The notes below the pieces were generated by a model. It was not told the DNA's origin, searched no databases, and was given only the letters and a program-made list of their open reading frames with translations. From the NCBI RefSeq assembly GCF_030068615.1, contig NZ_JASJOC010000004.1, forward strand, positions 1 to 64,000: a stretch of DNA of 64,000 nt. The letters are read 5' to 3'. This stretch comes from Halostagnicola sp. A-GB9-2. GTDB lineage: Archaea > Halobacteriota > Halobacteria > Halobacteriales > Natrialbaceae. A program made the position numbers and the translations under genes. Positions 1-64,000 of this stretch are shown piece by piece; position 1 is the stretch's first letter, and each line of letters begins with the position of its first letter.

Positions 1-427
1 CGACATCCTGCGTCACGTCGTTTACATTCATAACGAGGAGACGGTCCCTACATAAGGCCGTCGAACGAACTTCCCTCCGCATCCCGCTACCATGGCACGG
101 TTTTCCACCCGTCAATTACTCCGCTGACACTAATAAATGGAGACAGGAAAAAATAGCGCATCCGCTCGAGAGGAGATAGTAATATCGCGCGGGCGGAGGT
201 CGGCCAATCATTCCGTCCTTGCAGACACGGTCTAACCGAATGATACCCGCGCAGTTTCCTATTCGAGCGCGCACGCAAGAACTCTTTCTTTCGAATACCG
301 ACGAATCCTGGGGTATCTCGGTTAGCCAGGCGTCGTGACACGCCCAGAACCAAAGGCGAAGATGTTCGTGTTCGAGGCGTCAGCAGGCAACAGCGGTGAT
401 CAGCATCGATGCGAATAAATCACGGGA
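1..427. other. intergenic stretch without a convincing gene
   Basis: No reading frame here has haloarchaeal codon bias or a recognisable motif; the longest one, on the minus strand, is rich in Arg and Ser and looks like chance. The one structure seen is a weak nested hairpin at 207-244: ATCATT pairs with AATGAT and encloses CCGT/ACGG. The stretch ends at the start of the winged-helix gene. Confidence 0.5.
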
Positions 428-445
428 GTGACTAAAGGGAGACGA

Positions 446-823
446 ATGGTCCGGGACCCGATCGCTTCGGAGTCGATGCCCTCGGCCGAAGAGATTTGTG
501 CTGCGCTCGACGACCCCGACTGTCGGGAGATTATCCGGAATCTCGACGAACCGCTGACAGCGTCCGAGCTGACCGAGCGGTGTGAAATTCCACAATCGAC
601 GCTGTATCGGAAACTCGAGTTACTCACCGACGCAACCTTACTTGAGGAGTCGACCGACATCAGACGCGACGGCCACCACGCGAGCAAGTACACGGTCTCG
701 TTCGAAGAGATTACGCTCGTTCTCGAGGACGACCGGTCGCTCGCAGTCCGAATCGAGCGACCGGCCCGGACTGCTGACGAACGGCTCGCGGAACTGTGGT
801 CGGAGGTGCGAAAGGAAACATGA
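446..823 (+). CDS. winged-helix (ArsR-like) transcriptional regulator
   Basis: A 125-residue protein whose first half is a winged helix: an acidic N-terminal helix, a segment reading LTASELTERCEIPQSTLYRK that fits a helix-turn-helix recognition unit, then a wing ending in YTVSFEEI. The C-terminal part is a short helix that could serve in dimerisation. I chose ATG 446, which follows a GGGAG-like ribosome site, over the in-frame GTG at 428. Its TGA overlaps the ATG of the next gene, so the two are probably co-transcribed and translationally coupled. Regulator plus small membrane protein is a common haloarchaeal pairing; the signal sensed is unknown. No metal-binding cysteine cluster is visible. 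Confidence 0.85.
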   Translation: MVRDPIASESMPSAEEICAALDDPDCREIIRNLDEPLTASELTERCEIPQSTLYRKLELLTDATLLEESTDIRRDGHHASKYTVSFEEITLVLEDDRSLAVRIERPARTADERLAELWSEVRKET

Positions 824-1116
824 GCACGGAACTAATCGAACCGACCACCGCCTCGATGGCGTTGATGGTCGTTAAAACGTTATTACTCGTCGTTGGGAGC
901 ATAATTACTTACTTCGCGTTCAAGGCATACCGCCGAACGCGCCAGCCCGCACTCGGCTATCTCACGGCCGGGTTCGGAATCGTCACGCTCGGATTCGTTC
1001 TCGCGGGAATGGTTCACGAAGTGTTGAATATCGGGCTGACGGTGGGAATTCTCGTCGAGAGCCTCATGGTACTCGTCGGATTTACGATCATCGCATACTC
1101 GCTGTACGTACAGTAA
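820..1116 (+). CDS. small three-TM membrane protein, DUF7521-like
   Basis: A 98-residue protein starting at ATG 820, overlapping the regulator stop codon by four bases. Three hydrophobic segments (about residues 12-32, 44-64 and 70-95) should span the membrane, with the basic loop FKAYRRTRQP between the first two. The size and the position behind a winged-helix gene match the haloarchaeal DUF7521 proteins, recalled from family knowledge and not searched here. It may be the membrane partner or the target of the regulator. No catalytic motif is seen. Confidence 0.8.
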   Translation: MSTELIEPTTASMALMVVKTLLLVVGSIITYFAFKAYRRTRQPALGYLTAGFGIVTLGFVLAGMVHEVLNIGLTVGILVESLMVLVGFTIIAYSLYVQ

Positions 1117-1134
1117 AAAGACTGTAAGAGAGCT

Positions 1135-2283
1135 CTATCCTTCGTATCCCGCGTCGTCCATGATTTCACCGAACTCCTCGGTTTCCATCGCTTCTTCGTA
1201 GACGATCGCGGTCGCCATTCCGCCCGGATAGCTGCCGTTGGTGGTAACGTGATGGACCTTGTGACAGTGGGCCGGATAGATGCCGGGGTCGGCGTCCGCC
1301 TCGAACTCGAGGGTGAACCGTTCGGCGGGGGCGATATTGACGACGTCTTCGTCGTACTGCGCCGATTCGGGAATCGGCGAGCCGTCTTTTTCGACGACCG
1401 TGAACCGGTGGCCGTGGGTGTGGAACGGGTGACTTTCGTAACCGTTGTTCGCGATGTGGAGGCGAACCGTCTCTCCCGCGGAGACGATCAGCGGCGATCC
1501 GAGTTCTGGATGAAACGTCGAGGGAGCGCTCCGTCCGTTGATCGTGTAGGCGTCCGAAGAGCGATCCGTCGGCGAGTAATCGGCGTCGCCGCCGGCGTTT
1601 TGCTCGTGAAGGCGAGTATCCCAGTCGCGAAGCGTCAGGAAATACTCCCGGTCCGGCGGTTCGTATCCCTCCGGATCGACCCGGATAATACCGTACATTC
1701 CCATATCGAGGTGATTGTGAGTCTGGTAATGGCAGTGATAGACGTGCGTTCCCGGAACGTCACCCTCGAGCGTGTAGGTGTGGCTCTCGCCAGCCCCGAC
1801 GCGGTCGCGGTTGGTAACGGGTGCGCCGTCGTCGTCCCACACCTTCCCGACGGCGTGGACGTGAACGGTGTGCGGTCGGGTGTGGTCGTTGTCGTACGTG
1901 AGCTCGAACGTCTCCCCTTCTTCCATTCGATAGATCGGGCCGGGAACTGACGGCTCGAGATCGTCTGCCTGCCAGGCCCATACCTCGGGAAGCTCGAATG
2001 GGCCACCACTGGCCTCCTCGGTCACGAGTTCGTGGCGTGCGGAGACCGTCCGGAGTGTCGATTCGTATCCCTGATCGGCGAGATACACGATTTGGGGTGG
2101 TGCCGTGTAGGGATGGTCGGTCAGCGGTTCATCGTCTTCGTCGCCATCGTCAGACTCGGAAACGTCGGGATCCTCTTCGAAGAACGAAGAAGTACATCCC
2201 GAGAGCGCCATCAGCCCACCTGCACCGGCAGCTGAAAGAACGGTGCGACGTCGAACGGTTGCAGTCGAATTCAGGTTCCCCAT
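1135..2283 (-). CDS. Tat-exported two-domain multicopper oxidase lipoprotein
   Basis: A 382-residue copper enzyme. The N-terminus carries a Tat signal (VRRRTVL) and a lipobox ending at Cys30, so it should be anchored outside the membrane after folding in the cytoplasm. Two cupredoxin domains are visible. Domain 1 has H138, H141/H143, then H183-C184-H185, H189/H191 and M194/M196. Domain 2 has H285, H288/H290/H292, then H339-C340-H341, H344/H345 and M356. Both domains therefore appear to hold a type 1 copper cysteine, as in one class of two-domain oxidases; NirK-type nitrite reductases have only one. The natural substrate is unknown; metal or phenol oxidation is possible. It lies 137 bp downstream of lpdA with an inverted repeat between them, so it is probably expressed separately. 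Confidence 0.9.
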   Translation of the reverse strand: MGNLNSTATVRRRTVLSAAGAGGLMALSGCTSSFFEEDPDVSESDDGDEDDEPLTDHPYTAPPQIVYLADQGYESTLRTVSARHELVTEEASGGPFELPEVWAWQADDLEPSVPGPIYRMEEGETFELTYDNDHTRPHTVHVHAVGKVWDDDGAPVTNRDRVGAGESHTYTLEGDVPGTHVYHCHYQTHNHLDMGMYGIIRVDPEGYEPPDREYFLTLRDWDTRLHEQNAGGDADYSPTDRSSDAYTINGRSAPSTFHPELGSPLIVSAGETVRLHIANNGYESHPFHTHGHRFTVVEKDGSPIPESAQYDEDVVNIAPAERFTLEFEADADPGIYPAHCHKVHHVTTNGSYPGGMATAIVYEEAMETEEFGEIMDDAGYEG

Positions 2284-2316
2284 GGTACAGTTGCGAATTC
2301 ACACCGAGGGGTGAAG

Positions 2317-2342
2317 GAGTCGTATGGGAGTTCCTACGACTC
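2317..2342. promoter_or_regulatory. inverted repeat between lpdA and the multicopper oxidase
   Basis: Arms GAGTCGTA and TACGACTC are perfectly complementary around a 10-bp spacer. The repeat lies 34 bp upstream of the oxidase ATG and downstream of the lpdA stop. It could be a terminator for the dehydrogenase operon or an operator for the oxidase; no U-run directly follows it on the minus strand, which slightly favours an operator. Confidence 0.5.
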
Positions 2343-2420
2343 GGGAAAAAGCGAGAAAGATGAGGGTGTAGCCGTCGAAGAGTACGGAAACGGTCGGGTG
2401 GCGCTCGGACGGCTACCGCC

Positions 2421-3890
2421 CTACCGATTGAGCGTGTGGATCGCGTGTCCGAGCGCATTTTCGGCTGCTTCCATCACGGATTCCGAGAGCGTCGGATGGG
2501 TGTGTACCGTTCGAGCGACGTCCTCGAGGGTCGCTCCGAGTTCGATCGCGAGGCCGATTTCGGCGATCAGTTCGGACGCTTCGGGGGCGACGATCTGCGC
2601 GCCGAGCACGAATCCGGCCTCCTCGTCGGCGACGATGCGAACGAACCCGTCGGATTCGTTCATCGTCAGCGCGCGCCCGCTCGCTCGAAGCGGAAACTCG
2701 CCGACGAGCGGGTCGAACCCCTGCTCGGCCGCTTCGTCTGCCGTCAAGCCGACGGTTCCGATTTCGGGCTCCGTGAAGACGGCGGCGGGCATCGCCTGAT
2801 AGTCGATCGCTGACGGCTCGCCGGCGATCACTTCGGCGGCGACCTGTCCCTCCATCGATCCCTTGTGAGCCAGCATAGGTTCGCCGGCGACGTCGCCGAC
2901 CGCGTAGACGTGCTCTCGGTTGGTCCGCGCTCGGTCATCCGTCGGGATGAACCCGCGGTCGTCGGTCTCGATCCCCGCAGCCTCGAGGTCGAGCGTGTCC
3001 GAAACCGCCTCGCGGCCGACGGCGACGAGAACCTTCTCGGTATCGAGTTCGAGGGATTCGGTCTCGGGGGCTTCCATCTCGCCGCCATCAGCGGCCGCCT
3101 CCTCGGCGGGTTCGGCGACGACGCGAATCTCGTCGCCGTCCTCGAGATCGTGCCACTCCGAGGCGGTGTAGCCGAACTCGAAGTCGACGCCGAGTTCCTC
3201 CGCGCGCTTGCGAACGGGACGCGAAAGGTCGTCGTCGTAGCCCGGAAGCGCGTCCTCGAGCATCTCGATCACGGTCACGTCGGTGCCGAGTTTCGCGAAG
3301 ACGCCCGCCAGTTCCATTCCGATGTAGCCCGCGCCGACGATAACCATCGAGTCGGGAACCGACTCGAGGGCAAGCGCCTGCCGCGAGTCGAGAACGGGCT
3401 CGTCGCCGTACTCGAAGCCGGGGACCTCGATGGGACGGGAGCCGGTCGCGATGATCGCGTCTTCGAACTCGAGGCTCTCGCTCCCTTGCCCTTCACCGTC
3501 GTGGGAGACCCGGACCGTGTTTTCGCCGTCGAACTGGGCGGTTCCCTCGAGCAGGTTGACCCCATTTGCCTTGCAGAGTTTCTCGACGCCGCTCGTAAGC
3601 TGGTCGACAACCTCGTCTTTCCAGCCCATCATTCCCGAGAGATCGATCGCGGGGTTCGCGTGGATGCCCATCTCTTCGGCGTGGCTCGCCTCGTGGGCGA
3701 CGTTCGTCGCCGAGATCAGCGCCTTCGAGGGGATACACCCGTGGTTCAGACAGGTTCCGCCGTAGGCGTCCTTTTCGACGAGCGTGACGTCGAGGTCCAG
3801 TTGTCCGGCACGGATCGCGGCCACGTAGCCCGCGGGTCCAGCGCCGATTACCAGTACGTCCGTTCCGGTTGTGACATCTCCAACGACCAT
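2421..3890 (-). CDS. lpdA: dihydrolipoyl dehydrogenase (E3)
   Basis: A 489-residue FAD enzyme that reoxidises the dihydrolipoyl arms of the E2 core with NAD+. It has the FAD-binding VIGAGPAG at 14-21, the redox disulfide GGTCLNHGCIPSK with Cys47 and Cys52, a second nucleotide-binding fold with VIVGAGYIGMELA, and the C-terminal HTHPTLSE motif that supplies the catalytic His-Glu pair in trans. The length is normal for the family. It is the last gene of the E1alpha-E1beta-E2-E3 operon, 45 bp after E2. A short acidic insertion (about residues 260-275) lies in the NAD domain. Confidence 0.97.
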   Translation of the reverse strand: MVVGDVTTGTDVLVIGAGPAGYVAAIRAGQLDLDVTLVEKDAYGGTCLNHGCIPSKALISATNVAHEASHAEEMGIHANPAIDLSGMMGWKDEVVDQLTSGVEKLCKANGVNLLEGTAQFDGENTVRVSHDGEGQGSESLEFEDAIIATGSRPIEVPGFEYGDEPVLDSRQALALESVPDSMVIVGAGYIGMELAGVFAKLGTDVTVIEMLEDALPGYDDDLSRPVRKRAEELGVDFEFGYTASEWHDLEDGDEIRVVAEPAEEAAADGGEMEAPETESLELDTEKVLVAVGREAVSDTLDLEAAGIETDDRGFIPTDDRARTNREHVYAVGDVAGEPMLAHKGSMEGQVAAEVIAGEPSAIDYQAMPAAVFTEPEIGTVGLTADEAAEQGFDPLVGEFPLRASGRALTMNESDGFVRIVADEEAGFVLGAQIVAPEASELIAEIGLAIELGATLEDVARTVHTHPTLSESVMEAAENALGHAIHTLNR

Positions 3891-3935
3891 TGTAGTGAGT
3901 CTCTTTGTCCGCTTGCGTGTCCCTTCGCCCGCCCG

Positions 3936-5609
3936 CTACTTCAACAGTAGCAGTTCGGGGTCCTCGAGGTACTCCATCAGTGCGTTCGCAAACCGCGCGC
4001 CGACCGCGCCGTCGATCAGCCGGTGGTCGAACGACAGCGAAAGGGTCATGACCGAGCGCGGTTCGATCGATTCGGTGCCGTCCTCGTCGGTGACCACGCG
4101 AGGTTTGCGTTTGATCTCGCCGATCGCGAGGATGCCCGACTCTGGGTAGTTGAGGATCGGCGTTGCGTACTCGCCACCGATGCCGCCGACGTTCGTGATC
4201 GTAAACGTCGATCCCTGCAGTTCGTCGGGCGAGATCGAGCGCTCTCGAGCCTTCTGGACGAGTTCGTTCGTCTCCGAGGCGATCTGGAGCAGCCCTTTCC
4301 CGTCCGCATCGTCGACAACGGGGACCATCAGCCCGACGTCGGTCGCCGTGGCGACGCCGATGTTGTAGTAATTCCGGTAGACGACCTCCTCGTTTTCCTC
4401 GTCGATCACCGCGTTCATTTCGGGGAACTCCTCGAGGGCGGCGACGACGGCCTTCGTGATGAACGGCATGTACGTCAGCTTGATTCCCTGCGCTTCGGCG
4501 CGGGGCTTGAGCCGCTCTCGGATTTCGACGAGTTCGGTGACGTCGACCTCATCGTGGTGGGTGACGTGTGGCGCGCTGTACTTCGATTCGACCATCGCGT
4601 CGGCGATGGCCTTTCGAACGCCTTTGAACGGCTCCCGACGTTCGCGTTCGCCCTCAAATTCGTCGGCGGCCGAGCCGGCCGAGGAAACGGCGGCCGCATC
4701 GGCTTCCTGGGCCTGCCGTTGCATCGTCGCGTACTCTTCGATCGCTTCGGGCGTGACGAACGGCTCGCCGTCTCGTGTCTCGTCCGTCGGAACGGCGTCG
4801 ATGTCGATCCCTTCCTCTTCAGCGAGTCGACGCGTCGCGGGTACCGCGAGCGTTTGGTCGCGGTCGGCCGACTCGACGTGTGTCCGCGACTGGGTGACCT
4901 CACTAGCCGCATCCGCTACCGCACTCGAGTCCGTGGCTTCGGCTTCGTTCCCAGAAGCGGCGCTGGCGCTCGCGGAAGCGCCACCGCTCGAGGCGGAGTC
5001 GGCACTCGAGGTGGTTTCGCCACTCGATCCGGATGCGGCCTGAGTCACGGAATCGGTCTCCGCCGAGCCGTCGGCGGCCGCCCGAACGTCCCCCTCGGTG
5101 ATCCGGCCGCCGGGGCCGCTCCCCTGGACGGACTCGAGGTCGATGCCTTCTTCGCGCGCCGTGCGTCGCACGCGCGGGGGCGCGAAGATTCGCCCTTCGG
5201 GCGTGGCGACCTCCTCGATATCGCCGCCCGTCGCGCCGGGGTCGCCGGCAGGTTCGGCTTCGGTGGAGGACTTGGAGTCAGATCCGGAATCAGCTGTCAC
5301 CGTGGAGTCCGCTGTTTCCGACGCGCTATCACCATCTTCGGCGTCGGTGGATGCGTCAGCGGTCTCCTCGCCCTCGACGTCGAACGTGATGATCACGTCG
5401 CCGACGGGAACGATTTCGCCTTCCTCGGCCCGGAGTTCCCTGACCGAACCGTCGACCGGAGACGGAACCTCGACGAGAGCTTTGTCCGTCTCGACCTCGG
5501 CGACGGGCTGGTCTTCCGAGACCGCCTCGCCTTCTTCGACCAACCACGAGACGAGTTCGCCCTCGGCGACTCCCTCGCCGACGTCGGGGAGTTTGAATTC
5601 GTGAACCAT
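3936..5609 (-). CDS. 2-oxoacid dehydrogenase E2 acyltransferase
   Basis: A 557-residue core enzyme of the complex. A lipoyl domain (1-80) has the target lysine K43 in ETDKALVE. It is followed by a Ser/Ala/Asp/Glu-rich linker, a canonical peripheral-subunit-binding domain (about 142-176, GSGPGGRITEGDV), a second long linker (180-250), and then a second, divergent binding-domain-like segment (about 254-295, VPATRRLAEEEGIDIDAV followed by an altered loop). The catalytic domain (325-557) carries the active-site HxxxDG as H529 to G534. The gene abuts E1beta with no gap. The subunits do not reveal which 2-oxoacid is used; haloarchaea use ferredoxin oxidoreductases for pyruvate, so a branched-chain or other acid is plausible. 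Confidence 0.95.
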   Translation of the reverse strand: MVHEFKLPDVGEGVAEGELVSWLVEEGEAVSEDQPVAEVETDKALVEVPSPVDGSVRELRAEEGEIVPVGDVIITFDVEGEETADASTDAEDGDSASETADSTVTADSGSDSKSSTEAEPAGDPGATGGDIEEVATPEGRIFAPPRVRRTAREEGIDLESVQGSGPGGRITEGDVRAAADGSAETDSVTQAASGSSGETTSSADSASSGGASASASAASGNEAEATDSSAVADAASEVTQSRTHVESADRDQTLAVPATRRLAEEEGIDIDAVPTDETRDGEPFVTPEAIEEYATMQRQAQEADAAAVSSAGSAADEFEGERERREPFKGVRKAIADAMVESKYSAPHVTHHDEVDVTELVEIRERLKPRAEAQGIKLTYMPFITKAVVAALEEFPEMNAVIDEENEEVVYRNYYNIGVATATDVGLMVPVVDDADGKGLLQIASETNELVQKARERSISPDELQGSTFTITNVGGIGGEYATPILNYPESGILAIGEIKRKPRVVTDEDGTESIEPRSVMTLSLSFDHRLIDGAVGARFANALMEYLEDPELLLLK

Positions 5610-6608
5610 CTAGAACCCCACCGCGTCTCGGATACCCGACTCGATGCGTGCGGGTTCTGGCAAATAGTAATCCTCGAGCGCGTACAGCGGGAACGGCGTG
5701 TCGAAGCCGCTGATACGTTCGACCGGTGCCTCCTGATAGAGGAGCGCTTCCTCCTGAATCGTCGCGGCGATCTCCGCGCCGAGTCCGCCCGTCTTTGGCG
5801 CTTCATGGACGACGGCCGCTCGTCCGGTTTTCTTGAACGAATCGACGATGGTGTCGACGTCCAGCGGGGACATCGTCCGCAGATCGACGACCTCGACGTC
5901 GATTTCGCCATCGAGGTTCTCGGCGGCCTCGAGGGTCGGTCTCGTCATAGCACCCCAGGTGAACACGGAGATATCGGATCCCTCGCGCCGGACCGCCGCC
6001 TCGCCGAGTGGCACCTCGTAGGACTCCATGGGGACTTCCTCGCGGAACGCCCGGTAGATGAGCTTCGGCTCGAGGAAGATGACCGGGTCCGGATCCCGGA
6101 TCGCGCTCGTCAGGAGCCCTTTCGTATCGTAGGGCGTCGAGGGGATGACGACCTTGAGCCCGGGTTGGTGAACGAACATCGCTTCGGTCGACTCGGAGTG
6201 GTGTTCGGGGGCGCGAATACCGCCGCCGTAGGGGGCTCGAACGACCATCGGACACGTGTATCGCCCGCGCGAGCGCGTACGGAGGCGAGCGGCGTGGCTG
6301 ACGATCTGGTCGAAGGCAGGGTAGATGAATCCCATGAACTGCATCTCGGGGACGGGACGCATCCCGTAGGCCGCCATCCCGATCGCCGTGCCGACGATAC
6401 CGGACTCGGCCAGTGGCGTGTCGATCACTCGATTTTCGCCGAACTCGTCGTAGAGCCCTTCGGTCGCGCGAAAGACGCCGCCGTTTTTGCCGACATCTTC
6501 GCCCATGACGAGGACGTCCTCGTCGCGTTCCATTTCGGTATACAATCCATCTCTGACCGCCTGTACGAGCGTGAGATTTTCGACCTCCGCCGTGGATTCT
6601 GCTGCCAT
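5610..6608 (-). CDS. 2-oxoacid dehydrogenase E1 component, beta subunit
   Basis: A 332-residue protein of standard length for the transketolase-like beta chain of a heterotetrameric E1. It has the N-terminal pyrimidine-binding region (LVMGEDVGKNGGVFRATEGL), where the glutamate activates thiamine diphosphate, and the C-terminal transketolase domain with IDVEVVDLRTMSPLD. It starts two bases after E1alpha ends and touches the E2 start, so the four genes form one tightly packed transcription unit. With E1alpha it decarboxylates the 2-oxoacid and transfers the acyl group to lipoyl-E2. Substrate choice cannot be read from sequence by eye. Confidence 0.95.
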   Translation of the reverse strand: MAAESTAEVENLTLVQAVRDGLYTEMERDEDVLVMGEDVGKNGGVFRATEGLYDEFGENRVIDTPLAESGIVGTAIGMAAYGMRPVPEMQFMGFIYPAFDQIVSHAARLRTRSRGRYTCPMVVRAPYGGGIRAPEHHSESTEAMFVHQPGLKVVIPSTPYDTKGLLTSAIRDPDPVIFLEPKLIYRAFREEVPMESYEVPLGEAAVRREGSDISVFTWGAMTRPTLEAAENLDGEIDVEVVDLRTMSPLDVDTIVDSFKKTGRAAVVHEAPKTGGLGAEIAATIQEEALLYQEAPVERISGFDTPFPLYALEDYYLPEPARIESGIRDAVGF

Positions 6609-6610
6609 TG

Positions 6611-7720
6611 TTAGTCCTCCAGGAGCGCGTCGTCACCGTGTTGCTCTCGAATCGTTTCGAACCACTCGAGCTGTTCCTGTAATCGTTTGGGCATTCCCTC
6701 GTATACGTGGGCGAAGATTTCCTCCGGGTCGGGGCGCTCGACGTTTTCGGCGGCCTCGATCGCCTCCGCAACCTCGTTCTCGACTCGCGAATCGATCGCG
6801 TCGACGCGTTCGTCGTCGAGGATCCCTTCCGACCGCAGGAACGTCTCGAGGCGCGGGATCGGGTCCTTCTGTTTCCAGCGTTCGACCTCGTCGTCGTCCC
6901 GGTAGACCGACGGATCGTCGGCCGTGGTGTGTGCCCCGAAGCGGTACTGGACGGCCTCGATCAGCGTTGGACGGAGTTCGCCCTGGCCCGGATCCTTCGC
7001 CTTCTCGACGGCGTCGCTGGTGACCTTGTACACCGCCAGCGGGTCCATCCCGTCGACTTGAACGCCTTCGAATCCGTACGCAGAGGCCTTCTGTGCGAGA
7101 GTCGCGCTCGCGGTCTGGCGCTCTCGGGGAACCGAGATCGCCCACTGGTTGTTGTTACAGAAAAAGACCGACGGCGTGTCGAAGACGCCGGCAAAGTTCA
7201 GTCCCTCGTGGAAGTCCCCCTCGCTGGTCGCTCCGTCGCCGAAGTAACAGAGGAAGGCTTTCTCCTCGCCTTTGAGTTTCGACGCCCACGCGGCACCCGT
7301 CGCGTGGGGAATCTGGGTTGCGATCGGAACCGCGACGGTGAACGTGTTCGAGTCCTCGGAGATTCGGTTGCCGAGTTCGTGACCCATCCAGTACAGCATC
7401 GTCCGCTTGAGCGACGTGCCCCGAACGAGCGCCGTTCCGTGCTCGCGGTAGCTCGGGAACACCCAGTCGTCGTCCGCGAGCGCATGCGCGCTCCCGATCT
7501 GTGCGCCCTCCTGTCCCGACAGCGGCGGGTACGTTCCCATCCGACCCTGTCGTTGGAGGCTAACCGCGCGCTGGTCGAAGTGACGAACCAGTCGCATCTC
7601 CTCGTACATCTCGACCATTTCCTCGGCCGAAATATCGGGCACCGACTCCCCCTCGCGGAGTTGGCCGGAGTCGTCGAGCACCTGCACCTTCTCTCGAGGA
7701 TCGCGTTGTAACGTACTCAT
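6611..7720 (-). CDS. 2-oxoacid dehydrogenase E1 component, alpha subunit
   Basis: A 369-residue thiamine-diphosphate subunit. The cofactor and Mg-binding motif GDG...NN is clear as [21 protein letters not shown] running to CNNNQWAIS; a phosphorylation-loop-like region follows near [11 protein letters not shown]. It is the first gene of the four-gene operon and has its own promoter region with an AT-rich palindrome about 57 bp upstream. The ATG at 7720 fits family alignments from memory, with the conserved [11 protein letters not shown] helix starting near residue 42. Similar operons in other haloarchaea were described as functionally puzzling because extracts lacked matching activity. Confidence 0.95.
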
Positions 7721-7776
7721 GGAAAGAACCTCCGTAGCATACTCGTATCAACAACCGCTCGAGGTAAAGAATTTTC

Positions 7777-7789
7777 GTAAATAATTTAC
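7777..7789. promoter_or_regulatory. AT-rich palindrome at the E1alpha promoter
   Basis: GTAAAT-A-ATTTAC is a perfect odd palindrome in the position expected for the TATA/BRE region of the dehydrogenase operon on the minus strand. A protein binding it would directly occlude TBP, so it is a candidate operator as well as the core promoter. Confidence 0.5.
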
Positions 7790-8090
7790 TGTTAGAAGGA
7801 AAATTGCCATCATTGCACAGATGTGTTCAGTGAGCCGGATATCGAACGGACGAATGTCTTATTTCTCGAACTATCATCGAACGGTGTCCAAAAGATAACG
7901 AATTTTCACACACGTTTTGGACGGACGACCAGCTCTCAACTCTGGAGGCCCCAACGAAATCGAACTCGGAGACGAGATGGCGTGGAGCCCCCTGAATCAG
8001 ATTAGTCAGGAAAACAGGGTATGCGGTGAACGGTCGGGGGAGGCAGGTGAAGCGAACAGATTGGGGCAGATTAGCCCCGAGAGCCGTAAA
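7790..8090. other. gap between lipA and the E1alpha promoter
   Basis: The first half is lower in GC than the surroundings (for example the stretch near 7855-7915). No frame shows coding bias or a known motif. It separates the lipA stop from the E1alpha promoter and probably holds the lipA terminator, though I see no strong hairpin. Confidence 0.4.
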
Positions 8091-9074
8091 TTAGACGCGG
8101 CTACCGTGACTTCCTCGAGCGCACTCACGCGCACGCTCAACGCTCTCGCCTTCGCGCAACACCGCGTCGACGAACAGTTCGCCGGCTTTGTACGACGAAC
8201 GAACCATCGGGCCGCTGGCGCAGTAGAGATATCCCAGTTCCTCCTCGGCGACGCGTCGCCACGTCTCGTACTTGTCGGGATGGTCGTACCGTTTTACGTC
8301 GAGGTGTGATCGCGACGGCTGGAGATACTGTCCCAGCGTGACGATATCCACGCCGCGCTCGCGGAGGTCGGCTAAAGTTTGGTAGACCTCGTGATCGTAC
8401 TCGCCGTGGCCGAGCATGATCGAGGTCTTAGTGTAGATATCCGCGTTCCGGTCAACGTACTCGAGCACCCCGAGGCTCTGTTCGTAGCCCGCGCGACGGT
8501 CTCGTATGGGGTACTGGAGCCGTTCGACAGTTTCGACGTTGTGGGCGATAACGTCCGGTTCGGCGTCGATTATCTTCTCGAGAAGCCGTTTTTCGCCCTG
8601 AAAGTCCGGAATGAGGACTTCGACGAGGATACCGGGATGGCGTCGTTTGATCTCCCGAATAGTCGCCGCGAACTGACCCGCACCTTGATCCGGCAGATCG
8701 TCCCGATCGACGCTCGTGAGGACGACGTAATCGAGCCCGATCTCCGCGACGGCGCTTGCGACGTTTTCCGGTTCGTCCGGGTCGAGCGGCTCCATTCCGC
8801 CAGTCTCGACGTCGCAGAAGTTACAGCCCCGAGAGCACCGGTCTCCCAGAAGCATGAACGTCGCCGTCCCGCCGCCGGTCTGTCCGCCTCCAGCATCCCC
8901 GCTAGAGGCAGGTGTACTTGAGCGGCCGGACCAGCACTCGCCGAGATTCGGACAGTTTGCCTCCTCACAGACGGTATGGAGGTTTTGCTCCCGCAAGGTC
9001 TCCCGGATATCGGCGAACTCTCGACCCGATGGTGGCTGAGTCTTCAGCCACTCGGGCTTTCGCGAACTGCTCAT
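8091..9074 (-). CDS. lipA: lipoyl synthase
   Basis: A 327-residue radical-SAM enzyme that inserts two sulfurs into protein-bound octanoyl groups. Both iron-sulfur clusters are visible: the auxiliary cluster Cys36-x4-Cys41-x5-Cys47, and the radical SAM motif Cys80-x3-Cys84-x2-Cys87. The C-terminal RSSY motif, whose serine ligates the auxiliary cluster, is present as VRSSYKAGELF. An unusual Gly/Ser-rich insertion of about 20 residues (50-69) separates the two cysteine motifs, where most LipA proteins run directly into GTATFM. The gene lies upstream of the E1-E2-E3 operon on the same strand, fitting a role in lipoylating E2. Repeated sequence lies just upstream of its start. Confidence 0.96.
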   Translation of the reverse strand: MSSSRKPEWLKTQPPSGREFADIRETLREQNLHTVCEEANCPNLGECWSGRSSTPASSGDAGGGQTGGGTATFMLLGDRCSRGCNFCDVETGGMEPLDPDEPENVASAVAEIGLDYVVLTSVDRDDLPDQGAGQFAATIREIKRRHPGILVEVLIPDFQGEKRLLEKIIDAEPDVIAHNVETVERLQYPIRDRRAGYEQSLGVLEYVDRNADIYTKTSIMLGHGEYDHEVYQTLADLRERGVDIVTLGQYLQPSRSHLDVKRYDHPDKYETWRRVAEEELGYLYCASGPMVRSSYKAGELFVDAVLREGESVERARECARGSHGSRV

Positions 9075-9131
9075 ACCAGTGTGGTGGTGACCGACAGTGA
9101 AAATCGTGATGGTGATGTTCTCTCATACCCC

Positions 9132-9267
9132 TGTCAACAACGGCCTGGTTGGATACGACGAGTGCAACGTGCGTTGCCAGCGAGTTGGGCAGTGATCTGG
9201 ACATGTCAACAACGGCCTGGTTGGATACGACGAGTGCAACGGGCTAGTTGAATATGACGAGTGTGAC
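9132..9267. repeat. direct repeats upstream of lipA
   Basis: A 38-bp sequence at 9132-9169 recurs without mismatch at 9204-9241, a period of 72 bp. Its second half (GTTGGATACGACGAGTGCAA and one more base) appears a third time, degenerate, at 9247-9267 (GTTGAATATGACGAGTGTGA). The array lies 58-193 bp upstream of the lipA start on the minus strand. Two exact copies and one partial copy do not make a CRISPR; a local duplication or a cluster of regulator sites is more likely. Confidence 0.85.
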
Positions 9268-9360
9268 GATACGATCAATTTTCGAGGAAACATGAAAAAG
9301 CGATTCCGGGGACGTGACTCGAGAAGAGCAGTTGTCACTCAAGGGCGGTAAGTCGGAATT

Positions 9361-9380
9361 CGAGAGCGCAATGGCTCTCG
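9361..9380. terminator. hairpin downstream of the cold-shock gene
   Basis: CGAGAGC and GCTCTCG form a perfect 7-bp stem around a 6-base loop. It lies about 40-60 bp past the cold-shock stop codon in its direction of transcription, and the stretch between (9381-9415) reads T-rich on the minus strand. It may be a terminator or an mRNA 3'-end stabiliser. Confidence 0.45.
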
Positions 9381-9417
9381 AGTGTTAAAGAAAGTAAAAC
9401 CGGCTACTGAACGCGGA

Positions 9418-9433
9418 CCCGTTTACAAACGGG
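9418..9433 (-). terminator. hairpin overlapping the csp stop codon
   Basis: CCCGTTT-AC-AAACGGG spans the stop codon of the cold-shock gene. Read on the minus strand it is followed, after about 15 bases, by the T-rich TTTTACTTTCTTT. Archaeal termination depends mainly on U-tracts, so the T-rich stretch may matter more than the stem. Confidence 0.5.
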
Positions 9434-9617
9434 TGACGTTGGTTGCGCGGGGACCTTTCGGTGCTTGTTCGATGTCGAATTCGATCTCTGTGCCTTCTTC
9501 GAGGTCCGGGCCGCCAACGTCTTCCATGTGGAAGAACACGTCGTCGTCCGCGTCGTCTGTCTCGATGAAACCGTAGCCGCCTGTGTCGTTGAAGAAATCA
9601 ACGTTGCCTTTCGCCAT
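9423..9617 (-). CDS. cold-shock domain RNA chaperone
   Basis: A 64-residue single cold-shock domain (OB fold). RNP1 is GGYGFIETDD and RNP2 is DVFFHMED, the two aromatic nucleic-acid-binding patches. The start is taken at MAKGNVDFF, the canonical N-terminus; the frame is open seven codons further upstream. Such proteins melt RNA secondary structure and aid growth in the cold. It is monocistronic, with a TATA-like box upstream and hairpins at its end. Confidence 0.95.
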   Translation of the reverse strand: MAKGNVDFFNDTGGYGFIETDDADDDVFFHMEDVGGPDLEEGTEIEFDIEQAPKGPRATNVTRL

Positions 9618-9654
9618 TACAATTACATCAAGTGCCACGAGCCGTATAATGCTT

Positions 9655-9667
9655 GTGTTATATATTT
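9655..9667 (-). promoter_or_regulatory. TATA box of the cold-shock gene
   Basis: On the minus strand the sequence reads AGAAATATATAACAC about 40-50 bp before the start codon, a strong archaeal TATA element with an A-rich BRE. That leaves a short 5' untranslated leader of roughly 15-20 nt. Confidence 0.6.
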
Positions 9668-10018
9668 CTGTAAGATAGAGCAGAAAAACCCCAATAGAAG
9701 AAATTCCGACACCTCAGTAGAATATTCTATTGTTTGATTCGGTTATTCTCCCAATTCATCTGTGTTCGTTGGATTTCTTGATTTGTTTCCGAAACAGCTC
9801 ATTCGATCGTCAGTTCCCCGTAGACGTGGTGTGAGTACACTAGACGTACAGAGAGTGCTCACGTTGAGTCTGTAGAGAGAGCAGTTTCACGACGAACGCA
9901 AGCGGCTCGTAACGTATCAATTACGACGCGAGAAGGCTCGACAAATAGCGACAACAGAGACGAAATATAGGCAAGTGGTGGCTAGTGCGCGCACGAACGT
10001 TAAGTTTCTACAGGTTGT
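9668..10018. other. intergenic gap between divergent genes
   Basis: About 350 bp without coding bias. It is AT-rich near the cold-shock gene and mixed afterwards. The run GAACGTTAAGTTTC about 30 bp before 10040 could be the promoter of the plus-strand membrane protein. No repeat or RNA gene was recognised. Confidence 0.4.
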
Positions 10019-10039
10019 GTGACTGGTCTGGAGGCTACA

Positions 10040-10597
10040 ATGTTCGCATTCGATCGGTTACGCCAGTTGCAGTCGAGTAACGATACGGAGGACGACGACA
10101 CACGGTCGCGCGCTGAACACACCGCAGTTGCCTCCGTTCGAGGGCTGCAAGCCGGATTCGTCGCGACCTGTATCATGACTGCGTTCCGGCTCCCGATCCT
10201 TCGTTCGCTCCCGCCGTCGGCGAACTTCTGGACCCAGTACGTCGCCGACGGGGATCCGGACGATCATCCGGTTGCCGGACTCTTCTTGCACCTCGTTTAC
10301 GGGATGAGCGCGGGGGCGGTCTTCGGCGGTCTCTTTGCACTCCAGGACGCCGAGCGCTCGATCGAGGCCGAACAGCGAGGGATCGTCTGGGGGTCGGTGT
10401 ACGGAATGGTTCTCTCGGCGTTCGGTTCCCAGGTCATGCTCAAGGAGGTTCTCGACATCCGACTCGAGAACGACGAGCTCGCGCTGTTTCACGCCGGGCA
10501 CCTCGTCTACGGACTTGCACTCGGCGCGTGGGTCGGCTCGCGAACCGAAGGCGTCGAAGATCCGGTAGCAGAGTACGAATACGACGACGGCAACTGA
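10040..10597 (+). CDS. membrane protein with four hydrophobic segments
   Basis: A 185-residue protein. The start is ATG 10040, preceded at the right distance by GGAGG; the upstream GTG at 10019 lacks this. A charged N-terminus (about 1-35) is followed by hydrophobic segments near residues 37-57, 75-100, 115-133 and 148-167. His and Asp residues (DPDDHPVAG, HAGHLVYG) lie at the membrane borders. It looks like the yagU/DUF6789-type haloarchaeal proteins, but I cannot assign a function. It lies upstream of the NiCoT-like transporter with a 148-bp gap. Confidence 0.8.
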   Translation: MFAFDRLRQLQSSNDTEDDDTRSRAEHTAVASVRGLQAGFVATCIMTAFRLPILRSLPPSANFWTQYVADGDPDDHPVAGLFLHLVYGMSAGAVFGGLFALQDAERSIEAEQRGIVWGSVYGMVLSAFGSQVMLKEVLDIRLENDELALFHAGHLVYGLALGAWVGSRTEGVEDPVAEYEYDDGN

Positions 10598-10745
10598 GCC
10601 GTTGGCTTGTTGTGAAAACAGGCTTGGAGGTGGTCGTGTTCCTAGCATACGTCCAGGATAGGTTAGCAACCGTTAACAGCGGTATTACGGCTTCTCGGGA
10701 ACGTTCATAACAACCTGTATACCGACAACCGCCCGCGGATACAGT

Positions 10746-11609
10746 ATGGAGATCGGGGTCGTCCTCGGCGTTATCGTCATTGGGTTCGTCCACGGCGTCC
10801 TGCCAGATCACGGCTGGCCGATCGCGGCGACCTATGCGTTGAACAAACAGCGACGGCTATTTTACGGGTTCGTTGCGGCTCTCATCCTCGGCGTGGGCCA
10901 CCTCGTGAGCAGTGTCCTGTTGGTCCTCGCGTACTTCTGGTTCAGCACGTTCGCCGCCTTCGCTGAGGGACCGTGGATGCGATACGTCGCCGGGACGCTC
11001 CTGATCTTACTCGGCGTACACGAGTATCGCCACGGCGGCCACGCGATGGACGAACACGATCACGAAGGGCACGAGCATCACGACGGCGAACAAACCGACG
11101 AGCGCGGCGACGACCGCCACGATTCCGATCACACTCACGAACACGGAAACAGCGGCCACAGCCACCACACGGACGGTGGAGACGAGACGCACCACACTGG
11201 AGACCGTTCTCAGCACCACCACGATGCTCGAGACGAGGACGACTCCGAAACCAGCGTTTTCAGCCGCGTGCGACGGCACCTCCCCGGCGGTGGCGGACAC
11301 CAACACCTCGAGGAAGAACACGCACAGCGGGGGCTCTACGCGCTCGGAATGACCGCCTTGTTGCTGGGATTCGCTCACGAGGAACCGATCCAGATCCTGG
11401 CGATCTGCGTCGGGACGGAGCGCTGTCTCGAGTTGATGCTACTCTATTCGATCGCGGTAATCATCGCCATCGTCACTCCGACGCTTCTGTTGATCGCGGG
11501 CTATGAACATCATCAAAAACGGATCGAGCGGTACACGCCGTACTTGCCGACGATTACCGCAATCGTCCTCGTGGCGATGGGGATCGCGTTTATCACGGGA
11601 CTCATCTAA
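10746..11609 (+). CDS. His-rich NiCoT/RcnA-like metal transporter
   Basis: A 287-residue polytopic membrane protein. The N-terminal helix carries HGVLPDH (H16, D21, H22), like the metal-selective motif of nickel/cobalt permeases. Three helices are followed by a cytoplasmic or external loop (about 92-190) with more than 25 histidines among Asp and Glu. Three more helices follow, with LGFAHEEP (H211) as the second metal motif. The family moves Ni2+, Co2+ or related cations; RcnA-type members export them. Direction and metal are not decided by sequence. It is monocistronic; a divergent or convergent regulator was not found. Confidence 0.85.
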   Translation: MEIGVVLGVIVIGFVHGVLPDHGWPIAATYALNKQRRLFYGFVAALILGVGHLVSSVLLVLAYFWFSTFAAFAEGPWMRYVAGTLLILLGVHEYRHGGHAMDEHDHEGHEHHDGEQTDERGDDRHDSDHTHEHGNSGHSHHTDGGDETHHTGDRSQHHHDARDEDDSETSVFSRVRRHLPGGGGHQHLEEEHAQRGLYALGMTALLLGFAHEEPIQILAICVGTERCLELMLLYSIAVIIAIVTPTLLLIAGYEHHQKRIERYTPYLPTITAIVLVAMGIAFITGLI

Positions 11610-11648
11610 CGAAGCATATCCACGGGACATCTCCGACTCCGAAAAAGA

Positions 11649-11873
11649 TTAACCTGAGCTAGCTTTCGAGGAGCGTCCGCCCCGAAGCAGTTTGACGACG
11701 CCCTGAGCGGCCATCCCGATGAGGGCCCACTTCCAGGCGAAGACGGCGACGACGAGCAGGAGTGCGCCTCGAGTTCGTTTTCCGCGGTCGAACGATCGCT
11801 TCGCTTCGACGAGGACCGAGACAACCGTCAGCGAGCGAGTCGCTTTCGAGCCGAGGAATCGGGTGAGTGCCAT
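11649..11873 (-). CDS. small hydrophobic/basic haloarchaeal protein
   Basis: A 74-residue protein starting at ATG 11873 (MALTRFLGSK). It is basic at both ends with one or two hydrophobic stretches (about 15-25 and 37-60), so it is probably a single-span membrane protein. It converges with the transporter gene, the two stop codons being about 40 bp apart. I do not recognise a family with certainty. The frame also stays open upstream, but those residues look like noncoding translation. Confidence 0.6.
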   Translation of the reverse strand: MALTRFLGSKATRSLTVVSVLVEAKRSFDRGKRTRGALLLVVAVFAWKWALIGMAAQGVVKLLRGGRSSKASSG

Positions 11874-12034
11874 ACGTGTTCTTTCCGAGCCAACGAAATA
11901 ACGACGGCGCCGGAGCACGCAAGCCCGGACAGCGTTCGACGCACTCGAGTCGATGACTCGACGCCGTGCCCGGAACGACTCGATCCCTTCGGGTTGGAAT
12001 AGCTTGACTGGACTACCTATCCGTCTCGGTGGGT

Positions 12035-12610
12035 TCACTCCTCGTCGGTGTCGGTTACGTCGTCGATATCGGAGCGCGATTCATGCTCCCCTTCGCGTTC
12101 GTCCGTCTCGCCGGTTTCGTCGTCGACGACTTCCTCCGCGACATCCTCGTCGATCGTCATCTCACCCGGCTCTGCGGGTTCTTCCTGAACGTCCGTCTCT
12201 GTACGTTCGTCGATTTCGGCGTCCGATCGTTCCGTCGTCGAGACGTCCTCGGAGTCCGTCTCGATAGCTGGCTCGTCTTCGTCCGTACTCGTCTCGTCTC
12301 CATCCATGCCAGTCTCGCTTTCGTCCGGTTCGGAAGCCGGTTCGCCGATTGCAATTTTCTGTGCACCCTCGAGTCCGTCGCCGTCAGCGTCGTCCGACTC
12401 GAGCGATTCCGCCAACCGCTTCTCGAGGCTCGGACCCTCGCGGTTTCGCCGGCGAACCACCAGATACGCGATCGCGCCGATTCCGAGCGCGAGGACGAGC
12501 TTACGTCTACGTCCAGCGCTGGACGAAGAACCCTCTCGCTGGTCTTCAGCCGTCGAGTTCTGGACTATCGTGTCCGGCTTGTTCCGGCCGAATCGTGGGA
12601 GACGAACCAT
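12035..12610 (-). CDS. single-span acidic membrane protein
   Basis: A 191-residue protein from ATG 12610. An N-terminal basic/Ser region (1-35) is followed by one hydrophobic helix (about 38-50, KLVLALGIGAIAYLVV), a basic stop-transfer RRRNRE, and then a long tail of about 130 residues dominated by Asp, Glu, Ser and Thr. The tail is likely disordered. A role cannot be inferred; such tails are common in haloarchaeal surface or envelope proteins. Confidence 0.7.
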   Translation of the reverse strand: MVRLPRFGRNKPDTIVQNSTAEDQREGSSSSAGRRRKLVLALGIGAIAYLVVRRRNREGPSLEKRLAESLESDDADGDGLEGAQKIAIGEPASEPDESETGMDGDETSTDEDEPAIETDSEDVSTTERSDAEIDERTETDVQEEPAEPGEMTIDEDVAEEVVDDETGETDEREGEHESRSDIDDVTDTDEE

Positions 12611-12721
12611 GGGCGTCCTACCGTCCGAACGAGGAAGTTCGTTTGGGGTGCACACACAGCCAGGCTATCGGCGCTGAGTCGGTGAAGTGACCTCCAAAGC
12701 GGAACCCGATCGAAAAGCGTC

Positions 12722-12850
12722 CTACTGGCTCAGATAGCCGCCTTCGACGCCGAGATCTCCAACGACGACGCTCGCGCCGCGATCCGAAAGCTCGAGTGCA
12801 GTCACCCGACCGATTCCCGATCCGTCACCAGTATCCCACAACACGCAACC
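12722..12850 (-). pseudogene. N-terminal remnant of a short-chain dehydrogenase (SDR)
   Basis: Read on the minus strand this stretch encodes TGDGSGIGRVTALELSDRG followed by ASVVVGDLGVEGG, then a TAG at 12722-12724. This is the Rossmann dinucleotide-binding start of an SDR (usual form TGAGSGIGRATAL...GASVVVADLD), about 40 codons of a protein normally near 250. The residues before the motif (CVLWD) replace the usual beta strand, no start codon is well placed, and nothing resembling the Tyr-x3-Lys active site follows. It is a decayed gene end between two intact genes. Confidence 0.75.
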
Positions 12851-12857
12851 ACATATG

Positions 12858-12876
12858 ACAAATATATTATATTTGT
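12858..12876. promoter_or_regulatory. perfect 19-bp AT palindrome
   Basis: ACAAATATA-T-TATATTTGT is a perfect odd palindrome. It sits just past the stop of the monooxygenase and just upstream of the SDR remnant, both on the minus strand. It could be the old promoter/operator of the SDR gene or an AT-rich terminator for the monooxygenase. Confidence 0.6.
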
Positions 12877-12885
12877 GGGAGAGGA

Positions 12886-13926
12886 TCAACGCGGAGAGAG
12901 ATCCGCCGCGTCGGCCAACAGTTCGTGTGACCGAAGCACGTCGTCGGGGTCGGCGAGTTGTTGCTGGATGACGACCTCCTCAACGCCAGTCTGGTCCGTC
13001 ATCTGATCCAACAGCTCCCGCATCGTAGCCGGGCTACCGGAAATCTGTCGGGGCCACTGACCCGGCTCGAGCGAGGTCGGCGTCGGGTCGGGAACGTATC
13101 CCAGTTCGTCGATCGCGGCTTCGGTCGAACGGATCGGCGGCCGGTCGATCGTTCCCTGCCGGAGTCGCTGATGAGTCGCTTCGGTGGTGGCGCGGAGCCG
13201 AGCGGCCTCCTCGTCAGTCTCAGCACAGGTGACGTTCGCCGCGATCATGCCGTGGGGTTCGTCGGGCCCGGCACCGAACGAGGACGGCTGAAAGTTCTCC
13301 CGGTAAGCCTCGAGCGCCCGAACAGCGGGACCGGGTCTGATGAACGCCGCGAAACAGTATCGAAGCCCGAGCTGGCCGGCGATTGCGGCGCTCGATGGGC
13401 TCGAACCGAGGACCCAGATATCGGGGATAGTTTCGCGTGCGCGGGCGAGCTCGAGCTGGCTGAACGAGTGGTCGTCCGGGAAGCCGTCGTAGAGGTGGGC
13501 GGCGACCTCGTTTATTTTCTCCCGGTGGTCGTCGTTGGAACCTGCACGGTGTTGGCTCCGATCGGTCTGGAGCGCGCGGTCGCTGACCGGGTTTCCGGTC
13601 GCGCGACCGAGCCCGAGATCGATCCGACCGGGAGCGAGCGCGTCGAGGACGCTGAACGACTCCGCGACTTTGTACGGGCTGTAGTGGTTGAGCAGAACGG
13701 TACCAGACCCAACACGAATATCCGACGTTTTGGCGGCGATATGCGGGATGAGCGCCTCGGGCGTCGTGCTCGCCAATGAATCGGTAAAATCGTGATGTTC
13801 GGCGACCCAGACGCGCGAGTAGCCGAGTTCCTCGGCATTCCGGGCTCGCTCTACCGTGTTCTCGAACGCTTCCGTTGCTGACCCGCCCTCGGGTATCGGC
13901 GCGAGGTCGACGATGGAGAGATCCAC
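12886..13926 (-). CDS. LLM-class flavin-dependent oxidoreductase
   Basis: A 346-residue protein of the bacterial-luciferase-like fold (TIM barrel). Recognisable family blocks are RVWVAEHHDF (residues about 38-47), VGSGTVLLNHYSPYKVAESF, LDALAPGRIDLGLGRATG and DIWVLGSSPSSAAIAGQLGLRYCFA. These proteins use reduced FMN or F420; the long-chain-alkane and F420 branches cannot be separated by eye, and haloarchaea make F420. The length is typical. It is alone on its strand, with the SDR remnant downstream, which may once have been its partner. Confidence 0.9.
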   Translation of the reverse strand: MDLSIVDLAPIPEGGSATEAFENTVERARNAEELGYSRVWVAEHHDFTDSLASTTPEALIPHIAAKTSDIRVGSGTVLLNHYSPYKVAESFSVLDALAPGRIDLGLGRATGNPVSDRALQTDRSQHRAGSNDDHREKINEVAAHLYDGFPDDHSFSQLELARARETIPDIWVLGSSPSSAAIAGQLGLRYCFAAFIRPGPAVRALEAYRENFQPSSFGAGPDEPHGMIAANVTCAETDEEAARLRATTEATHQRLRQGTIDRPPIRSTEAAIDELGYVPDPTPTSLEPGQWPRQISGSPATMRELLDQMTDQTGVEEVVIQQQLADPDDVLRSHELLADAADLSPR

Positions 13927-14120
13927 AATCGGTGGTCAGGGCCAGCGAGTAATGAAAGATGCGCTCTCCGAACCCCCGGAACCGGCGATTTAAACCGGTA
14001 ACGACGCCTCGAGAGGCAATAGAGCGAATCGGACGGACCACCCCGTCCGGAGCGCGACTCGAGCAGTGACCCACCGCGCGGACGGGACCTTTTTCTCGTT
14101 TCGATAGAATAGCCCGGTCG

Positions 14121-16145
14121 ATGGAGCTCGAGACGATTCCGGGCGTCGGCGAGAAGACCGCACGTTCGCTGGCAGCGCTCGACGACCCCGAGCAGGCGCT
14201 TAGAACGGGCGACGTGGCGGCGCTCGCACAAGCCCCGGGGATCACGCAGGGGCGGGCCGCCCGCATCGCGCGCGGGGCGATTCGACGCGAACACGACGAT
14301 CCCGGCGGCTTTCTCGCGACCGATCGTGCGCGCGAGATCTACCGGGAGGTCCTTTCGCTGTGCAAAGACCGCACCGTAACCGCCTACGGTGCCCAGCGTC
14401 TCGAGACGATTTACCCGAGTCCGTGCCGGTCGCGGATCGAAGAAGTACAAAGGTTCGCGCGCGAGGCGCTCGAGCGCGACCCCGACCCGGCAGTTCTCGA
14501 GGCGCTCAAAGGGGTCGAGCCGCTCGAGACCGGCGGCGACGTACAGGTCCGCGAGCGGTGTCTGGCGACGACCGACGCCGAGCGGTATACGGCCGCTCGA
14601 GAGGCGATTCCCGAACTCTCCGTCGAGGTTGTCGAAGACGCACAGGGACTGGCCGAGCTCGCTCGGGGCTACTCGACAGTGATCGCGCTCGACGAGGCGT
14701 TCGCCGGCGTCACCGTCGAGGGCGACGTACAGGTTCGTCCCGACGCCCTCGAGAACCCAGCGGACGTCGTCCCCGAACGCTCGTTAGCCTTTTTCGCGCG
14801 CAATCGCGACAGCTTGCGGGCGGCGATCTCCGTCCACCGCAACGCCGACCTCGAGACGGACTGTGATCTCGATGCGCTCGAGGACGGCCTGTCGCGGGTG
14901 GACGGAGACGGAACGGTCGCCGGCGACGAGGAGCTGGATCGGCTCGCGACGGCCATCGACGACCTCGACGCGGCAGTCGGAGCCGGCGAATCCGTCGCCA
15001 ACGATCACCTTCGACAGGCGATCCGCGAGCAGGACGTCACGATCGAAGGATCGGATTTGCTCTCGCTGGTCGAACAGGGAGCCGGCGTCGACTCGTTGCT
15101 CTCTCGAGAGTTGGCAGACGAGTACGCCGCGGCCGTCGAGGCCGCCCGCAAACACCTGATCGATGCGCTCGATTTGGATGCGGGCGAGGCCGAACTCGCC
15201 CGCCGAGCCTTCGGCGACGAGCCGACGTTTCCGGTCGAACGGGACGAAGGGACCGTGAGCCGACTTCGGGAGGAACTCACGGCGACTAAAGAACGCCGTG
15301 GCGCGCGGCTGAAACGCGATCTCGCGGCGGACCTTGCCGATCGACGCGAGAGTGCCGAGGGACTCGTCCGGTCCGCTCTCGAGTTGGACGTCGAGCTCGC
15401 GATCGCCCGGTTCGCCCGCGATTTCGAGTGTACGATGCCGGAGTTCATCGGCGAGGAGTCGGACGGTTCGACGAGCGCGAACGCTGACAATCGGGGCGAG
15501 AAAGGCGGGTTCAAGATCGACGGCGGCCGCTCGCCGTTGCTCTCGGAACCGCTCGAGGAGATCGAGCCGGTCGACTACGACGTTGCCGGCGTCGCCCTCC
15601 TGTCGGGGGTCAACAGCGGCGGGAAAACCTCGACGCTCGATCTGGTTGCGAGCGTTGTCGTGCTTGCCCACATGGGACTTCCAGTTCCGGCGGATCGGGT
15701 TCGGCTCGAACGCTTTGATGACCTCCACTATCATGCTAAGACCCAGGGCACCCTCGACGCGGGCGCGTTCGAGTCGACGGTTCAGCAGTTCGCCGGCCTG
15801 GCCGACGGCGGCGAGGGATCGCTGGTGCTGGTCGACGAACTCGAGAGCATCACCGAACCCGGCGCGTCGGCGAAGATTATCGCGGGAATTCTCGAGGCGT
15901 TATCCGAAAACGGGGCGACGGCGGTGTTCGTCTCCCACCTCGCGGGGGAAATCCGCGAGATGGCCGCCTACGACGTGACCGTCGACGGCATCGAAGCCGT
16001 TGGACTGGTTGATGGCGAACTCGAGGTCAACCGCTCGCCGATCAAGGATCACCTCGCGCGCTCAACGCCGGAGCTGATCGTCGAGAAGCTAGCCGACGAA
16101 AGCGAGGCCGTGTTCTACGACCGACTGCTCGAGAAGTTCGAGTGA
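14121..16145 (+). CDS. HhH-MutS family DNA ATPase
   Basis: A 674-residue protein. The N-terminus has a helix-hairpin-helix (IPGVGEKTARSLAALDD) and a second one near APGITQGRAARIARG. A long helical middle corresponds to MutS core/lever regions. The C-terminal ABC-type ATPase has Walker A GVNSGGKTSTL (about residue 495) and Walker B LVLVDELES (about 570) with the MutS signature region GAFESTVQQFAGLADGGEGS before it. The mismatch-reading domain I with Phe-x-Glu is not seen, and no Smr nuclease domain follows, so it is closer to MutS5/MutS2-like proteins than to canonical MutS1. A role at branched DNA or recombination intermediates is plausible. It is followed by an MFS gene. Confidence 0.88.
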   Translation: MELETIPGVGEKTARSLAALDDPEQALRTGDVAALAQAPGITQGRAARIARGAIRREHDDPGGFLATDRAREIYREVLSLCKDRTVTAYGAQRLETIYPSPCRSRIEEVQRFAREALERDPDPAVLEALKGVEPLETGGDVQVRERCLATTDAERYTAAREAIPELSVEVVEDAQGLAELARGYSTVIALDEAFAGVTVEGDVQVRPDALENPADVVPERSLAFFARNRDSLRAAISVHRNADLETDCDLDALEDGLSRVDGDGTVAGDEELDRLATAIDDLDAAVGAGESVANDHLRQAIREQDVTIEGSDLLSLVEQGAGVDSLLSRELADEYAAAVEAARKHLIDALDLDAGEAELARRAFGDEPTFPVERDEGTVSRLREELTATKERRGARLKRDLAADLADRRESAEGLVRSALELDVELAIARFARDFECTMPEFIGEESDGSTSANADNRGEKGGFKIDGGRSPLLSEPLEEIEPVDYDVAGVALLSGVNSGGKTSTLDLVASVVVLAHMGLPVPADRVRLERFDDLHYHAKTQGTLDAGAFESTVQQFAGLADGGEGSLVLVDELESITEPGASAKIIAGILEALSENGATAVFVSHLAGEIREMAAYDVTVDGIEAVGLVDGELEVNRSPIKDHLARSTPELIVEKLADESEAVFYDRLLEKFE

Positions 16146-16336
16146 GGCCGAAGCATGTCGAATGAGGCCCGATGGCGGTTCTTCCGCTACCGAGTATCCA
16201 CTAGCGGTCGCGGAATCTTCGAAAGTCGGCACCTATTTACAACCTGTCGAGTTACGTTCGATCGTGGTTGATTGCCAACACGTGACAAGAATAGGGCGTC
16301 TGCCGAGAGTCGAGCCGCCGACTGCGGGGTAGTCCA

Positions 16337-17647
16337 ATGACGGGATCGAACGCACTGAAAGCCGATCCGAAGCTCTACGCTATTCTCGCGCTCGCCGGCG
16401 TCGGCGTGCTCTCGAGTACGCTCGTCTCCCCGGCGCTGCCGGGGATGGCGTCGACGTTCGACCTGACGGAGGCTCGAGTCGGGATGGTGATGACCGCCTT
16501 CTTCCTGACGGCGGTGGTCGCTATCCCGACGGTCGGCGCCGTGACGGATATCTGGGGTCGACGGACGGTGTTTCTGTGGTCGCTGCTGGTCTACGGCGCG
16601 GCCGGGGTGCTGATCGGGTTCGTCGACACCTTCGCGGTAATCCTGCTCCTCCGTGCGGTTCAGGGGTGTGCCTTCCCGGGCCTGCTTCCGATGGCGATTA
16701 CGCTGATCGGCGACCTCTACGACGGAGCTACCGCGACCACGGCGCAAGGGTATCTCACGAGCATTACCGGCCTCGGCGGCATCGTCTCGCCGCTGGCCGC
16801 CGGCGTTCTCGTGGACGTCTCCTGGCGGCTCCCATTCCTGTTGTATGGCATCACGTTCGTCGCGTTCGTCATGTGCTATTTCTGGCTCCCGGAACCCGAT
16901 TCGTCGCCAGACCCTGGTTCTTCGAAGGGAGTTTCTGCCGGCAGCAAATCCGACGCCTCGCCGAACCCTGAGGCTGGAACGCTCGAGAACCCCGGCACTG
17001 GAACGCCTGGAAACCCGGACACGCTCCCGTTGGGCGACACGCCCGCTCCGGCCGTTAGTTCCCGCATTGGCACGATGGTACGGGAAGTCTGGAACGCGCT
17101 CACGAGGGAGGCCGGTATCGTCATCTTCGGCGTTATCGTCCTCTTTTTCGTGCGCTACGCGCTGTTTACGTTCATCCCACTGTACGCGGTGACGGTGCTT
17201 GGAACCAGCGAGTTGATCGGCGGCGTGGCGGTCGCCGTCCTGGGGATCGGACGGTTCGTCGCCGCCCCCTACGCCGGATGGCTCGCCACCCGCATCAGCC
17301 GCCCGACGATTCTGGTCTCGAGTCTACTCTGTTTCGGCGCGGGAACCTGGGCACTCCTCCTGACGACCGATACCTGGGCCGTCATCGCCATCCTCGGACT
17401 GACGAGCATGGGCGACGGCCTCTTCGATCCGGTCGCGAACGATATCGTCACGATGAGCGCCCCCGCCGACGTCCGCGGGCGCATCGTCAGCGTCCTTGAG
17501 GTCGGAAAGACGGGTGCGATTTCGGTGTCGCCGGTCGCGTTCGGATTCTTGCTCTCGGTCAGCTCCTACGCGATGCTCTTTCTGACCGGCGGGGCGCTCA
17601 TGGCCGTGACCGCGGTTATCGTCGGAATCGTCCTGTTCGACGGGTAA
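16337..17647 (+). CDS. MFS transporter (drug/metabolite efflux type)
   Basis: A 436-residue major-facilitator protein with 12 predicted helices. The loop after helix 2 contains the MFS signature-like VGAVTDIWGRRTVFL. An Ala/Ser/Gly/Pro/Asn-rich cytoplasmic loop of about 55 residues (190-245) splits the halves and includes short repeats such as NPGTG and NPDTL. The C-terminal half repeats the motif weakly (APYAGWLATRISRP). The substrate is unknown. It lies 191 bp after the MutS-like gene and ends before a strong hairpin. Confidence 0.88.
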   Translation: MTGSNALKADPKLYAILALAGVGVLSSTLVSPALPGMASTFDLTEARVGMVMTAFFLTAVVAIPTVGAVTDIWGRRTVFLWSLLVYGAAGVLIGFVDTFAVILLLRAVQGCAFPGLLPMAITLIGDLYDGATATTAQGYLTSITGLGGIVSPLAAGVLVDVSWRLPFLLYGITFVAFVMCYFWLPEPDSSPDPGSSKGVSAGSKSDASPNPEAGTLENPGTGTPGNPDTLPLGDTPAPAVSSRIGTMVREVWNALTREAGIVIFGVIVLFFVRYALFTFIPLYAVTVLGTSELIGGVAVAVLGIGRFVAAPYAGWLATRISRPTILVSSLLCFGAGTWALLLTTDTWAVIAILGLTSMGDGLFDPVANDIVTMSAPADVRGRIVSVLEVGKTGAISVSPVAFGFLLSVSSYAMLFLTGGALMAVTAVIVGIVLFDG

Positions 17648-17654
17648 TACAGGA

Positions 17655-17690
17655 ATCGGTACGCAATTTTGGAATCTGCAAAATTCCGAT
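17655..17690. terminator. hairpin after the MFS gene
   Basis: AATTTTG and CAAAATT form a perfect 7-bp stem around a 7-base loop (17665-17685), and ATCGG/CCGAT can extend it across a 5-nt bulge. It sits just past the MFS stop codon, in the 101-bp gap to the next gene. It could terminate MFS transcription or act as an operator for the small downstream gene. Confidence 0.5.
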
Positions 17691-17748
17691 ACCCCCGCCA
17701 CGGATGTGCAAGTACAACGGCTATTCCCGTTCGCACGAACCTACGGGT

Positions 17749-17916
17749 ATGCCATACCAATTCGAATGCCCGCGGGAGCGCTGTTCGTTCATGCTCCGGG
17801 CCGACGGCGACGGGGAGGCGGAAACGCTAGCCCGAGCACACGCTCGAGTCGCTCACAGTTCCCGGATCGCGCCGGCAGATCTCGACCGATGGATCAAACC
17901 GATCGAGACGGCCTGA
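17749..17916 (+). CDS. DUF1059-like small putative metal-binding protein
   Basis: A 55-residue protein beginning MPYQFECPRERCSFML. The two cysteines spaced by four residues and the later DxxxxLxRAHARxAHSS helix match the short DUF1059 proteins, predicted small metal-binding domains. The upstream extension to 17704 has no family support. It stands alone between MFS and the Orc gene; function is unknown. Confidence 0.8.
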   Translation: MPYQFECPRERCSFMLRADGDGEAETLARAHARVAHSSRIAPADLDRWIKPIETA

Positions 17917-17991
17917 AACGGGATATTATCGGAAACGGAACCGCCCGTACGCCAAAAACAACTAAGTAGCTCGGAGAGCGTGGTGAAACTA

Positions 17992-19122
17992 ATGGATGGG
18001 GACCCCGAGGAGGGGATGTTGTCGTGGGACGAATCCGTGTTCCGCAACGAACACGTCTTCGAGATCGACTACGTCCCTGAGACGTTCAAACACCGCGAGA
18101 GTCAGACCCAGAGCCTGACCTACGCCTTGCGCCCTGCGGTTCGAGGGTCGCGCCCGCTCAACGTGATGGTTCGGGGACCGCCCGGGACCGGCAAGACCAC
18201 CTCGATTCAGAAACTGTTCGATGAAGTCGGCGCACAGACCGGGGACATTCGGACGATTCGGGTCAACTGTCAGGTCAACTCGACGCGCTACTCGGTGTTC
18301 TCGAGACTGTTCGAGGGAACCTTCGACTACGAGCCACCCTCTTCAGGTATTTCCTTCAAGAAGCTGTTCGGCCAGATCGCCGAGAAACTCGTTGAGGAGG
18401 ATCGCGTCCTCGTCGTTGCACTGGACGATGTGAACTACCTCTTCTACGAAAACGAGGCTTCGGATACGCTCTACTCCTTGCTCCGGGCTCACGAGGAGTA
18501 TCCCGGCGCGAAGATCGGCGTCGTCGTCGTTTCCTCGGATCCGACCCTCGAGGTGATCGACGAACTGGACTCGCGCGTCCAGAGCGTGTTCCGCCCCGAG
18601 GACGTCTACTTCCCGGTGTACGACCAGCCCGAGATCGTCGACATCCTCGACGAACGAGTCCGCAAGGGGTTCAACGAGGGCGTTATCACCCGAGATACCC
18701 TCGAATACGTCGGCGAACTGACCGCCGACAGCGGCGACCTCCGGGTCGGCATCGACCTGCTTCGACGGGCGGGACTCACCGCCGAGATGCGCGCCAGTCG
18801 CGTCGTCGAGCGCGAAGACGTCGAGAACGCTTATGAGAAGTCCAAATACGTGAGCCTCTCCCAGAGCCTCTCCGGGCTCAGCGACACGGAACGTGCTCTG
18901 CTTGAGGTCATCGCCACCAACGACGGCGAACAGGCCGGCGACGTTTACGAGGCCTTCCGCGAAGAAACCGAACTGGGCTACACCCGGTATTCGGAAATCG
19001 TCAATAAACTCGACCAACTCGGGCTGATCGAAGCCGATTACGCCGAAATCGACGGCCGCGGTCGATCACGGTCGTTGACGCTCGCCTACGAGAAAGAGGC
19101 GGTGCTGGATCGGCTCGAGTAG
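17992..19122 (+). CDS. Orc1/Cdc6 family replication initiator
   Basis: A 376-residue AAA+ protein from ATG 17992; in-frame GTG codons at 17980 and 17983 are alternatives. Walker A is RGPPGTGKTTS near residue 58, Walker B is VVALDDVNYL, sensor 1 is VVVSSDPTL, and a C-terminal winged-helix domain (about 290-376) ends in RSRSLTLAYE. It resembles the multi-copy Orc proteins of haloarchaea, only some of which mark active origins. I searched the flanks by eye for origin-recognition-box repeats and AT-rich unwinding elements and found none convincing, so this copy may not sit at an origin. Confidence 0.93.
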   Translation: MDGDPEEGMLSWDESVFRNEHVFEIDYVPETFKHRESQTQSLTYALRPAVRGSRPLNVMVRGPPGTGKTTSIQKLFDEVGAQTGDIRTIRVNCQVNSTRYSVFSRLFEGTFDYEPPSSGISFKKLFGQIAEKLVEEDRVLVVALDDVNYLFYENEASDTLYSLLRAHEEYPGAKIGVVVVSSDPTLEVIDELDSRVQSVFRPEDVYFPVYDQPEIVDILDERVRKGFNEGVITRDTLEYVGELTADSGDLRVGIDLLRRAGLTAEMRASRVVEREDVENAYEKSKYVSLSQSLSGLSDTERALLEVIATNDGEQAGDVYEAFREETELGYTRYSEIVNKLDQLGLIEADYAEIDGRGRSRSLTLAYEKEAVLDRLE

Positions 19123-19206
19123 CTCGCGGCGGACGCTTCTCCGCGTATCGTTCCGACATGCATTCGCCAGCCGAACGCCCACCGGTCGGCCGGCCGTATC
19201 GCCGAT

Positions 19207-19605
19207 ATGGAGCGAGACGAATTTTATCAGACCATCGAACGGCGGGCAGAGCTCGCGGACCGCGACGACGCGGCTGACGCGACTCGAGCCGTATTGGGAA
19301 CCCTCGGCGAGCAACTCGAGACCGCCGATGCACAACGACTCCACGGGGAACTACCCGAGAAGATCGGCGACGAACTCACGCACGGGAGCGACGACGAACG
19401 ACTCGCCACCGAGGAGTTTCTCCGGCGCATCGAAAAGCGCACCGACAGGGCGGATACGGGCGAGACGGAGACGATCACGCTGGCAGTCGTCTCGACGGTG
19501 ATCGAACACGTCGACGAAACGGAGCGAGAGACGCTTCTGGACCGGTTCGAGGCCTTTGGCTACGACGATCTGTTCGAGGATCTCGACACGGTCGCGACCG
19601 AGTAA
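19207..19605 (+). CDS. DUF2267 domain protein
   Basis: A 132-residue acidic helical protein. Two repeats of the DUF2267 pattern are visible: DAADATRAVLGTLGEQLETADAQRLHGELPEKIGDEL, then TITLAVVSTVIEHVDETERETLLDRFEAFGYDDLF. The domain is of unknown function and is often found in tandem genes. A broken relative follows 78 bp downstream. The start at ATG 19207 fits the family pattern. Confidence 0.85.
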   Translation: MERDEFYQTIERRAELADRDDAADATRAVLGTLGEQLETADAQRLHGELPEKIGDELTHGSDDERLATEEFLRRIEKRTDRADTGETETITLAVVSTVIEHVDETERETLLDRFEAFGYDDLFEDLDTVATE

Positions 19606-19683
19606 GCGGGAGGGCCGGTAACGAGAGCGCCGCCTGCAGGTGCTCCCCAACCCCTCAGGGAGCGGCCCGCTGTGGGGCCGGAC

Positions 19684-20037
19684 ATGGACCAGATGCAGTT
19701 TCTCGAGGCCGTGAACGAACGAATCGACGGGGGAAAGCGGGGCGGCATTTACGACGAGACCGCGATTGACGCGACGCGGGCGGTTGAGCGAAGATCAGGC
19801 GACCGACATCGCGGCACAGCTTCCGAGGGAGTTGAGCGGTCCGCTCACTGACGGCGGGTCGGGCCGTCGGTTTCCCAAGTCGGAGTTCGTCGCTCGAGTC
19901 GACCAGTTCGAGCACATCGGCTTCGAGGAGTTGCTAGCCGAGACGAACGCCGAGGTGGACGTGCAAGATCGATCGTCGAGGGAATCGTATCGAGGCCGTC
20001 TCGAGTATCGGTTATTCGGGACGGCGAGAATACGCTA
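19684..20037 (+). pseudogene. frameshifted DUF2267 gene
   Basis: The first frame (from ATG 19684) gives MQFLEAVNERI...IYDETAIDATRAV, then loses similarity near 19785. The second frame resumes the family pattern with RLSEDQATDIAAQLPRELSG, PLTDGG and FPKSEFVARVDQ. Compared with the intact upstream gene, about six codons plus a frame are missing at the junction, as after a small deletion. After RVDQFEH the family signal fades and the frame runs into the convergent gene. It is probably a dead tandem copy. Confidence 0.75.
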
Positions 20038-20038
20038 C

Positions 20039-20308
20039 TCAGGCCTGATCGAGGTTCTCACGGTAGTCCTCGGCGTGTTCGAGCGCGCGGTCGACGGCCG
20101 ACTCGGTTTCGCCGCCCGCTCGTTTCTTTAGCTGACGAAGGGTGTTGAGGTGGGTATCGAGGACCGCGTGATCCACGTCGTCGGCGTCGGATGCGAGTTC
20201 GGCGAACTCGCCCGCCGCGTCGCGAAGGTCGTCGCGAACGTCGTCGTCCGCGGTTTCGACGGCGTCCTCGAGTTCCGTGCGAGCGTTCTGAAGTTTGGTA
20301 GCGGCCAT
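20039..20308 (-). CDS. small acidic helical protein
   Basis: An 89-residue protein from ATG 20308 (MAATKLQNARTELEDAV). Almost all of it should be alpha-helical with heptad-like spacing of Leu, Ala and Val and many Asp/Glu, suggesting a three-helix bundle or coiled coil. It resembles short haloarchaeal hypothetical proteins, but I cannot name the family securely. It converges on the broken DUF2267 gene. Confidence 0.65.
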   Translation of the reverse strand: MAATKLQNARTELEDAVETADDDVRDDLRDAAGEFAELASDADDVDHAVLDTHLNTLRQLKKRAGGETESAVDRALEHAEDYRENLDQA

Positions 20309-20342
20309 ACCCAGACGCCACCACGACATCGCCCAAAACGCT

Positions 20343-20498
20343 GTGGGTCCCCTTCGAAGACTGCCGAACCAGTTCGGTTCAGTCGCTCGGGTCGAAGCGG
20401 GAGAACCAGGAACCGTCGCAACCTTTGCCGAGTTTGACGACGGCCGAATAGCGTTCGGTCTCACCGAGACGGCCAGAATCGAGCCTCTGTACGGCTGA
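20343..20498 (+). CDS. possible 51-residue protein or gene remnant
   Basis: A GTG-initiated frame ending GEPGTVATFAEFDDG and RIAFGLTETARIEPLYG. The C-terminal two-thirds have protein-like composition and GC-rich third positions; the first part overlaps the upstream region of the minus-strand gene and is less convincing. It may be the C-terminal end of a lost gene or a genuine small protein. No family is assigned. Confidence 0.35.
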   Translation: MGPLRRLPNQFGSVARVEAGEPGTVATFAEFDDGRIAFGLTETARIEPLYG

Positions 20499-20568
20499 AG
20501 AGGAGGTCAGTTCCGGAAAAACGGCGCGAGTCCGTTCACGGTAACGGTGGGAATCGACCCCGAAATAC

Positions 20569-20580
20569 ACATATATATTT
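20569..20580 (+). promoter_or_regulatory. TATA box of the DyP/P19 cluster
   Basis: The run ACATATATATTT lies 22-33 bp before the GTG start of the DyP-like gene, which predicts a leaderless or nearly leaderless transcript. It is among the strongest TATA-like elements in the window. Confidence 0.6.
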
Positions 20581-20601
20581 CTCGAGACCAACACCTCGAC
20601 A

Positions 20602-21882
20602 GTGACAGTTCCAGCGCGGAACGGACTCTCTCGTCGGGACTACCTCCGAATGGCCGTCGCGGTCGGCGGAGCCAGCGCCATCAGCGCCTGCGTCGACGAG
20701 CAGGACGATATCGACGTTCCGACGGGAACCGACGACGACTCGCTTCCCGAGCGCCAACACGCCTGGGACGGGTTTCTCGAGACCGACGATGACGGCAACG
20801 TCCAGCCGCCAGAACACCACGTGCTGGTTGCACTTTCCCTCGAGGCCAAACTCGACGATGGCGACGGCGACTCGTTCGACGACGCGCGCGAAACCGTCGA
20901 GACAAGTCTCCGAACGCTCGAGCGAGCCTACGAGTGGAGCAACGACGGACTGCTGTTTACGATCGGCTACACGCCTTCGTACTTCGACCGATTCGACGGG
21001 GAGCTCCCCGAAGCCGTCGACCTACCGGAGCCGGAGCCGTTGACCGTCAGCGAGGATCCGGCGTTCGACGAGTTCGACGCGGTGATCCACCTCGCGAGCG
21101 ACCATGCCGATGTCGTGCTCCGGGCGGAAGAGGCGCTCTTTGGCGAACTCGAGGAGCTAAACGACGAACCGGTCGAGGACGATCTGACGGGCGTGTTCGA
21201 GCGACTCGACGACCACCGCCGAACCGGGTTCGTCGGCGAGGGCCTCCCGGCCGAACACACGGACGTCGGTGGCGTTCCGGACTCCGTTCCGGAGGACGCT
21301 CCGTTTTTCATGGGCTTTCGATCCGGCTTTCGGGAGAGTCAGGCGACCGAAGACCGGGTCACCATCGAAGCGGGGCCGTTCGCCGGGGGGACGACCCAGC
21401 AGCTCTCCTCGATGGGGATTCAACTCGAGGTCTGGTTCGAACAGGAAAACCACACCCAGCGCGTGATGAAGACGTTCAGCCCGGAACACGCAGAAAAGGA
21501 TCTGGTGGGCGAGGTCGGCGAAGCGTTGGGAGCCTCGAGCGGACTCACCGACGAGCGGATCGAGGCGACCGAAGCAGACGCGACGAACCCCGGCGTCGTG
21601 GGACACGCCCAGAAGGCCGCGCGGGCTCGAGAAAACGGCAATCCGCTTCTCTTGCGGCGGGACTTCAACACGGTCGACGGCGATAGTCCGGGCTTGCACT
21701 TCCTCTCGCTCCAGCGCGAACTCACGGAGTTCCGGGCTGTTCGAGACGCGATGACGGGTGCAGATCTCGACGTGCAGACCCTCAACAACGGGATCATGGG
21801 CTACATCTTCGTCGACCGACGAGGGAACTACCTCGTCCCGCCTCGATCCCATCGCTCGTTGCCACCGGCGTCGCCCGAATAG
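20602..21882 (+). CDS. Tat-exported DyP-like peroxidase lipoprotein (DUF7405-like)
   Basis: A 426-residue protein with a Tat motif (SRRDYLRM) and a lipobox ISAC at Cys30, so it is anchored outside the cell. The middle and C-terminus resemble dye-decolourising peroxidases: a GF-containing block GFRSGFRESQ (238-247), a candidate proximal heme histidine H335 in VVGHAQKAARARENG, and the RRDFNTVDG...GLHFLSLQRE block typical of the C-terminal domain. The usual catalytic GxxDG is GFRSG here, so the distal Asp is missing, which questions peroxidase chemistry. It starts with GTG 31 bp... upstream of nothing else; the P19-like gene follows after 31 bp. The analogy is EfeB in iron uptake, inferred only. 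Confidence 0.8.
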   Translation: MTVPARNGLSRRDYLRMAVAVGGASAISACVDEQDDIDVPTGTDDDSLPERQHAWDGFLETDDDGNVQPPEHHVLVALSLEAKLDDGDGDSFDDARETVETSLRTLERAYEWSNDGLLFTIGYTPSYFDRFDGELPEAVDLPEPEPLTVSEDPAFDEFDAVIHLASDHADVVLRAEEALFGELEELNDEPVEDDLTGVFERLDDHRRTGFVGEGLPAEHTDVGGVPDSVPEDAPFFMGFRSGFRESQATEDRVTIEAGPFAGGTTQQLSSMGIQLEVWFEQENHTQRVMKTFSPEHAEKDLVGEVGEALGASSGLTDERIEATEADATNPGVVGHAQKAARARENGNPLLLRRDFNTVDGDSPGLHFLSLQRELTEFRAVRDAMTGADLDVQTLNNGIMGYIFVDRRGNYLVPPRSHRSLPPASPE

Positions 21883-21913
21883 TCGACCCCAAAGCGAACG
21901 ATTACACCAACCA

Positions 21914-23233
21914 ATGTCAGACACAGACAACACGAAGCGGCGAATCGATCGACGACGATTTCTCGTACACGCAGGCGCAGCTGCAGGGATTGCGGGCCTT
22001 GCAGGCTGTACGCTCGAGCTCGACGACGAATCGGCGGATCCGGATCCGAGCGACGACCCCGCGATGCCCCAATTTTACGAAATCGAGGACAAACCGGACG
22101 CGGTCTATCTGCCGACTCACCGCGAGGCGATGCGGATGCTCGAGCCGGTCGAAGCGGGCGAGTACACGCTCGCACCGATGCTCTCGTACCCGCATCCCTT
22201 CTGGATCATCAGCGGGAACGAAATCCAAGAAGAAGTGCCCGAGGACGGCAACGGCGTCCACCTCATGATGACCGTCTGGGACACCGACACCGGCATCGTC
22301 CTCCCCGTCGACAGCGGCGCACAGCTTCGAGTCGAGAAAAACGGCGAACAGGTCGGCTCGCCGCGGACTCCCTGGCCGATGATCTCCCAGCAGATGGGCT
22401 TTCACTTCGGCGACAACGTCACTCTCGAGGAGGACGGAACCCACACGGCCGAGGTGACACTTCCTCCGCTCGACGTTCGAACGACGGGCGAACTCGAGGG
22501 CAAGTACGAGGAAACCCAGACGCTTTCGTTCGAGTTCGAGTACGACCAGGAGTTCCGCGAGGAGGTCGTCGCCGGCGTCGAGTACTTCGATGAAGACGAG
22601 TGGGGCGAACTCGGCGCGCTCGAGCCGATGGACCACGGAGAACACGACCACAGGGACAAGGAAGATCACCACCACGAAGACGACGATCACGAACACGGCG
22701 ACGACGGTCACCATCACGACGAGGAAGACCACGAACACGGCGACGATGACGATCATCACGACCACGAACACGATGCTGACGGCGAGCACGATGATCACGC
22801 ACACGTTCCCTACTCCGAGTTGCCGCCCGCCGAGGAGTATCCGGGCACCCACCTCAAGCCGGCCGACGGCGACGAGGAGGCCACGAGCGGCGACGCCGTT
22901 TTCGTGACGACACTGTTCGAGCCCGGTTCACGGCTCGTCGACGGCGACGAGCAGTATCTTCTCGTCTCTCCGCGGACGCCGTACAACCGCGTTCCGCTGG
23001 CGGACATGTCGCTGTCGGCGTCCGTCGACGACGGCGAATCGGTCTCGCTCGAGCAGACGATCGACGACGAGTTCGACCTCCACTACGGCGGGCCCCTCGA
23101 GGACGTTGAATCGGGCGACGACGTGACCGTCGAGATCGACTCGTTCCCGCAGGTCGCGCGCCACCAGGGGTACGACACGGCGTTTCTGGACATGCCGCCG
23201 GTCGAACTGACGGTTCCGGAGGTCGACGAATGA
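21914..23233 (+). CDS. P19/Tp34-like iron-binding lipoprotein with His-rich linker (DUF7350-like)
   Basis: A 439-residue exported lipoprotein: Tat motif DRRRFLVHA, lipobox LAGC at Cys32. Residues about 60-190 match the P19 type of periplasmic metal-binding fold, with GVHLMMTVWDTDTG, PMISQQMGFHFGDNVTLEEDG and a closing beta strand. Residues 241-297 form a loop of about 25 histidines set among Asp and Glu. The C-terminal part (300-439) is a second beta-rich domain with similar strand order. P19 proteins feed Fe2+ or Cu to uptake systems. The ATG 21914 is chosen because it precedes the signal. The gene lies 31 bp after the DyP-like gene and overlaps the next one, so the three form an operon. Confidence 0.85.
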   Translation: MSDTDNTKRRIDRRRFLVHAGAAAGIAGLAGCTLELDDESADPDPSDDPAMPQFYEIEDKPDAVYLPTHREAMRMLEPVEAGEYTLAPMLSYPHPFWIISGNEIQEEVPEDGNGVHLMMTVWDTDTGIVLPVDSGAQLRVEKNGEQVGSPRTPWPMISQQMGFHFGDNVTLEEDGTHTAEVTLPPLDVRTTGELEGKYEETQTLSFEFEYDQEFREEVVAGVEYFDEDEWGELGALEPMDHGEHDHRDKEDHHHEDDDHEHGDDGHHHDEEDHEHGDDDDHHDHEHDADGEHDDHAHVPYSELPPAEEYPGTHLKPADGDEEATSGDAVFVTTLFEPGSRLVDGDEQYLLVSPRTPYNRVPLADMSLSASVDDGESVSLEQTIDDEFDLHYGGPLEDVESGDDVTVEIDSFPQVARHQGYDTAFLDMPPVELTVPEVDE

Positions 23234-23871
23234 CGACGGGACGGCTCGCTCGAGGCGCGGTCGTGGTCGCGGTCTGTCTGGTCGCGAGCGCGCTCTTGGT
23301 CGCGCCGGTCGGTGCCGGGGACGGCTCCGCGGTCATGTCGTTCGACGACGAGGACGTGACGGCCGCCCCAGGTGAAACCGTCGAGGTCGACGTGCTCTTC
23401 TCGAGTCACGGCGACGGCTCAGGAAACGGCGTGACCGATATCGATGTGACCGTTGGCCACGACACCGACAACCTCTCGGTTGCGAACGTCGAGTACGGTA
23501 CCTGGTTCGAGGAGGAGATAGACGGCGACGAGGTCGAGATCCACCGGACGAACGAGGTAGACGAGGAGACCGGCAACGTCACGATCCAGAAAGAGCGCGA
23601 TCCACCCGGTGACGGCACGACGAACTACGCCCCGGTCGCGACGATCACGTTCGAGGTCGACGAAGACGCCGAGCTGGGTCCGACCGAACTCGAGTTCACG
23701 GACAGTTCGGCGGGCACATCTGGAGACTACCGACAGAACGCGATCGAGCGGACCGGAACGATCGAGATCGAGGAAGCGACGGGTGACGAGCCGATGCACG
23801 GCTTCGGTGCGGCCGTTGCACTCGGATCGCTACTGCTTGCGGTGCTCGTGGGCCTCCGGCGACGGCGGTAA
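23230..23871 (+). CDS. cohesin-like surface protein with C-terminal membrane anchor
   Basis: A 213-residue protein whose ATG overlaps the preceding stop (ATGA). It has a Sec-type signal (1-32, VAVCLVASALLVAPVGA), a beta-rich domain (35-175) with the cohesin-like pattern VTAAPGETVEVDVLFSS, DIDVTVGHDTDNLSV, and PVATITFEVDEDAELGPTELEF, and a C-terminal tail GFGAAVALGSLLLAVLVGLRRRR. The tail looks like a PGF-CTERM sorting signal with His in place of the Pro, so processing by an archaeosortase is possible but unproven. Position in the operon suggests it scaffolds or presents the two lipoproteins. Confidence 0.78.
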   Translation: MTTGRLARGAVVVAVCLVASALLVAPVGAGDGSAVMSFDDEDVTAAPGETVEVDVLFSSHGDGSGNGVTDIDVTVGHDTDNLSVANVEYGTWFEEEIDGDEVEIHRTNEVDEETGNVTIQKERDPPGDGTTNYAPVATITFEVDEDAELGPTELEFTDSSAGTSGDYRQNAIERTGTIEIEEATGDEPMHGFGAAVALGSLLLAVLVGLRRRR

Positions 23872-24015
23872 GCGGCTCGGTTACTGGCCGGATTGGGGTA
23901 ATTTGCTCGAGTGGCACTAATCGAGAGGGAAATCAGTCGTCACAGCCATCAGCAAAAAGTCGAGGGCGGATGTCTGAACGAATCAAGGACGGGTTCAATG
24001 GACTGCGAATAAGTA

Positions 24016-24453
24016 TCAGCACGTTAATTCTTCGTATCCCTTGTCACCGGTGACTTCCACGTTGAATTCTCGTGGCCCACCAAATGTTACCCAGATATGG
24101 TTGCAATCATCCGCAGTAACCGTTTTCTCAACGTCCTCTGGAATAGAAATCCGCTCTAATTCTTCTGCAGTAGCATAGAGAAGCGAGTACTCTGCCGGTT
24201 CTGTTGACCACGATGAGTCAACGATCTCATACGTATTCGCATCAACTTCGACGGTGTTATCATAGACTTGTTCGCCGTCACGCGATAGCTGAAGCTGTAT
24301 AGATTGCGAATCTTCAGTTAAATTATCGACGAGCATATTCCCCATTCGAATACCGCTATCAGAACTGAACGGTAGTGAATCTGAACAACCAGAGAGCGTC
24401 GAAATACCGATTGTAGCAAGTACACATCGACGAGACAGTATAGATTCGTTCAT
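24016..24453 (-). CDS. exported lipoprotein of unknown function, AT-rich
   Basis: A 145-residue protein with a Tat-like SRRCVLATIG and lipobox LSGC. The mature part is beta-rich and contains several short strands (IQLQLSRDGEQVYDNTVEVDA, HIWVTFGGPREFNVEV), like an immunoglobulin-type domain. ATG 24453 is preferred to the upstream TTG at 24465. Codon use is clearly more AT-rich than in neighbouring genes, and the surrounding 480 bp share this, which suggests recent arrival by transfer. Single gene. Confidence 0.8.
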   Translation of the reverse strand: MNESILSRRCVLATIGISTLSGCSDSLPFSSDSGIRMGNMLVDNLTEDSQSIQLQLSRDGEQVYDNTVEVDANTYEIVDSSWSTEPAEYSLLYATAEELERISIPEDVEKTVTADDCNHIWVTFGGPREFNVEVTGDKGYEELTC

Positions 24454-24472
24454 AGTGTCAATCAATACCGAT

Positions 24473-24483
24473 ACTTAATAAGT
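24473..24483. promoter_or_regulatory. TATA-like palindrome upstream of the AT-rich lipoprotein
   Basis: ACTTA-A-TAAGT is a perfect odd palindrome 20-30 bp upstream of the lipoprotein start on the minus strand, the position of a TATA box. The dyad could let it serve two directions, but the uvrB start lies 225 bp away. Confidence 0.45.
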
Positions 24484-24707
24484 GTTTTTTCCATTAGTCT
24501 TCTGTATGGTATTTGGTAGTCACTGTACGGCGCTGGGTTCATCTCGCTTCTGCTCTGTTTACCAACGTCCAATCGCTCCGGTACGACTACTTAACCCCGA
24601 TTGCGCACCTGTTCGTTCGGTCAATTCTCCATCTTCTATCGACTCGAGCCCCCGCCTCGAGCGCCAAGCGTGCGGGTAAAGTGCCTCGAGTCCCTATTCG
24701 GGTCATC

Positions 24708-26762
24708 GTGAGCGACACTCGAGGCCCACTACAGCCGGACCGTCCTGACGCCGCCGAGCCGTTCGAGGTCGACGCACCCTTCGACCCCGCCGGCGACCAA
24801 CCCACGGCAATCGAGGAGTTAGCCGAGGGATACCTCTCGGGAATGGACAGACAGACCTTGCTCGGCGTGACGGGATCCGGAAAGACCAACACCGTCTCGT
24901 GGACGGTCGAGGAGATCCAGAAGCCAACGCTCGTTATCGCCCACAACAAGACCCTGGCGGCCCAGCTCTACGAGGAGTTCCGGAGCCTCTTCCCGAACAA
25001 CGCCGTCGAGTACTTCGTCTCCTACTACGACTACTACCAGCCCGAGGCCTACGTCGAACAGAGCGACACCTACATCGACAAGGACGCCTCAATCAACGAC
25101 GAAATCGACCGCCTCCGCCACTCCGCGACGCGATCCTTGCTGACTCGAGAGGACGTCATCGTCGTCGCCTCGGTGTCGGCGATCTACGGCCTCGGTGACC
25201 CGCGAAACTACATCGACATGTCCCTGCGGCTCGAGGTCGGCGAGGAGGTCGGCCGCGACGAGTTGCTCGCCCAGCTCGTGGACCTGAACTACGAGCGCAA
25301 CGACGTAGACTTCACGCAGGGGACCTTCCGCGTGCGCGGCGACACCGTCGAGATTTACCCGATGTACGGCCGCTACGCCGTCCGCGTCGAGCTCTGGGGC
25401 GACGAAATCGACCGTATGATCAAGGTCGATCCCCTCGAGGGCGAAGCCAAGGGCGAACAGCAGGCCGTGCTCGTCCACCCCGCGGAGCACTACTCCATTC
25501 CGGAGACGAAACTCGAGAACGCGATGGACGAGATCCGGGACGACCTCGATTCCCGAATCAGCTACTTCGAGCGCAAGGGCGACCTCGTCGCCGCCCAACG
25601 GATCGAGGAGCGGACCTCTTTCGACCTCGAGATGATGCAGGAGACGGGCTACTGTTCGGGAATCGAGAACTACTCGCTGTACCTCTCGGATCGCGACTCC
25701 GGAGAGGCACCCTACACGTTGCTCGATTACTTCCCCGATGATTTCCTGACCGTCGTCGACGAATCCCACCAGACGATCCCCCAGATTCGGGGCCAGTACG
25801 CCGGCGATAAGTCCCGAAAGGACTCGCTGGTCGAGAACGGATTCAGGCTCCCGACGGCCTACGACAACCGCCCATTGACCTTCGAGGAGTTCGAGGAAAA
25901 GACCGACCGGACGCTGTACGTCTCGGCGACGCCGAGCGACTACGAACGCGAGGAGAGCGAACAGATCGTCGAACAGATCGTTCGTCCGACCCACCTCGTC
26001 GACCCAGAGGTCGAAGTTTCGCCAGCCAGCGGACAGATCGACAACCTGATGGATCGGATCGACGGCCGTATCGAGCGCGACGAACGCACCCTCGTGACGA
26101 CGCTCACCAAGCGGATGGCCGAGGACTTGACCGAGTACCTCGAGGAAGCCGGGGTGAACGTGGCGTACATGCACGACGAAACGGACACCCTCGAGCGCCA
26201 CGAGATCATCCGGTCGCTCCGATTGGGTGAGATCGACGTGCTGGTCGGAATCAACCTGCTCCGGGAGGGCCTGGACATCCCCGAAGTGAGTCTCGTCGCG
26301 ATTCTCGACGCCGACCAGGAAGGATTCCTCCGCTCGGAGACGACCCTCGTCCAGACGATGGGCCGTGCAGCCCGGAACGTCAACGGCGAGGTCGTCCTCT
26401 ACGCCGACGAGCCCTCGAGCGCAATGGAAGACGCGATCGAGGAAACCCAGCGTCGCCGCCGAATCCAGCAACGACACAACGAAGAACACGACCTCGAGCC
26501 GACGACCATCGAAAAGGAGGTCAGCGAGACGAACCTGCCGGGGAGCAAGACCGACACCTCGAGCGTCTCCGGACGCGACCTCGAGGACGACGACGAAGCC
26601 GCCCGGTACATACAGGAACTCGAAGATCGAATGGAAGAAGCCGCGGAGAACCTCGAGTTCGAACTCGCGGCAGACATTCGAGACCGAATGCGAGAGGTCC
26701 GCGAGGAGTTCGAACTCGAGGGCGGCGACGAGGGAATCGCGCCGCCGGCAGAAGAGTTCTGA
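24708..26762 (+). CDS. uvrB: excinuclease ABC subunit B
   Basis: A 684-residue helicase-like protein that loads at lesions with UvrA and then recruits UvrC. Walker A is [10 protein letters not shown], the beta-hairpin region is [21 protein letters not shown], the DEAH-like box reads VVDESHQT, and helicase motif VI is [11 protein letters not shown]-terminal UVR domain (about 630-670, [22 protein letters not shown]) binds UvrC. I chose GTG 24708 because the family alignment begins at [17 protein letters not shown] about 17 residues later; upstream codons look noncoding. The uvrC gene is 1.8 kb downstream on the opposite strand; uvrA is not here. Confidence 0.97.
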
Positions 26763-26895
26763 GGAGGCCGCTCGTTCGCATCGATTGCAATACGACGTGA
26801 ATCAACAGCGGGTATTTTTCCCTCGTTGCACAAAATCAGACAGTGTCCGAGGAGATGAAACGAGGCATAAAGGGATGACCGAACGTCCGAGATCA

Positions 26896-27378
26896 TCACA
26901 ACTCGAGCGTGTACACTACTTCCCGCCGTTTCTTGCCGCCGATTTCGACCTCTCCTTCGCCCGTTCGTTCGAACCCCTGTGACTCGTAGAACGCCTGCCC
27001 GCCCTCGTTGCCCGCCAGATCCATCGCTCGCATTCGATTCATGTTGAAATCCTCGAGGTTCGCCCGAAGGCGCTCGTGGAGCCCGGTTCCGATGCCGTCG
27101 TTCTGGTGGTCGGGATGGACGTACAGTCGAAGGATGTCGCCCTCGTCTCCCTCCACGACGCCGTGGGTGAAGCCGACGATTTCGTCGTCGACGACGGCGA
27201 CGAGAAAGGCCGTTCCCGGTCTCGAGAGGGCGCGCTCGAGGGCCTCGTCGCTGTACCACTCTGCGACCGTTTCCTCGATCGTCTCGAACTCGAGTTCGTC
27301 GTAGGTGTCGTGCCACGTCTCCCGGGCGACGGAGCGGATTGCCCGGCGGTCGGCTTCCGTGGCTGGTCTGATCTCCAT
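26896..27378 (-). CDS. GNAT N-acetyltransferase
   Basis: A 160-residue acetyl-CoA-dependent transferase. The N-terminal MEIRPATEADRRAIRSVARETW and the acetyl-CoA loop region RLYVHPDHQNDGIGTGLHERL (about 90-110) are typical, followed by the C-terminal QAFYESQGFERTGEGEVEIGG. It is about 45% similar by eye to the next gene downstream in coordinate, its apparent paralogue. The acceptor is unknown. The start at 27378 excludes an upstream in-frame ATG at 27435 that would add a nonconserved leader. Confidence 0.92.
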   Translation of the reverse strand: MEIRPATEADRRAIRSVARETWHDTYDELEFETIEETVAEWYSDEALERALSRPGTAFLVAVVDDEIVGFTHGVVEGDEGDILRLYVHPDHQNDGIGTGLHERLRANLEDFNMNRMRAMDLAGNEGGQAFYESQGFERTGEGEVEIGGKKRREVVYTLEL

Positions 27379-27496
27379 GGTCGTGCCTCCCACAGCGATC
27401 ACGAAAGAACTTCCACCCGAACTGAGGGGGTTCAATTCGGGATCCGGGACCGCAAGTCAGACTCGAGCCCGAGTGCAAAACCCGCTCGAGCCGTCG

Positions 27497-28069
27497 TCAC
27501 ACCTCGAGCGTGTACACCAGTTCCGGGTAGAACTCGCCGTCGATCTCGACCTCGCCCTCCCCGGTCTGCTCGAAGCCAAGCGACTCGTAGAAACCCCGAC
27601 CCTCGTCGTTGAACGCGAAGTCGATCAGCTGAATGCGCTCGATATCGTAGGCCTCGAGTTGGATTCGGAGTCGCTCGTGAAGCGTCGTCCCGATCCCGCG
27701 GCCCTGATAGTCAGGGTGGACGTATAGCCGAAGCACGTCCGCGGTGTCGCCGTGGACGATGGCCTGAGCGAAGCCGACGATATCGTCCGCCGCCTCCTCT
27801 TCGGCTTCGTGACCAGCATTTTCGAGTTCGGTTCCGTCGTTAGCGTCCTCGACCGTCTGACTGTCGCCTCTCTCGCCCTCCTCCTCGAGTTCGACGACCA
27901 GCACCACTGTTCCGGGTGCCTCGAGCGGAATCGCCTCCTCGCCGTACCACTCGTCGATCGCCCAGTCGATCGTCTCGGGCTCGAGTTCGTCGTAGGTGTC
28001 GTGCCAGGTTTCCCTGGCCACGTCGCTGATCGACTCGAGGTCCTCGGCCGTCGCGAGTCGAACGTGCAT
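27497..28069 (-). CDS. GNAT N-acetyltransferase with acidic insertion
   Basis: A 190-residue paralogue of the neighbouring GNAT. Shared blocks are SDVARETWHDTYDELEPETI, RLYVHPDYQGRGIGTTLHERL and FYESLGFEQTGEGEVEI. Between the second strand and the acetyl-CoA loop it carries an extra acidic, probably disordered stretch of about 35 residues (about 59-93). The pair sits head-to-tail with a 118-bp gap, consistent with a tandem duplication followed by insertion. Substrate is unknown. Confidence 0.92.
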   Translation of the reverse strand: MHVRLATAEDLESISDVARETWHDTYDELEPETIDWAIDEWYGEEAIPLEAPGTVVLVVELEEEGERGDSQTVEDANDGTELENAGHEAEEEAADDIVGFAQAIVHGDTADVLRLYVHPDYQGRGIGTTLHERLRIQLEAYDIERIQLIDFAFNDEGRGFYESLGFEQTGEGEVEIDGEFYPELVYTLEV

Positions 28070-28191
28070 ACCCGAAATTGGGCGGAGAGTGGTAAAGGTG
28101 TTCTCGATGTTCTATGAATTACTCTCTGCTGCAATGGACCCCTTGTTCGAGAGAAGCGGGCTCACTTCAGTTCAGAGAGCAGGGAGTTCGC

Positions 28192-28488
28192 TCAGCTCCG
28201 AATTTCAAAGCCGCGGTCGCGAAGCAACTCCGGGATGCGGTCCTGATGGTCGCCCTGTAGTTCGATCCGACCATCGTCGACCGTTCCGCCGGCTCCGACT
28301 GCTCCCTTGAGATCCGACGCGACCGATTGAACTTCCGAATTCGAGAGGTCGAATCCCTCGATGATCGTCACCGGCTTCCCGTACCGGCGGGTTTCCATCC
28401 GAATCGAGAGCTTCTGTTGGGAGGTCTCGAGGTCTCCCTGACTGTCGAGTTCGTCGAGTAAGTCGTCGAGCGGGTCGTCGTTTGACAC
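28192..28488 (-). CDS. translation initiation factor aIF1 (SUI1)
   Basis: A 98-residue SUI1-domain protein. An acidic N-terminus (VSNDDPLDDLLDELDS) precedes the conserved core: LSIRMETRRYGKPVTIIEGFD, then LKGAVGAGGTVDDGRIELQGDHQDRIPELLRDRGF. The factor binds the 30S P-site region and enforces start-codon fidelity. GTG 28488 is taken as the start because the core begins 27 residues later, the usual distance; residues further upstream do not match the family. Confidence 0.93.
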   Translation of the reverse strand: MSNDDPLDDLLDELDSQGDLETSQQKLSIRMETRRYGKPVTIIEGFDLSNSEVQSVASDLKGAVGAGGTVDDGRIELQGDHQDRIPELLRDRGFEIRS

Positions 28489-28597
28489 GGAGTACCATTG
28501 TACGCCGCGGGGTATAGACCTAACCCTGCATCCCAAGGGCGAGTAGCAGACAGCTGTCGGGCTGTTCAGCGAGACGGCGTAATCGAGACGACATCCT

Positions 28598-30340
28598 CTA
28601 CAGTCGCGACTTGATCGTCTCCGCCGTCTTCTCCCCGACACCGGCGACGCTCCGCAGATCCTCGAGGGTCGCCTCGCGGACGTTCTCCACGCTCCCGAAC
28701 CGCCCGAGGAGCTGTTTTCGCGTCTCGGGGCCGACGCCCGGCACGTCGTCTAGTACCGTCTTCACCTCGTCGCGGATCGTCTGGTGATACTGCACCGCAA
28801 AGCGGTGGGACTCATCGCGCACGCGCTGGAGAAGGTGCAGGTGCGGGGCGTCCGACGGCCAAGAAAACTCCCGATCGGGGGTGATAACCTGCTCCTCGGC
28901 TTTCGCCAGGGCGATCGCTGGCACGTCCCAGCCGACGGTCTCGAGCGCGTCTCGAGCCGCCTCGAGCTGTCCCGCTCCGCCGTCGATCAACAACAGGTCG
29001 GGGTCGGGGCGGTCGTCTCGACCCTCGACGGCTCGGCGGGCGCGCCACTCGAGGAGGGCTCGCATGTTGTCGTAGTCGTCGTTCTGGTCGGTGAGCTTCT
29101 TCCGGCGGTAGTCGGCCTTCTCGGCGTTGCCGTCGACGAACGCGACGTTGCTCCCGACCGCCGACTTCCCCTGGGCGTGGCTCACGTCGAAGCCCTCGAT
29201 TCGGTCGGCGGACTCGAGTCCGAGCGCGTCGGCGAGCATGCCACACTCGTCGCGGCCACCGACGTTTCTGCGGGCGTTTTTCAACGCGAGGTCGACCAGC
29301 TTCGCCTCCCGGCCGGCACCCGGAACGCGGACGTCGACGCCTTCGGCCTCGAGCCAGGCCGCGACCTCCTCGTCGCCGTGGCGTTCGGGCAACAACAACG
29401 CGTCGGGAAGGTCCCGTTCGGCGTAGTACTGGACGAGAAACGCCGCGAGGACAGACGCGATGCGCTCGCTCTCGTGGTCCGGAGCCGGCGCGTCGACGCC
29501 GTGTCGATCGCGTTCGACCAGCTTGCCGTCCTCGGCGCGGAGTTGGGCGACCGTCGCGTCTTCGCCCTCCACGGCGACGCCCAACACGTCGACGGCTCGT
29601 TCGTGGCCCGCCGACTGGACGGCTTCGCCGCCCTCGCCGTGGAACGCCTCGACGGACTCGAGGCGATCTCGGAGGTTGGCCGCGCGTTCGAAGTTCTGCT
29701 CCTGGGCCGCGGCGTCCATCTCCCGGCGCAGTGGGTCCGCAAGGATCCCCGTCTCGCCCTCGAGGAATCGTTCGACCGCGGTCGCGTCCTCACCATAGCT
29801 CTCGAGGTCGATCTCTCGCGTACAGGGCGCGGTACAGAGTCCCATCTCGTAGTCGAGACACGGCCGGTCTCGACCCGAGTACTTGTGATCCGAACAGCCA
29901 CGGACGCCGTAGGTTTCCCGCAAGGCCTTCAGGACCGTTTCAACCCGCCCTTTGTTCGTGTACGGGCCGAAAACGGTCGCGGACTCGTTGGGATCGCGCG
30001 TGATCTCGATTCGGGGTGCCACGTGGTCGGTCAACTGCACCATCGGGTACGACTTGTCGTCTTTCAGCCGGACGTTGTAACGGGGCTGGTGGCGCTTGAT
30101 CAGGTTCGCCTCGAGCAACAGCGCCTGGGTCTCCGTGTCCGTGACGGCGATTTCGATGTCGTCGGCGCGGTCGACCATCCGCCGTATCCGCGCGCTCCGC
30201 GGATCGGCATAAGACTGCACGCGATCCCGGAGGTCGACGGCTTTGCCGACGTAGACGGTAACGTCGTCGGCTCGAAACTGGTAGACGCCGGGCTCTCGCG
30301 GTAACGATGTCGCGCGCTCGCGAACCGTCTCGGCGTTCAT
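28598..30340 (-). CDS. uvrC: excinuclease ABC subunit C
   Basis: A 580-residue dual nuclease. The N-terminal GIY-YIG domain reads [24 protein letters not shown] and makes the 3' incision; Cys-containing [30 protein letters not shown] follows. A UVR motif (about residues 200-235) contacts UvrB. An RNase H-like domain with [10 protein letters not shown] makes the 5' incision, and a C-terminal tandem helix-hairpin-helix ([34 protein letters not shown]) binds DNA. The ATG at 30340 matches the family start. It lies 109 bp upstream, in transcription order, of aIF1. Confidence 0.97.
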
Positions 30341-30467
30341 CGGCGGGCCTAGGGAGTCGAGGGGTTTCAGCCTACCGTCACAGCGTCTCCCACACCGACT
30401 CGAGGTACCGACTTCCCCAAAACCCCGACGCGATACTTTCTCGGTGGTCGACCCGCAAGAACGAATC

Positions 30468-30737
30468 ATGAGTGACTCGACGGAACGGTGCTGGCTGGTC
30501 GAGCGGACGTTCGATGATCGAAATCTCGTGACCATCGTCTATGCGACGCCCGACGGCTCGCGGTATCACCAACGGGAGCGATCGGCGATGTCCTTACAGC
30601 AGGGTTCAGCGGTGACCGCGGCGACAGATATCGACACGGACGAACTCGAGATGGTGTCCGATGAGGAGACTCGAGAGCGCTACGCCTCGGAAGTCGAACG
30701 AACGGCAGAAAAGTACGATCCGGACGATCCGATCTAA
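30468..30737 (+). CDS. small haloarchaeal protein of unknown function
   Basis: An 89-residue acidic protein from ATG 30468 ([15 protein letters not shown]). The first 50 residues have alternating strand-like character ([29 protein letters not shown]) and the rest is helical. It is divergent from uvrC by 127 bp. No family is recognised with confidence; codon use is typical of the genome, which supports it being real. Confidence 0.7.
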
Positions 30738-30845
30738 GCGTGTCGATCTAACACGGATTTACAGGGTTTTAGAATGCCTATCAGGTTTTCTGGTCGTTAT
30801 CGTCAGTGGAAAAACCTTATCGGCTCCCAGTGAGAGAGGCCACCT

Positions 30846-31760
30846 ATGGCCGCGATAGAAGCCAATGCCCTGACAAAATCCTACGGCCAAACGCTCGCGC
30901 TCGAGAACCTCAGCTTCGAGGTTCGCGAGGGTGAGGTGTTTGGTTTTCTGGGTCCCAACGGTGCTGGAAAGTCCACGACGATCAACATCCTCCTCGACTT
31001 CATCCGGCCGACCGCCGGTGAAGTAAGCGTCCTCGAGATGGACGCGCAGGCACAGAGCCGAGACATCCGCCAACGAACCGGCGTCCTCCCTGAAGGATTC
31101 GAGACCTACGACCGGCTCACCGGCCGTCAGCATCTCGAGTTCGCCCTCGATTCGAAAAATGCCGACGACGATCCGGACGAACTCGTCGAACGCGTCGGCA
31201 TCGCCGACGCGATCGACAAGAAAGCAGGCGGCTACTCGAAGGGGATGTCCCAGCGACTCATGCTCGCGATGGCGCTGATCGGCGAACCCGATCTCCTCAT
31301 CCTCGACGAGCCCTCGACGGGACTCGACCCGAACGGGGCCCGCGAAATGCGAGAGATCGTCCTCGAGGAAGCAGACCGCGGTGCAACGATCTTCTTCTCG
31401 AGTCACATCATGGAGCAGGTCGAAGCAGTCTGTGACCGCGTTGGCATCCTCCGCGAGGGAGAGATGGTCGCGATCGATACGGTCGAAGGGCTCCGTGACT
31501 CCGTCAGCGGCGGAACCACGCTCCGCGTGAGCGTCGACCGCATCGACAACGGCGTGGTCAACGAAATCCGCGCGCTTCCGGAGGTATCCTCCATTAGAAC
31601 CGACGAGAGCCCGCCATCGCTCATCGTCGAGTGTAACGGGTCGAAGACGACGGTGCTGAACGAGATCGAAGAACAGGGACTCGAGGTCAAAGACTTCCAG
31701 ACCAAGGAAGCGTCGCTCGATGAAGTGTTCCGATCGTACACAACGGAGGCTCGAGTATGA
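30846..31760 (+). CDS. ABC transporter ATP-binding protein
   Basis: A 304-residue ATPase of the DrrA/CcmA type. Walker A GPNGAGKST (about 38-46), signature YSKGMSQRLMLAMAL, Walker B LLILDEPSTGLDP and the switch His in FFSSHIMEQVE are all intact. A C-terminal domain of about 80 residues (225-304) with a small alpha-beta fold follows, as in exporters of this class. It overlaps the permease gene by four bases (ATGA), so the two form a transporter. The cargo is unknown. Confidence 0.95.
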   Translation: MAAIEANALTKSYGQTLALENLSFEVREGEVFGFLGPNGAGKSTTINILLDFIRPTAGEVSVLEMDAQAQSRDIRQRTGVLPEGFETYDRLTGRQHLEFALDSKNADDDPDELVERVGIADAIDKKAGGYSKGMSQRLMLAMALIGEPDLLILDEPSTGLDPNGAREMREIVLEEADRGATIFFSSHIMEQVEAVCDRVGILREGEMVAIDTVEGLRDSVSGGTTLRVSVDRIDNGVVNEIRALPEVSSIRTDESPPSLIVECNGSKTTVLNEIEEQGLEVKDFQTKEASLDEVFRSYTTEARV

Positions 31761-32656
31761 GTTCGGTCAATCCGGGAAGCGTTCGAGCGATCGCGAAGAA
31801 GGACTTTCAGGACGCCGTGCGTTCGTGGCTGTTCTGGGGACTCAGCGTCTTTTTCTTCTTCATCATCGTCGGGCTCGGTGCGCTCGTCGGGTACCTCGAA
31901 GACGAGTTCTCCACGGAAGCACTGATTTCGATCTTGAGTCAAAGCACGAGACTCATCATCCCGGTTATCGCGATCGTGCTCGGCTGGAAGGCCATTGCGG
32001 GTGAGCGGGAGTCGGGCAGCATCAAGGTGTTGCTGTCGTTGCCGCATTCCAGACGGGACGTTATCCTCGGAAAGCTTCTCGGACGATCGGCGGTTCTGAC
32101 AGTTTCGCTGGTGATCGGCTTCCTCCTCGCAGGTGCCGTCGTCGGGATAATGATCGGTTCCTTCGCAATCGGTGACTTCCTCGGCCTGCTGGCGATTTCG
32201 ATCATCTACGGGATCGCATATACGAGTATCGCCGTCTCGATTTCGTCACTGACTCGATCGACGACAGTCGCCGCCGCAGCCGGCTTCTTCGTCTTTGCCC
32301 TCTTCTATATCATCTGGAATATCATGATTATCGGACTCGACATGCTGAGAATGCAGGGGTACATCTCGGGTGTCGAATACACCTTCACGGCTAACGGGAA
32401 TCGGTTCCAGACCGAGCGGCTCCCCGATTGGGCCCTGTTCATCAACAACATCGACCCCGGTAATGCGTTCGCAAACGCGCTAACCCTTACCACAGAAGCG
32501 AGCGGATTAGAGGGAGCGGGGATGGTCCAAGATCGAGCCTTCGCGGACGGAATTCCGTTCTTCCTGCAGGATTGGTTCTCGTTCGTCGTCTTGCTACTCT
32601 GGATCGTCCTTCCGGTGGTTGTCGCACTCTTGTGGTTCGACCGGACCGATCTGTAG
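31757..32656 (+). CDS. ABC transporter permease (ABC-2 type)
   Basis: A 299-residue membrane protein with six predicted helices. It begins with an amphipathic segment VRAIAKKDFQDAVRSWLFW, then helix 1, a loop, and SGSIKVLLSLPHSRRDVILGKLLGRS, the coupling region typical of ABC-2 permeases. A large extracytoplasmic loop (about 195-260) separates the last two helices. It starts inside the end of the ATPase gene. It belongs to the ABC-2/NosY-like group; direction is probably export. Confidence 0.92.
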   Translation: MSSVNPGSVRAIAKKDFQDAVRSWLFWGLSVFFFFIIVGLGALVGYLEDEFSTEALISILSQSTRLIIPVIAIVLGWKAIAGERESGSIKVLLSLPHSRRDVILGKLLGRSAVLTVSLVIGFLLAGAVVGIMIGSFAIGDFLGLLAISIIYGIAYTSIAVSISSLTRSTTVAAAAGFFVFALFYIIWNIMIIGLDMLRMQGYISGVEYTFTANGNRFQTERLPDWALFINNIDPGNAFANALTLTTEASGLEGAGMVQDRAFADGIPFFLQDWFSFVVLLLWIVLPVVVALLWFDRTDL

Positions 32657-32739
32657 TCCGCTCGGACGCCACCGTTCACGATTTCGTTTCCGGGTGACCG
32701 ATCTGTTTCGGTTTGTAGTGTCGTGATTGAAAAACTCGT

Positions 32740-33120
32740 CTACTTCTCGGATTCGAGAACCGATTGCAGCGCCGTCGAAAGCTCCTCGAACCGCTCTATC
32801 GAGAGCGGATCCGTCGTCACCCAGATGCCAGCATCGCCGGCGATAACGCGAGTGAGGTAGCCGTTTTCGAACATCCGTATCGTCGCTTCGTACTCCCCGA
32901 GTTGGGAGTTGCGGTAGGCCGACTGCGACCGAAAGCCCAGCGCCTCGTGTTCGGCGAAGCCGACGAGGTCTGCGGTCTGCTCGAGATCGGATCTGAGATA
33001 CAACTGTTCGACGTCGTCTTTGGTGAAGTAGGTGATACTTCGGAGTTCGTCGCCGACCGCCGTTCGACAGACGCTCTCGAGTTCGTCGGCCAACTCCCGA
33101 TCAATGCTACCGTTACTCAT
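32740..33120 (-). CDS. DUF7522-like haloarchaeal protein
   Basis: A 126-residue alpha-beta protein. Its most telling segment is AVGDELRSITYFTKDDVEQLYLRSDLEQ, followed by FENGYLTRVIAGDAGIWVTTDPL. It matches the haloarchaeal DUF7522 pattern from memory; a search was not possible. No catalytic residues are evident. It converges with the ABC permease, with 83 bp between the ends. Confidence 0.78.
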   Translation of the reverse strand: MSNGSIDRELADELESVCRTAVGDELRSITYFTKDDVEQLYLRSDLEQTADLVGFAEHEALGFRSQSAYRNSQLGEYEATIRMFENGYLTRVIAGDAGIWVTTDPLSIERFEELSTALQSVLESEK

Positions 33121-33206
33121 AGACTATGATTGGAGCGGCTGGTTAATAGCGTGACGGTGACGGAAACCGGACAGACTCAGCCAACCATGGCGATTGCGGT
33201 GAAGAG

Positions 33207-33450
33207 CTAGCTCTGCGTAATTTCTTCTATTAGTTCAAACCCGTCTTTGAAGACAATCTGGCCGGCAAAGCCGTGAGCTTCGAAGGCCACGTACTTGGTA
33301 TGCTGTTGACGACCACACGCGATGAAAACACCCGAATCGGCGACCCAAACGGAGTGGTGACGAGTCCAACGGCCACGACGGCGATGAGAAGAACGCGCCT
33401 GAAGGGCGTGAGAAGTGCCGATTCGGAGGAGATAGTACGCGGTTCCGAAT
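33207..33450 (-). pseudogene. possible broken membrane-protein gene
   Basis: On the minus strand one frame reads LLTPFRRVLLIAVVAVGLV then TTPFGSPIRVF with GC-rich third positions, and a second frame continues with HTKYVAFEAHGFAGQIVFKD, GFELIEEITQS and a stop. The two fragments are protein-like but lie in different frames, as after a frameshift. No start codon or family is recognised, and the 590 bp from 33121 to 33709 contains nothing else convincing. Confidence 0.3.
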
Positions 33451-33709
33451 CGGCTCGAATAAAATTTCTGCACTGCTAATACGTGAACCCGAATCCCCAC
33501 TTCGTGCATCGCTCCACGTCCGTGCTCGAGGTCGATTGCCGTCCAACAACGACTCCAGGGGCTCGTTTCCGTTGACGATCGGGGCGTCGTTCGATCCCGC
33601 ATCGCATTTCATCCGGGTCTTCGTCGATAAGAATCAGTGTTCCGGAGACGTTACCGGTGGCGTCGTCGGAGTTTCACGCGGTACCTCACGAACCGTCGAC
33701 CCACCGCCG

Positions 33710-33874
33710 TTAATAGCTGAAGAACCCGTCTACGAACATCAAGACCGCGAGCGTCGCGATCGCTACGAGGAGAATCACCCCTCCGTTCAAATGGCTGAGA
33801 AACACCCTCCAACTCGCGAACCCGACGGCTGCCGAGAGCAAACACAGTGCCAAGAGACGGCGATCCGACGGCAT
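33710..33874 (-). CDS. two-TM small membrane protein
   Basis: A 54-residue protein from ATG 33874 (MPSDRRLLALCLL), with an alternative start ten codons upstream at 33904. Two hydrophobic segments (LLALCLLSAAVGFASWRVFL and GGVILLVAIATLAVLMFV) are joined by a short polar loop. The size and composition match many unnamed haloarchaeal membrane peptides. It stands in a region of gene decay. Confidence 0.6.
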   Translation of the reverse strand: MPSDRRLLALCLLSAAVGFASWRVFLSHLNGGVILLVAIATLAVLMFVDGFFSY

Positions 33875-34006
33875 CTCAATGATGGTCACTCTGTCCGGGA
33901 CCAATTATCTCTTTCCATTTGCAATTAGCATAAACGCTTAGCTCGGCATATACGACACCATATTTAAATTTAAAATCTTGCGTGAGAATATAGGTGCTGT
34001 GGAACC

Positions 34007-34402
34007 GTGGTCGGAGGCACCTCGGAGTACGTCGTTCGGTTGCTTACCGATGCCCGCGGTGAGAGCGGGAGCTACCAGGTGAACGTCGACTACAAAGCCC
34101 GGGGAACGACCACCTCCACGACGGGCAACGCATCTACGGAACTCTTCATCTTGCTTCGAAACATGTCGAACGACACGATCGTAAAGGAACGAATAGAAGA
34201 CCTGGGGTGGTCCAGTGGGGACGAAAAAACGGGTTCCGCGCAGTTTGAGCTAACCGACGGAAGCATCCATCAATTCGGCGTCGAACTACGGGCCTCCGCA
34301 TCGGCAATCGTGGAGTACACCTACAGCGATTACTGGGGCCGTGATTCGAGAGCGCGGCGTCGACGGGTGGATATCGACCGCCTCGCTATTCAGGAACTCT
34401 AA
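34007..34402 (+). CDS. probable N-terminally truncated protein
   Basis: A frame of 131 residues beginning at GTG 34007, preceded by an AT-rich stretch that has a TATA-like TATTTAAATTTAAA. It contains beta-rich segments with Ser/Thr (GSYQVNVDYKARGTTTSTTG, SAQFELTDGSIHQFGVELRAS, AIVEYTYSDYW). There is no signal peptide, although the composition resembles exported haloarchaeal domains, so it may be the surviving C-terminal part of a longer surface protein. Its end lies about 90 bp from the ligA stop. Confidence 0.5.
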   Translation: MVGGTSEYVVRLLTDARGESGSYQVNVDYKARGTTTSTTGNASTELFILLRNMSNDTIVKERIEDLGWSSGDEKTGSAQFELTDGSIHQFGVELRASASAIVEYTYSDYWGRDSRARRRRVDIDRLAIQEL

Positions 34403-34492
34403 CCGGCCGGCAGCCGAGCGTTTCGACGGGTCGTCGACACCGACCGGTTGCATACCACCGACGAAGTGACTCAGAGGGAAATTGCCGTTTCC

Positions 34493-36655
<2,163 letters not shown>

Positions 36656-36827
36656 TCAAGGGTAAACGCCGGTCCGTTAAAGTCGCTGTCTCTCGTGTCG
36701 GCATCGGACGGCCAAAAGAACCGAATAGGTAGACAGTAGCCCGCTGTTTGGCGGTGCGACGTCACTGTCCACTCGAGGAAACAGTGGATCCGCAAGCCGG
36801 ATCCGTGACAGTATCACGACGCGCCGT

Positions 36828-37097
36828 TCAGACAGACGGAGTCTCGAGATTCCACCCGGGATCCTGACCGGTCCGTTCGATAAGGTCGGATCGACACGCC
36901 GGGCAGTAGTCGGGCGTCGCAGTCGCACTTCGGGGAACGTAGACCGCACCGTTGCACTCCACGCACGCATCAGAAACGATGGTCGCGCAGTCGACGCAGA
37001 CGTTGAAATCGTCGACCGTGAGTTCACGCAGGGGTTCGAGTTGTTTGTCCAAGAGATACTCGTCGATGACCGCCTGACAGTTTTGGCACGGTTTCAT
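36828..37097 (-). CDS. zinc-ribbon protein, DUF7571-like
   Basis: An 89-residue protein from ATG 37097 (MKPCQNCQAVID). Four Cys-x2-Cys pairs (CQNC, CVDC, CVEC, CPAC) suggest two bound zinc ions. Upstream codons to 37130 are not conserved-looking. The pattern is that of a haloarchaeal protein family of unknown function, DUF7571 from memory. It could mediate protein or RNA contacts. It is upstream of ligA on the same strand but separated by 175 bp. Confidence 0.8.
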   Translation of the reverse strand: MKPCQNCQAVIDEYLLDKQLEPLRELTVDDFNVCVDCATIVSDACVECNGAVYVPRSATATPDYCPACRSDLIERTGQDPGWNLETPSV

Positions 37098-37273
37098 GTC
37101 GATGCACTCGGTACCATGTGACAGTAACACAAAGTTCTGTCGTCCCCCGTGTAACCCTGCCGCAACTTCGCCGTCGGGGAGATTTCGATGGCAACCGAGG
37201 AGATTAGAGACAGCTCCTACTGTCCGACCGAAAACCTGAACTGGTTTATTCCCGGCCTGAAAACCATCGGTCG

Positions 37274-37918
37274 ATGACCATCGTCGCTTTCGACTTCGAC
37301 GGAACGCTCTCCGATTCAGAAATGACCGTCCTGCTCGGCGACCGATGCGGGGTCGCCGACGAGATGGAAGCGATCACCGAACGCGCGATGAACGACGAAA
37401 TCGGCTACGCGAAGAGTCTCCGCGATCGCGCAGCGCTGCTCGAGGGACTCTCCGAAGCCGAGGCCCAGTCCGCCTTCGACGAGGTCGAACTCCGCGAGGG
37501 AACGGCAGGGCTGATTCGATCGCTCAATGACGCCGGCGTCACCACCGCGATTCTGACCGGCGGCTTCAAGCGCGGCGTCGCGACGGCGCTCGAGGGCGAG
37601 GGCGTCGCCGTCGATTACATCGTGTCGAACGAACTCCCGATCGAAGACGGTGAACTAACCGGAGACGTCGAGGGTCCCCTCATCGAAGGGACGAAAGATA
37701 CCGCACTCGAGAGCCTCGCCGGCGACGTCGGGGTCTCGATGGCGGAAACGGTTGCCGTCGGCGACGGTGCGAACGACCTCCCGATGCTCGAGGTTGCCGG
37801 ACTTCCGATCGGGTTCGATCCGAAACCGGCCGTCGAACCGGCCTGCGAGGTCGTCGTCACGTCGATGGCCGAGGTTCGAGATACGTTGCTCGCCGAAGGC
37901 GTCCTCGATCGAACGTAA
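37274..37918 (+). CDS. serB: HAD-family phosphatase, phosphoserine phosphatase-like
   Basis: A 214-residue HAD enzyme. Motif I FDFDGTL (nucleophile Asp8, acid/base Asp10), motif II ILTGG, motif III lysine in IEGTKDTAL, and motif IV GDGANDLPML are all present. The cap between motif I and II is helical, as in SerB. The final step of serine synthesis is the likely role, though related HADs act on other substrates. It is divergent from the zinc-ribbon gene. Confidence 0.9.
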   Translation: MTIVAFDFDGTLSDSEMTVLLGDRCGVADEMEAITERAMNDEIGYAKSLRDRAALLEGLSEAEAQSAFDEVELREGTAGLIRSLNDAGVTTAILTGGFKRGVATALEGEGVAVDYIVSNELPIEDGELTGDVEGPLIEGTKDTALESLAGDVGVSMAETVAVGDGANDLPMLEVAGLPIGFDPKPAVEPACEVVVTSMAEVRDTLLAEGVLDRT

Positions 37919-37975
37919 AGACGAATAGTCGTCCGAGCGACATCGATTCTCCCGAGTCGGTTCCTGTGAGACGAG

Positions 37976-38422
37976 CTACGACGATACCTCGTCGGACTCG
38001 GACTGAACCGAGTCCGCTGTTCGCGAACGGGGTGACTCGGTTCGTCCAGACAAGTGATAGACGAACACTGCGATTGCTCCCCCAATCAGCGCGATCGAGA
38101 GCACGGTGCCAACCGTCGTCAAAACCAGCGACGAGTCGACGGCGACCGCGATCGCTTCGGACTCTTCGGCCCCCGCCCCGCCAGTAGCGGTCCCCGTTCC
38201 CTCTTCCTCGGGAATCCAGGTCGAAATCTCAGCAAGAACGACCGAGAGGAGAACGTAACTCGAGACGAAGAACGTTCCGGCTATCGCACCGCTTTTGGCC
38301 GTTTCCTTGAGTCTCGCTTCCCGCAGTGTCTGGACGAGGAGAAAGCCGGCGGTCGAAAGCACGACGATCGGAACGAGCGCCGTTACGTGGGACGTAAGGC
38401 TACTGTACACGCTGAACCCCAT
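37976..38422 (-). CDS. four-TM membrane protein
   Basis: A 148-residue protein with hydrophobic segments near residues 11-28, 45-65, 90-112 and 113-125, and a Gly/Thr/Glu loop (70-87). The acidic/Ser tail (130-148) is typical. It starts one base after the previous gene ends, so the two are expressed together. No function is recognised. Confidence 0.75.
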   Translation of the reverse strand: MGFSVYSSLTSHVTALVPIVVLSTAGFLLVQTLREARLKETAKSGAIAGTFFVSSYVLLSVVLAEISTWIPEEEGTGTATGGAGAEESEAIAVAVDSSLVLTTVGTVLSIALIGGAIAVFVYHLSGRTESPRSRTADSVQSESDEVSS

Positions 38423-38755
38423 CTATATCGGCTCCTCGCCGTTCATGATCGTTGCACCCTGACTCCCTAACACGGTTAGCCCGGTGACCACCCACCGGCT
38501 CGGTTCCTGGTCTCCCCCTGCGAACAGTCCGGCGGAGAACATCGCCCCTACTAACTGGTAACATATCGCATAGACCGCGACGAACGAACCGACGCCGAAC
38601 CCGAGTCCGACTTTACTCGAGCGGACGACCGATCCGACGAGTGCGAGTCCGTCACGTCCCGGATCATCGCCGCCACTCGAGGCGTCGCCCGAACCTACCT
38701 CGTCTTCCTGTTCGTCCACCGCTGGGCCTTTGTCGTACTCGAGTTGTCTGTCCAT
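38423..38755 (-). CDS. two-TM membrane protein with acidic N-terminus
   Basis: A 110-residue protein from ATG 38755 (MDRQLEYDKGP). A charged N-terminal region (1-45) is followed by hydrophobic segments about 48-75 and 90-105. It is the first gene of a pair with the downstream four-TM protein, directly abutting it. Both may form one complex; the role is unknown. Confidence 0.75.
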   Translation of the reverse strand: MDRQLEYDKGPAVDEQEDEVGSGDASSGGDDPGRDGLALVGSVVRSSKVGLGFGVGSFVAVYAICYQLVGAMFSAGLFAGGDQEPSRWVVTGLTVLGSQGATIMNGEEPI

Positions 38756-38875
38756 TGTCACAATTATTTCAGGCAAAAGGAATGTGCGTTTCGGTCTAGC
38801 GGAGTGGAATCGGGCGTTGACTTCGATAAAGCACGTCGAATCGACCGCCGACGAGAGAACGCCGAATCGGACCAG

Positions 38876-40081
38876 TTACTTCGAAAACAGACTCGTGTGT
38901 ACCGGCGCGAACGCCTCCGGTTCCTCCTCGTCTTCGGCCGTGTCCGTGATCGCACGCCCCTCGAGGCCCGTGGAGAGAAGCGCCGACAGCGGCGGGCCAA
39001 CCTTCTCGGGTTCGACGAGGAAGGCGTCGTGGCCGTGGTCGGATTCGACGACGTGGTGGGAGGCGTCGACGCCCGCGTCGCGACAGGCTTCGGCGAGGAC
39101 CTCGGCCTGTTCGACGGTGAAGTGCCAGTCTCCGGTAAACGAAAGGATGAGCAGTTCGCCCTCGAACGCCGCGAGCGCGTCCGCGTCGGATTCATAGCCC
39201 GCCGCGAGGTCGAAGTCGTCCATCGCGCGAGTCAGGTAGAGGTAGCTGTTGGCGTCGTACCGGTCCGTGAACTTCTCCGCCTGGTAATCGAGGTAGGACT
39301 CGACTTCTCGGTACGGAAAGAACGCGCCGGCCGGATCCGTCGGCTTCTCTCGAGTCGCCTCGCGACCCGCCGATCGGCGACCGAACTTGCGGGCCATCGA
39401 GGCCTTCGAGAGGTACATGATGTGGCCGATCTGGCGGGCTCGAGCGAGGCCGTCGGTGGGCTCGGGGCCGCCGTAGTAGTGGCCCTCGTTCCAGTTCGGG
39501 TCGGTCGTGATCGCTCGCCGGGCGACGGTATCGAGGGCGAGACACTGCGCGTCAAGTCGGGCCGCGGCCGCGACCGATGCGGCGTACTCGATGTCGTCGG
39601 GGTACCGTCGAAGCCAGTCGAGGACGTTCATGCCGCCGACGCTGCCCCCGATGACTGCGTGGAGGCGGCCGACGCCGAGTTCGTCGAGCAGTTTCCGCTG
39701 GGAGCGCGTCCAGTCGCCGACCGTGACGGGCGGAAAGTCGGTGCCGTAGGGCTCGCCCGTCTCAGGGTTCGTACTCGAGGGGCCGGTCGTCCCGTAACAC
39801 GACCCCGGCGCGTTCGCACAGACGACGTAGTACTCGGTGGTGTCGATGGCCTTTCCGGGGCCGACGACGTCGCCCCACCAGGCTCGAGCCTGTCCCGCGG
39901 TCTGATCGCCCGAATCGGGGCGGCGGGCGACGTGGGCGCTGCCGGTCAGCGCGTGACAGATTAAGACTGCGTTATCGCCCGTGAACTCGCCGTAGGTCTC
40001 GTAGGCGACCTCAAGCGAGGGGATCGACTCGCCACTCTCGAAGGTGAACTCGCCAAGGTCGACAGTCTCTTTAGTCGTCAT
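38876..40081 (-). CDS. metX: homoserine O-acetyltransferase
   Basis: A 401-residue alpha/beta hydrolase that acetylates homoserine. The nucleophile is the Ser of [12 protein letters not shown], and later blocks [27 protein letters not shown] and [15 protein letters not shown] carry the Asp and His of the triad. The start ATG 40081 overlaps the stop of metY by four bases, so the frame open further upstream is not used. Its product is the substrate of the metY enzyme. Confidence 0.95.
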
Positions 40082-41442
40082 GGCCGCTCCTCCGCGGGTT
40101 CTCCTCGATTCTCGGTGCTCGAGTCCGAACTGGCCGCCGACGCCGTCTCGATCGCCGAGTCGATATCCGCGAGGATATCCGCAGGGTCCTCGATGCCGAC
40201 CGAAAGTCGGACCAGGTCCGGCGTGACGCCGGCATCTTTCTGTTCTTCCGGGGAAAGCTGTCCGTGAGTCGTACTCGCGGGGTGGATCACGAGCGTCTTC
40301 GCGTCGCCGATGTTCGCGAGGAACTGGGCGACCTCGACTTCCTCGCAGAAGCGTTTGCCGGCCTGGAAGCCCCCTTCCAGTCCGAAGGCGATCATCCCGC
40401 CGAAATCGGAGAGATACTCGGAGGCGTTGTCGTGGGTCGGGTGGGTCTTCAGGCCCGGATGCGTGACCCACGCCACATCGTCGTGATCGGCCAGGTACTC
40501 CGCGACGATAGTCGCGTTCTCGCAGTGTTTGTCCATCCGCAGGGGCAGGGACTCGAGTCCCTGCAGGGTCTGCCAGGCGTCGAACGGCGACTGCTGGTTC
40601 CCGAGACTGCGCGTCGAACGGAATCGAACCGTCGCGGCCAGCGGCGCGTCGGGAAAGTCCCGCGAAAAGTCGACGTCGTGGTAGGCGTGATTCTGTCCGG
40701 AAATCTCGTCGTAACCGTGTTCGCCCCACGGGAAGTCGCCGCCGTCGACGAGGATGCCGCCGACGGTCGTCCCCGAGCCGTGGAGCCACTTGGTGGTCGA
40801 CTCCCAGACGACGTCCGCGCCGTGTTCGAGCGGACGGCAAAGATGCGGCGTCGCGAACGTGTTATCGACGACGAGCGGCACGCCGTGATCGTGGGCGATG
40901 GTCGAGAGACGGTCGAAATCGGGCGTCACAAGGGAGGGATTGCCGATCGTTTCGACGTGGACGAAGGCGGTGTCCTCATCAATTGCTTCCTCGTAGGCGT
41001 CGTACTCGAGCGTGGGAACAAGTCGAGTCTCGATATCCCGCCTGGAGGCAGTTTTCGCGAAGTAGGCGGTCGTCCCGCCGTAGGTGTCCGTCGAGAGGAC
41101 GACGTTGTCGCCCGCCTCGGCGAGGACGAGGACCGCCGAGTCGAGGGCGGCCATCCCGCTCGCAGTCGCCACCGCACCGGGTGCGCCCTCGAGCGATGCC
41201 ATCCGCCGTTCGAGGGTCTCGACGGTGGGGTTCGAAATCCGCGAGTAGATGTGCCCCTCGCTCTCGAGGGCGTAAAGATCCGCAGCGCTGTCGGCATCGT
41301 CGAAAACGTAGGAGGTCGTCTGGTAGAGTGGTGGGGCCATCGCGCCCGTCTCGGGGTCGGGAGACTGTCCGGCGTGGACGCTTCGCGTTCCGAATCGACA
41401 CCGTTCGGGTTCGTCGGTCCCGTCGCTCCTGTCGTCGCTCAT
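40078..41442 (-). CDS. metY: O-acetylhomoserine sulfhydrylase (PLP)
   Basis: A 454-residue Cys/Met-metabolism enzyme that makes homocysteine from O-acetylhomoserine and sulfide. The family start [29 protein letters not shown] and the PLP lysine in [15 protein letters not shown] are present. The length (about 430-455) is right for MetY and longer than cystathionine synthases. ATG 41442 is chosen; ATG 41451 three codons earlier is equally possible. First gene of the metY-metX pair. The C-terminal tail (about 430-454) is acidic/Ser-rich and disordered. Confidence 0.95.
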
Positions 41443-41605
41443 GTTTTGCATGCATACTTCCCCACGGACTTATGCGTCTCAGTAACGGCAAAAACCGCAG
41501 ACCTTGAGAGATGATATCTCGCACATGAGGCCATACTAGTGAGTGCGAACGACACGCAGTACCGAGACGGACGATTTCTTAGGGGAGTAGTTGCTACGCT
41601 CGAGT

Positions 41606-42835
41606 GTGTCCTCGAGTCGTCGCGATCGGATCGTCCTCGCAACCGTCGTGTTCGCGGTGTTGTTCTCGCAGCTCCTGCTCTATCCGGGGGTCGCGACCCT
41701 CGTCGAAGCCCTCGGTGCCGACCCAGGTAGCGAGTCCTCACCGTTCGCAACGACGGCGCTCGACGCGAGCATGTGGTTCCTCGTCGCGGAGTTCGCGGCG
41801 TACGTCGCCTTCGTCGGCGTCTGGGGAGCCGCAAGCGACATGACAGGCCGACGAACGCCCTTCATCGTCATCGGCGCACTCGCCGGTGCCGTCGGCTATC
41901 TCGCGCTCGCGGTAGCGCCCCTGCTCGGCTCCGTTCCCTTCGAAGGCGTACTCCTCCTGCGGGTGCTTCAAGGCGCGATGACCATCGGCGCGTTCTCGCT
42001 GACGATGACGATGCTGATGGATCTCGAGGGGGGCCACGGCAGGAATATGGGTGCCGCGGGGATCGCGATCGGACTCGGCGCGGCCCTCGGCGCTCCGATG
42101 GGGGGCCAACTCACGACGGTTCACCCGCTCGCCCCGCTGGTCGCCGCCGGGGTCTTGCTCGTCTGTGTCGGCGGGCTCGTCACTGTCGTATCCGATAGAG
42201 CACCGAGCGGTAAACGGACGGCTCGAGACCTTCTCGAGGGCGTTCGCCGGCGACCGACGCTCTCGATTCCCTACGCGTTCGGGTTTATCGATCGACTCAC
42301 GGCCGGGTTTTTCGCCCTCGTCGGGACGCTTTACTTTCAGGACACGTTCGGACTGGATCCCGCACAGACTGGGCTCTTGCTGGCGTGCTTTTTCGCTCCC
42401 TTCGCGCTCTTGCAGTACCCGATGGGAGCCCTCTCGGATCGAATCGGCCGAACGGTTCCGATCGTCGTCGGCTCGCTCTGTTATGGCGTCGGGATTCTGG
42501 GCGTTAACGTCGCACCGACGGTGACACTCGCAGCGCTTGCGATGGTTACGGTCGGTATTCTCGGCGCGCTCGTCTCTCCGGCGACGATGGCGCTCGTAAC
42601 CGACATCGCCGCCGACGACGAACGCGGCGTCGCGATGAGCGGATTCAACCTCGCAGGGAGCCTCGGCTTTCTGGGCGGGTTCCTCATCGGCGGCACCGTC
42701 GCCGACACGTACGGCTACGATCTGGCATTTCTCGTCGTCGGCGGCCTCGAAATCGCCATCGCGCTCGTCGCCGTTCCGATCTTCCTTAGACTATCATTAT
42801 CCGGACACAAACATGTTCGTGAGGGCGAGGCATAA
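41606..42835 (+). CDS. MFS transporter
   Basis: A 409-residue permease with 12 predicted helices. GTG 41606 puts SSSRRDRIVLATVVFAVLF directly before helix 1; a TTG at 41591 would add five residues. The motif after helix 2 is WGAASDMTGRRTPFIV, and the second half has ALSDRIGRTVPIVVG, both standard MFS A-motifs. The cargo is unknown. It is divergent from metY with 163 bp between starts. Confidence 0.9.
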   Translation: MSSSRRDRIVLATVVFAVLFSQLLLYPGVATLVEALGADPGSESSPFATTALDASMWFLVAEFAAYVAFVGVWGAASDMTGRRTPFIVIGALAGAVGYLALAVAPLLGSVPFEGVLLLRVLQGAMTIGAFSLTMTMLMDLEGGHGRNMGAAGIAIGLGAALGAPMGGQLTTVHPLAPLVAAGVLLVCVGGLVTVVSDRAPSGKRTARDLLEGVRRRPTLSIPYAFGFIDRLTAGFFALVGTLYFQDTFGLDPAQTGLLLACFFAPFALLQYPMGALSDRIGRTVPIVVGSLCYGVGILGVNVAPTVTLAALAMVTVGILGALVSPATMALVTDIAADDERGVAMSGFNLAGSLGFLGGFLIGGTVADTYGYDLAFLVVGGLEIAIALVAVPIFLRLSLSGHKHVREGEA

Positions 42836-42937
42836 AATCTACACCGGCGCGTGAACTCGTCTTCCGTTTGATTTGCGGAAAGTTGTCGGCAGTAATGTGG
42901 TATGCACACACATGACTGCGTAACGACAGAGGGAATC

Positions 42938-42948
42938 ACTTTTTATGT
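42938..42948 (+). promoter_or_regulatory. TATA box of the halocyanin-like gene
   Basis: ACTTTTTATGT lies 23-33 bp before the ATG at 42971, giving a nearly leaderless transcript. No inverted repeat that would suggest a copper regulator was seen. Confidence 0.5.
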
Positions 42949-42970
42949 ACGTAGTACCAAGAAAGTCACG

Positions 42971-43453
42971 ATGGCACGAAAGCGAACGGTCTCACGGCGA
43001 ACCGCACTGAAGGTCACAGGCGCTGCTGCGGCAACCGCGCTGGTCGCAGGATGCAGTGACGATGACGACGGGAACGGTGGCGACGATGACGATGACGGTG
43101 GCGACGACGGTGGAGAGACCATCGAACCCGGAACGGAAATCGAACTCCTCGGTTATACTGGCGGTTGGGAAGGCGTCGCACCCGAAGAAATCGAGGGCGA
43201 AGATAACCCGACACTCAACCTCGAAGAGGGCGAAGAGTACGACTTTACGTGGGAGAACGCAGACGGCGACGAGCACAACCTCGAAATCTGGGACGACGAC
43301 GGGGAGCTTGTAGACGACGAGTACCAGACTGACTTCAGCTCGAGCGAGGGAGAGACCGAGACGCTCGAGGGTGTCGAAGCAAGCGACGACATGGCAGAGT
43401 ACGTCTGCGAACCACACTCGAGTACGATGAACGGCGAAATCAACGTCGAATAA
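42971..43453 (+). CDS. halocyanin-like blue copper lipoprotein
   Basis: A 160-residue protein: Tat motif SRRTALKVTG, lipobox VAGC at about Cys28, an Asp/Gly linker (29-48), then a cupredoxin domain. Copper ligands are seen as His in DEHNLEIWDDD and Cys-x2-His-x3-Met in YVCEPHSSTMNG. The fold shuttles electrons on the outer face of the membrane in haloarchaea. It is monocistronic; the IS insertion lies 72 bp after its stop. The ATG 42971 matches the signal; the upstream GTG/ATG codons do not. Confidence 0.9.
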   Translation: MARKRTVSRRTALKVTGAAAATALVAGCSDDDDGNGGDDDDDGGDDGGETIEPGTEIELLGYTGGWEGVAPEEIEGEDNPTLNLEEGEEYDFTWENADGDEHNLEIWDDDGELVDDEYQTDFSSSEGETETLEGVEASDDMAEYVCEPHSSTMNGEINVE

Positions 43454-43525
43454 CCGTTCGGTACTGTCCGTTTTTTCGGAAACCAGAGTCGGTAGTCATT
43501 CGACCGTCGATCGATGCGTCAAATT

Positions 43526-44269
43526 GGCACTGTCTAGTTCAGCACCTCCTCGGCTGGCGTTCGGCCATTGAGTGCTTGATTCGGTCGATCGTGGTTGTAG
43601 TGGTGTCTGAAGCGTCTGAGCCAGCGTTTTGCGCTGGCCGGACTGCCCCGCCAGAAGGAGTGAAAGCGGTCAATCCGCATTGAGACGGTCTGAAACCACT
43701 TTTCGACGTGGTTTCGGTCGCTGTAGTTGAGCTGACCGTTCAATTCGTGACGAGCGAGGGCAGTCAGATAGCCGCCAGCATCGACAAGAAACTCTGTCTC
43801 GTCGATTTCGTGTTTCTCGGTGAGTCGGTGCAAGAACGCCGCCGCGGGGTCAGTCCCGCGGCGGCTGTAGACGTCGATTTCGAGCAGTAGCTTCGATTCT
43901 GTGTCGATCGCGGCGTACAACCACTTTTTCTCGCCGTCTACCTCGATCTGTTTCTCATCGACCGCGACCCGCGACGGCGCAGCCGTCGGCGGGTCGCTCT
44001 GGGCCTCTGATAATCTGTGCGTCCAGTTCCAGATTGCGCCGTGAGAACGGTCAATACCGAGTAATTCGAGGACTGCGACAACCTCCCGAACTGACAATCC
44101 CATCGAATGCAGGCGCACCCCGAACACCCTGACGGGTGTCGGGGTGCGCTCGTTCTCCCAAACCTCATCACAATCCACGTCTAAGGTCTCTCTGAGCAGG
44201 TTGGCGAGTTGCATTGGACACTTCTCGCCACCACCTGCTCATTCCTCAAACTCTCATCTAGACAGTGCC
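43526..44269. mobile_element. intact IS6-type insertion sequence, 744 bp
   Basis: Terminal inverted repeats GGCACTGTCTAG (43526-43537) and CTAGACAGTGCC (44258-44269) bound one transposase gene. Outside them lie identical 8-bp direct repeats, GTCAAATT at 43518-43525 and 44270-44277, which is the target duplication size of the IS6 family. The perfect duplication and the undamaged gene show a recent insertion into the gap between the halocyanin-like gene and the EamA gene. Confidence 0.93.
43534..44214 (-). CDS. IS6-family transposase
   Basis: A 226-residue DDE transposase. The catalytic triad is visible as the Asp of VAVDEKQIEVDG, the Asp of FLVDAGGYLTAL and the Glu of NHVEKWFQTVSMRID. A helix-turn-helix-like start (GLSVREVVAVLELLGIDRSHGAIWNW) binds the ends. 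The length is typical, and there is no frameshift. The stop codon falls inside the left terminal repeat, so the element is fully compact. Confidence 0.95.
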   Translation of the reverse strand: MQLANLLRETLDVDCDEVWENERTPTPVRVFGVRLHSMGLSVREVVAVLELLGIDRSHGAIWNWTHRLSEAQSDPPTAAPSRVAVDEKQIEVDGEKKWLYAAIDTESKLLLEIDVYSRRGTDPAAAFLHRLTEKHEIDETEFLVDAGGYLTALARHELNGQLNYSDRNHVEKWFQTVSMRIDRFHSFWRGSPASAKRWLRRFRHHYNHDRPNQALNGRTPAEEVLN

Positions 44270-44432
44270 GTCAAATTGGGTCCTAAATCGAGCCGACAAG
44301 TCGACACCTCGACAAATACCCGTACCTATCGACACGACGAGTCCCTTTTCGAGCATCCCGTTTCGCTGACAGTCGACCGGTTCAGAGTATGTCATAGGAA
44401 TTAGTACCATACGCAACCACACCCACGTTCCA

Positions 44433-44447
44433 CGATAACATTTATCG
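44433..44447. promoter_or_regulatory. CGATAA-CAT-TTATCG dyad
   Basis: A hyphenated perfect dyad 76-90 bp before the EamA start and just upstream of the folding leader. Its AT-rich centre resembles the TATA position for a transcript that would start near 44470, so it could be operator and promoter together. Confidence 0.45.
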
Positions 44448-44454
44448 AAGAATT

Positions 44455-44515
44455 TGGGAGGTAGAGGAGCTCTATGTCCGACATAACAACATACAAGTGC
44501 TCGAGTCACCTCCCA
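44455..44515 (+). promoter_or_regulatory. foldable leader upstream of the EamA gene
   Basis: Outer arms TGGGAGGT (44455-44462) and ACCTCCCA (44508-44515) pair perfectly over a 45-base interior. Within it TAGAG-GAG-CTCTA and ATGT-CCG-ACAT form two more short hairpins, giving a three-way-junction shape. The right outer arm ends 7 bases before the ATG at 44523, so the fold would affect access to the start codon. No known riboswitch consensus is recognised. Confidence 0.4.
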
Positions 44516-44522
44516 TAATAAA

Positions 44523-45557
44523 ATGAATTCACAGAGAGATATTCTCCTCTTCGCCGCGCTTGCACTCGCTTGGGGAACCGCGTTCAGTGCGATCGAAATC
44601 GGACTCACGTCGCTTCCGCCGATCCTCTTTGCCGCCTTTCGGCTCGATGTCGCCACCCTCCTGTTCGTCGCCGTCGTCGCCGTGTTAGGCCTCGAGTGGC
44701 GACCGCGAACGCGCGCCGACGTAATCGCGATCACCGTCGGCGGCGTGCTCCTCGTGGGCGCTCACTACGGACTGCTGTTCGTCGGACAGCTGTACGTCTC
44801 GAGCGCCGTCGCCGCGATCGTGCTGAGCCTGACGCCGATCGTCACGCCGCCGATCGCGCTCGCATTGCTCCCGAGCGAACGGATTCGCCCGCCCGCCGCC
44901 GTCGGCCTGATGCTGGGCCTCGTCGGCGTCGTCGTCATCGCCCTCTCGGGCGGTTCGATCGGCGGCCAGGCCCTCGGCGTGGGACTGTTGTTCGGATCCG
45001 CGATCTCGATCGCCATCGGTTCCGTCGTCCTCGAGCGAACGCGGGGGACGCTTCCCGTCGTCTCGCTCCAGACGTGGGCGATGGGGGTCGGTGCCCTCAC
45101 GTTGCACGGCCTGAGCGGACTCCACCCCGGAGAACGCTTCGTCACGTCGGCGTTCACGACCGAAATCGTCGCCGCACTCGCGTACCTCGGGGTCGTCTCG
45201 ACGGCTGGCGGCTTCCTCGCGTACTTCGTCCTGCTCGAGCGGGTCGGCGCGACGGAGCTCAGCCTGGTCAACTACACCTCCCCCGTGATCGCCGCCGTCT
45301 TCGGCTGGCTTCTGCTTGGCGAGTCGATCACGGTCGCGACGATCGCGGGCTTCGGCCTGATCGTCCTCGGCTTTACGCTCTGTAAGATCGACAGCCTCTG
45401 GAAGCTCGTTCGGCCGATAGTCGAGGACGGATACACGCGTCCGTCGGTGCCGACGAACGGGTTTGTGGTCCGGCGGAATCCGTACGTCCGCTCTACGAAT
45501 CGCAACAACGAGGGGCGTTCGGCACCGAAGTCTCGTTCGTCTCCGGGTGCCGACTGA
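44523..45557 (+). CDS. EamA/DMT-family transporter
   Basis: A 344-residue membrane protein with ten helices in two EamA repeats. The first (1-140) contains WGTAFSAIEIGLTSLPPILFAAFRL and the second (150-290) AYLGVVSTAGGFLAYFVLLERVGATELSLVNYTSPVIAAVFGWLLLGE, the best-conserved EamA block. A hydrophilic tail of about 50 residues follows, unusual for the family. Substrates range from amino acids to metabolites and none can be chosen. The upstream leader may control it. Confidence 0.92.
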   Translation: MNSQRDILLFAALALAWGTAFSAIEIGLTSLPPILFAAFRLDVATLLFVAVVAVLGLEWRPRTRADVIAITVGGVLLVGAHYGLLFVGQLYVSSAVAAIVLSLTPIVTPPIALALLPSERIRPPAAVGLMLGLVGVVVIALSGGSIGGQALGVGLLFGSAISIAIGSVVLERTRGTLPVVSLQTWAMGVGALTLHGLSGLHPGERFVTSAFTTEIVAALAYLGVVSTAGGFLAYFVLLERVGATELSLVNYTSPVIAAVFGWLLLGESITVATIAGFGLIVLGFTLCKIDSLWKLVRPIVEDGYTRPSVPTNGFVVRRNPYVRSTNRNNEGRSAPKSRSSPGAD

Positions 45558-45769
45558 ACGCTCTTTTGGATGTCGACTGAATTCGTCTCCAAGCGACGAT
45601 CGAACTCTCGAATCACACGCGAGTCGATGCGAGGTGATATCGACAATCGAGGTCGTCATTCCCCGTTCACTCGAGGGCGAGTAAAATCGAGACGGGCGCT
45701 CCGAATTCGGTGCGCCATCAAAAGTACCATACCGACGCGCGACCCAGTAGCTCCTATCAGGTGGTTTTC

Positions 45770-46882
45770 GTGACCAAAAAAAGCGAGTATCAAGACGACT
45801 ACCCCGACAAGACGCTGTATATTCCGGGCCCGACCGAAGTTCGAGAGGACGTTATCGAGGCCATGTGCGAGCCGATGTTCGGCCACCGCATGGACCGAAT
45901 GACGGATCTCTACACGACCATCGTCGAGGACACGAAGGAGTTCCTCGGCACCGACAACGACGTCATCATCCTCACGGGCTCGGGCACCGAATTCTGGGAA
46001 GCCTCGACGCTCAACCTCGTCGATGAGAACATCCTCGTCCCGACCTGTGGGAGCTTCAGCGAACGCCACGCCAACGTCGCCGAACGGCTCGGTAAAACCG
46101 TCGACCGACTCGAGTACGAGTGGGGTCAGGCGATCAAACCCGAAGACATCCGCGAGACGCTCGAAGAGAGCGACAAGCACTACGACGTGGTCGCGACCGT
46201 CATGAACGAGTCCTCGACCGGCGTCCGCAATCCGATCGAAGAGATCGGCGACGTCATCGCCGAGTATCCGGACACCTATTTCGTCGTCGACGCCGTCTCC
46301 GCGCTGGGCGGCGACTACGTCGACATCGACGAGCACAACATTGACGTGATTTTCACGTCCACCCAGAAGGCCTTCGCCATGCCGCCCGGCCTGGCAGTCT
46401 GTGTCGTCAGCGAAGACGCCTACGAGGCCGAACTCGAGTCCGATTCGGCCTCGTGGTACGGCGGCTTCCAGCGCACGATCGACTACTACGACCGGAAGGG
46501 CCAGACCCACTCTACGCCCGCCATCCCGATCATGCTCGCCTACCGACAGCAGATGAAACATATGCTTGAGGAAGGCCACGACGGGCGCGACCAGCGCCAC
46601 CGGGAGATGGCCGAGTACACCCGCGAGTGGGCTCGCGAGCACTTCGATATGTTCCCCGAGGAGGGCTATGAATCCCGGACGGTGAGCTGTATCGAGAACA
46701 CCCAGGGGATCGACGTCGCCGAAACCATCGACGCCGTGAGCGAGGAGTACGACATGGTCTTCTCGAACGGCTACGGCTCCGCACTCGGCGAGAAGACGTT
46801 CCGCATCGGCCACATGGGCGAGCACGATCTCGAGAGCATCAAGGAGCTAACCGACGCGATCGAAGACGTCGCGGATTTGTAG
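45770..46882 (+). CDS. class V aminotransferase, serine-pyruvate/alanine-glyoxylate type
   Basis: A 370-residue PLP enzyme. The fold-type-I motifs are LYIPGPTEVREDVIEAM, the PLP ring stack and phosphate region ILTGSGTEFWEA, VVDAVSALGGDYVDIDEHNID, and the Schiff-base lysine in STQKAFAMPPGLA. GTG 45770 is favoured because the conserved core begins soon after; the upstream ATG at 45710 gives an unrelated leader. Likely roles are serine-glyoxylate or alanine-glyoxylate transamination, not distinguished here. Confidence 0.92.
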   Translation: MTKKSEYQDDYPDKTLYIPGPTEVREDVIEAMCEPMFGHRMDRMTDLYTTIVEDTKEFLGTDNDVIILTGSGTEFWEASTLNLVDENILVPTCGSFSERHANVAERLGKTVDRLEYEWGQAIKPEDIRETLEESDKHYDVVATVMNESSTGVRNPIEEIGDVIAEYPDTYFVVDAVSALGGDYVDIDEHNIDVIFTSTQKAFAMPPGLAVCVVSEDAYEAELESDSASWYGGFQRTIDYYDRKGQTHSTPAIPIMLAYRQQMKHMLEEGHDGRDQRHREMAEYTREWAREHFDMFPEEGYESRTVSCIENTQGIDVAETIDAVSEEYDMVFSNGYGSALGEKTFRIGHMGEHDLESIKELTDAIEDVADL

Positions 46883-47104
46883 AGACATCTCGAAGAGTGG
46901 CCGGAAGCAGTCGTGGAACCGCCACGCATCACGGACTTCTCGGCATCGACAGGGCTGTTTGGTGACATTGAAAACGGTATTTGTTATCCGTCAGTTTCAA
47001 AGACAACGGTATAGGGTTGTATTCTCCGAAAACAACCGACTACGGTTGTGTTTTCGGCCTCTCAAACGTAAATCGCGATCACGCCGATTAGCCACCCACA
47101 CCCG

Positions 47105-47230
47105 CTCGAGAGCCAGAAACGAATCGACGAGTCATTTTCAGATACCGTCGAGCGTATCGCTGGCGAGCGTTCTCTGACCGAACTGGCAGGTATCCTCACG
47201 AACGAGGAAGCCGACGAATACGTGAGATGA
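47105..47230 (+). pseudogene. C-terminal remnant of a VapB-type antitoxin
   Basis: In one frame these bases encode LESQKRIDESFSDTVERIAG and ERSLTELAGILTNEEADEYVR before a TGA. This matches the middle and end of haloarchaeal VapB antitoxins (K-R-x-D-E-S-F-S-x-T-V...). The N-terminal DNA-binding strand is gone: an in-frame TAA lies about 18 codons upstream and the residues between do not fit. No PIN-domain toxin follows. A neighbouring stem (GAAAACAACCG with CGGTTGTGTTTTC) lies 60 bp upstream, unrelated. Confidence 0.55.
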
Positions 47231-47272
47231 TTCGAGAGCGCGAAAACCGAAGCGGTCGACGACGGTGGTGAG

Positions 47273-47560
47273 TTAGTCCGAATCCGGTGACGAACCCGCT
47301 CGAGGCCCGTTCGAAAGCGCCAACACGCCGATCGCGGCCGCACAATCGGGACAACACGCTCGAGTGACTGCGGCGTAGCGCTCCGCGAGGTCCGGGCCGG
47401 GGCTGGTCGAAACGGCGAGGACGCGACCGGCCGGAACCGATTCGCCACACCGATAGCAAACTGCTGGCGGGGAGCGGTCGACGCTCGTCCCATCTTCGGA
47501 ACCAGCACTCGAGTTCGTTCCTTCAACACTCGAGTCCGTTGCGTCGATTCTCGAGGTCAT
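47273..47560 (-). CDS. small zinc-finger protein
   Basis: A 95-residue protein from ATG 47560 (MTSRIDATDSSVEG). A disordered Ser/Thr/Asp N-terminus (1-30) precedes a treble-clef-like pair of metal ligands, CYRCGESVPAGRVLAVS and CCPDCAAAIGVLAL. The Cys spacing (CxxC...CxxC) suggests one zinc. It ends Asn-Gly-Pro-Arg, with no known domain. The VapB remnant lies just downstream, convergent. Confidence 0.75.
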   Translation of the reverse strand: MTSRIDATDSSVEGTNSSAGSEDGTSVDRSPPAVCYRCGESVPAGRVLAVSTSPGPDLAERYAAVTRACCPDCAAAIGVLALSNGPRAGSSPDSD

Positions 47561-47700
47561 CCGAATCGCCTCCAGAGCGTCCTCCAGGCGTAATTTGCGG
47601 GGGATGGGGGTCCGTTCGACTCCGCGAATTGATCGAAAGTGATACTGAACTGTCGTTCGAGAGCTTTTTGTCTCGGTAGGAGCAACTGAAACATGGCAAC

Positions 47701-47767
47701 CAAGTGCTCGCTTGGAAGCCACACGCTTCGGGTGTTCTAGCACCCGGGGCATTTCAAACGAATGCCC
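47701..47767. repeat. four consecutive hairpins
   Basis: Directly adjoining stem-loops are formed by CAAG-TGCTCG-CTTG (47701-47714), GAAG-CCACACG-CTTC (47715-47729), GGGTG-TTCTAG-CACCC (47730-47745) and GGGCATT-TCAAACG-AATGCCC (47747-47767). The second and third resemble the structured right ends of haloarchaeal IS200/IS605 elements, but no tnpA or tnpB gene is near, so this would be a scar at most. Not a tRNA: the loops do not fit the cloverleaf consensus. Confidence 0.5.
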
Positions 47768-47959
47768 ACGCGTCCACGTTTTGGAGCGCGCGGCTTCCAT
47801 CATGACAGAAGTTCTGAAGGACAATATACTTACTGATAGCGGATGGAAGAAGGTAACTCGAGAGACAGCGAACCAGACAGAGTTGCCCTCGCTGATCGAC
47901 ACATGAAACGATATTTCGGCTCGTGAAATGGTCCACCAGCAAACTCTCGGCGAGTGAGC
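47768..47959. other. gap between hairpin blocks
   Basis: A 34-codon plus-strand frame at 47802-47906 (MTEVLKDNILTDSGWKKVTR and on) is the only candidate; it is AT-rich relative to the genome and has no family match, so I leave it unassigned. The rest is without coding bias. Confidence 0.3.
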
Positions 47960-48101
47960 GGTTCGAAGAACCCGAACGACGCCGTTCACCGAGCGAAGCG
48001 CGGTTCGAGCCCACAGGGCGAGAACCGCAATAGCGAACGGGCAACGCCCGTGAGCGCTTCGCGCTCGGGCCGACGACTGATGTGGAGAACGCTATGCGTT
48101 C
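47960..48101. repeat. cluster of five short hairpins
   Basis: Perfect stems occur at 47960-47972 (GGTTC/GAACC), 48001-48027 (CGGTTC/GAACCG enclosing GCCC/GGGC), 48038-48050 (CGGGC/GCCCG), 48052-48066 (GAGCG/CGCTC) and 48087-48101 (GAACGC/GCGTTC). Phrases such as GAGCGAAGCGCGGTTC are of the kind dispersed in haloarchaeal intergenic DNA, from memory. They are probably a non-autonomous palindromic repeat. Confidence 0.6.
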
Positions 48102-48148
48102 GGAACAGAAGGAGGAGTGCTTTTCATCAACGTTTTGCCGAGGGACAT

Positions 48149-48182
48149 CGCGTTCTGGCCAGTCATGACTGGCCAGAACGCG
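48149..48182. repeat. perfect 34-bp palindrome next to aIF1A
   Basis: The half-site CGCGTTCTGGCCAGTCA is followed without any spacer by its exact reverse complement. Outer arms CAACGTTTTGC (48129-48139) and GCAAAAGGTTG (48191-48201) extend it imperfectly (one mismatch), making a potential cruciform of about 73 bp. It lies 25 bp past the stop codon of aIF1A, so in RNA it would be a 3' hairpin of that transcript. Confidence 0.85.
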
Positions 48183-48206
48183 GTAGACCGCAGCGCAAAA
48201 GGTTGG

Positions 48207-48494
48207 TTACTGAATATGCCCTTCTCTTCTGAGCTGGTCGGCGTCAGACTTCTCGTAGCGCCAGGTGATGTCGGCTTTCTCGTCCTGCCAGTCCCACGGT
48301 TCGACGAGGACGACGTCGTCCTCACGAATCCAGATGCGTTTTTGCATTTTACCTGGAATGCGTGCTGTGCGCTCTGTCCCGTCAGCACATCGTACTGTGA
48401 CTCGGTTCGCCCCGAGCATGTTCGTGACAGTCGCAAAAACCTCGTCGTCGTCCGGCATTCGGAGGTTTTTACGGCTGCCCTCGTCCTCGCTCAT
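48207..48494 (-). CDS. translation initiation factor aIF1A
   Basis: A 95-residue OB-fold factor. The family core is complete: [63 protein letters not shown]. It binds the A site of the small subunit during initiation. The start [21 protein letters not shown] matches archaeal aIF1A; Arg-rich upstream residues do not. The palindrome follows its stop. Confidence 0.96.
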
Positions 48495-48572
48495 ACGCCG
48501 TGGTTGGAGGGCGAGGGTTTTAAAACTGTTAGTTAGCGAGCGTGCGTGGTGACCGCTCGAAAAACGAGTGGA

Positions 48573-49286
48573 TCACTCGAGTGCGTCGTAGACAGCCACG
48601 GTCGCGGTACTGGTTACGAACCCACCGCCGACAAACGCCAGCACGGGACCGAGTACGGGGATCCACGCGAGACCGATCGTGAGTCCGACCAGACACGCCA
48701 CGACGAGCCCGATTCTGACCTCCTGACCGCTAGTTACCCGCCAGCTCTTCCGAATCGAGCTTCGAACGGATCGATCCTCGAGGACGAGGACGGGCAGTGC
48801 GACGAACAATCGAATCGCGGCGATAACGCCGGGAACGACGAGCAACAGGATACCAATTCCCGTCAGTACCAGTATCGTGAAAAGAAGGACGAACGTCCGA
48901 CGGCTCGTGGCGAAGCCGCGACGGAGAGCCGTAAGGCGCGAGAGTAACCGACTATTGGTGGACGCCGCGATTCGACACACGCCGGTTGCACAGACGAACG
49001 CGAACAGCCAACCGATTGCGAGTGCGAGCGCGACGACGAACGCGAAAACGAGCGGCGTTCGCGGCGAAAAGACGTATTGTTGTTCGAAGAGCGTCGGGGC
49101 GAGTTGTGACGCCAGGGCGACGAACTGCCAACTGTACTGATCGACGAGTTCGTAAAATTCGACGAGGACGAACGAAACGCCGAGCAACAGGACGAGTAGT
49201 TCCGGCGTCGAAGCTATCGAACGCTTGGTCGATCCCGGAATATCGAAGACGTAATCGAGATACTGTAAATTATTGTCGGAAGGCAT
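48573..49286 (-). CDS. multi-TM membrane protein (DUF7847/GdpD-membrane-like)
   Basis: A 237-residue protein with six hydrophobic segments, starting MPSDNNLQYLDYVFD. The latter half, RLFVALPVLVLEDRSVRSSIRKSWRVTSGQ, resembles the region found in membrane domains of glycerophosphodiesterase-like proteins (a recalled similarity). No enzymatic domain is attached. The start codon ATG 49286 follows a short AT-rich promoter. Function unknown. Confidence 0.75.
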   Translation of the reverse strand: MPSDNNLQYLDYVFDIPGSTKRSIASTPELLVLLLGVSFVLVEFYELVDQYSWQFVALASQLAPTLFEQQYVFSPRTPLVFAFVVALALAIGWLFAFVCATGVCRIAASTNSRLLSRLTALRRGFATSRRTFVLLFTILVLTGIGILLLVVPGVIAAIRLFVALPVLVLEDRSVRSSIRKSWRVTSGQEVRIGLVVACLVGLTIGLAWIPVLGPVLAFVGGGFVTSTATVAVYDALE

Positions 49287-49464
49287 GGACTGTAAAACAA
49301 CCTAACACGAATGCTGTCGGTATCGGAGATCTGAGGGCGAACCACCATTACAGTTGTCATTACGACGGAGGAAATGTATTATCCTCGTTCATCTCCGTTC
49401 ACCATCCGACGCGTTGAAAGGCCAAACCACGCCGTTTATTTTCGTCGGCTATCGACTCAAGCGT

Positions 49465-49644
49465 ATGCTCGATAAGCTCGGCCCGCTGGGGATTGCAGGA
49501 CTCGCTATTGTTCTCGTCGGAATCGTTCTCATCGCCATCGAAAGCTTACTCGTCGCTGGCGGCATGGCGCTCGTGCTCCTCGGACTGGCGCTCACGGTCA
49601 AGGCGCTCGTTTCGGGGATGCTCGGTGCCTTCGGCATGATGTGA
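49465..49644 (+). CDS. DUF7470-like two-TM small membrane protein
   Basis: A 59-residue protein, MLDKLGPLGIAGLAIVLVGI then two transmembrane helices separated by LLVAGGM, ending GMLGAFGMM. The pattern fits the haloarchaeal DUF7470 group recalled from annotation. The frame is open upstream to 49354 but those residues are not conserved-looking. Single gene. Confidence 0.75.
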   Translation: MLDKLGPLGIAGLAIVLVGIVLIAIESLLVAGGMALVLLGLALTVKALVSGMLGAFGMM

Positions 49645-49746
49645 GGCAGCAACGGGACCACGCTCGAAATAGGTCTGGTTCGAGGAGTATCCGGGGACGG
49701 AACGCGTTCAAATAGGTTTACGACGTCACTCCGCCTAGAGACGAGT

Positions 49747-50001
49747 ATGGGATACACGCTACAGTATTATGATCTGGTGCTGGCCTGTATCGCCGCGAGC
49801 CTCGCCGCCGGCTTCGTCGTCGGGTACGCGACGCCAATCGCGTTCGAGCTCTCTGTCACCGTCTTTGCCGTCGTCGCCATCGGCTTCGTGGTCCACGCGA
49901 TGTTCGTCAACGGCCCCGTCGACGAACTCGAGGACCTGACCGAGGAAGTCGAACCGGAGGACGTCCCGGCAGTTCTCTCGCCGCTCGAGACGCCGGAGTG
50001 A
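49747..50001 (+). CDS. small two-TM membrane protein with acidic tail
   Basis: An 84-residue protein (MGYTLQYYDLVLACIAASLA) with two helices at about 10-28 and 35-53 and a C-terminal cytoplasmic tail rich in Glu, Asp and Pro (ELEDLTEEVEPEDVP). It converges with the DUF460 gene, ending 40 bp from it. Function is unknown; many haloarchaea have a similar gene. Confidence 0.72.
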   Translation: MGYTLQYYDLVLACIAASLAAGFVVGYATPIAFELSVTVFAVVAIGFVVHAMFVNGPVDELEDLTEEVEPEDVPAVLSPLETPE

Positions 50002-50041
50002 GCCGTCGGCGGACCGACAATCAAATCGATGGGCTGCTCCG

Positions 50042-52018
50042 TCAGTCGGCTTCGTTGTCCCCGGCACGATGCTCGCTGATGAGCTGGTCGACCATCGACG
50101 CCTTCTGGTCGCGCCGGCGGTCTCGAGCGCGTTCGTGCCAGTCGTCGATGACGGCTTCAATGTCTTCCTCACGAGCCACGGCGAGTTCGTCGACCTCCTG
50201 CATGGCGACGTCGCCCGCGGGGCCGACGGGGAGGTCCGCGTCGAAGAGGATCCGATCGGCGGCCTCCGAGAGTCCACCATCTTTGAGGATGACCCGCGGC
50301 TCGAACGACGCGAGCAGTTCCGCGGTCGATTTACCGGCTCCGCTCGCGTCGCGGACGTAGACGACGTCTCCGGCCGCGAGTCCGTACTGGTCGTCGGCCT
50401 CGCGGATCGCGCCCTTGGTGAACTGTTCGATCACCTTCACCGGCACCAATCCTTCTTTCTTGGCCGAAACGTCGCTGAAGTTCGAGTGGTCGAGCTTCCA
50501 GAGGGCTTTCATCCGCTCGACTTTGTCCTCGAGTTCGTCGACCGTCTCGCGGGCCTCGTCACGTTCGTCCTCGAGGCGCTCTGCCTTTCGCTCGAGGCGG
50601 GTGACTTCCCGATCCTTTCGAACCTTGCGCTGCTCTTCTGTCCGTGCAACGGTGATTTGAGCCTCGAGATCCTCGATTCGGTCGTCTTTGGTCTCGATGC
50701 GATCCTCGAGCGTCCCGACGTGTGATTGGAGGCGTTCGACCTGCCGCTCGAGGGACTTGATTCGCTTTTCTTCGGTGGTCAGCTCGCGCGGTTCGTGCTC
50801 GGTCGTCTCTTCTTCTGTCTCGTCCTCGTCGGTAAGCTCGCGCAGAACGGCTTCGACGCTCTCTTCGCCGGCGACGACTCGCGCGGTCACCTCACCCCGG
50901 TCAATTCCCGGCGGGAGTTTGTCGGCGATGCGTTCGAACTGGTCTTTGTGATCGTCGACCGCGTACAGCGCCGCAGCCATCGCGTCGCGCTGATGGTCGT
51001 TATCGTAGGAGTGCTCGCGCGTTCGGTGTTGTTTCTCGTCGATCGGCGGGTCGCTGTTGGGCGTCCACCCGGCGGCGTCGAAGCTTCGGCGGAACTTCTC
51101 GACGGTCTCGGGTATCGGCGTCACGTCCGCGGCGACGATCACCGGCCGCCCACGCTCGACGATCCACTCGATCACGTCCGCGGTGTCGCTCGTGCGCGAA
51201 CTCCAGACATCGAGGATTTCGCCCTCGAGGCTGGCGATGGCGACCGCGGTAGTGGTTCCCGGATCGATCCCGACGACGACGTAGTCGCGTCGCTTCGCCA
51301 GCGGACGGAACTCGATGCCGTCGCGGCGTTCGCGTTCGATCTCGACGCGGACGTCCCCCGATCGCTCGTTCGAGACCGGAATGTCCTCGGGACGGGCCTG
51401 TACCGTAAAGACGGCGTTCGCGTAGCCGCCGTAGGACTCCCGAATGTCGGTGTCGTACTCGAGGTTCGCCTCCTCAAGTTCGGACTCGACCTCTCGGGCG
51501 CGGCGCTTGACGGAGCCGTGAATCCGGCGAGTGTAGCGATCCTCGCTCCAGCCGCCCTTGCCGGTCGATCGGCCCCTCGAGACCTTCACTGTCGTCTCGT
51601 CGGTGAAGGCCGATACCTCGTGACCGACGTTGTGGGCGGCGAGCTTGGCGGCGGCTTCGGCTTCCTTCATCGGATCCTTGCCGTAGGGAATCCCGTGGCG
51701 CTTGGCGACGCGCGAAAGCGGTTCGGGCTGTTCCGCACCGGTCACCTGCACGAGCATCGTTTCGGCGGGCAATGAGGCCAGAAAGTGGATCAGCTGGTCT
51801 TTGTCCGAAGCCAGCTCGTACATGTTGTCCGTCGCGATGATCGCCGGCTCGTGGTCGTCGATCAATCGCCTGAGCTTGCGGTGGGTGACGACGTCTCGAG
51901 TGAGGTCCTCACCGTTGTACTGGACCAGCGCGTAGGAAGGCGAGTCACCGCGGACGTCCCCGCTTTGAATGTCGACGCCGAACACGACTGCGTTCAACGC
52001 ACTCGTTCGCGTGCTCAC
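50042..52018 (-). CDS. DUF460 protein with RNase H-like and coiled-coil regions
   Basis: A 658-residue protein conserved in archaea. The first part (1-230) is a nuclease-like segment (VVFGVDIQSGDVRGDSPSYALV), the middle is a YqgF/RNase H-like fold with VVGIDPGTTTAVAIASLEGE (about 245-265) and PVIVAADVTPIPETVEKF. Then comes an acidic linker, a coiled coil (about 410-530, with LERQVERLQSHVGTLEDRIETK) and a C-terminal alpha/beta domain (ASFEPRVILKDGGLSEAADRI). Pre-rRNA or DNA nuclease activity has been suggested for such folds. The start ATG 52018 fits the promoter distance. Confidence 0.88.
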   Translation of the reverse strand: MSTRTSALNAVVFGVDIQSGDVRGDSPSYALVQYNGEDLTRDVVTHRKLRRLIDDHEPAIIATDNMYELASDKDQLIHFLASLPAETMLVQVTGAEQPEPLSRVAKRHGIPYGKDPMKEAEAAAKLAAHNVGHEVSAFTDETTVKVSRGRSTGKGGWSEDRYTRRIHGSVKRRAREVESELEEANLEYDTDIRESYGGYANAVFTVQARPEDIPVSNERSGDVRVEIERERRDGIEFRPLAKRRDYVVVGIDPGTTTAVAIASLEGEILDVWSSRTSDTADVIEWIVERGRPVIVAADVTPIPETVEKFRRSFDAAGWTPNSDPPIDEKQHRTREHSYDNDHQRDAMAAALYAVDDHKDQFERIADKLPPGIDRGEVTARVVAGEESVEAVLRELTDEDETEEETTEHEPRELTTEEKRIKSLERQVERLQSHVGTLEDRIETKDDRIEDLEAQITVARTEEQRKVRKDREVTRLERKAERLEDERDEARETVDELEDKVERMKALWKLDHSNFSDVSAKKEGLVPVKVIEQFTKGAIREADDQYGLAAGDVVYVRDASGAGKSTAELLASFEPRVILKDGGLSEAADRILFDADLPVGPAGDVAMQEVDELAVAREEDIEAVIDDWHERARDRRRDQKASMVDQLISEHRAGDNEAD

Positions 52019-52176
52019 GGAGGATTATAGGGGCGAGCAAGGTATAAATCCGACGCGGGTTCGGTACCTCGAGGAGGAGAAATACGATTCAATTGTGTGA
52101 AGATTCTCGCACGCCGGGCGGCGAGAATTGTGAACGACGTACAGCCGACAGTACGAGAGAACACCCGTTCTGACGT

Positions 52177-53103
52177 TCAGTTATCCGTGTACGGGACTTC
52201 GATACGATCCCCATCCTCGGGCAACAGCACCTCGCCGTCGAACACGTCTCGAGCCTGCGCGAGGTGGTCCTCGACGTCGCCGGCGTAGCGCGAGGAGATG
52301 TGCATCAACGCCAGTCGATCGGCCTCGGCTCGGCGAGCGATTTCGGCCGCCTGCCGAGCCGTCGAGTGGGCCGTGTCCGTCGCGCGCTCGGTTCGGTCGT
52401 CGGCGAAGGTCGCGTCGTGGATCAGCAGGTCCGGTTCCTCGGCAACCTCGAGCGTCGCCGTCGTCGGGCGGGTGTCGCCGGTGTAGACGAGCGAGCGGCC
52501 GGGGCGGGGCTCGCCGACGACCTGATCGGGTTCGACGACGGTGCCGTCCTCGAGTTCGACGGCCTCGCCCTCGTGAAGGCTCGAGAACTTCGGGCCGACC
52601 GGAACGCCGAGTTCTTCGGCCCGCTCGCGGTCGAAGCGTCCCTTCCGGTCGTCCTCGACGAGCGCGTAGCCGACCGAGCGGGTATCGTGGTCCGTCTCGA
52701 AGACGCGAACCTCGTACTCCTCGGCGCGGTAGGCGACGTCGTCGCCCCCGACTTCGTTGATTCGGACCGGAAACGAAGGCTGGTTTCCGAGGGCGTTGAC
52801 GAGCGACTTTACTTGCGATCGAGTTCCACGCGGCGCGTGAATCGCGAGCGGTTCCGTTCGGTCGTTAAAGGCCATCGTCTGGAGCAATCCGGGGATTCCC
52901 AGGACGTGATCGCCGTGAAGATGCGTGATGAAGAGCTGAGAGATCGAAAACCCCGTCCGAAACCGCATCATCTGGCGCTGGGTTCCCTCACCGGCATCGA
53001 ACAATAGCTCGTCACCTTCGCGCGCGACGAAAATGCTGGTGGGATTTCGCTGTGCGGTTGGAATCGCCCCACTCGTTCCGAGAAACGTCACGCACAATGG
53101 CAT
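52177..53103 (-). CDS. rnz: ribonuclease Z (tRNA 3' processing)
   Basis: A 308-residue metallo-beta-lactamase-fold nuclease that cuts tRNA precursors at the 3' end. The zinc motif is FITHLHGDHVLGIPGLLQTM; further ligands are the Asp in YTGDTRPT and the His in LMHISSRYAGD. The exosite arm is present near RTEPLAIHAPRGTRSQVKS. The length is typical for the short form. Initiation MPLCVTFLGTSGAIPTAQRNPTS matches the family. Confidence 0.95.
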   Translation of the reverse strand: MPLCVTFLGTSGAIPTAQRNPTSIFVAREGDELLFDAGEGTQRQMMRFRTGFSISQLFITHLHGDHVLGIPGLLQTMAFNDRTEPLAIHAPRGTRSQVKSLVNALGNQPSFPVRINEVGGDDVAYRAEEYEVRVFETDHDTRSVGYALVEDDRKGRFDRERAEELGVPVGPKFSSLHEGEAVELEDGTVVEPDQVVGEPRPGRSLVYTGDTRPTTATLEVAEEPDLLIHDATFADDRTERATDTAHSTARQAAEIARRAEADRLALMHISSRYAGDVEDHLAQARDVFDGEVLLPEDGDRIEVPYTDN

Positions 53104-53367
53104 TACCTACGGTTCGGAACGCGGCGACTAAACCGGCTTCGGATCGAAACCGGTGCCATCGCAACAACCGTCGGTGATCGAAGCCCAGCTAAGTGAAACC
53201 AATCACAGAGAACTCAAGTGAGCTTGGCACATGTTGACAAATATTCAATCGAGCGAATATAATAGGTCCCTAGTTGAGTGGTCGTATGAAGAAGGGGACG
53301 GTGACTGACCAAACAAACTCGACGTTTTACATCTCCGGCCCACAAAGGGTTCGTATCCACTTGGGAC
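53104..53367. other. intergenic gap between rnz and a surface protein
   Basis: AT-rich near 53230-53270 (GAATATAATAGG), which could hold the divergent promoters of rnz and the surface protein. No repeat, RNA or coding signal is visible. Confidence 0.4.
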
Positions 53368-54513
53368 ATGAGATCGAGACCCGAATTCAGTACACTCAAA
53401 CGAATCGTTGCTATCTTGCTCGCCCTCGTCGTCGTCCTCGCGGCGGGTGCCGTCATCGGACAAGCTCCGGCTATCTTCGGTGTCGACGAAGACCCCGAGG
53501 CGTCGATCGAATTCGAGGATCAACAAAGCGACGGAACCAGCGTCTCCGTGACGTCGGTCTCGGTCTCGGACGGCGGCTTCGTCGTCGTGACTGACAGCAC
53601 CGGAAACAGCGTCGGTGTCTCGGAATACCTCGAGGCGGGGACACACGAAAACGTCACCATCAACCAAACCGCCGACGACGGCCTCGAGATGGTCGGACAG
53701 TTGACCGCGACTGCACACCTCGACAGCACCGGCGACGAAACGTACGCCTACGACGAAACCGACGGCGAGGAGGACCAACCGTACATCGAGGACGGCTATC
53801 CTGTCAGTGACACCGCGACGGTGACGATAGCTGACCGAGACAATGGTGGCGTCAGCGACTCGTTTAGCGTCGAATCTATCGATGCCCCGTCGTCCGCCAC
53901 GACCAACGAAACGATCACCGTGACCGCGGAGATCAGAAATCCGACCGACGAGGTCGATCAACAACACGTCGACCTCCGGATAGACGGTGCCGTCCTCGAG
54001 CGACAGGTACTCGAACTCGAACCCGACGAGAGCCGAGAAATAGAATTCGATATCGAGACGACCGGGGCCGAACCCGGCGAGCAGACGATCGGCGTCTATA
54101 CGACCGATGACGGGGCAGTGGATACGATCGATCTCGAGTTCGACGGCACACCAGCTGTCGAACCGGTCGATGGAAACGAAACGAGCATCGCGGCGGACGT
54201 GACAACACCCGCGGACGGATTCGTTGCTGTCGAACACGCAGATACCGACGACGCAAACGGTCCGAGTCCGAACGGTGCGAGCGACGACACCCAGACACTC
54301 GGAACGAGCGAGGACCTCTCGCCCGGCGAGTACGAGAACGTCACCATCGACCTCGAGGACTCGATCAGTGAAGACGACGAACTACTGTTGGTCCTCTACG
54401 AAGGCGATCCGAACGATGTCGCCGGCGCAACGCAGATCGAGACCGAAGACGGGGAGGCCGTCGAGGCCGAGTTCACGCTCGAGGAACTGGACGGCGAGAC
54501 GGACAACGATTGA
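53368..54513 (+). CDS. secreted protein with two DUF7282 domains
   Basis: A 381-residue protein. An N-terminal signal or anchor (residues about 13-32, IVAILLALVVVLAAGAVIG) is followed by a DUF7282 domain (40-165: VSVTSVSVSDGGFVVVTD, EYLEAGTHENVTI), then a CARDB-like module (170-245: VTAEIRNPTDEVDQQHVDLRIDG, EPGEQTIGVYTTDDG), and a second DUF7282 domain (265-381: ADGFVAVEHADTD, DLSPGEYENVTIDLE). No lipobox is seen. The last 39 bp, including the stop, are duplicated right after the gene. Confidence 0.85.
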   Translation: MRSRPEFSTLKRIVAILLALVVVLAAGAVIGQAPAIFGVDEDPEASIEFEDQQSDGTSVSVTSVSVSDGGFVVVTDSTGNSVGVSEYLEAGTHENVTINQTADDGLEMVGQLTATAHLDSTGDETYAYDETDGEEDQPYIEDGYPVSDTATVTIADRDNGGVSDSFSVESIDAPSSATTNETITVTAEIRNPTDEVDQQHVDLRIDGAVLERQVLELEPDESREIEFDIETTGAEPGEQTIGVYTTDDGAVDTIDLEFDGTPAVEPVDGNETSIAADVTTPADGFVAVEHADTDDANGPSPNGASDDTQTLGTSEDLSPGEYENVTIDLEDSISEDDELLLVLYEGDPNDVAGATQIETEDGEAVEAEFTLEELDGETDND

Positions 54514-54567
54514 ACGGCGATGACAATAGACGGCGAGACGGACGACGACTGAGCGGCGGTGTCAACG
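54490..54567 (+). repeat. tandem 39-bp duplication of the 3' end
   Basis: GACGGCGAGACGGAC begins at 54490 and again at 54529. The two 39-bp units share ten codons of DUF7282 tail, a TGA (54511-54513 and 54550-54552) and about 15 further bases, with scattered substitutions. The unit length is divisible by three, so loss of the first stop would add 13 residues. Confidence 0.8.
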
Positions 54568-54701
54568 CGGGTCTCGGCAATGGGACGCGACGCGAACGCA
54601 GGCCACGGCAACGGGACGGACACGCGGGCGACAGCAACGAGAGGACGGCCACTCGAGAGTAATCGACCGATTCTTACCCATCCCGTTCGTACCGACTGGC
54701 G

Positions 54702-55709
54702 ATGGATGCGCCGCTGTGGACCGAGACGTACGCCCCGACTCTCGAGGAGTTACCACAGGACGACGCCCGCAGGTACCTCGAGCGGGCGTCCGAGGAGCCG
54801 ATCAACCTGATCCTCCAGGGACCGCCTGGAAGCGGCAAGACGGCGGCCGCGCGCGCGCTGGCTCGCGACGTCTACGGCGACGACGTGGACAACGACCTGA
54901 TCGAGATCAACGTCGCCGATTTCTTCGGTCGAACGAAGACAGAGATCAAGAACGATCCCCGGTTCAAGAGTTTTCTCGTCGGGCGATCGTCGATGTCCAA
55001 GCGGGACATGATCAACCATGTCCTTAAAGAATCCGCAAGCTACGCCCCCGTTTCGGGCGAGTACAAGACAATCTTGCTCGACAACGCCGAAGCGATTCGC
55101 GAGGACTTCCAGCAGGCCCTGCGACGCATCATGGAGAAACACCACCGAACGACGCAGTTCGTTATCGCCACGCGCCAGCCGACGAAACTCATCCCGCCGA
55201 TCCGCTCGCGGTGTTTTCCCGTCTCGTTTCGGGCGCCCTCGAGCGAGGAAACCGTCGCCGTCCTCGAGCGAATCGTCGAGAGCGAGGGCGTCGAGTACGA
55301 CGAGGACGGCCTCGAGTTCGTCGCCGGCTACGCGAACGGAAACCTTCGAAAAGCGATCCTGGCCGCCCAGACGACCGTCGAGGACGAGGGCGAGCTCACT
55401 ATGACCGGAGCCTACGAGACCATCGGCGAGGTCGGCCTGGCCGAGGAAATCGAGTCGATGGTCGACGACGCGGAGGCGGGGGAGTTTACAGACGCCAGAA
55501 AAACTCTCGACGACCTGCTCGTGGACGAGGGCCTCGACGGCGGAGAGGTGCTCGAGGAGATACTCGCGATTGCACGGAAGCGGTATCACGGCGACGAGCT
55601 CGCTCGGATGCACCGGCTCGTGGCAGATACCGAGTTCGAGATGCAGGAGGGCTCGAGCGATCGGATCCACGTCTCACACGTGCTCGCGGAGTTAGGGCGG
55701 AATGACTGA
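54702..55709 (+). CDS. RFC small-subunit-like clamp loader protein
   Basis: A 335-residue AAA+ protein of the clamp-loader family. Walker A is GPPGSGKT (40-47) and the SRC arginine-finger motif is IRSRC (167-171). The Walker B position reads LLDNAE (126-130) where active RFC subunits have DEAD/DExx, so the ATPase should be weak or lost at this site. Haloarchaea carry two small-subunit genes beside the large one; this appears to be the divergent one (rfcC type). The C-terminal collar domain is complete (225-335). ATG 54702 fits the family. Confidence 0.88.
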   Translation: MDAPLWTETYAPTLEELPQDDARRYLERASEEPINLILQGPPGSGKTAAARALARDVYGDDVDNDLIEINVADFFGRTKTEIKNDPRFKSFLVGRSSMSKRDMINHVLKESASYAPVSGEYKTILLDNAEAIREDFQQALRRIMEKHHRTTQFVIATRQPTKLIPPIRSRCFPVSFRAPSSEETVAVLERIVESEGVEYDEDGLEFVAGYANGNLRKAILAAQTTVEDEGELTMTGAYETIGEVGLAEEIESMVDDAEAGEFTDARKTLDDLLVDEGLDGGEVLEEILAIARKRYHGDELARMHRLVADTEFEMQEGSSDRIHVSHVLAELGRND

Positions 55710-56088
55710 GCGAGGGGCCGAACCGGGATTTACCGGCATTCCCTTCAGAACCCGTCTTTGGACGATATTCCCGCTCTTTCCGCTCGTGAGCGTCACCCTC
55801 GAGACGAGCGGGGTTGTCGGAAACCCGCTCGACTCCGCGCTTTCGCTCGTTCTGGGGCTCGCGCTGGCTGTCTTTCTCTCGGAACTCCTGCTTCGAGCCG
55901 TCGGTCCCGCGATCGTCGATCCGCTCTGGTACGGCGTCTTCGTCCTGGTCGGCGGCGCACTGGTGGTGCTCACGACCGCACCGATGGTCGATCTCGAGCC
56001 CGAAGCGATCCAGCGGCCCGCGTACACGGTCTTGCTGACCTGTAGCGCGCTCGCGGTCGTCGTAGCGACACGCCAGCGACTCGAGTAG
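55702..56088 (+). CDS. three- to four-TM membrane protein overlapping rfc
   Basis: A 128-residue protein starting at 55702, inside the last eight bases of the RFC-like gene. Hydrophobic segments lie at about 20-35, 45-65, 72-92 and 100-120. Translational coupling to a replication gene is unusual but is probably incidental. No motif is recognised. Confidence 0.75.
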   Translation: MTERGAEPGFTGIPFRTRLWTIFPLFPLVSVTLETSGVVGNPLDSALSLVLGLALAVFLSELLLRAVGPAIVDPLWYGVFVLVGGALVVLTTAPMVDLEPEAIQRPAYTVLLTCSALAVVVATRQRLE

Positions 56089-56176
56089 CGAGTCGTAGTC
56101 GGCGCCAGGAACGGTACGCGGAACGACACCCTGCGGGAGCCACACCGTTATCTACCTCTCTCGAGAACCCTTTGGT

Positions 56177-56614
56177 ATGCCTGCACTGCTCGAGACCTAT
56201 ATCGAAAACCGATTTCCCGTCCAACCGAATCACGCGAACAATAACGGCACCCTCCACGGCGGGAACCTGATGAAGTGGCTCGACGAGGTCGGCGGTATGG
56301 CCGCCATCCGGTTCGCCGGCGAGTCCTGCGTCACCGCTCGAGTCGACGAACTCGATTTCGTCCGGCCGGTCCCCCTCGGTGAGACGGCGCTCATCGAGGC
56401 CTACGTCTACGACGCCGGGAAGACGAGCGTCAACGTCGCGTTGCGGGCGTGGCGCGAAGAGCCGCGGTCGGGCGAAACGGAGCTCACGACCGAGTCGACG
56501 TTCACGTTCGTCGCGATCGACGAGAACGGAACGCCGATTTCGGTGCCGGAGCTTACCGTCGAGAGTGGCGAAGGTGAGCGACTTCGCGAGCGGGCGATGT
56601 CTGCGACCGAGTAA
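56177..56614 (+). CDS. acyl-CoA thioesterase, hotdog fold
   Basis: A 145-residue protein of the YciA/BACH type. The family motif is PNHANNNGTLHGGNLMKWLDEVGGMAAIRFA, where Asn and the Gly of HGG bind and activate the thioester; the paired strand is ARVDELDFVRPVPLGETALIEA. It hydrolyses medium- or long-chain acyl-CoA. A separate short transcript with its own start at 56177. Confidence 0.92.
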   Translation: MPALLETYIENRFPVQPNHANNNGTLHGGNLMKWLDEVGGMAAIRFAGESCVTARVDELDFVRPVPLGETALIEAYVYDAGKTSVNVALRAWREEPRSGETELTTESTFTFVAIDENGTPISVPELTVESGEGERLRERAMSATE

Positions 56615-56709
56615 GTGCTCTCCGAATACCGATACTCGAGCCCTCGACGACAGGAACGGTAAGCGCCTCGTCAGGGACAAAATTAATCCGTCTGTTCAGA
56701 AGTGCCACT

Positions 56710-56993
56710 GTGACCTCGAACAACAACTCCACGGGTGGGGAGGAAATCGTCTCCGTCACTGAGAACGGACAGGTGACGATTCCTGATCGCCTCCGGGAAA
56801 AACACGGGATCTCTGTGCCGGGGCGAGTAGCGTTCGCCGAAAACGAGGACGGAGAACTCGTCGTTGACCGGTCGGCTCGATGCGCGAGTTCCGGGGACTC
56901 GAACGGACCGGGGATGACGACCGACCGGCGACGCCGGTTCTTCGTGAGTTGCGAGCTCGAGACGAGCAACGTACTGGCGATCCGGGGAACTAG
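56710..56993 (+). pseudogene. frameshifted AbrB/MazE-like regulator
   Basis: From GTG 56710 the frame gives GGEEIVSVTENGQVTIPDRL, REKHGISVPGRVAFAENEDG and ELVVD, a swapped-hairpin AbrB domain. At 56866 the family would continue PVGSMREFRGLERT, and that sequence is present in the next frame (from 56868): PVGSMREFRGLERTGDDDRP and LRELRARDEQRTGDPGN, ending at TAG 56991-56993. A single missing base (CGA to GA at 56866) explains the break. In the original frame the protein runs to 108 residues with an unrelated tail. It may be a mutation or a sequencing slip. Confidence 0.75.
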
Positions 56994-57041
56994 TCGAGCA
57001 GACCGAGACGAACTTCCCCCGCTTTTTACCTGCTGAAAGTA

Positions 57042-58181
57042 TCACTCGAGAACCAGCACGTACCGCGTCAGCGAGCGGTGCACCCGCCGTTCGAAGGCCG
57101 ACTCGAGTTCCCACCCGGCCGCCCGCGCCTCGCTCGCCCACGAGCGGTCGGCGACAACGACGGCTCTCGAGGCGACTCGGCGAGCCTCCGAGAGCGCCCC
57201 CGAGACGAGGTCCTCGAGCCGGTGGGTTTCGATCTTCGACTGGCGGCCGTAGGGGGCGTCGAAGACGACGCCGTCGATCGAGTCCTCGGCGAGCGGCAGT
57301 CTGGTCGCGTCGCCGCGGCCGACGTGCCACGAGCCTCGAGTCGCGCCGGTCGGCGACTCGGCGGAGTCGTCCAGAAAGTGCTCGAGATTTTGGCGTGCCC
57401 CCCGGACCATCTTCTCCTGGGCGTCGGTTCCCACGACGTCCGCGCCGACGAGCCCCGCTTCGACGAGGACGCCGCCGGTTCCGCACATCGGGTCGAGAAT
57501 CCGACGACCCTCGTGAGCGCCGGCGATGTTCGCGACGGCTCGAGCGAGAAGCGGGTCCATGCTTCCGGGCTGAAAAAAGGGTTTGTCGGTGGGCGCGCGC
57601 GAGCCGAAGTCCCGGACGCTTTCGGCGGTAAGCCAGCCGAGTGCACAGATCGAGACCTGTTCGCCCCGCGCGGTCGCGCCGACATCGTTGGCGGGGACAC
57701 TCGTCGAATCCGCTCGCGAATCCGAGGCCAGTATCGGCTCGAGATCGTCCACGTCATCGATCTCGCCGACCGAAAACGCCGCGCGGAGAACGTGGTCCGG
57801 GTCGTCGAGGTCCACCGAAAAGCCGCGGTCGACGAGCACCTGTCCAAGCGTTCGCTCGACCGCTGGCGCGGAGACGCCACTCGAGCCGTGAATATCCGTG
57901 GCTCGCACGGCGACCGACCCGTCGCGATCGATCGACGCTGTCTCGAGGAGCGCCCGAGCGCTCTCGAGGGTTGCGTCGGTTCGACCGAGCAGTTCGCTGG
58001 CGCGATGGGTGTAGGCGAGTCCGCGGACCCGCTCCGGGACGATACTGCGCACGATAGCGATTCCAGGGGCGACGGTTCGGACGTCGGCCGCCGCACTCGC
58101 CGCTTCCCGCCTCGCGAACCGATCGTCCTCTCCGCCCAACTCGAGGAAGTACACGCACGTTCGTCGCCGCGGGCCGGGCAT
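57042..58181 (-). CDS. tRNA (guanine10-N2)-dimethyltransferase, Trm-G10
   Basis: A 379-residue enzyme that methylates G10 in archaeal tRNAs. The N-terminus (1-150) contains the THUMP-like region (RTVAPGIAIVRSIVPERVRGLAYTHRASELL), and the C-terminal methyltransferase has motif I DPMCGTGGVLVEAG and motif IV FDAPYGRQS in place of the common NPPY. The length matches the archaeal TIGR01177 family. It stands opposite the frameshifted AbrB gene and upstream of nothing else on its strand. Confidence 0.92.
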   Translation of the reverse strand: MPGPRRRTCVYFLELGGEDDRFARREAASAAADVRTVAPGIAIVRSIVPERVRGLAYTHRASELLGRTDATLESARALLETASIDRDGSVAVRATDIHGSSGVSAPAVERTLGQVLVDRGFSVDLDDPDHVLRAAFSVGEIDDVDDLEPILASDSRADSTSVPANDVGATARGEQVSICALGWLTAESVRDFGSRAPTDKPFFQPGSMDPLLARAVANIAGAHEGRRILDPMCGTGGVLVEAGLVGADVVGTDAQEKMVRGARQNLEHFLDDSAESPTGATRGSWHVGRGDATRLPLAEDSIDGVVFDAPYGRQSKIETHRLEDLVSGALSEARRVASRAVVVADRSWASEARAAGWELESAFERRVHRSLTRYVLVLE

Positions 58182-58323
58182 GAGCCTACCGCTTTCGACG
58201 ACTCGTTTAGCGAACGGCGAATGGCGATTACGCGGCTGCAGTCGCCGAGGCGACGGTCACCCCGATATAAATCGAACTGACAGCTGTCCCACAAACCGGA
58301 GAGAACAGGTGTCGGTACCAATC

Positions 58324-58331
58324 TTTATAAA
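58324..58331 (+). promoter_or_regulatory. TATA box of the TBP gene
   Basis: TTTATAAA lies 28-35 bp before the ATG, the classic distance for a leaderless haloarchaeal transcript; CTTAAATA follows 8 bp further on. TBP may thus bind its own promoter. Confidence 0.65.
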
Positions 58332-58358
58332 CCTTAAATACGTCTTTTTAAGCGACTT

Positions 58359-58919
58359 ATGACGGATCCGAAGGACACCATCAACATCGAAAACGTGGTG
58401 GCGTCGACCGGCATCGGGCAAGAACTCGACCTCCAGAGTGTCGCGATGGACCTCGAGGGGGCCGACTACGACCCCGAGCAGTTCCCCGGTCTCGTCTACC
58501 GTACCCAGAATCCAAAATCCGCCGCGTTGATCTTCCGTTCGGGCAAGATCGTCTGTACCGGCGCGAAAAGCACCGACGACGTTCACGAGAGTCTCCGTAT
58601 CGTCTTCGACAAACTCCGTGAACTCCAGATTCAGGTCAACGAAGATCCGGAGATCGTCGTCCAGAACATCGTCACCTCGGCCGACCTCGGCCGGAACCTG
58701 AACCTGAATGCGATCGCAATCGGACTTGGTCTCGAGAACATCGAGTACGAACCCGAACAGTTCCCGGGACTCGTCTACCGACTCGACGATCCGGACGTCG
58801 TCGCACTCCTGTTTGGCTCCGGGAAACTCGTTATTACCGGCGGGAAACAGCCGGTCGACGCCGAACACGCCGTCGACAAAATTGTCTCCCGTCTCGAGGA
58901 CCTCGGCCTGCTCGAGTAA
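58359..58919 (+). CDS. tbp: TATA-box-binding protein
   Basis: A 186-residue saddle-shaped general transcription factor. The two direct repeats are visible as FPGLVYRTQNPKSAALIFRSGKIVCTGAKS and FPGLVYRLDDPDVVALLFGSGKLVITGGK; the DNA-intercalating Phe pairs sit in these segments. It nucleates preinitiation complex formation with TFB. Haloarchaea often have several TBPs, and this gene with its intact two-fold fold is likely the main one. The start is leaderless. Confidence 0.97.
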   Translation: MTDPKDTINIENVVASTGIGQELDLQSVAMDLEGADYDPEQFPGLVYRTQNPKSAALIFRSGKIVCTGAKSTDDVHESLRIVFDKLRELQIQVNEDPEIVVQNIVTSADLGRNLNLNAIAIGLGLENIEYEPEQFPGLVYRLDDPDVVALLFGSGKLVITGGKQPVDAEHAVDKIVSRLEDLGLLE

Positions 58920-59279
58920 TTCAACTTTTCCTTTCGTTTCGAGCGGACGATACCCGTTCGGCTGCAGTTCCGTTTTGTTATTTAATCATTTCTCGGCGAC
59001 GGCGTCGACTCAACAGCGAGCCCCCCACGGACGAACACGATTGGAACGAAATACGGAGTGTCCAGCTTAAAAGACTGTTTCAGTGAGTTTCTCGGCGACT
59101 AATATCCAATTAATGCATCGCCAGATCGGTTATACTCATATATCGTCGCTTTCGGCGAACTGGAATCGTTCATTCGGCGGCGAACGGTTCGAAAGAGTGT
59201 GAATCGACCGCGAATCACCGTAATCCGACGAACGACCGGCCCCGTTTAACAGGTCCCAGAACAGGAGCATCAGTTGCCG
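58920..59279. other. intergenic stretch
   Basis: After tbp the strand is T-rich (TTCAACTTTTCCTTTCG), compatible with a U-tract terminator. TTATACTCATATATCG near 59132-59146 is a possible promoter, but more than 130 bp from the next start. No repeats or RNA genes were recognised. Confidence 0.4.
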
Positions 59280-59678
59280 ATGAAGATTCCGCACCCGACA
59301 GACACGACGAATCGAGTGTCGCCCTCCAGCGCGGAGACAGGACTCGAGGAACTCACACTGGAAGCCCTCCGAAGTGTCCTGAGCAGTCGGCGCCGACGCG
59401 CGATTATCCGGTACGTGCTCGCGGCCGACGACTCCGTCACCGTCAAGCAGCTCGTCCGAGCGCTCTCGGAATCGGAAAACGATCCGACCTTCGAGACGAC
59501 CTTCCTCGAGCGGTGTCAGCGAGTGCACGACTCGCTTTCCCAGACCCACCTGCCGAAACTCGAGGAGTACGGCATCGTCGAGTACGAACGCGGAGCCGGT
59601 CGCGTCTCACCAGCGGCGCACCTGCTAGCACTCGAACCGTACGTCGGGAGCACAACAGCCGGCAAACAGTCCCCCTGA
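59280..59678 (+). CDS. DUF7344-like winged-helix protein
   Basis: A 132-residue protein from ATG 59280 (TTG 59274 also open). The key family segment is LRSVLSSRRRRAIIRYVLA, then SVTVKQLVRALSESE, RVHDSLSQTHLPKLEEYGIVEYERGAGRV. The second helix and wing form the DNA-binding face. DUF7344 proteins are common in haloarchaea as presumed regulators, often near mobile or surface loci. No ligand pocket is recognised. Confidence 0.82.
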   Translation: MKIPHPTDTTNRVSPSSAETGLEELTLEALRSVLSSRRRRAIIRYVLAADDSVTVKQLVRALSESENDPTFETTFLERCQRVHDSLSQTHLPKLEEYGIVEYERGAGRVSPAAHLLALEPYVGSTTAGKQSP

Positions 59679-59847
59679 CGCTTTTTGGCTCTCCATTTCT
59701 CAGGAGTTTTCGGGCCGTTACATCGATTTTCTCGACACGTCGGCCCGGAGTAGAGAGCGTATACAACGTGTAAACGCTAATTACAATATTCGAAGATAAA
59801 TCAGCTAGTGTATAACTAATATATTCCTGACTTTCTTGAAGTTTGCA

Positions 59848-60708
59848 ATGAATCGACGGACGTTCATGATCGGTGCAGGGGGGATCGGCGCAGTAACAAT
59901 TGGCGGTCTGGTGCTGACGAGTTCTGCGGCCGCGGAAGTCGATACCGGACTGTTCAGCGTCGAGAACGAACACTTCGATACGAACAGCGGGCGCATGGAA
60001 CGCCTTGAAATCGCGGAAATCAGGGTTTTTTCCGAATGGGAAGGGTTCGAACACCCGGTCGAAGCGGTCGAGTGGGAACTCGAGGCCGCCGTCGGCGGAA
60101 ACGGCTTCGAACCGCTCGGTTCGGCAACTGTCGAATTCGGCGAACCCGACGAGTACGAGGGAGAAACGTCGAGCAGTTCAATCGACGCCGTCGATCTCGT
60201 GGATATCTTCGGTCAGGAGACGTTCGAAGTCGACGGGGATAACGCCTACGAGGAAGACGCCACGGAACACTTCGACGTCGAGTTCATGCTCACCACGATC
60301 GTCACCGATGTCGGCGGAAACGAGGTCGAGGAGTCGGTCACCGGCGATTCGAACCTCGGCATTACGAACCTCGGTGCCGACGTGAGCGTTGGCGGGGAAG
60401 GCGAGATCGACGGCGACGAAGAAGAGGGAACGGAGTACGGCCCGATCGAAACGATGGACGGCGTCGAAGCCTGGACAGGAATTAATCGCTTCACCGTCAA
60501 ACTCACGAATACGAATTCCTACCCTGTCGTGGCGACTGCTGAGTGGGACATCTCCGATGATACGACACACGCGCTCGAGGCTGGCGAGGAAAAAGAAGTG
60601 ATGTCTCCGCTACTCCCAAGCGGGGACGTCGGTTCGCAATCACGAACCGACGCCGACAGAGAAGACGACGAGTTTGTCGGTATCAATAGCGTCGAAGAGG
60701 AGACGTGA
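59848..60708 (+). CDS. Tat-exported beta-rich protein
   Basis: A 286-residue protein from ATG 59848 (MNRRTFMIGAGGIGAVTIGGLVL), with a Tat motif and signal-peptidase site near Ala30. The mature part is beta-rich and acidic with many Val/Glu/Gly strands (HFDVEFMLTTIVTDVGGNEVEESV, NRFTVKLTNTNSYPVVATAEWDIS). It lacks cysteine and lipobox. It resembles exported DUF1102-like proteins, but no function is known. It is followed 3 bp later by a lipoprotein gene, so they form a two-gene operon. Confidence 0.78.
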   Translation: MNRRTFMIGAGGIGAVTIGGLVLTSSAAAEVDTGLFSVENEHFDTNSGRMERLEIAEIRVFSEWEGFEHPVEAVEWELEAAVGGNGFEPLGSATVEFGEPDEYEGETSSSSIDAVDLVDIFGQETFEVDGDNAYEEDATEHFDVEFMLTTIVTDVGGNEVEESVTGDSNLGITNLGADVSVGGEGEIDGDEEEGTEYGPIETMDGVEAWTGINRFTVKLTNTNSYPVVATAEWDISDDTTHALEAGEEKEVMSPLLPSGDVGSQSRTDADREDDEFVGINSVEEET

Positions 60709-60711
60709 GGA

Positions 60712-61320
60712 ATGAAAACACGCCGTCAGATCGTCGCCGGCAGCGTCTGTGGCATCGCTGTCCTTCTGGCCGGCTGCTGGAGCTTCCTGGACGGGGATGG
60801 GCTATCGCCCTCAGACGGCAACGGGATGGACGGCGTCTCCGACAGCACACCGGGTGAGGGTGCAGAATCACCCGATTCGGCGGGGAACGCGGACGGCTCG
60901 AGATCAGCCACGATCGCAACCGAGATCGGCGTCGATCGATCGAGTCGGCCGCGAGTCGGCGAGCCCATCGCGGTCGAGTTCGCCGCTACGAACGAGGGGA
61001 CGGGAGTCGGACGCTACGACTATCGGCTTCGACTCGAGCACGAAGACGGCCTCCTCGGCGGAGACGAACCTCTCTCCGGAACGCTCCCGGAGGGGACACG
61101 ACGCGTGTACGACCTCGAGTTCGTCCCGCCGCGTGCCGGGGACGTTTGCCTACTGCTCGAGAAGGATGTCGTCGACGAGTTCACCGTTCGGTCGCGGCGA
61201 TCCGACGACGGTGATAGCGACAGCGACGAAGGGAGCGGAGACGACGAACCCGACGGCGACACGTCGATCACTACGGGCGGTAACGGGGCGCTCGTCGGCG
61301 AAGAAGCGACCGCAGGATAG
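60712..61320 (+). CDS. exported lipoprotein, CARDB-like
   Basis: A 202-residue protein with KTRRQIVAGSVCGIAVLLAGC, whose lipobox LAGC ends at Cys22. The N-terminal linker is Gly/Ser/Asp-rich (23-65). The domain that follows (70-160) has an Ig-like pattern (VGEPIAVEFAATNEGTGVGRYDYRLRLEHED, GTRRVYDLEFVPPRAGDVCLLLEKDVVDEFTV) and the tail is again Asp/Ser-rich. It is co-transcribed with the upstream exported protein. Partners are unknown. Confidence 0.75.
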   Translation: MKTRRQIVAGSVCGIAVLLAGCWSFLDGDGLSPSDGNGMDGVSDSTPGEGAESPDSAGNADGSRSATIATEIGVDRSSRPRVGEPIAVEFAATNEGTGVGRYDYRLRLEHEDGLLGGDEPLSGTLPEGTRRVYDLEFVPPRAGDVCLLLEKDVVDEFTVRSRRSDDGDSDSDEGSGDDEPDGDTSITTGGNGALVGEEATAG

Positions 61321-61342
61321 CGATCTGACAGTCGGGAACCCG

Positions 61343-62197
61343 TTACTCGACAAGTCGCTCGATTTCCGTCACCAGAATACCGCTCGCGCCGGCATTCTTC
61401 ACGTCCGTGATCGTCTCGAAGACATCTCGTTCGTCGACGACCGCATGAACCGCGAGCTTCTCGCCTTCGCCGTTAGCGACATCCATGACGGTGGGGCCGC
61501 CGAGACCAGGAATAACCTCGCGAACGTCCTCGAGCTGGTCTCGGGGCACGTTCATCATCAGATATCGTTTGCCATCCGCGGAGAGAACGGACGAGAGCGC
61601 GGTTTTGATCTCCTGAACTTTCGGGTCCTCGGCTACGTCGTCTCGAGCGAAGAGGGAGACCGAACTCGAGAGAACCTCCTCGACCACGCCGAGGTGATTC
61701 ATCTTTAGTGTCGTCCCGGTGCTCGTGATGTCGACGATGGCGTCGGCCATCTCGACGTGGGGAGTGAGTTCCGTTGCGCCGCTTACCTCGACGATATCGG
61801 GTTCGATCCCGGCGTCGTCGAAGAAGTTTCGGGTGACGTTCGGAAACTCGGTGGCGACGGTCTTGCCGGCCAGATCCGAGACCGTGTCGATGTCGCCGTC
61901 TTCGGGCGAGGCGAGGACGAGTCGACAGCGGCCGAACTCGAGGTCGAGCAATTCCTCGACGCGATCCGTCTGTGCTTCGCGAACCTGATCGAGGCCCGTG
62001 ATGCCCAGGTCGGCCGCACCGTCGGAAACGTACTCGGGGATATCGGCGGCGCGGGCGAACAGAATCGTGACCTCCGGGTCGACCGTCTCGGCGTAGAGCT
62101 TGCGGTCGGCACCGTTTTCGATGTGGAGCCCCGCCCGCTCTAAGAGATCGATCGTCGGCTCGTGCAGGCGGCCCTTGTTGGGAACAGCGATACGCAT
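61343..62197 (-). CDS. hisG: ATP phosphoribosyltransferase
   Basis: A 284-residue long-form HisG catalysing the first step of histidine synthesis. The N-terminus [23 protein letters not shown] and PRPP-binding [18 protein letters not shown] (about residues 158-175) are typical, and the C-terminal ACT-like regulatory domain (200-284) is present ([24 protein letters not shown]), so the enzyme should be feedback-inhibited by histidine. Monocistronic here; other his genes are not in the window. Confidence 0.96.
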
Positions 62198-62357
62198 TTG
62201 ACGGGTATTAGCGGCCCCGCGGGAATTGTCTTTCCTTTCGGGCGATGGGCGCGGCGAACGCGGCGGGCGAGAGAACTTATCAGCATGGCTATGACTCTCG
62301 GGGGCTCTTTTTCACGTAGGCTGTGAACCTTTGTGCGGGCATCTCGTCGAAGCCGGC

Positions 62358-63686
62358 ATGACGAATCCGCCTCGCGTCATCGTCGTCGGTGCCGGACTCG
62401 CCGGACTCGTCGCCTCGCGACACCTCGCGGCCGCCGGAGCGGACGTGACCTGCGTCGAGCGCCGGGAGACCGTCGGTGGCCGCGTTCGAACCGCCACGAA
62501 AGACGGGTTCCGACTCGATCGGGGGTTCCAGGTGCTGTTCACCGGCTACCCGGCCGTCCAACGCGAACTCGACATCGAGGCGCTCGAACTCAGACGGTTC
62601 GCGCCCGGAGCCGTACTTGCGGGGCCCGGCGGCCGATCGACGCTCGCAGATCCAATTCGAGATCCAGCGGCGTTACCCGCAGCGATTCGGAATTCGGAGG
62701 TGACGCTCCGCGATAAACTTCGGGTGCTCCGGCTCCGTGCCGCGCTGGCGCAGACCTCGATAGATTTCGAGACCGTGTTCGCGGGCGGCGAAGACGAGAC
62801 GATCGCGGAATACCTCCGCGGCCGCGGCTTCTCCGAACGATTCCTCGAGAACTTCGCCGGCCCGTTCTACGGCGGTATCACGCTCGACCGATCGCTCTCG
62901 ACCTCGAAACGCGTCTTCGAGTACACGTTCGCGGCGCTCGCGGCGGGCGATATCGCCGTACCCGCGGGAGGCATGGGAGACGTAACTGCACAGCTCGCCT
63001 CGAACGCGCGTCGAGCAGGCGCGACGATAGAAACGGAGACGGACGCAACGAGCATCGAGACCGGTCAGTGTAGCAGATCCGGCAATCGAAGTGACGCGGC
63101 CAACCGGAACGCTCCCGTCGCGGTCGAACTCGAGGGCGAAAGCGAGCGGTCAGCCGACGCCGTCGTCGTCGCCGCCGATCCGAAGGCCGCCCGCAACCTA
63201 ACCGGTCTCGAGTCGATTCCGATCGAGGCGAGGGCCTGCGTCACACAATATTACCGGCTCCCCGCGAGTGTTGACCTCGAGACGGGCCAGCGCCTGATGT
63301 TGAACACTCGAGAACGGGGACCGAACCACGTCGTCCCTCACAGCGCCGTCGCGCCGGAGTACGCACCCGAGGACGCAACACTCGTGAGTGCAACCTATCT
63401 CGGCGAGCGCGAGGAAAGCGACGACGAGCTCGCCGAACGGACCGGACAGAGCCTCGAGACGTGGTACCCAAGCCGCCGTTTCGACCGCCTCGAGCCGATC
63501 CACACGGAGCGAATTCGGTTCGCACAGTTCGCCCAACCGCCGGGTATCCACGAAACGCTTCCTCGCGTTCGGGACGCGGGAGACGGCATCTACCTCGCCG
63601 GCGAGTACACCCGCTGGTCGTCGATACAGGGAGCGATGGAGAGCGGTCGAGCGGCGGCCAAAGCTGTCATCGACGATCGCTCTTGA
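62358..63686 (+). CDS. FAD-dependent oxidoreductase (phytoene desaturase/amine oxidase-like)
   Basis: A 442-residue enzyme. The dinucleotide motif VIVVGAGLAGLVASRHL with VERRETVGGRVRT sits at the N-terminus from ATG 62358. A substrate region (NFAGPFYGGITLDRSLSTSKRVFEY) and the C-terminal FAD-contact GDGIYLAGEYTRWSSIQGAMESGRAAAKAV are conserved. Carotenoid or terpene oxidation is possible; the subfamily is not settled. It precedes the metal ATPase by 137 bp. Confidence 0.9.
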   Translation: MTNPPRVIVVGAGLAGLVASRHLAAAGADVTCVERRETVGGRVRTATKDGFRLDRGFQVLFTGYPAVQRELDIEALELRRFAPGAVLAGPGGRSTLADPIRDPAALPAAIRNSEVTLRDKLRVLRLRAALAQTSIDFETVFAGGEDETIAEYLRGRGFSERFLENFAGPFYGGITLDRSLSTSKRVFEYTFAALAAGDIAVPAGGMGDVTAQLASNARRAGATIETETDATSIETGQCSRSGNRSDAANRNAPVAVELEGESERSADAVVVAADPKAARNLTGLESIPIEARACVTQYYRLPASVDLETGQRLMLNTRERGPNHVVPHSAVAPEYAPEDATLVSATYLGEREESDDELAERTGQSLETWYPSRRFDRLEPIHTERIRFAQFAQPPGIHETLPRVRDAGDGIYLAGEYTRWSSIQGAMESGRAAAKAVIDDRS

Positions 63687-63823
63687 GAAACCAACAGAGG
63701 ATGACCTTCCATGGGAGTCACCGGATCAACCGGGCCGGTGCTTTGGATTCTAAAATATCGACGGATCAAACCACCACTTCCAAAAGCGAAATTCGCTTGA
63801 AACTACACCACGTATGTATTCAT

Positions 63824-64000
63824 ATGACAACCAGACGAGCGCACCTCGAGATCACGGGAATGTCCTGTTCGACGTGTTCGGGAACCGTCGAAGACGTCGT
63901 TTCAGACCTCGAGGGCGTCGTCTCGGCGAGCGCGAACTACGCGACGGACGAAGGGACCGTCGAGTACGATCCGGAGACCGTCTCGCTAGCCGAGATCTAC
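63824..64000 (+). CDS. start of a heavy-metal P-type ATPase (partial)
   Basis: The window cuts this gene after 59 codons. The visible part is a heavy-metal-associated domain with GMSCSTCSGTVEDVVSDLEGV, the CxxC metal site at about residues 15-18, then YATDEGTVEYDPETVSLAEIY. Such domains start CopA-like Cu+ exporters and Zn/Cd ATPases. The ATG at 63824 has an upstream AT-rich region. The rest of the protein lies outside the window. Confidence 0.85.
   Translation, partial: MTTRRAHLEITGMSCSTCSGTVEDVVSDLEGVVSASANYATDEGTVEYDPETVSLAEIY

Follow-up and report, generated by a model that had tools for sequence, protein, structure and literature searches.

Known relatives of two protein folds, that of the DyP peroxidases and that of P19, serve iron uptake in the EfeUOB and FetMP/P19-cFtr1 systems (PMC9174327, PMC6083913). 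In the DyPs an Asp and an Arg of the active site are near-universal (PMC6153280, PMC7611857, PMC8197335); enzymes of the A and C/D classes cannot form Compound I without the distal Asp (PMC6153280; PMC8197335), and in the B-class DyP of R. jostii the Arg outweighs the Asp in importance (PMC6153280, PMC7611857, PMC8197335). In P19 of C. jejuni, an acidic iron-type patch is made up of Glu3, Glu44, Asp46 and Asp92 (PMC9174327). A DyP for which no uptake is required is DtpA of Streptomyces, a Tat-exported protein whose operon also contains sco, ecuc and a copper transport gene and which acts in extracytoplasmic copper trafficking (PMC4736821), where it is needed for the maturation of an exported cuproenzyme (PMC4736821; PMC8197335); in S. 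lividans this class A enzyme is possibly membrane-held and is accompanied by extracytoplasmic metal-binding proteins (PMC4736821).

Here we describe a haloarchaeal locus in which a DyP-fold protein and a P19-like protein are encoded side by side. The window, that is, the whole stretch of DNA analysed, comprises 64,000 nt of Halostagnicola sp. A-GB9-2 (GTDB lineage Archaea; Halobacteriota; Halobacteria; Halobacteriales; Natrialbaceae), namely positions 1 to 64,000 of the forward strand of NZ_JASJOC010000004.1 (GCF_030068615.1). An earlier note on this DNA had proposed a metal-capture system of three exported proteins. In the literature searched, neither DUF7405 nor DUF7350, the families of the two central proteins, was found by name, and the pair has not been studied under these designations.

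Results

Layout of the locus

The following features, all on the plus strand, were assigned in the window.

20572..20579, +, TATA-like box tatatatt, read from the sequence, about 25 bp 5' of the start of gene A
20602..21882, +, gene A (426 aa), DUF7405, Tat lipoprotein with predicted DyP fold; Pfam PF24152, E=1.5e-153
21313..21327, +, GFRSG, residues 238-242 of A, opposite GFKDG in the EfeB alignment; Ser in place of the Asp of DyP GxxDG
21604..21606, +, His335 of A, predicted proximal heme ligand, invariant in 48/48 homologs; aligned with the DSHIR region of EfeB
21655..21660, +, Arg352-Arg353 of A, candidate distal arginine, invariant in 48/48 homologs; aligned with LRRGYS of EfeB
21914..23233, +, gene B (439 aa), tandem P19-like Tat lipoprotein; Pfam, profile and fold matches
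22094..22582, +, N-terminal P19-like domain of B; FtrA/P19 profile, E=9.4e-6; FetP alignment, E=3e-6; invariant H116, M118, M156, M161 and H164
22619..22804, +, His/Asp/Glu-rich linker of B; 62 aa, 20 His, 30 acidic residues
22835..23212, +, C-terminal domain of B, DUF7350, second P19-like domain; PF24041, E=2.6e-47; invariant H417
23230..23871, +, gene C (213 aa), cohesin-domain protein with Sec-type signal; PF00963, E=6.8e-7

Genes A, B and C lie on one strand in the order A-B-C. Of the genes described earlier as overlapping or closely spaced, only B and C overlap, by 4 bp; A and B are separated by a gap of 31 bp. Gene A begins with GTG, and the TATA-like box before it may act as its promoter, at a distance that would suit a leaderless transcript. 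The signal motifs read previously are present, namely the Tat motif RRDYLRM and lipobox ISAC in A, and RRRFL and LAGC in B. A chance assignment of the three genes is excluded by their Pfam E values (1.5e-153 for A, 2.6e-47 for the C-terminal domain of B and 6.8e-7 for C) together with class-wide conservation.

Gene A

The AlphaFold model of A, built from 48 homologs (pLDDT 90.6, pTM 0.91), matched DyP peroxidases in all of the top 50 entries of a fold search of the PDB (E 2e-16 to 5e-14), with TM-scores of about 0.6-0.7 on the target. Sequence comparisons point the same way, though weakly: chains of DyP and deferrochelatase proteins appeared near E=0.1, the pairwise alignment with E. coli EfeB was nearly full-length at E=0.013, and eight DUF7405 loci of other genomes scored above the cut-off of Dyp_perox_C, though not A of the window, which also stayed far from the EfeB model TIGR01412 of NCBIfam (11.6 bits against a cut-off of 428). 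The resemblance to a DyP that had been noticed earlier is thus borne out, as is the replacement of GxxDG by GFRSG: the position of the distal Asp is occupied by Ser in 37, Ala in 10 and Gly in 1 of the 48 homologs, and by Asp in none. His335, around which a check of the heme pocket had been proposed, falls at the DSHIR region of EfeB in the alignment.

Protein A therefore has the two ferredoxin-like domains of the DyP fold, the proximal His and the distal Arg, but lacks the distal Asp; since one defining active-site feature is missing, the name peroxidase is not warranted without an assay, and we regard A as a predicted DyP-fold protein with a candidate heme site. It shares Tat export as well as the fold, the His and the Arg with the class A DyP EfeB (YcdB) of EfeUOB, but differs in being a lipoprotein and in having no EfeU/FTR1 partner. 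The role of the distal Asp could be tested on a natural DyP family that lacks it. Among 197 sampled genomes of the phylum, matches to A were confined to haloarchaea, and a match in Micavibrio was rejected as a chance match in an unrelated frame.

Gene B

The 25 best PDB fold matches of the B model (pLDDT 87.2) were FetP, FtrA/P19, Tp34 and HftA, and the B profile matched the solved P19 protein FtrA. The Pfam family Iron_transport (PF10634) was above its cut-off in 89 of 146 haloarchaeal genomes, mostly at B-type genes, and gave no match at E<1 for B of the window. The term P19-like, borne out by the fold and profile matches, was well chosen. Comparison of the two halves of B by hhalign showed them to be homologous (probability 97, E=1.5e-10), so that the protein is a covalent tandem, unlike P19, FetP, FtrA and Tp34, from which it further differs in being a lipoprotein, in having Met at the positions of FetP E46 and D94, and in the missing FTR1. 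Shared with these proteins are the fold, the motif PM...GxHYGxN and the His and Met ligand positions.

In profile alignments of about 20% identity, H116, M118, M156, M161 and H164 of B are aligned with FetP H44, E46, M90, D94 and H97, and H417 of the second domain stands opposite FetP H127 in a weak alignment (E=0.005); all six residues are invariant in 47 proteins. Bacterial P19 proteins form crystals with metal bound at sites to which these six FetP residues belong, and the residue letters agree with the FetP gene at one of our loci (L211). The His and Met positions of the P19 copper site (FetP H44, M90, H97 and H127) are thus matched in B, weakly so for H127. The acidic second site is not kept: the positions of Glu44 and Asp92 of C. 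jejuni P19, the two of its four acidic residues that can be placed in the alignment, are Met118 and Met161 in 47/47 proteins.

The linker between the domains is the histidine loop of the earlier note; the count of about 25 histidines given there is to be corrected to 20 in the 62 residues, with 29 in the whole protein. It is restricted to some lineages and missing from most homologs outside the Natrialbaceae. A short P19-like gene in another genome (L207, G053:C1:2734377-2734670, in a 194-aa frame) gave the best haloarchaeal Iron_transport match (E=3.6e-11).

Gene C

Protein C comprises a cohesin domain (residues 42-177) and a PGF-CTERM-like tail (residues 186-213), features shared with cohesin/PGF-CTERM substrates of archaeosortase. 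The previous reading of a cohesin-like protein with a sorting-type tail is confirmed for the cohesin domain; the tail is degenerate, scoring 20.1 bits against the 24.5-bit cut-off of TIGR04126 because HGF replaces the PGF that is present in most homologs. C adjoins A-B in 15 of the 52 genera, without exception in the order A-B-C, and is an accessory of the pair in some lineages. Its suggested role as an anchor is doubtful, as A and B each have a lipobox of their own and C is absent from most loci. In one genome an archaeosortase A gene (TIGR04125, 344 bits; L071, 12251-13195) lies directly 3' of A-B.

Distribution and neighbours of A and B

Of the 146 haloarchaeal genomes, 129 encode DUF7405 and 125 encode DUF7350; both were found in 125, A only in 4, B only in 0 and neither in 17 (Fisher 9e-19, a value inflated by shared ancestry, with the genomes that have neither spanning several genera and families). 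B lies within 3 kb of A at 89 of 120 loci and in 41 of 52 genera, fractions that are approximate since the A loci were chosen for spread and include paralogs. Among the 89 loci, B is downstream of A in 64, upstream in 11 and on the opposite strand in 14; the persistence of the pair in these different arrangements speaks for a common function. The two genes are co-inherited. Of the three genes whose co-conservation was in question, A and B are strongly co-conserved and C is an accessory, and with the DyP and P19 folds found and the A-B pair conserved, the grounds on which the earlier proposal was to be abandoned did not arise.

No FTR1 permease (PF03239) was detected in any of the 146 haloarchaeal genomes, the four control genomes being positive, so that these genomes lack the FTR1-family permease of EfeUOB and FetMP; the previous observation of no visible permease beside the genes was right, and more widely than stated. 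In one family, an MFS permease gene lies 3' of B in about five genera; it was rejected as a dedicated partner, being present in 138 of the 146 genomes, including 14 of the 17 that lack A and B, and no permease co-inherited with A-B was found.

Two kinds of gene were enriched near A/B relative to more distant genes, namely a regulator of the HVO_0163 type, in 8 genera (p=1e-5), and a thioredoxin similar to DsbA, in 6 genera (p=0.004); these p-values treat related loci as independent. SCO1 and TlpA were each found nearby in two genera, COX15 and a blue copper protein in one each, and a DsbD-type membrane protein and a ZIP transporter in one or two each; linkage to SCO1/COX was seen and was not significant (SCO1 p=0.15). 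In five genera a Tat lipoprotein of about 640 aa is encoded 47-85 bp upstream of A paralogs (L083 3906-5831, L080, L086, L088 and L195); its identification as a copper amine oxidase, in parallel with GlxA, was rejected, as Pfam and NCBIfam gave no match and the PDB none that was convincing.

Discussion

The results described above give folds and a testable role to two domains of unknown function, DUF7405 and DUF7350, of nearly 90% of the haloarchaeal genomes sampled. A-B probably acts on copper (or iron) outside the cell. Between the possible roles, we favour an extracytoplasmic copper-handling redox module over iron uptake, and tentatively, at somewhat less than an even chance, regard A-B as a class-wide haloarchaeal metal module at the outer face of the membrane, acting most likely on copper and not in uptake. 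The copper reading is based on the Met and His ligands of B, on the lack of both the acidic site and a permease, and on the precedent of DtpA; the DsbA-like thioredoxin, SCO1, TlpA, COX15 and the blue copper protein among the neighbours of A/B count in its favour. Extracytoplasmic delivery can do without a permease, and this would account for our finding none that travels with A-B.

In the predicted mechanism, B would hold Cu(I) at one composite site formed by H116, M118, M156, M161 and H164 together with H417 of the second domain. A would bind heme and then either alter the redox state of the metal or dispose of peroxide, and B may hand the metal to exported proteins, for example, cuproenzymes or respiratory components. 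In those lineages that have them, the His linker may buffer metal and C may be an accessory surface protein. A narrower version, possible but on the unlikely side, is that DUF7405-DUF7350 constitutes an extracytoplasmic Cu(I) relay of haloarchaea, in which a pseudo-dimeric P19 has had its iron site turned into a Met/His copper site and the DyP-fold hemoprotein, having given up its catalytic Asp, serves as a redox partner or as a chaperone of heme rather than as a typical peroxidase.

The closest published analogue is DtpA with Sco and ECuC, a Tat-exported class A DyP combined with copper chaperones and without uptake. The comparison is one of analogy and not a claim of membership: DtpA is a GxxDG-type DyP and not an orthologue of A, and its partners are Sco/ECuC and not P19, SCO1 being near A/B in two genera only. 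Several points weigh against copper. Neighbours such as SCO1, COX15 and cuproenzymes are few and not significantly enriched (SCO1 p=0.15), and the apparent change of E46 and D94 to Met is read from profile alignments at about 20% identity. To our knowledge, the P19 proteins examined to date serve iron uptake, and FetP, despite binding copper in crystals, is not known to deliver copper.

The main rival is iron uptake through a permease, in which the EfeB-like A and the P19-like B would capture iron, oxidise it or remove it from heme, and hand it to a non-FTR1 permease encoded elsewhere. Iron uptake is the function that known relatives of both folds serve, and at one A locus (L110) a ZIP transporter gene lies 86 bp downstream; we nevertheless consider it unlikely, given the lack of FTR1 in all genomes sampled, the Met residues at the acidic iron-site positions of P19 and the occurrence of the MFS gene that follows B in genomes without A and B. 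For Haloferax volcanii, a species that carries both families, the main text of an iron-starvation proteome paper, searched by name and not by locus tag, contains no P19, peroxidase or DUF7 entry. The earlier idea of metal capture, taken as uptake, is unsupported: neither FTR1 nor a co-inherited permease was found, and the acidic iron site of P19 is not kept in B. That an EfeB-like and a P19-like protein co-occur throughout the lineage without an FTR1 permease implies that the usual iron-uptake reading of both folds does not transfer.

Defence of the envelope against oxidants, with the heme protein A removing them at the surface and B supplying or buffering metal for A, would accord with the DyP fold, the invariant proximal His and Arg and the thioredoxin-like neighbours. 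It is quite improbable in our judgement, as the Asp on which Compound I depends in DyPs of classes A and C/D (PMC6153280, PMC8197335) is missing in 48/48 homologs and plain removal of peroxide needs no near-obligate metal-binding partner. In many Natrialbaceae (L033-L054, L084, L085 and others), though not in this genome, the A-B(-C) cassette is located between menB and menA, and this placement raises the further idea of a role for A, B and C in the quinone pathway or in respiration. menB is near in 9 and menA in 8 of the genera sampled; the arrangement is largely limited to Natrialbaceae, the copy in the window and those of most other families being placed elsewhere, and no enzymatic connection is visible, so that we give this idea very little credence.

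Some other genes of the window may be recorded here. The orthologue of the MFS gene is located at 41591-42832 (+), just 5' of a gene for a Tat-exported blue copper protein at 42971-43450 (+; Copper-bind, E=1.6e-6). A membrane protein with an HGVLPDH motif, encoded at 10746-11609 (+), weakly resembles nickel/cobalt efflux transporters (PRK10019, E=1.8e-6, far under the cut-off), and a small lipoprotein-like gene with no Pfam match lies 3' of C on the opposite strand, at 24016-24465 (-).
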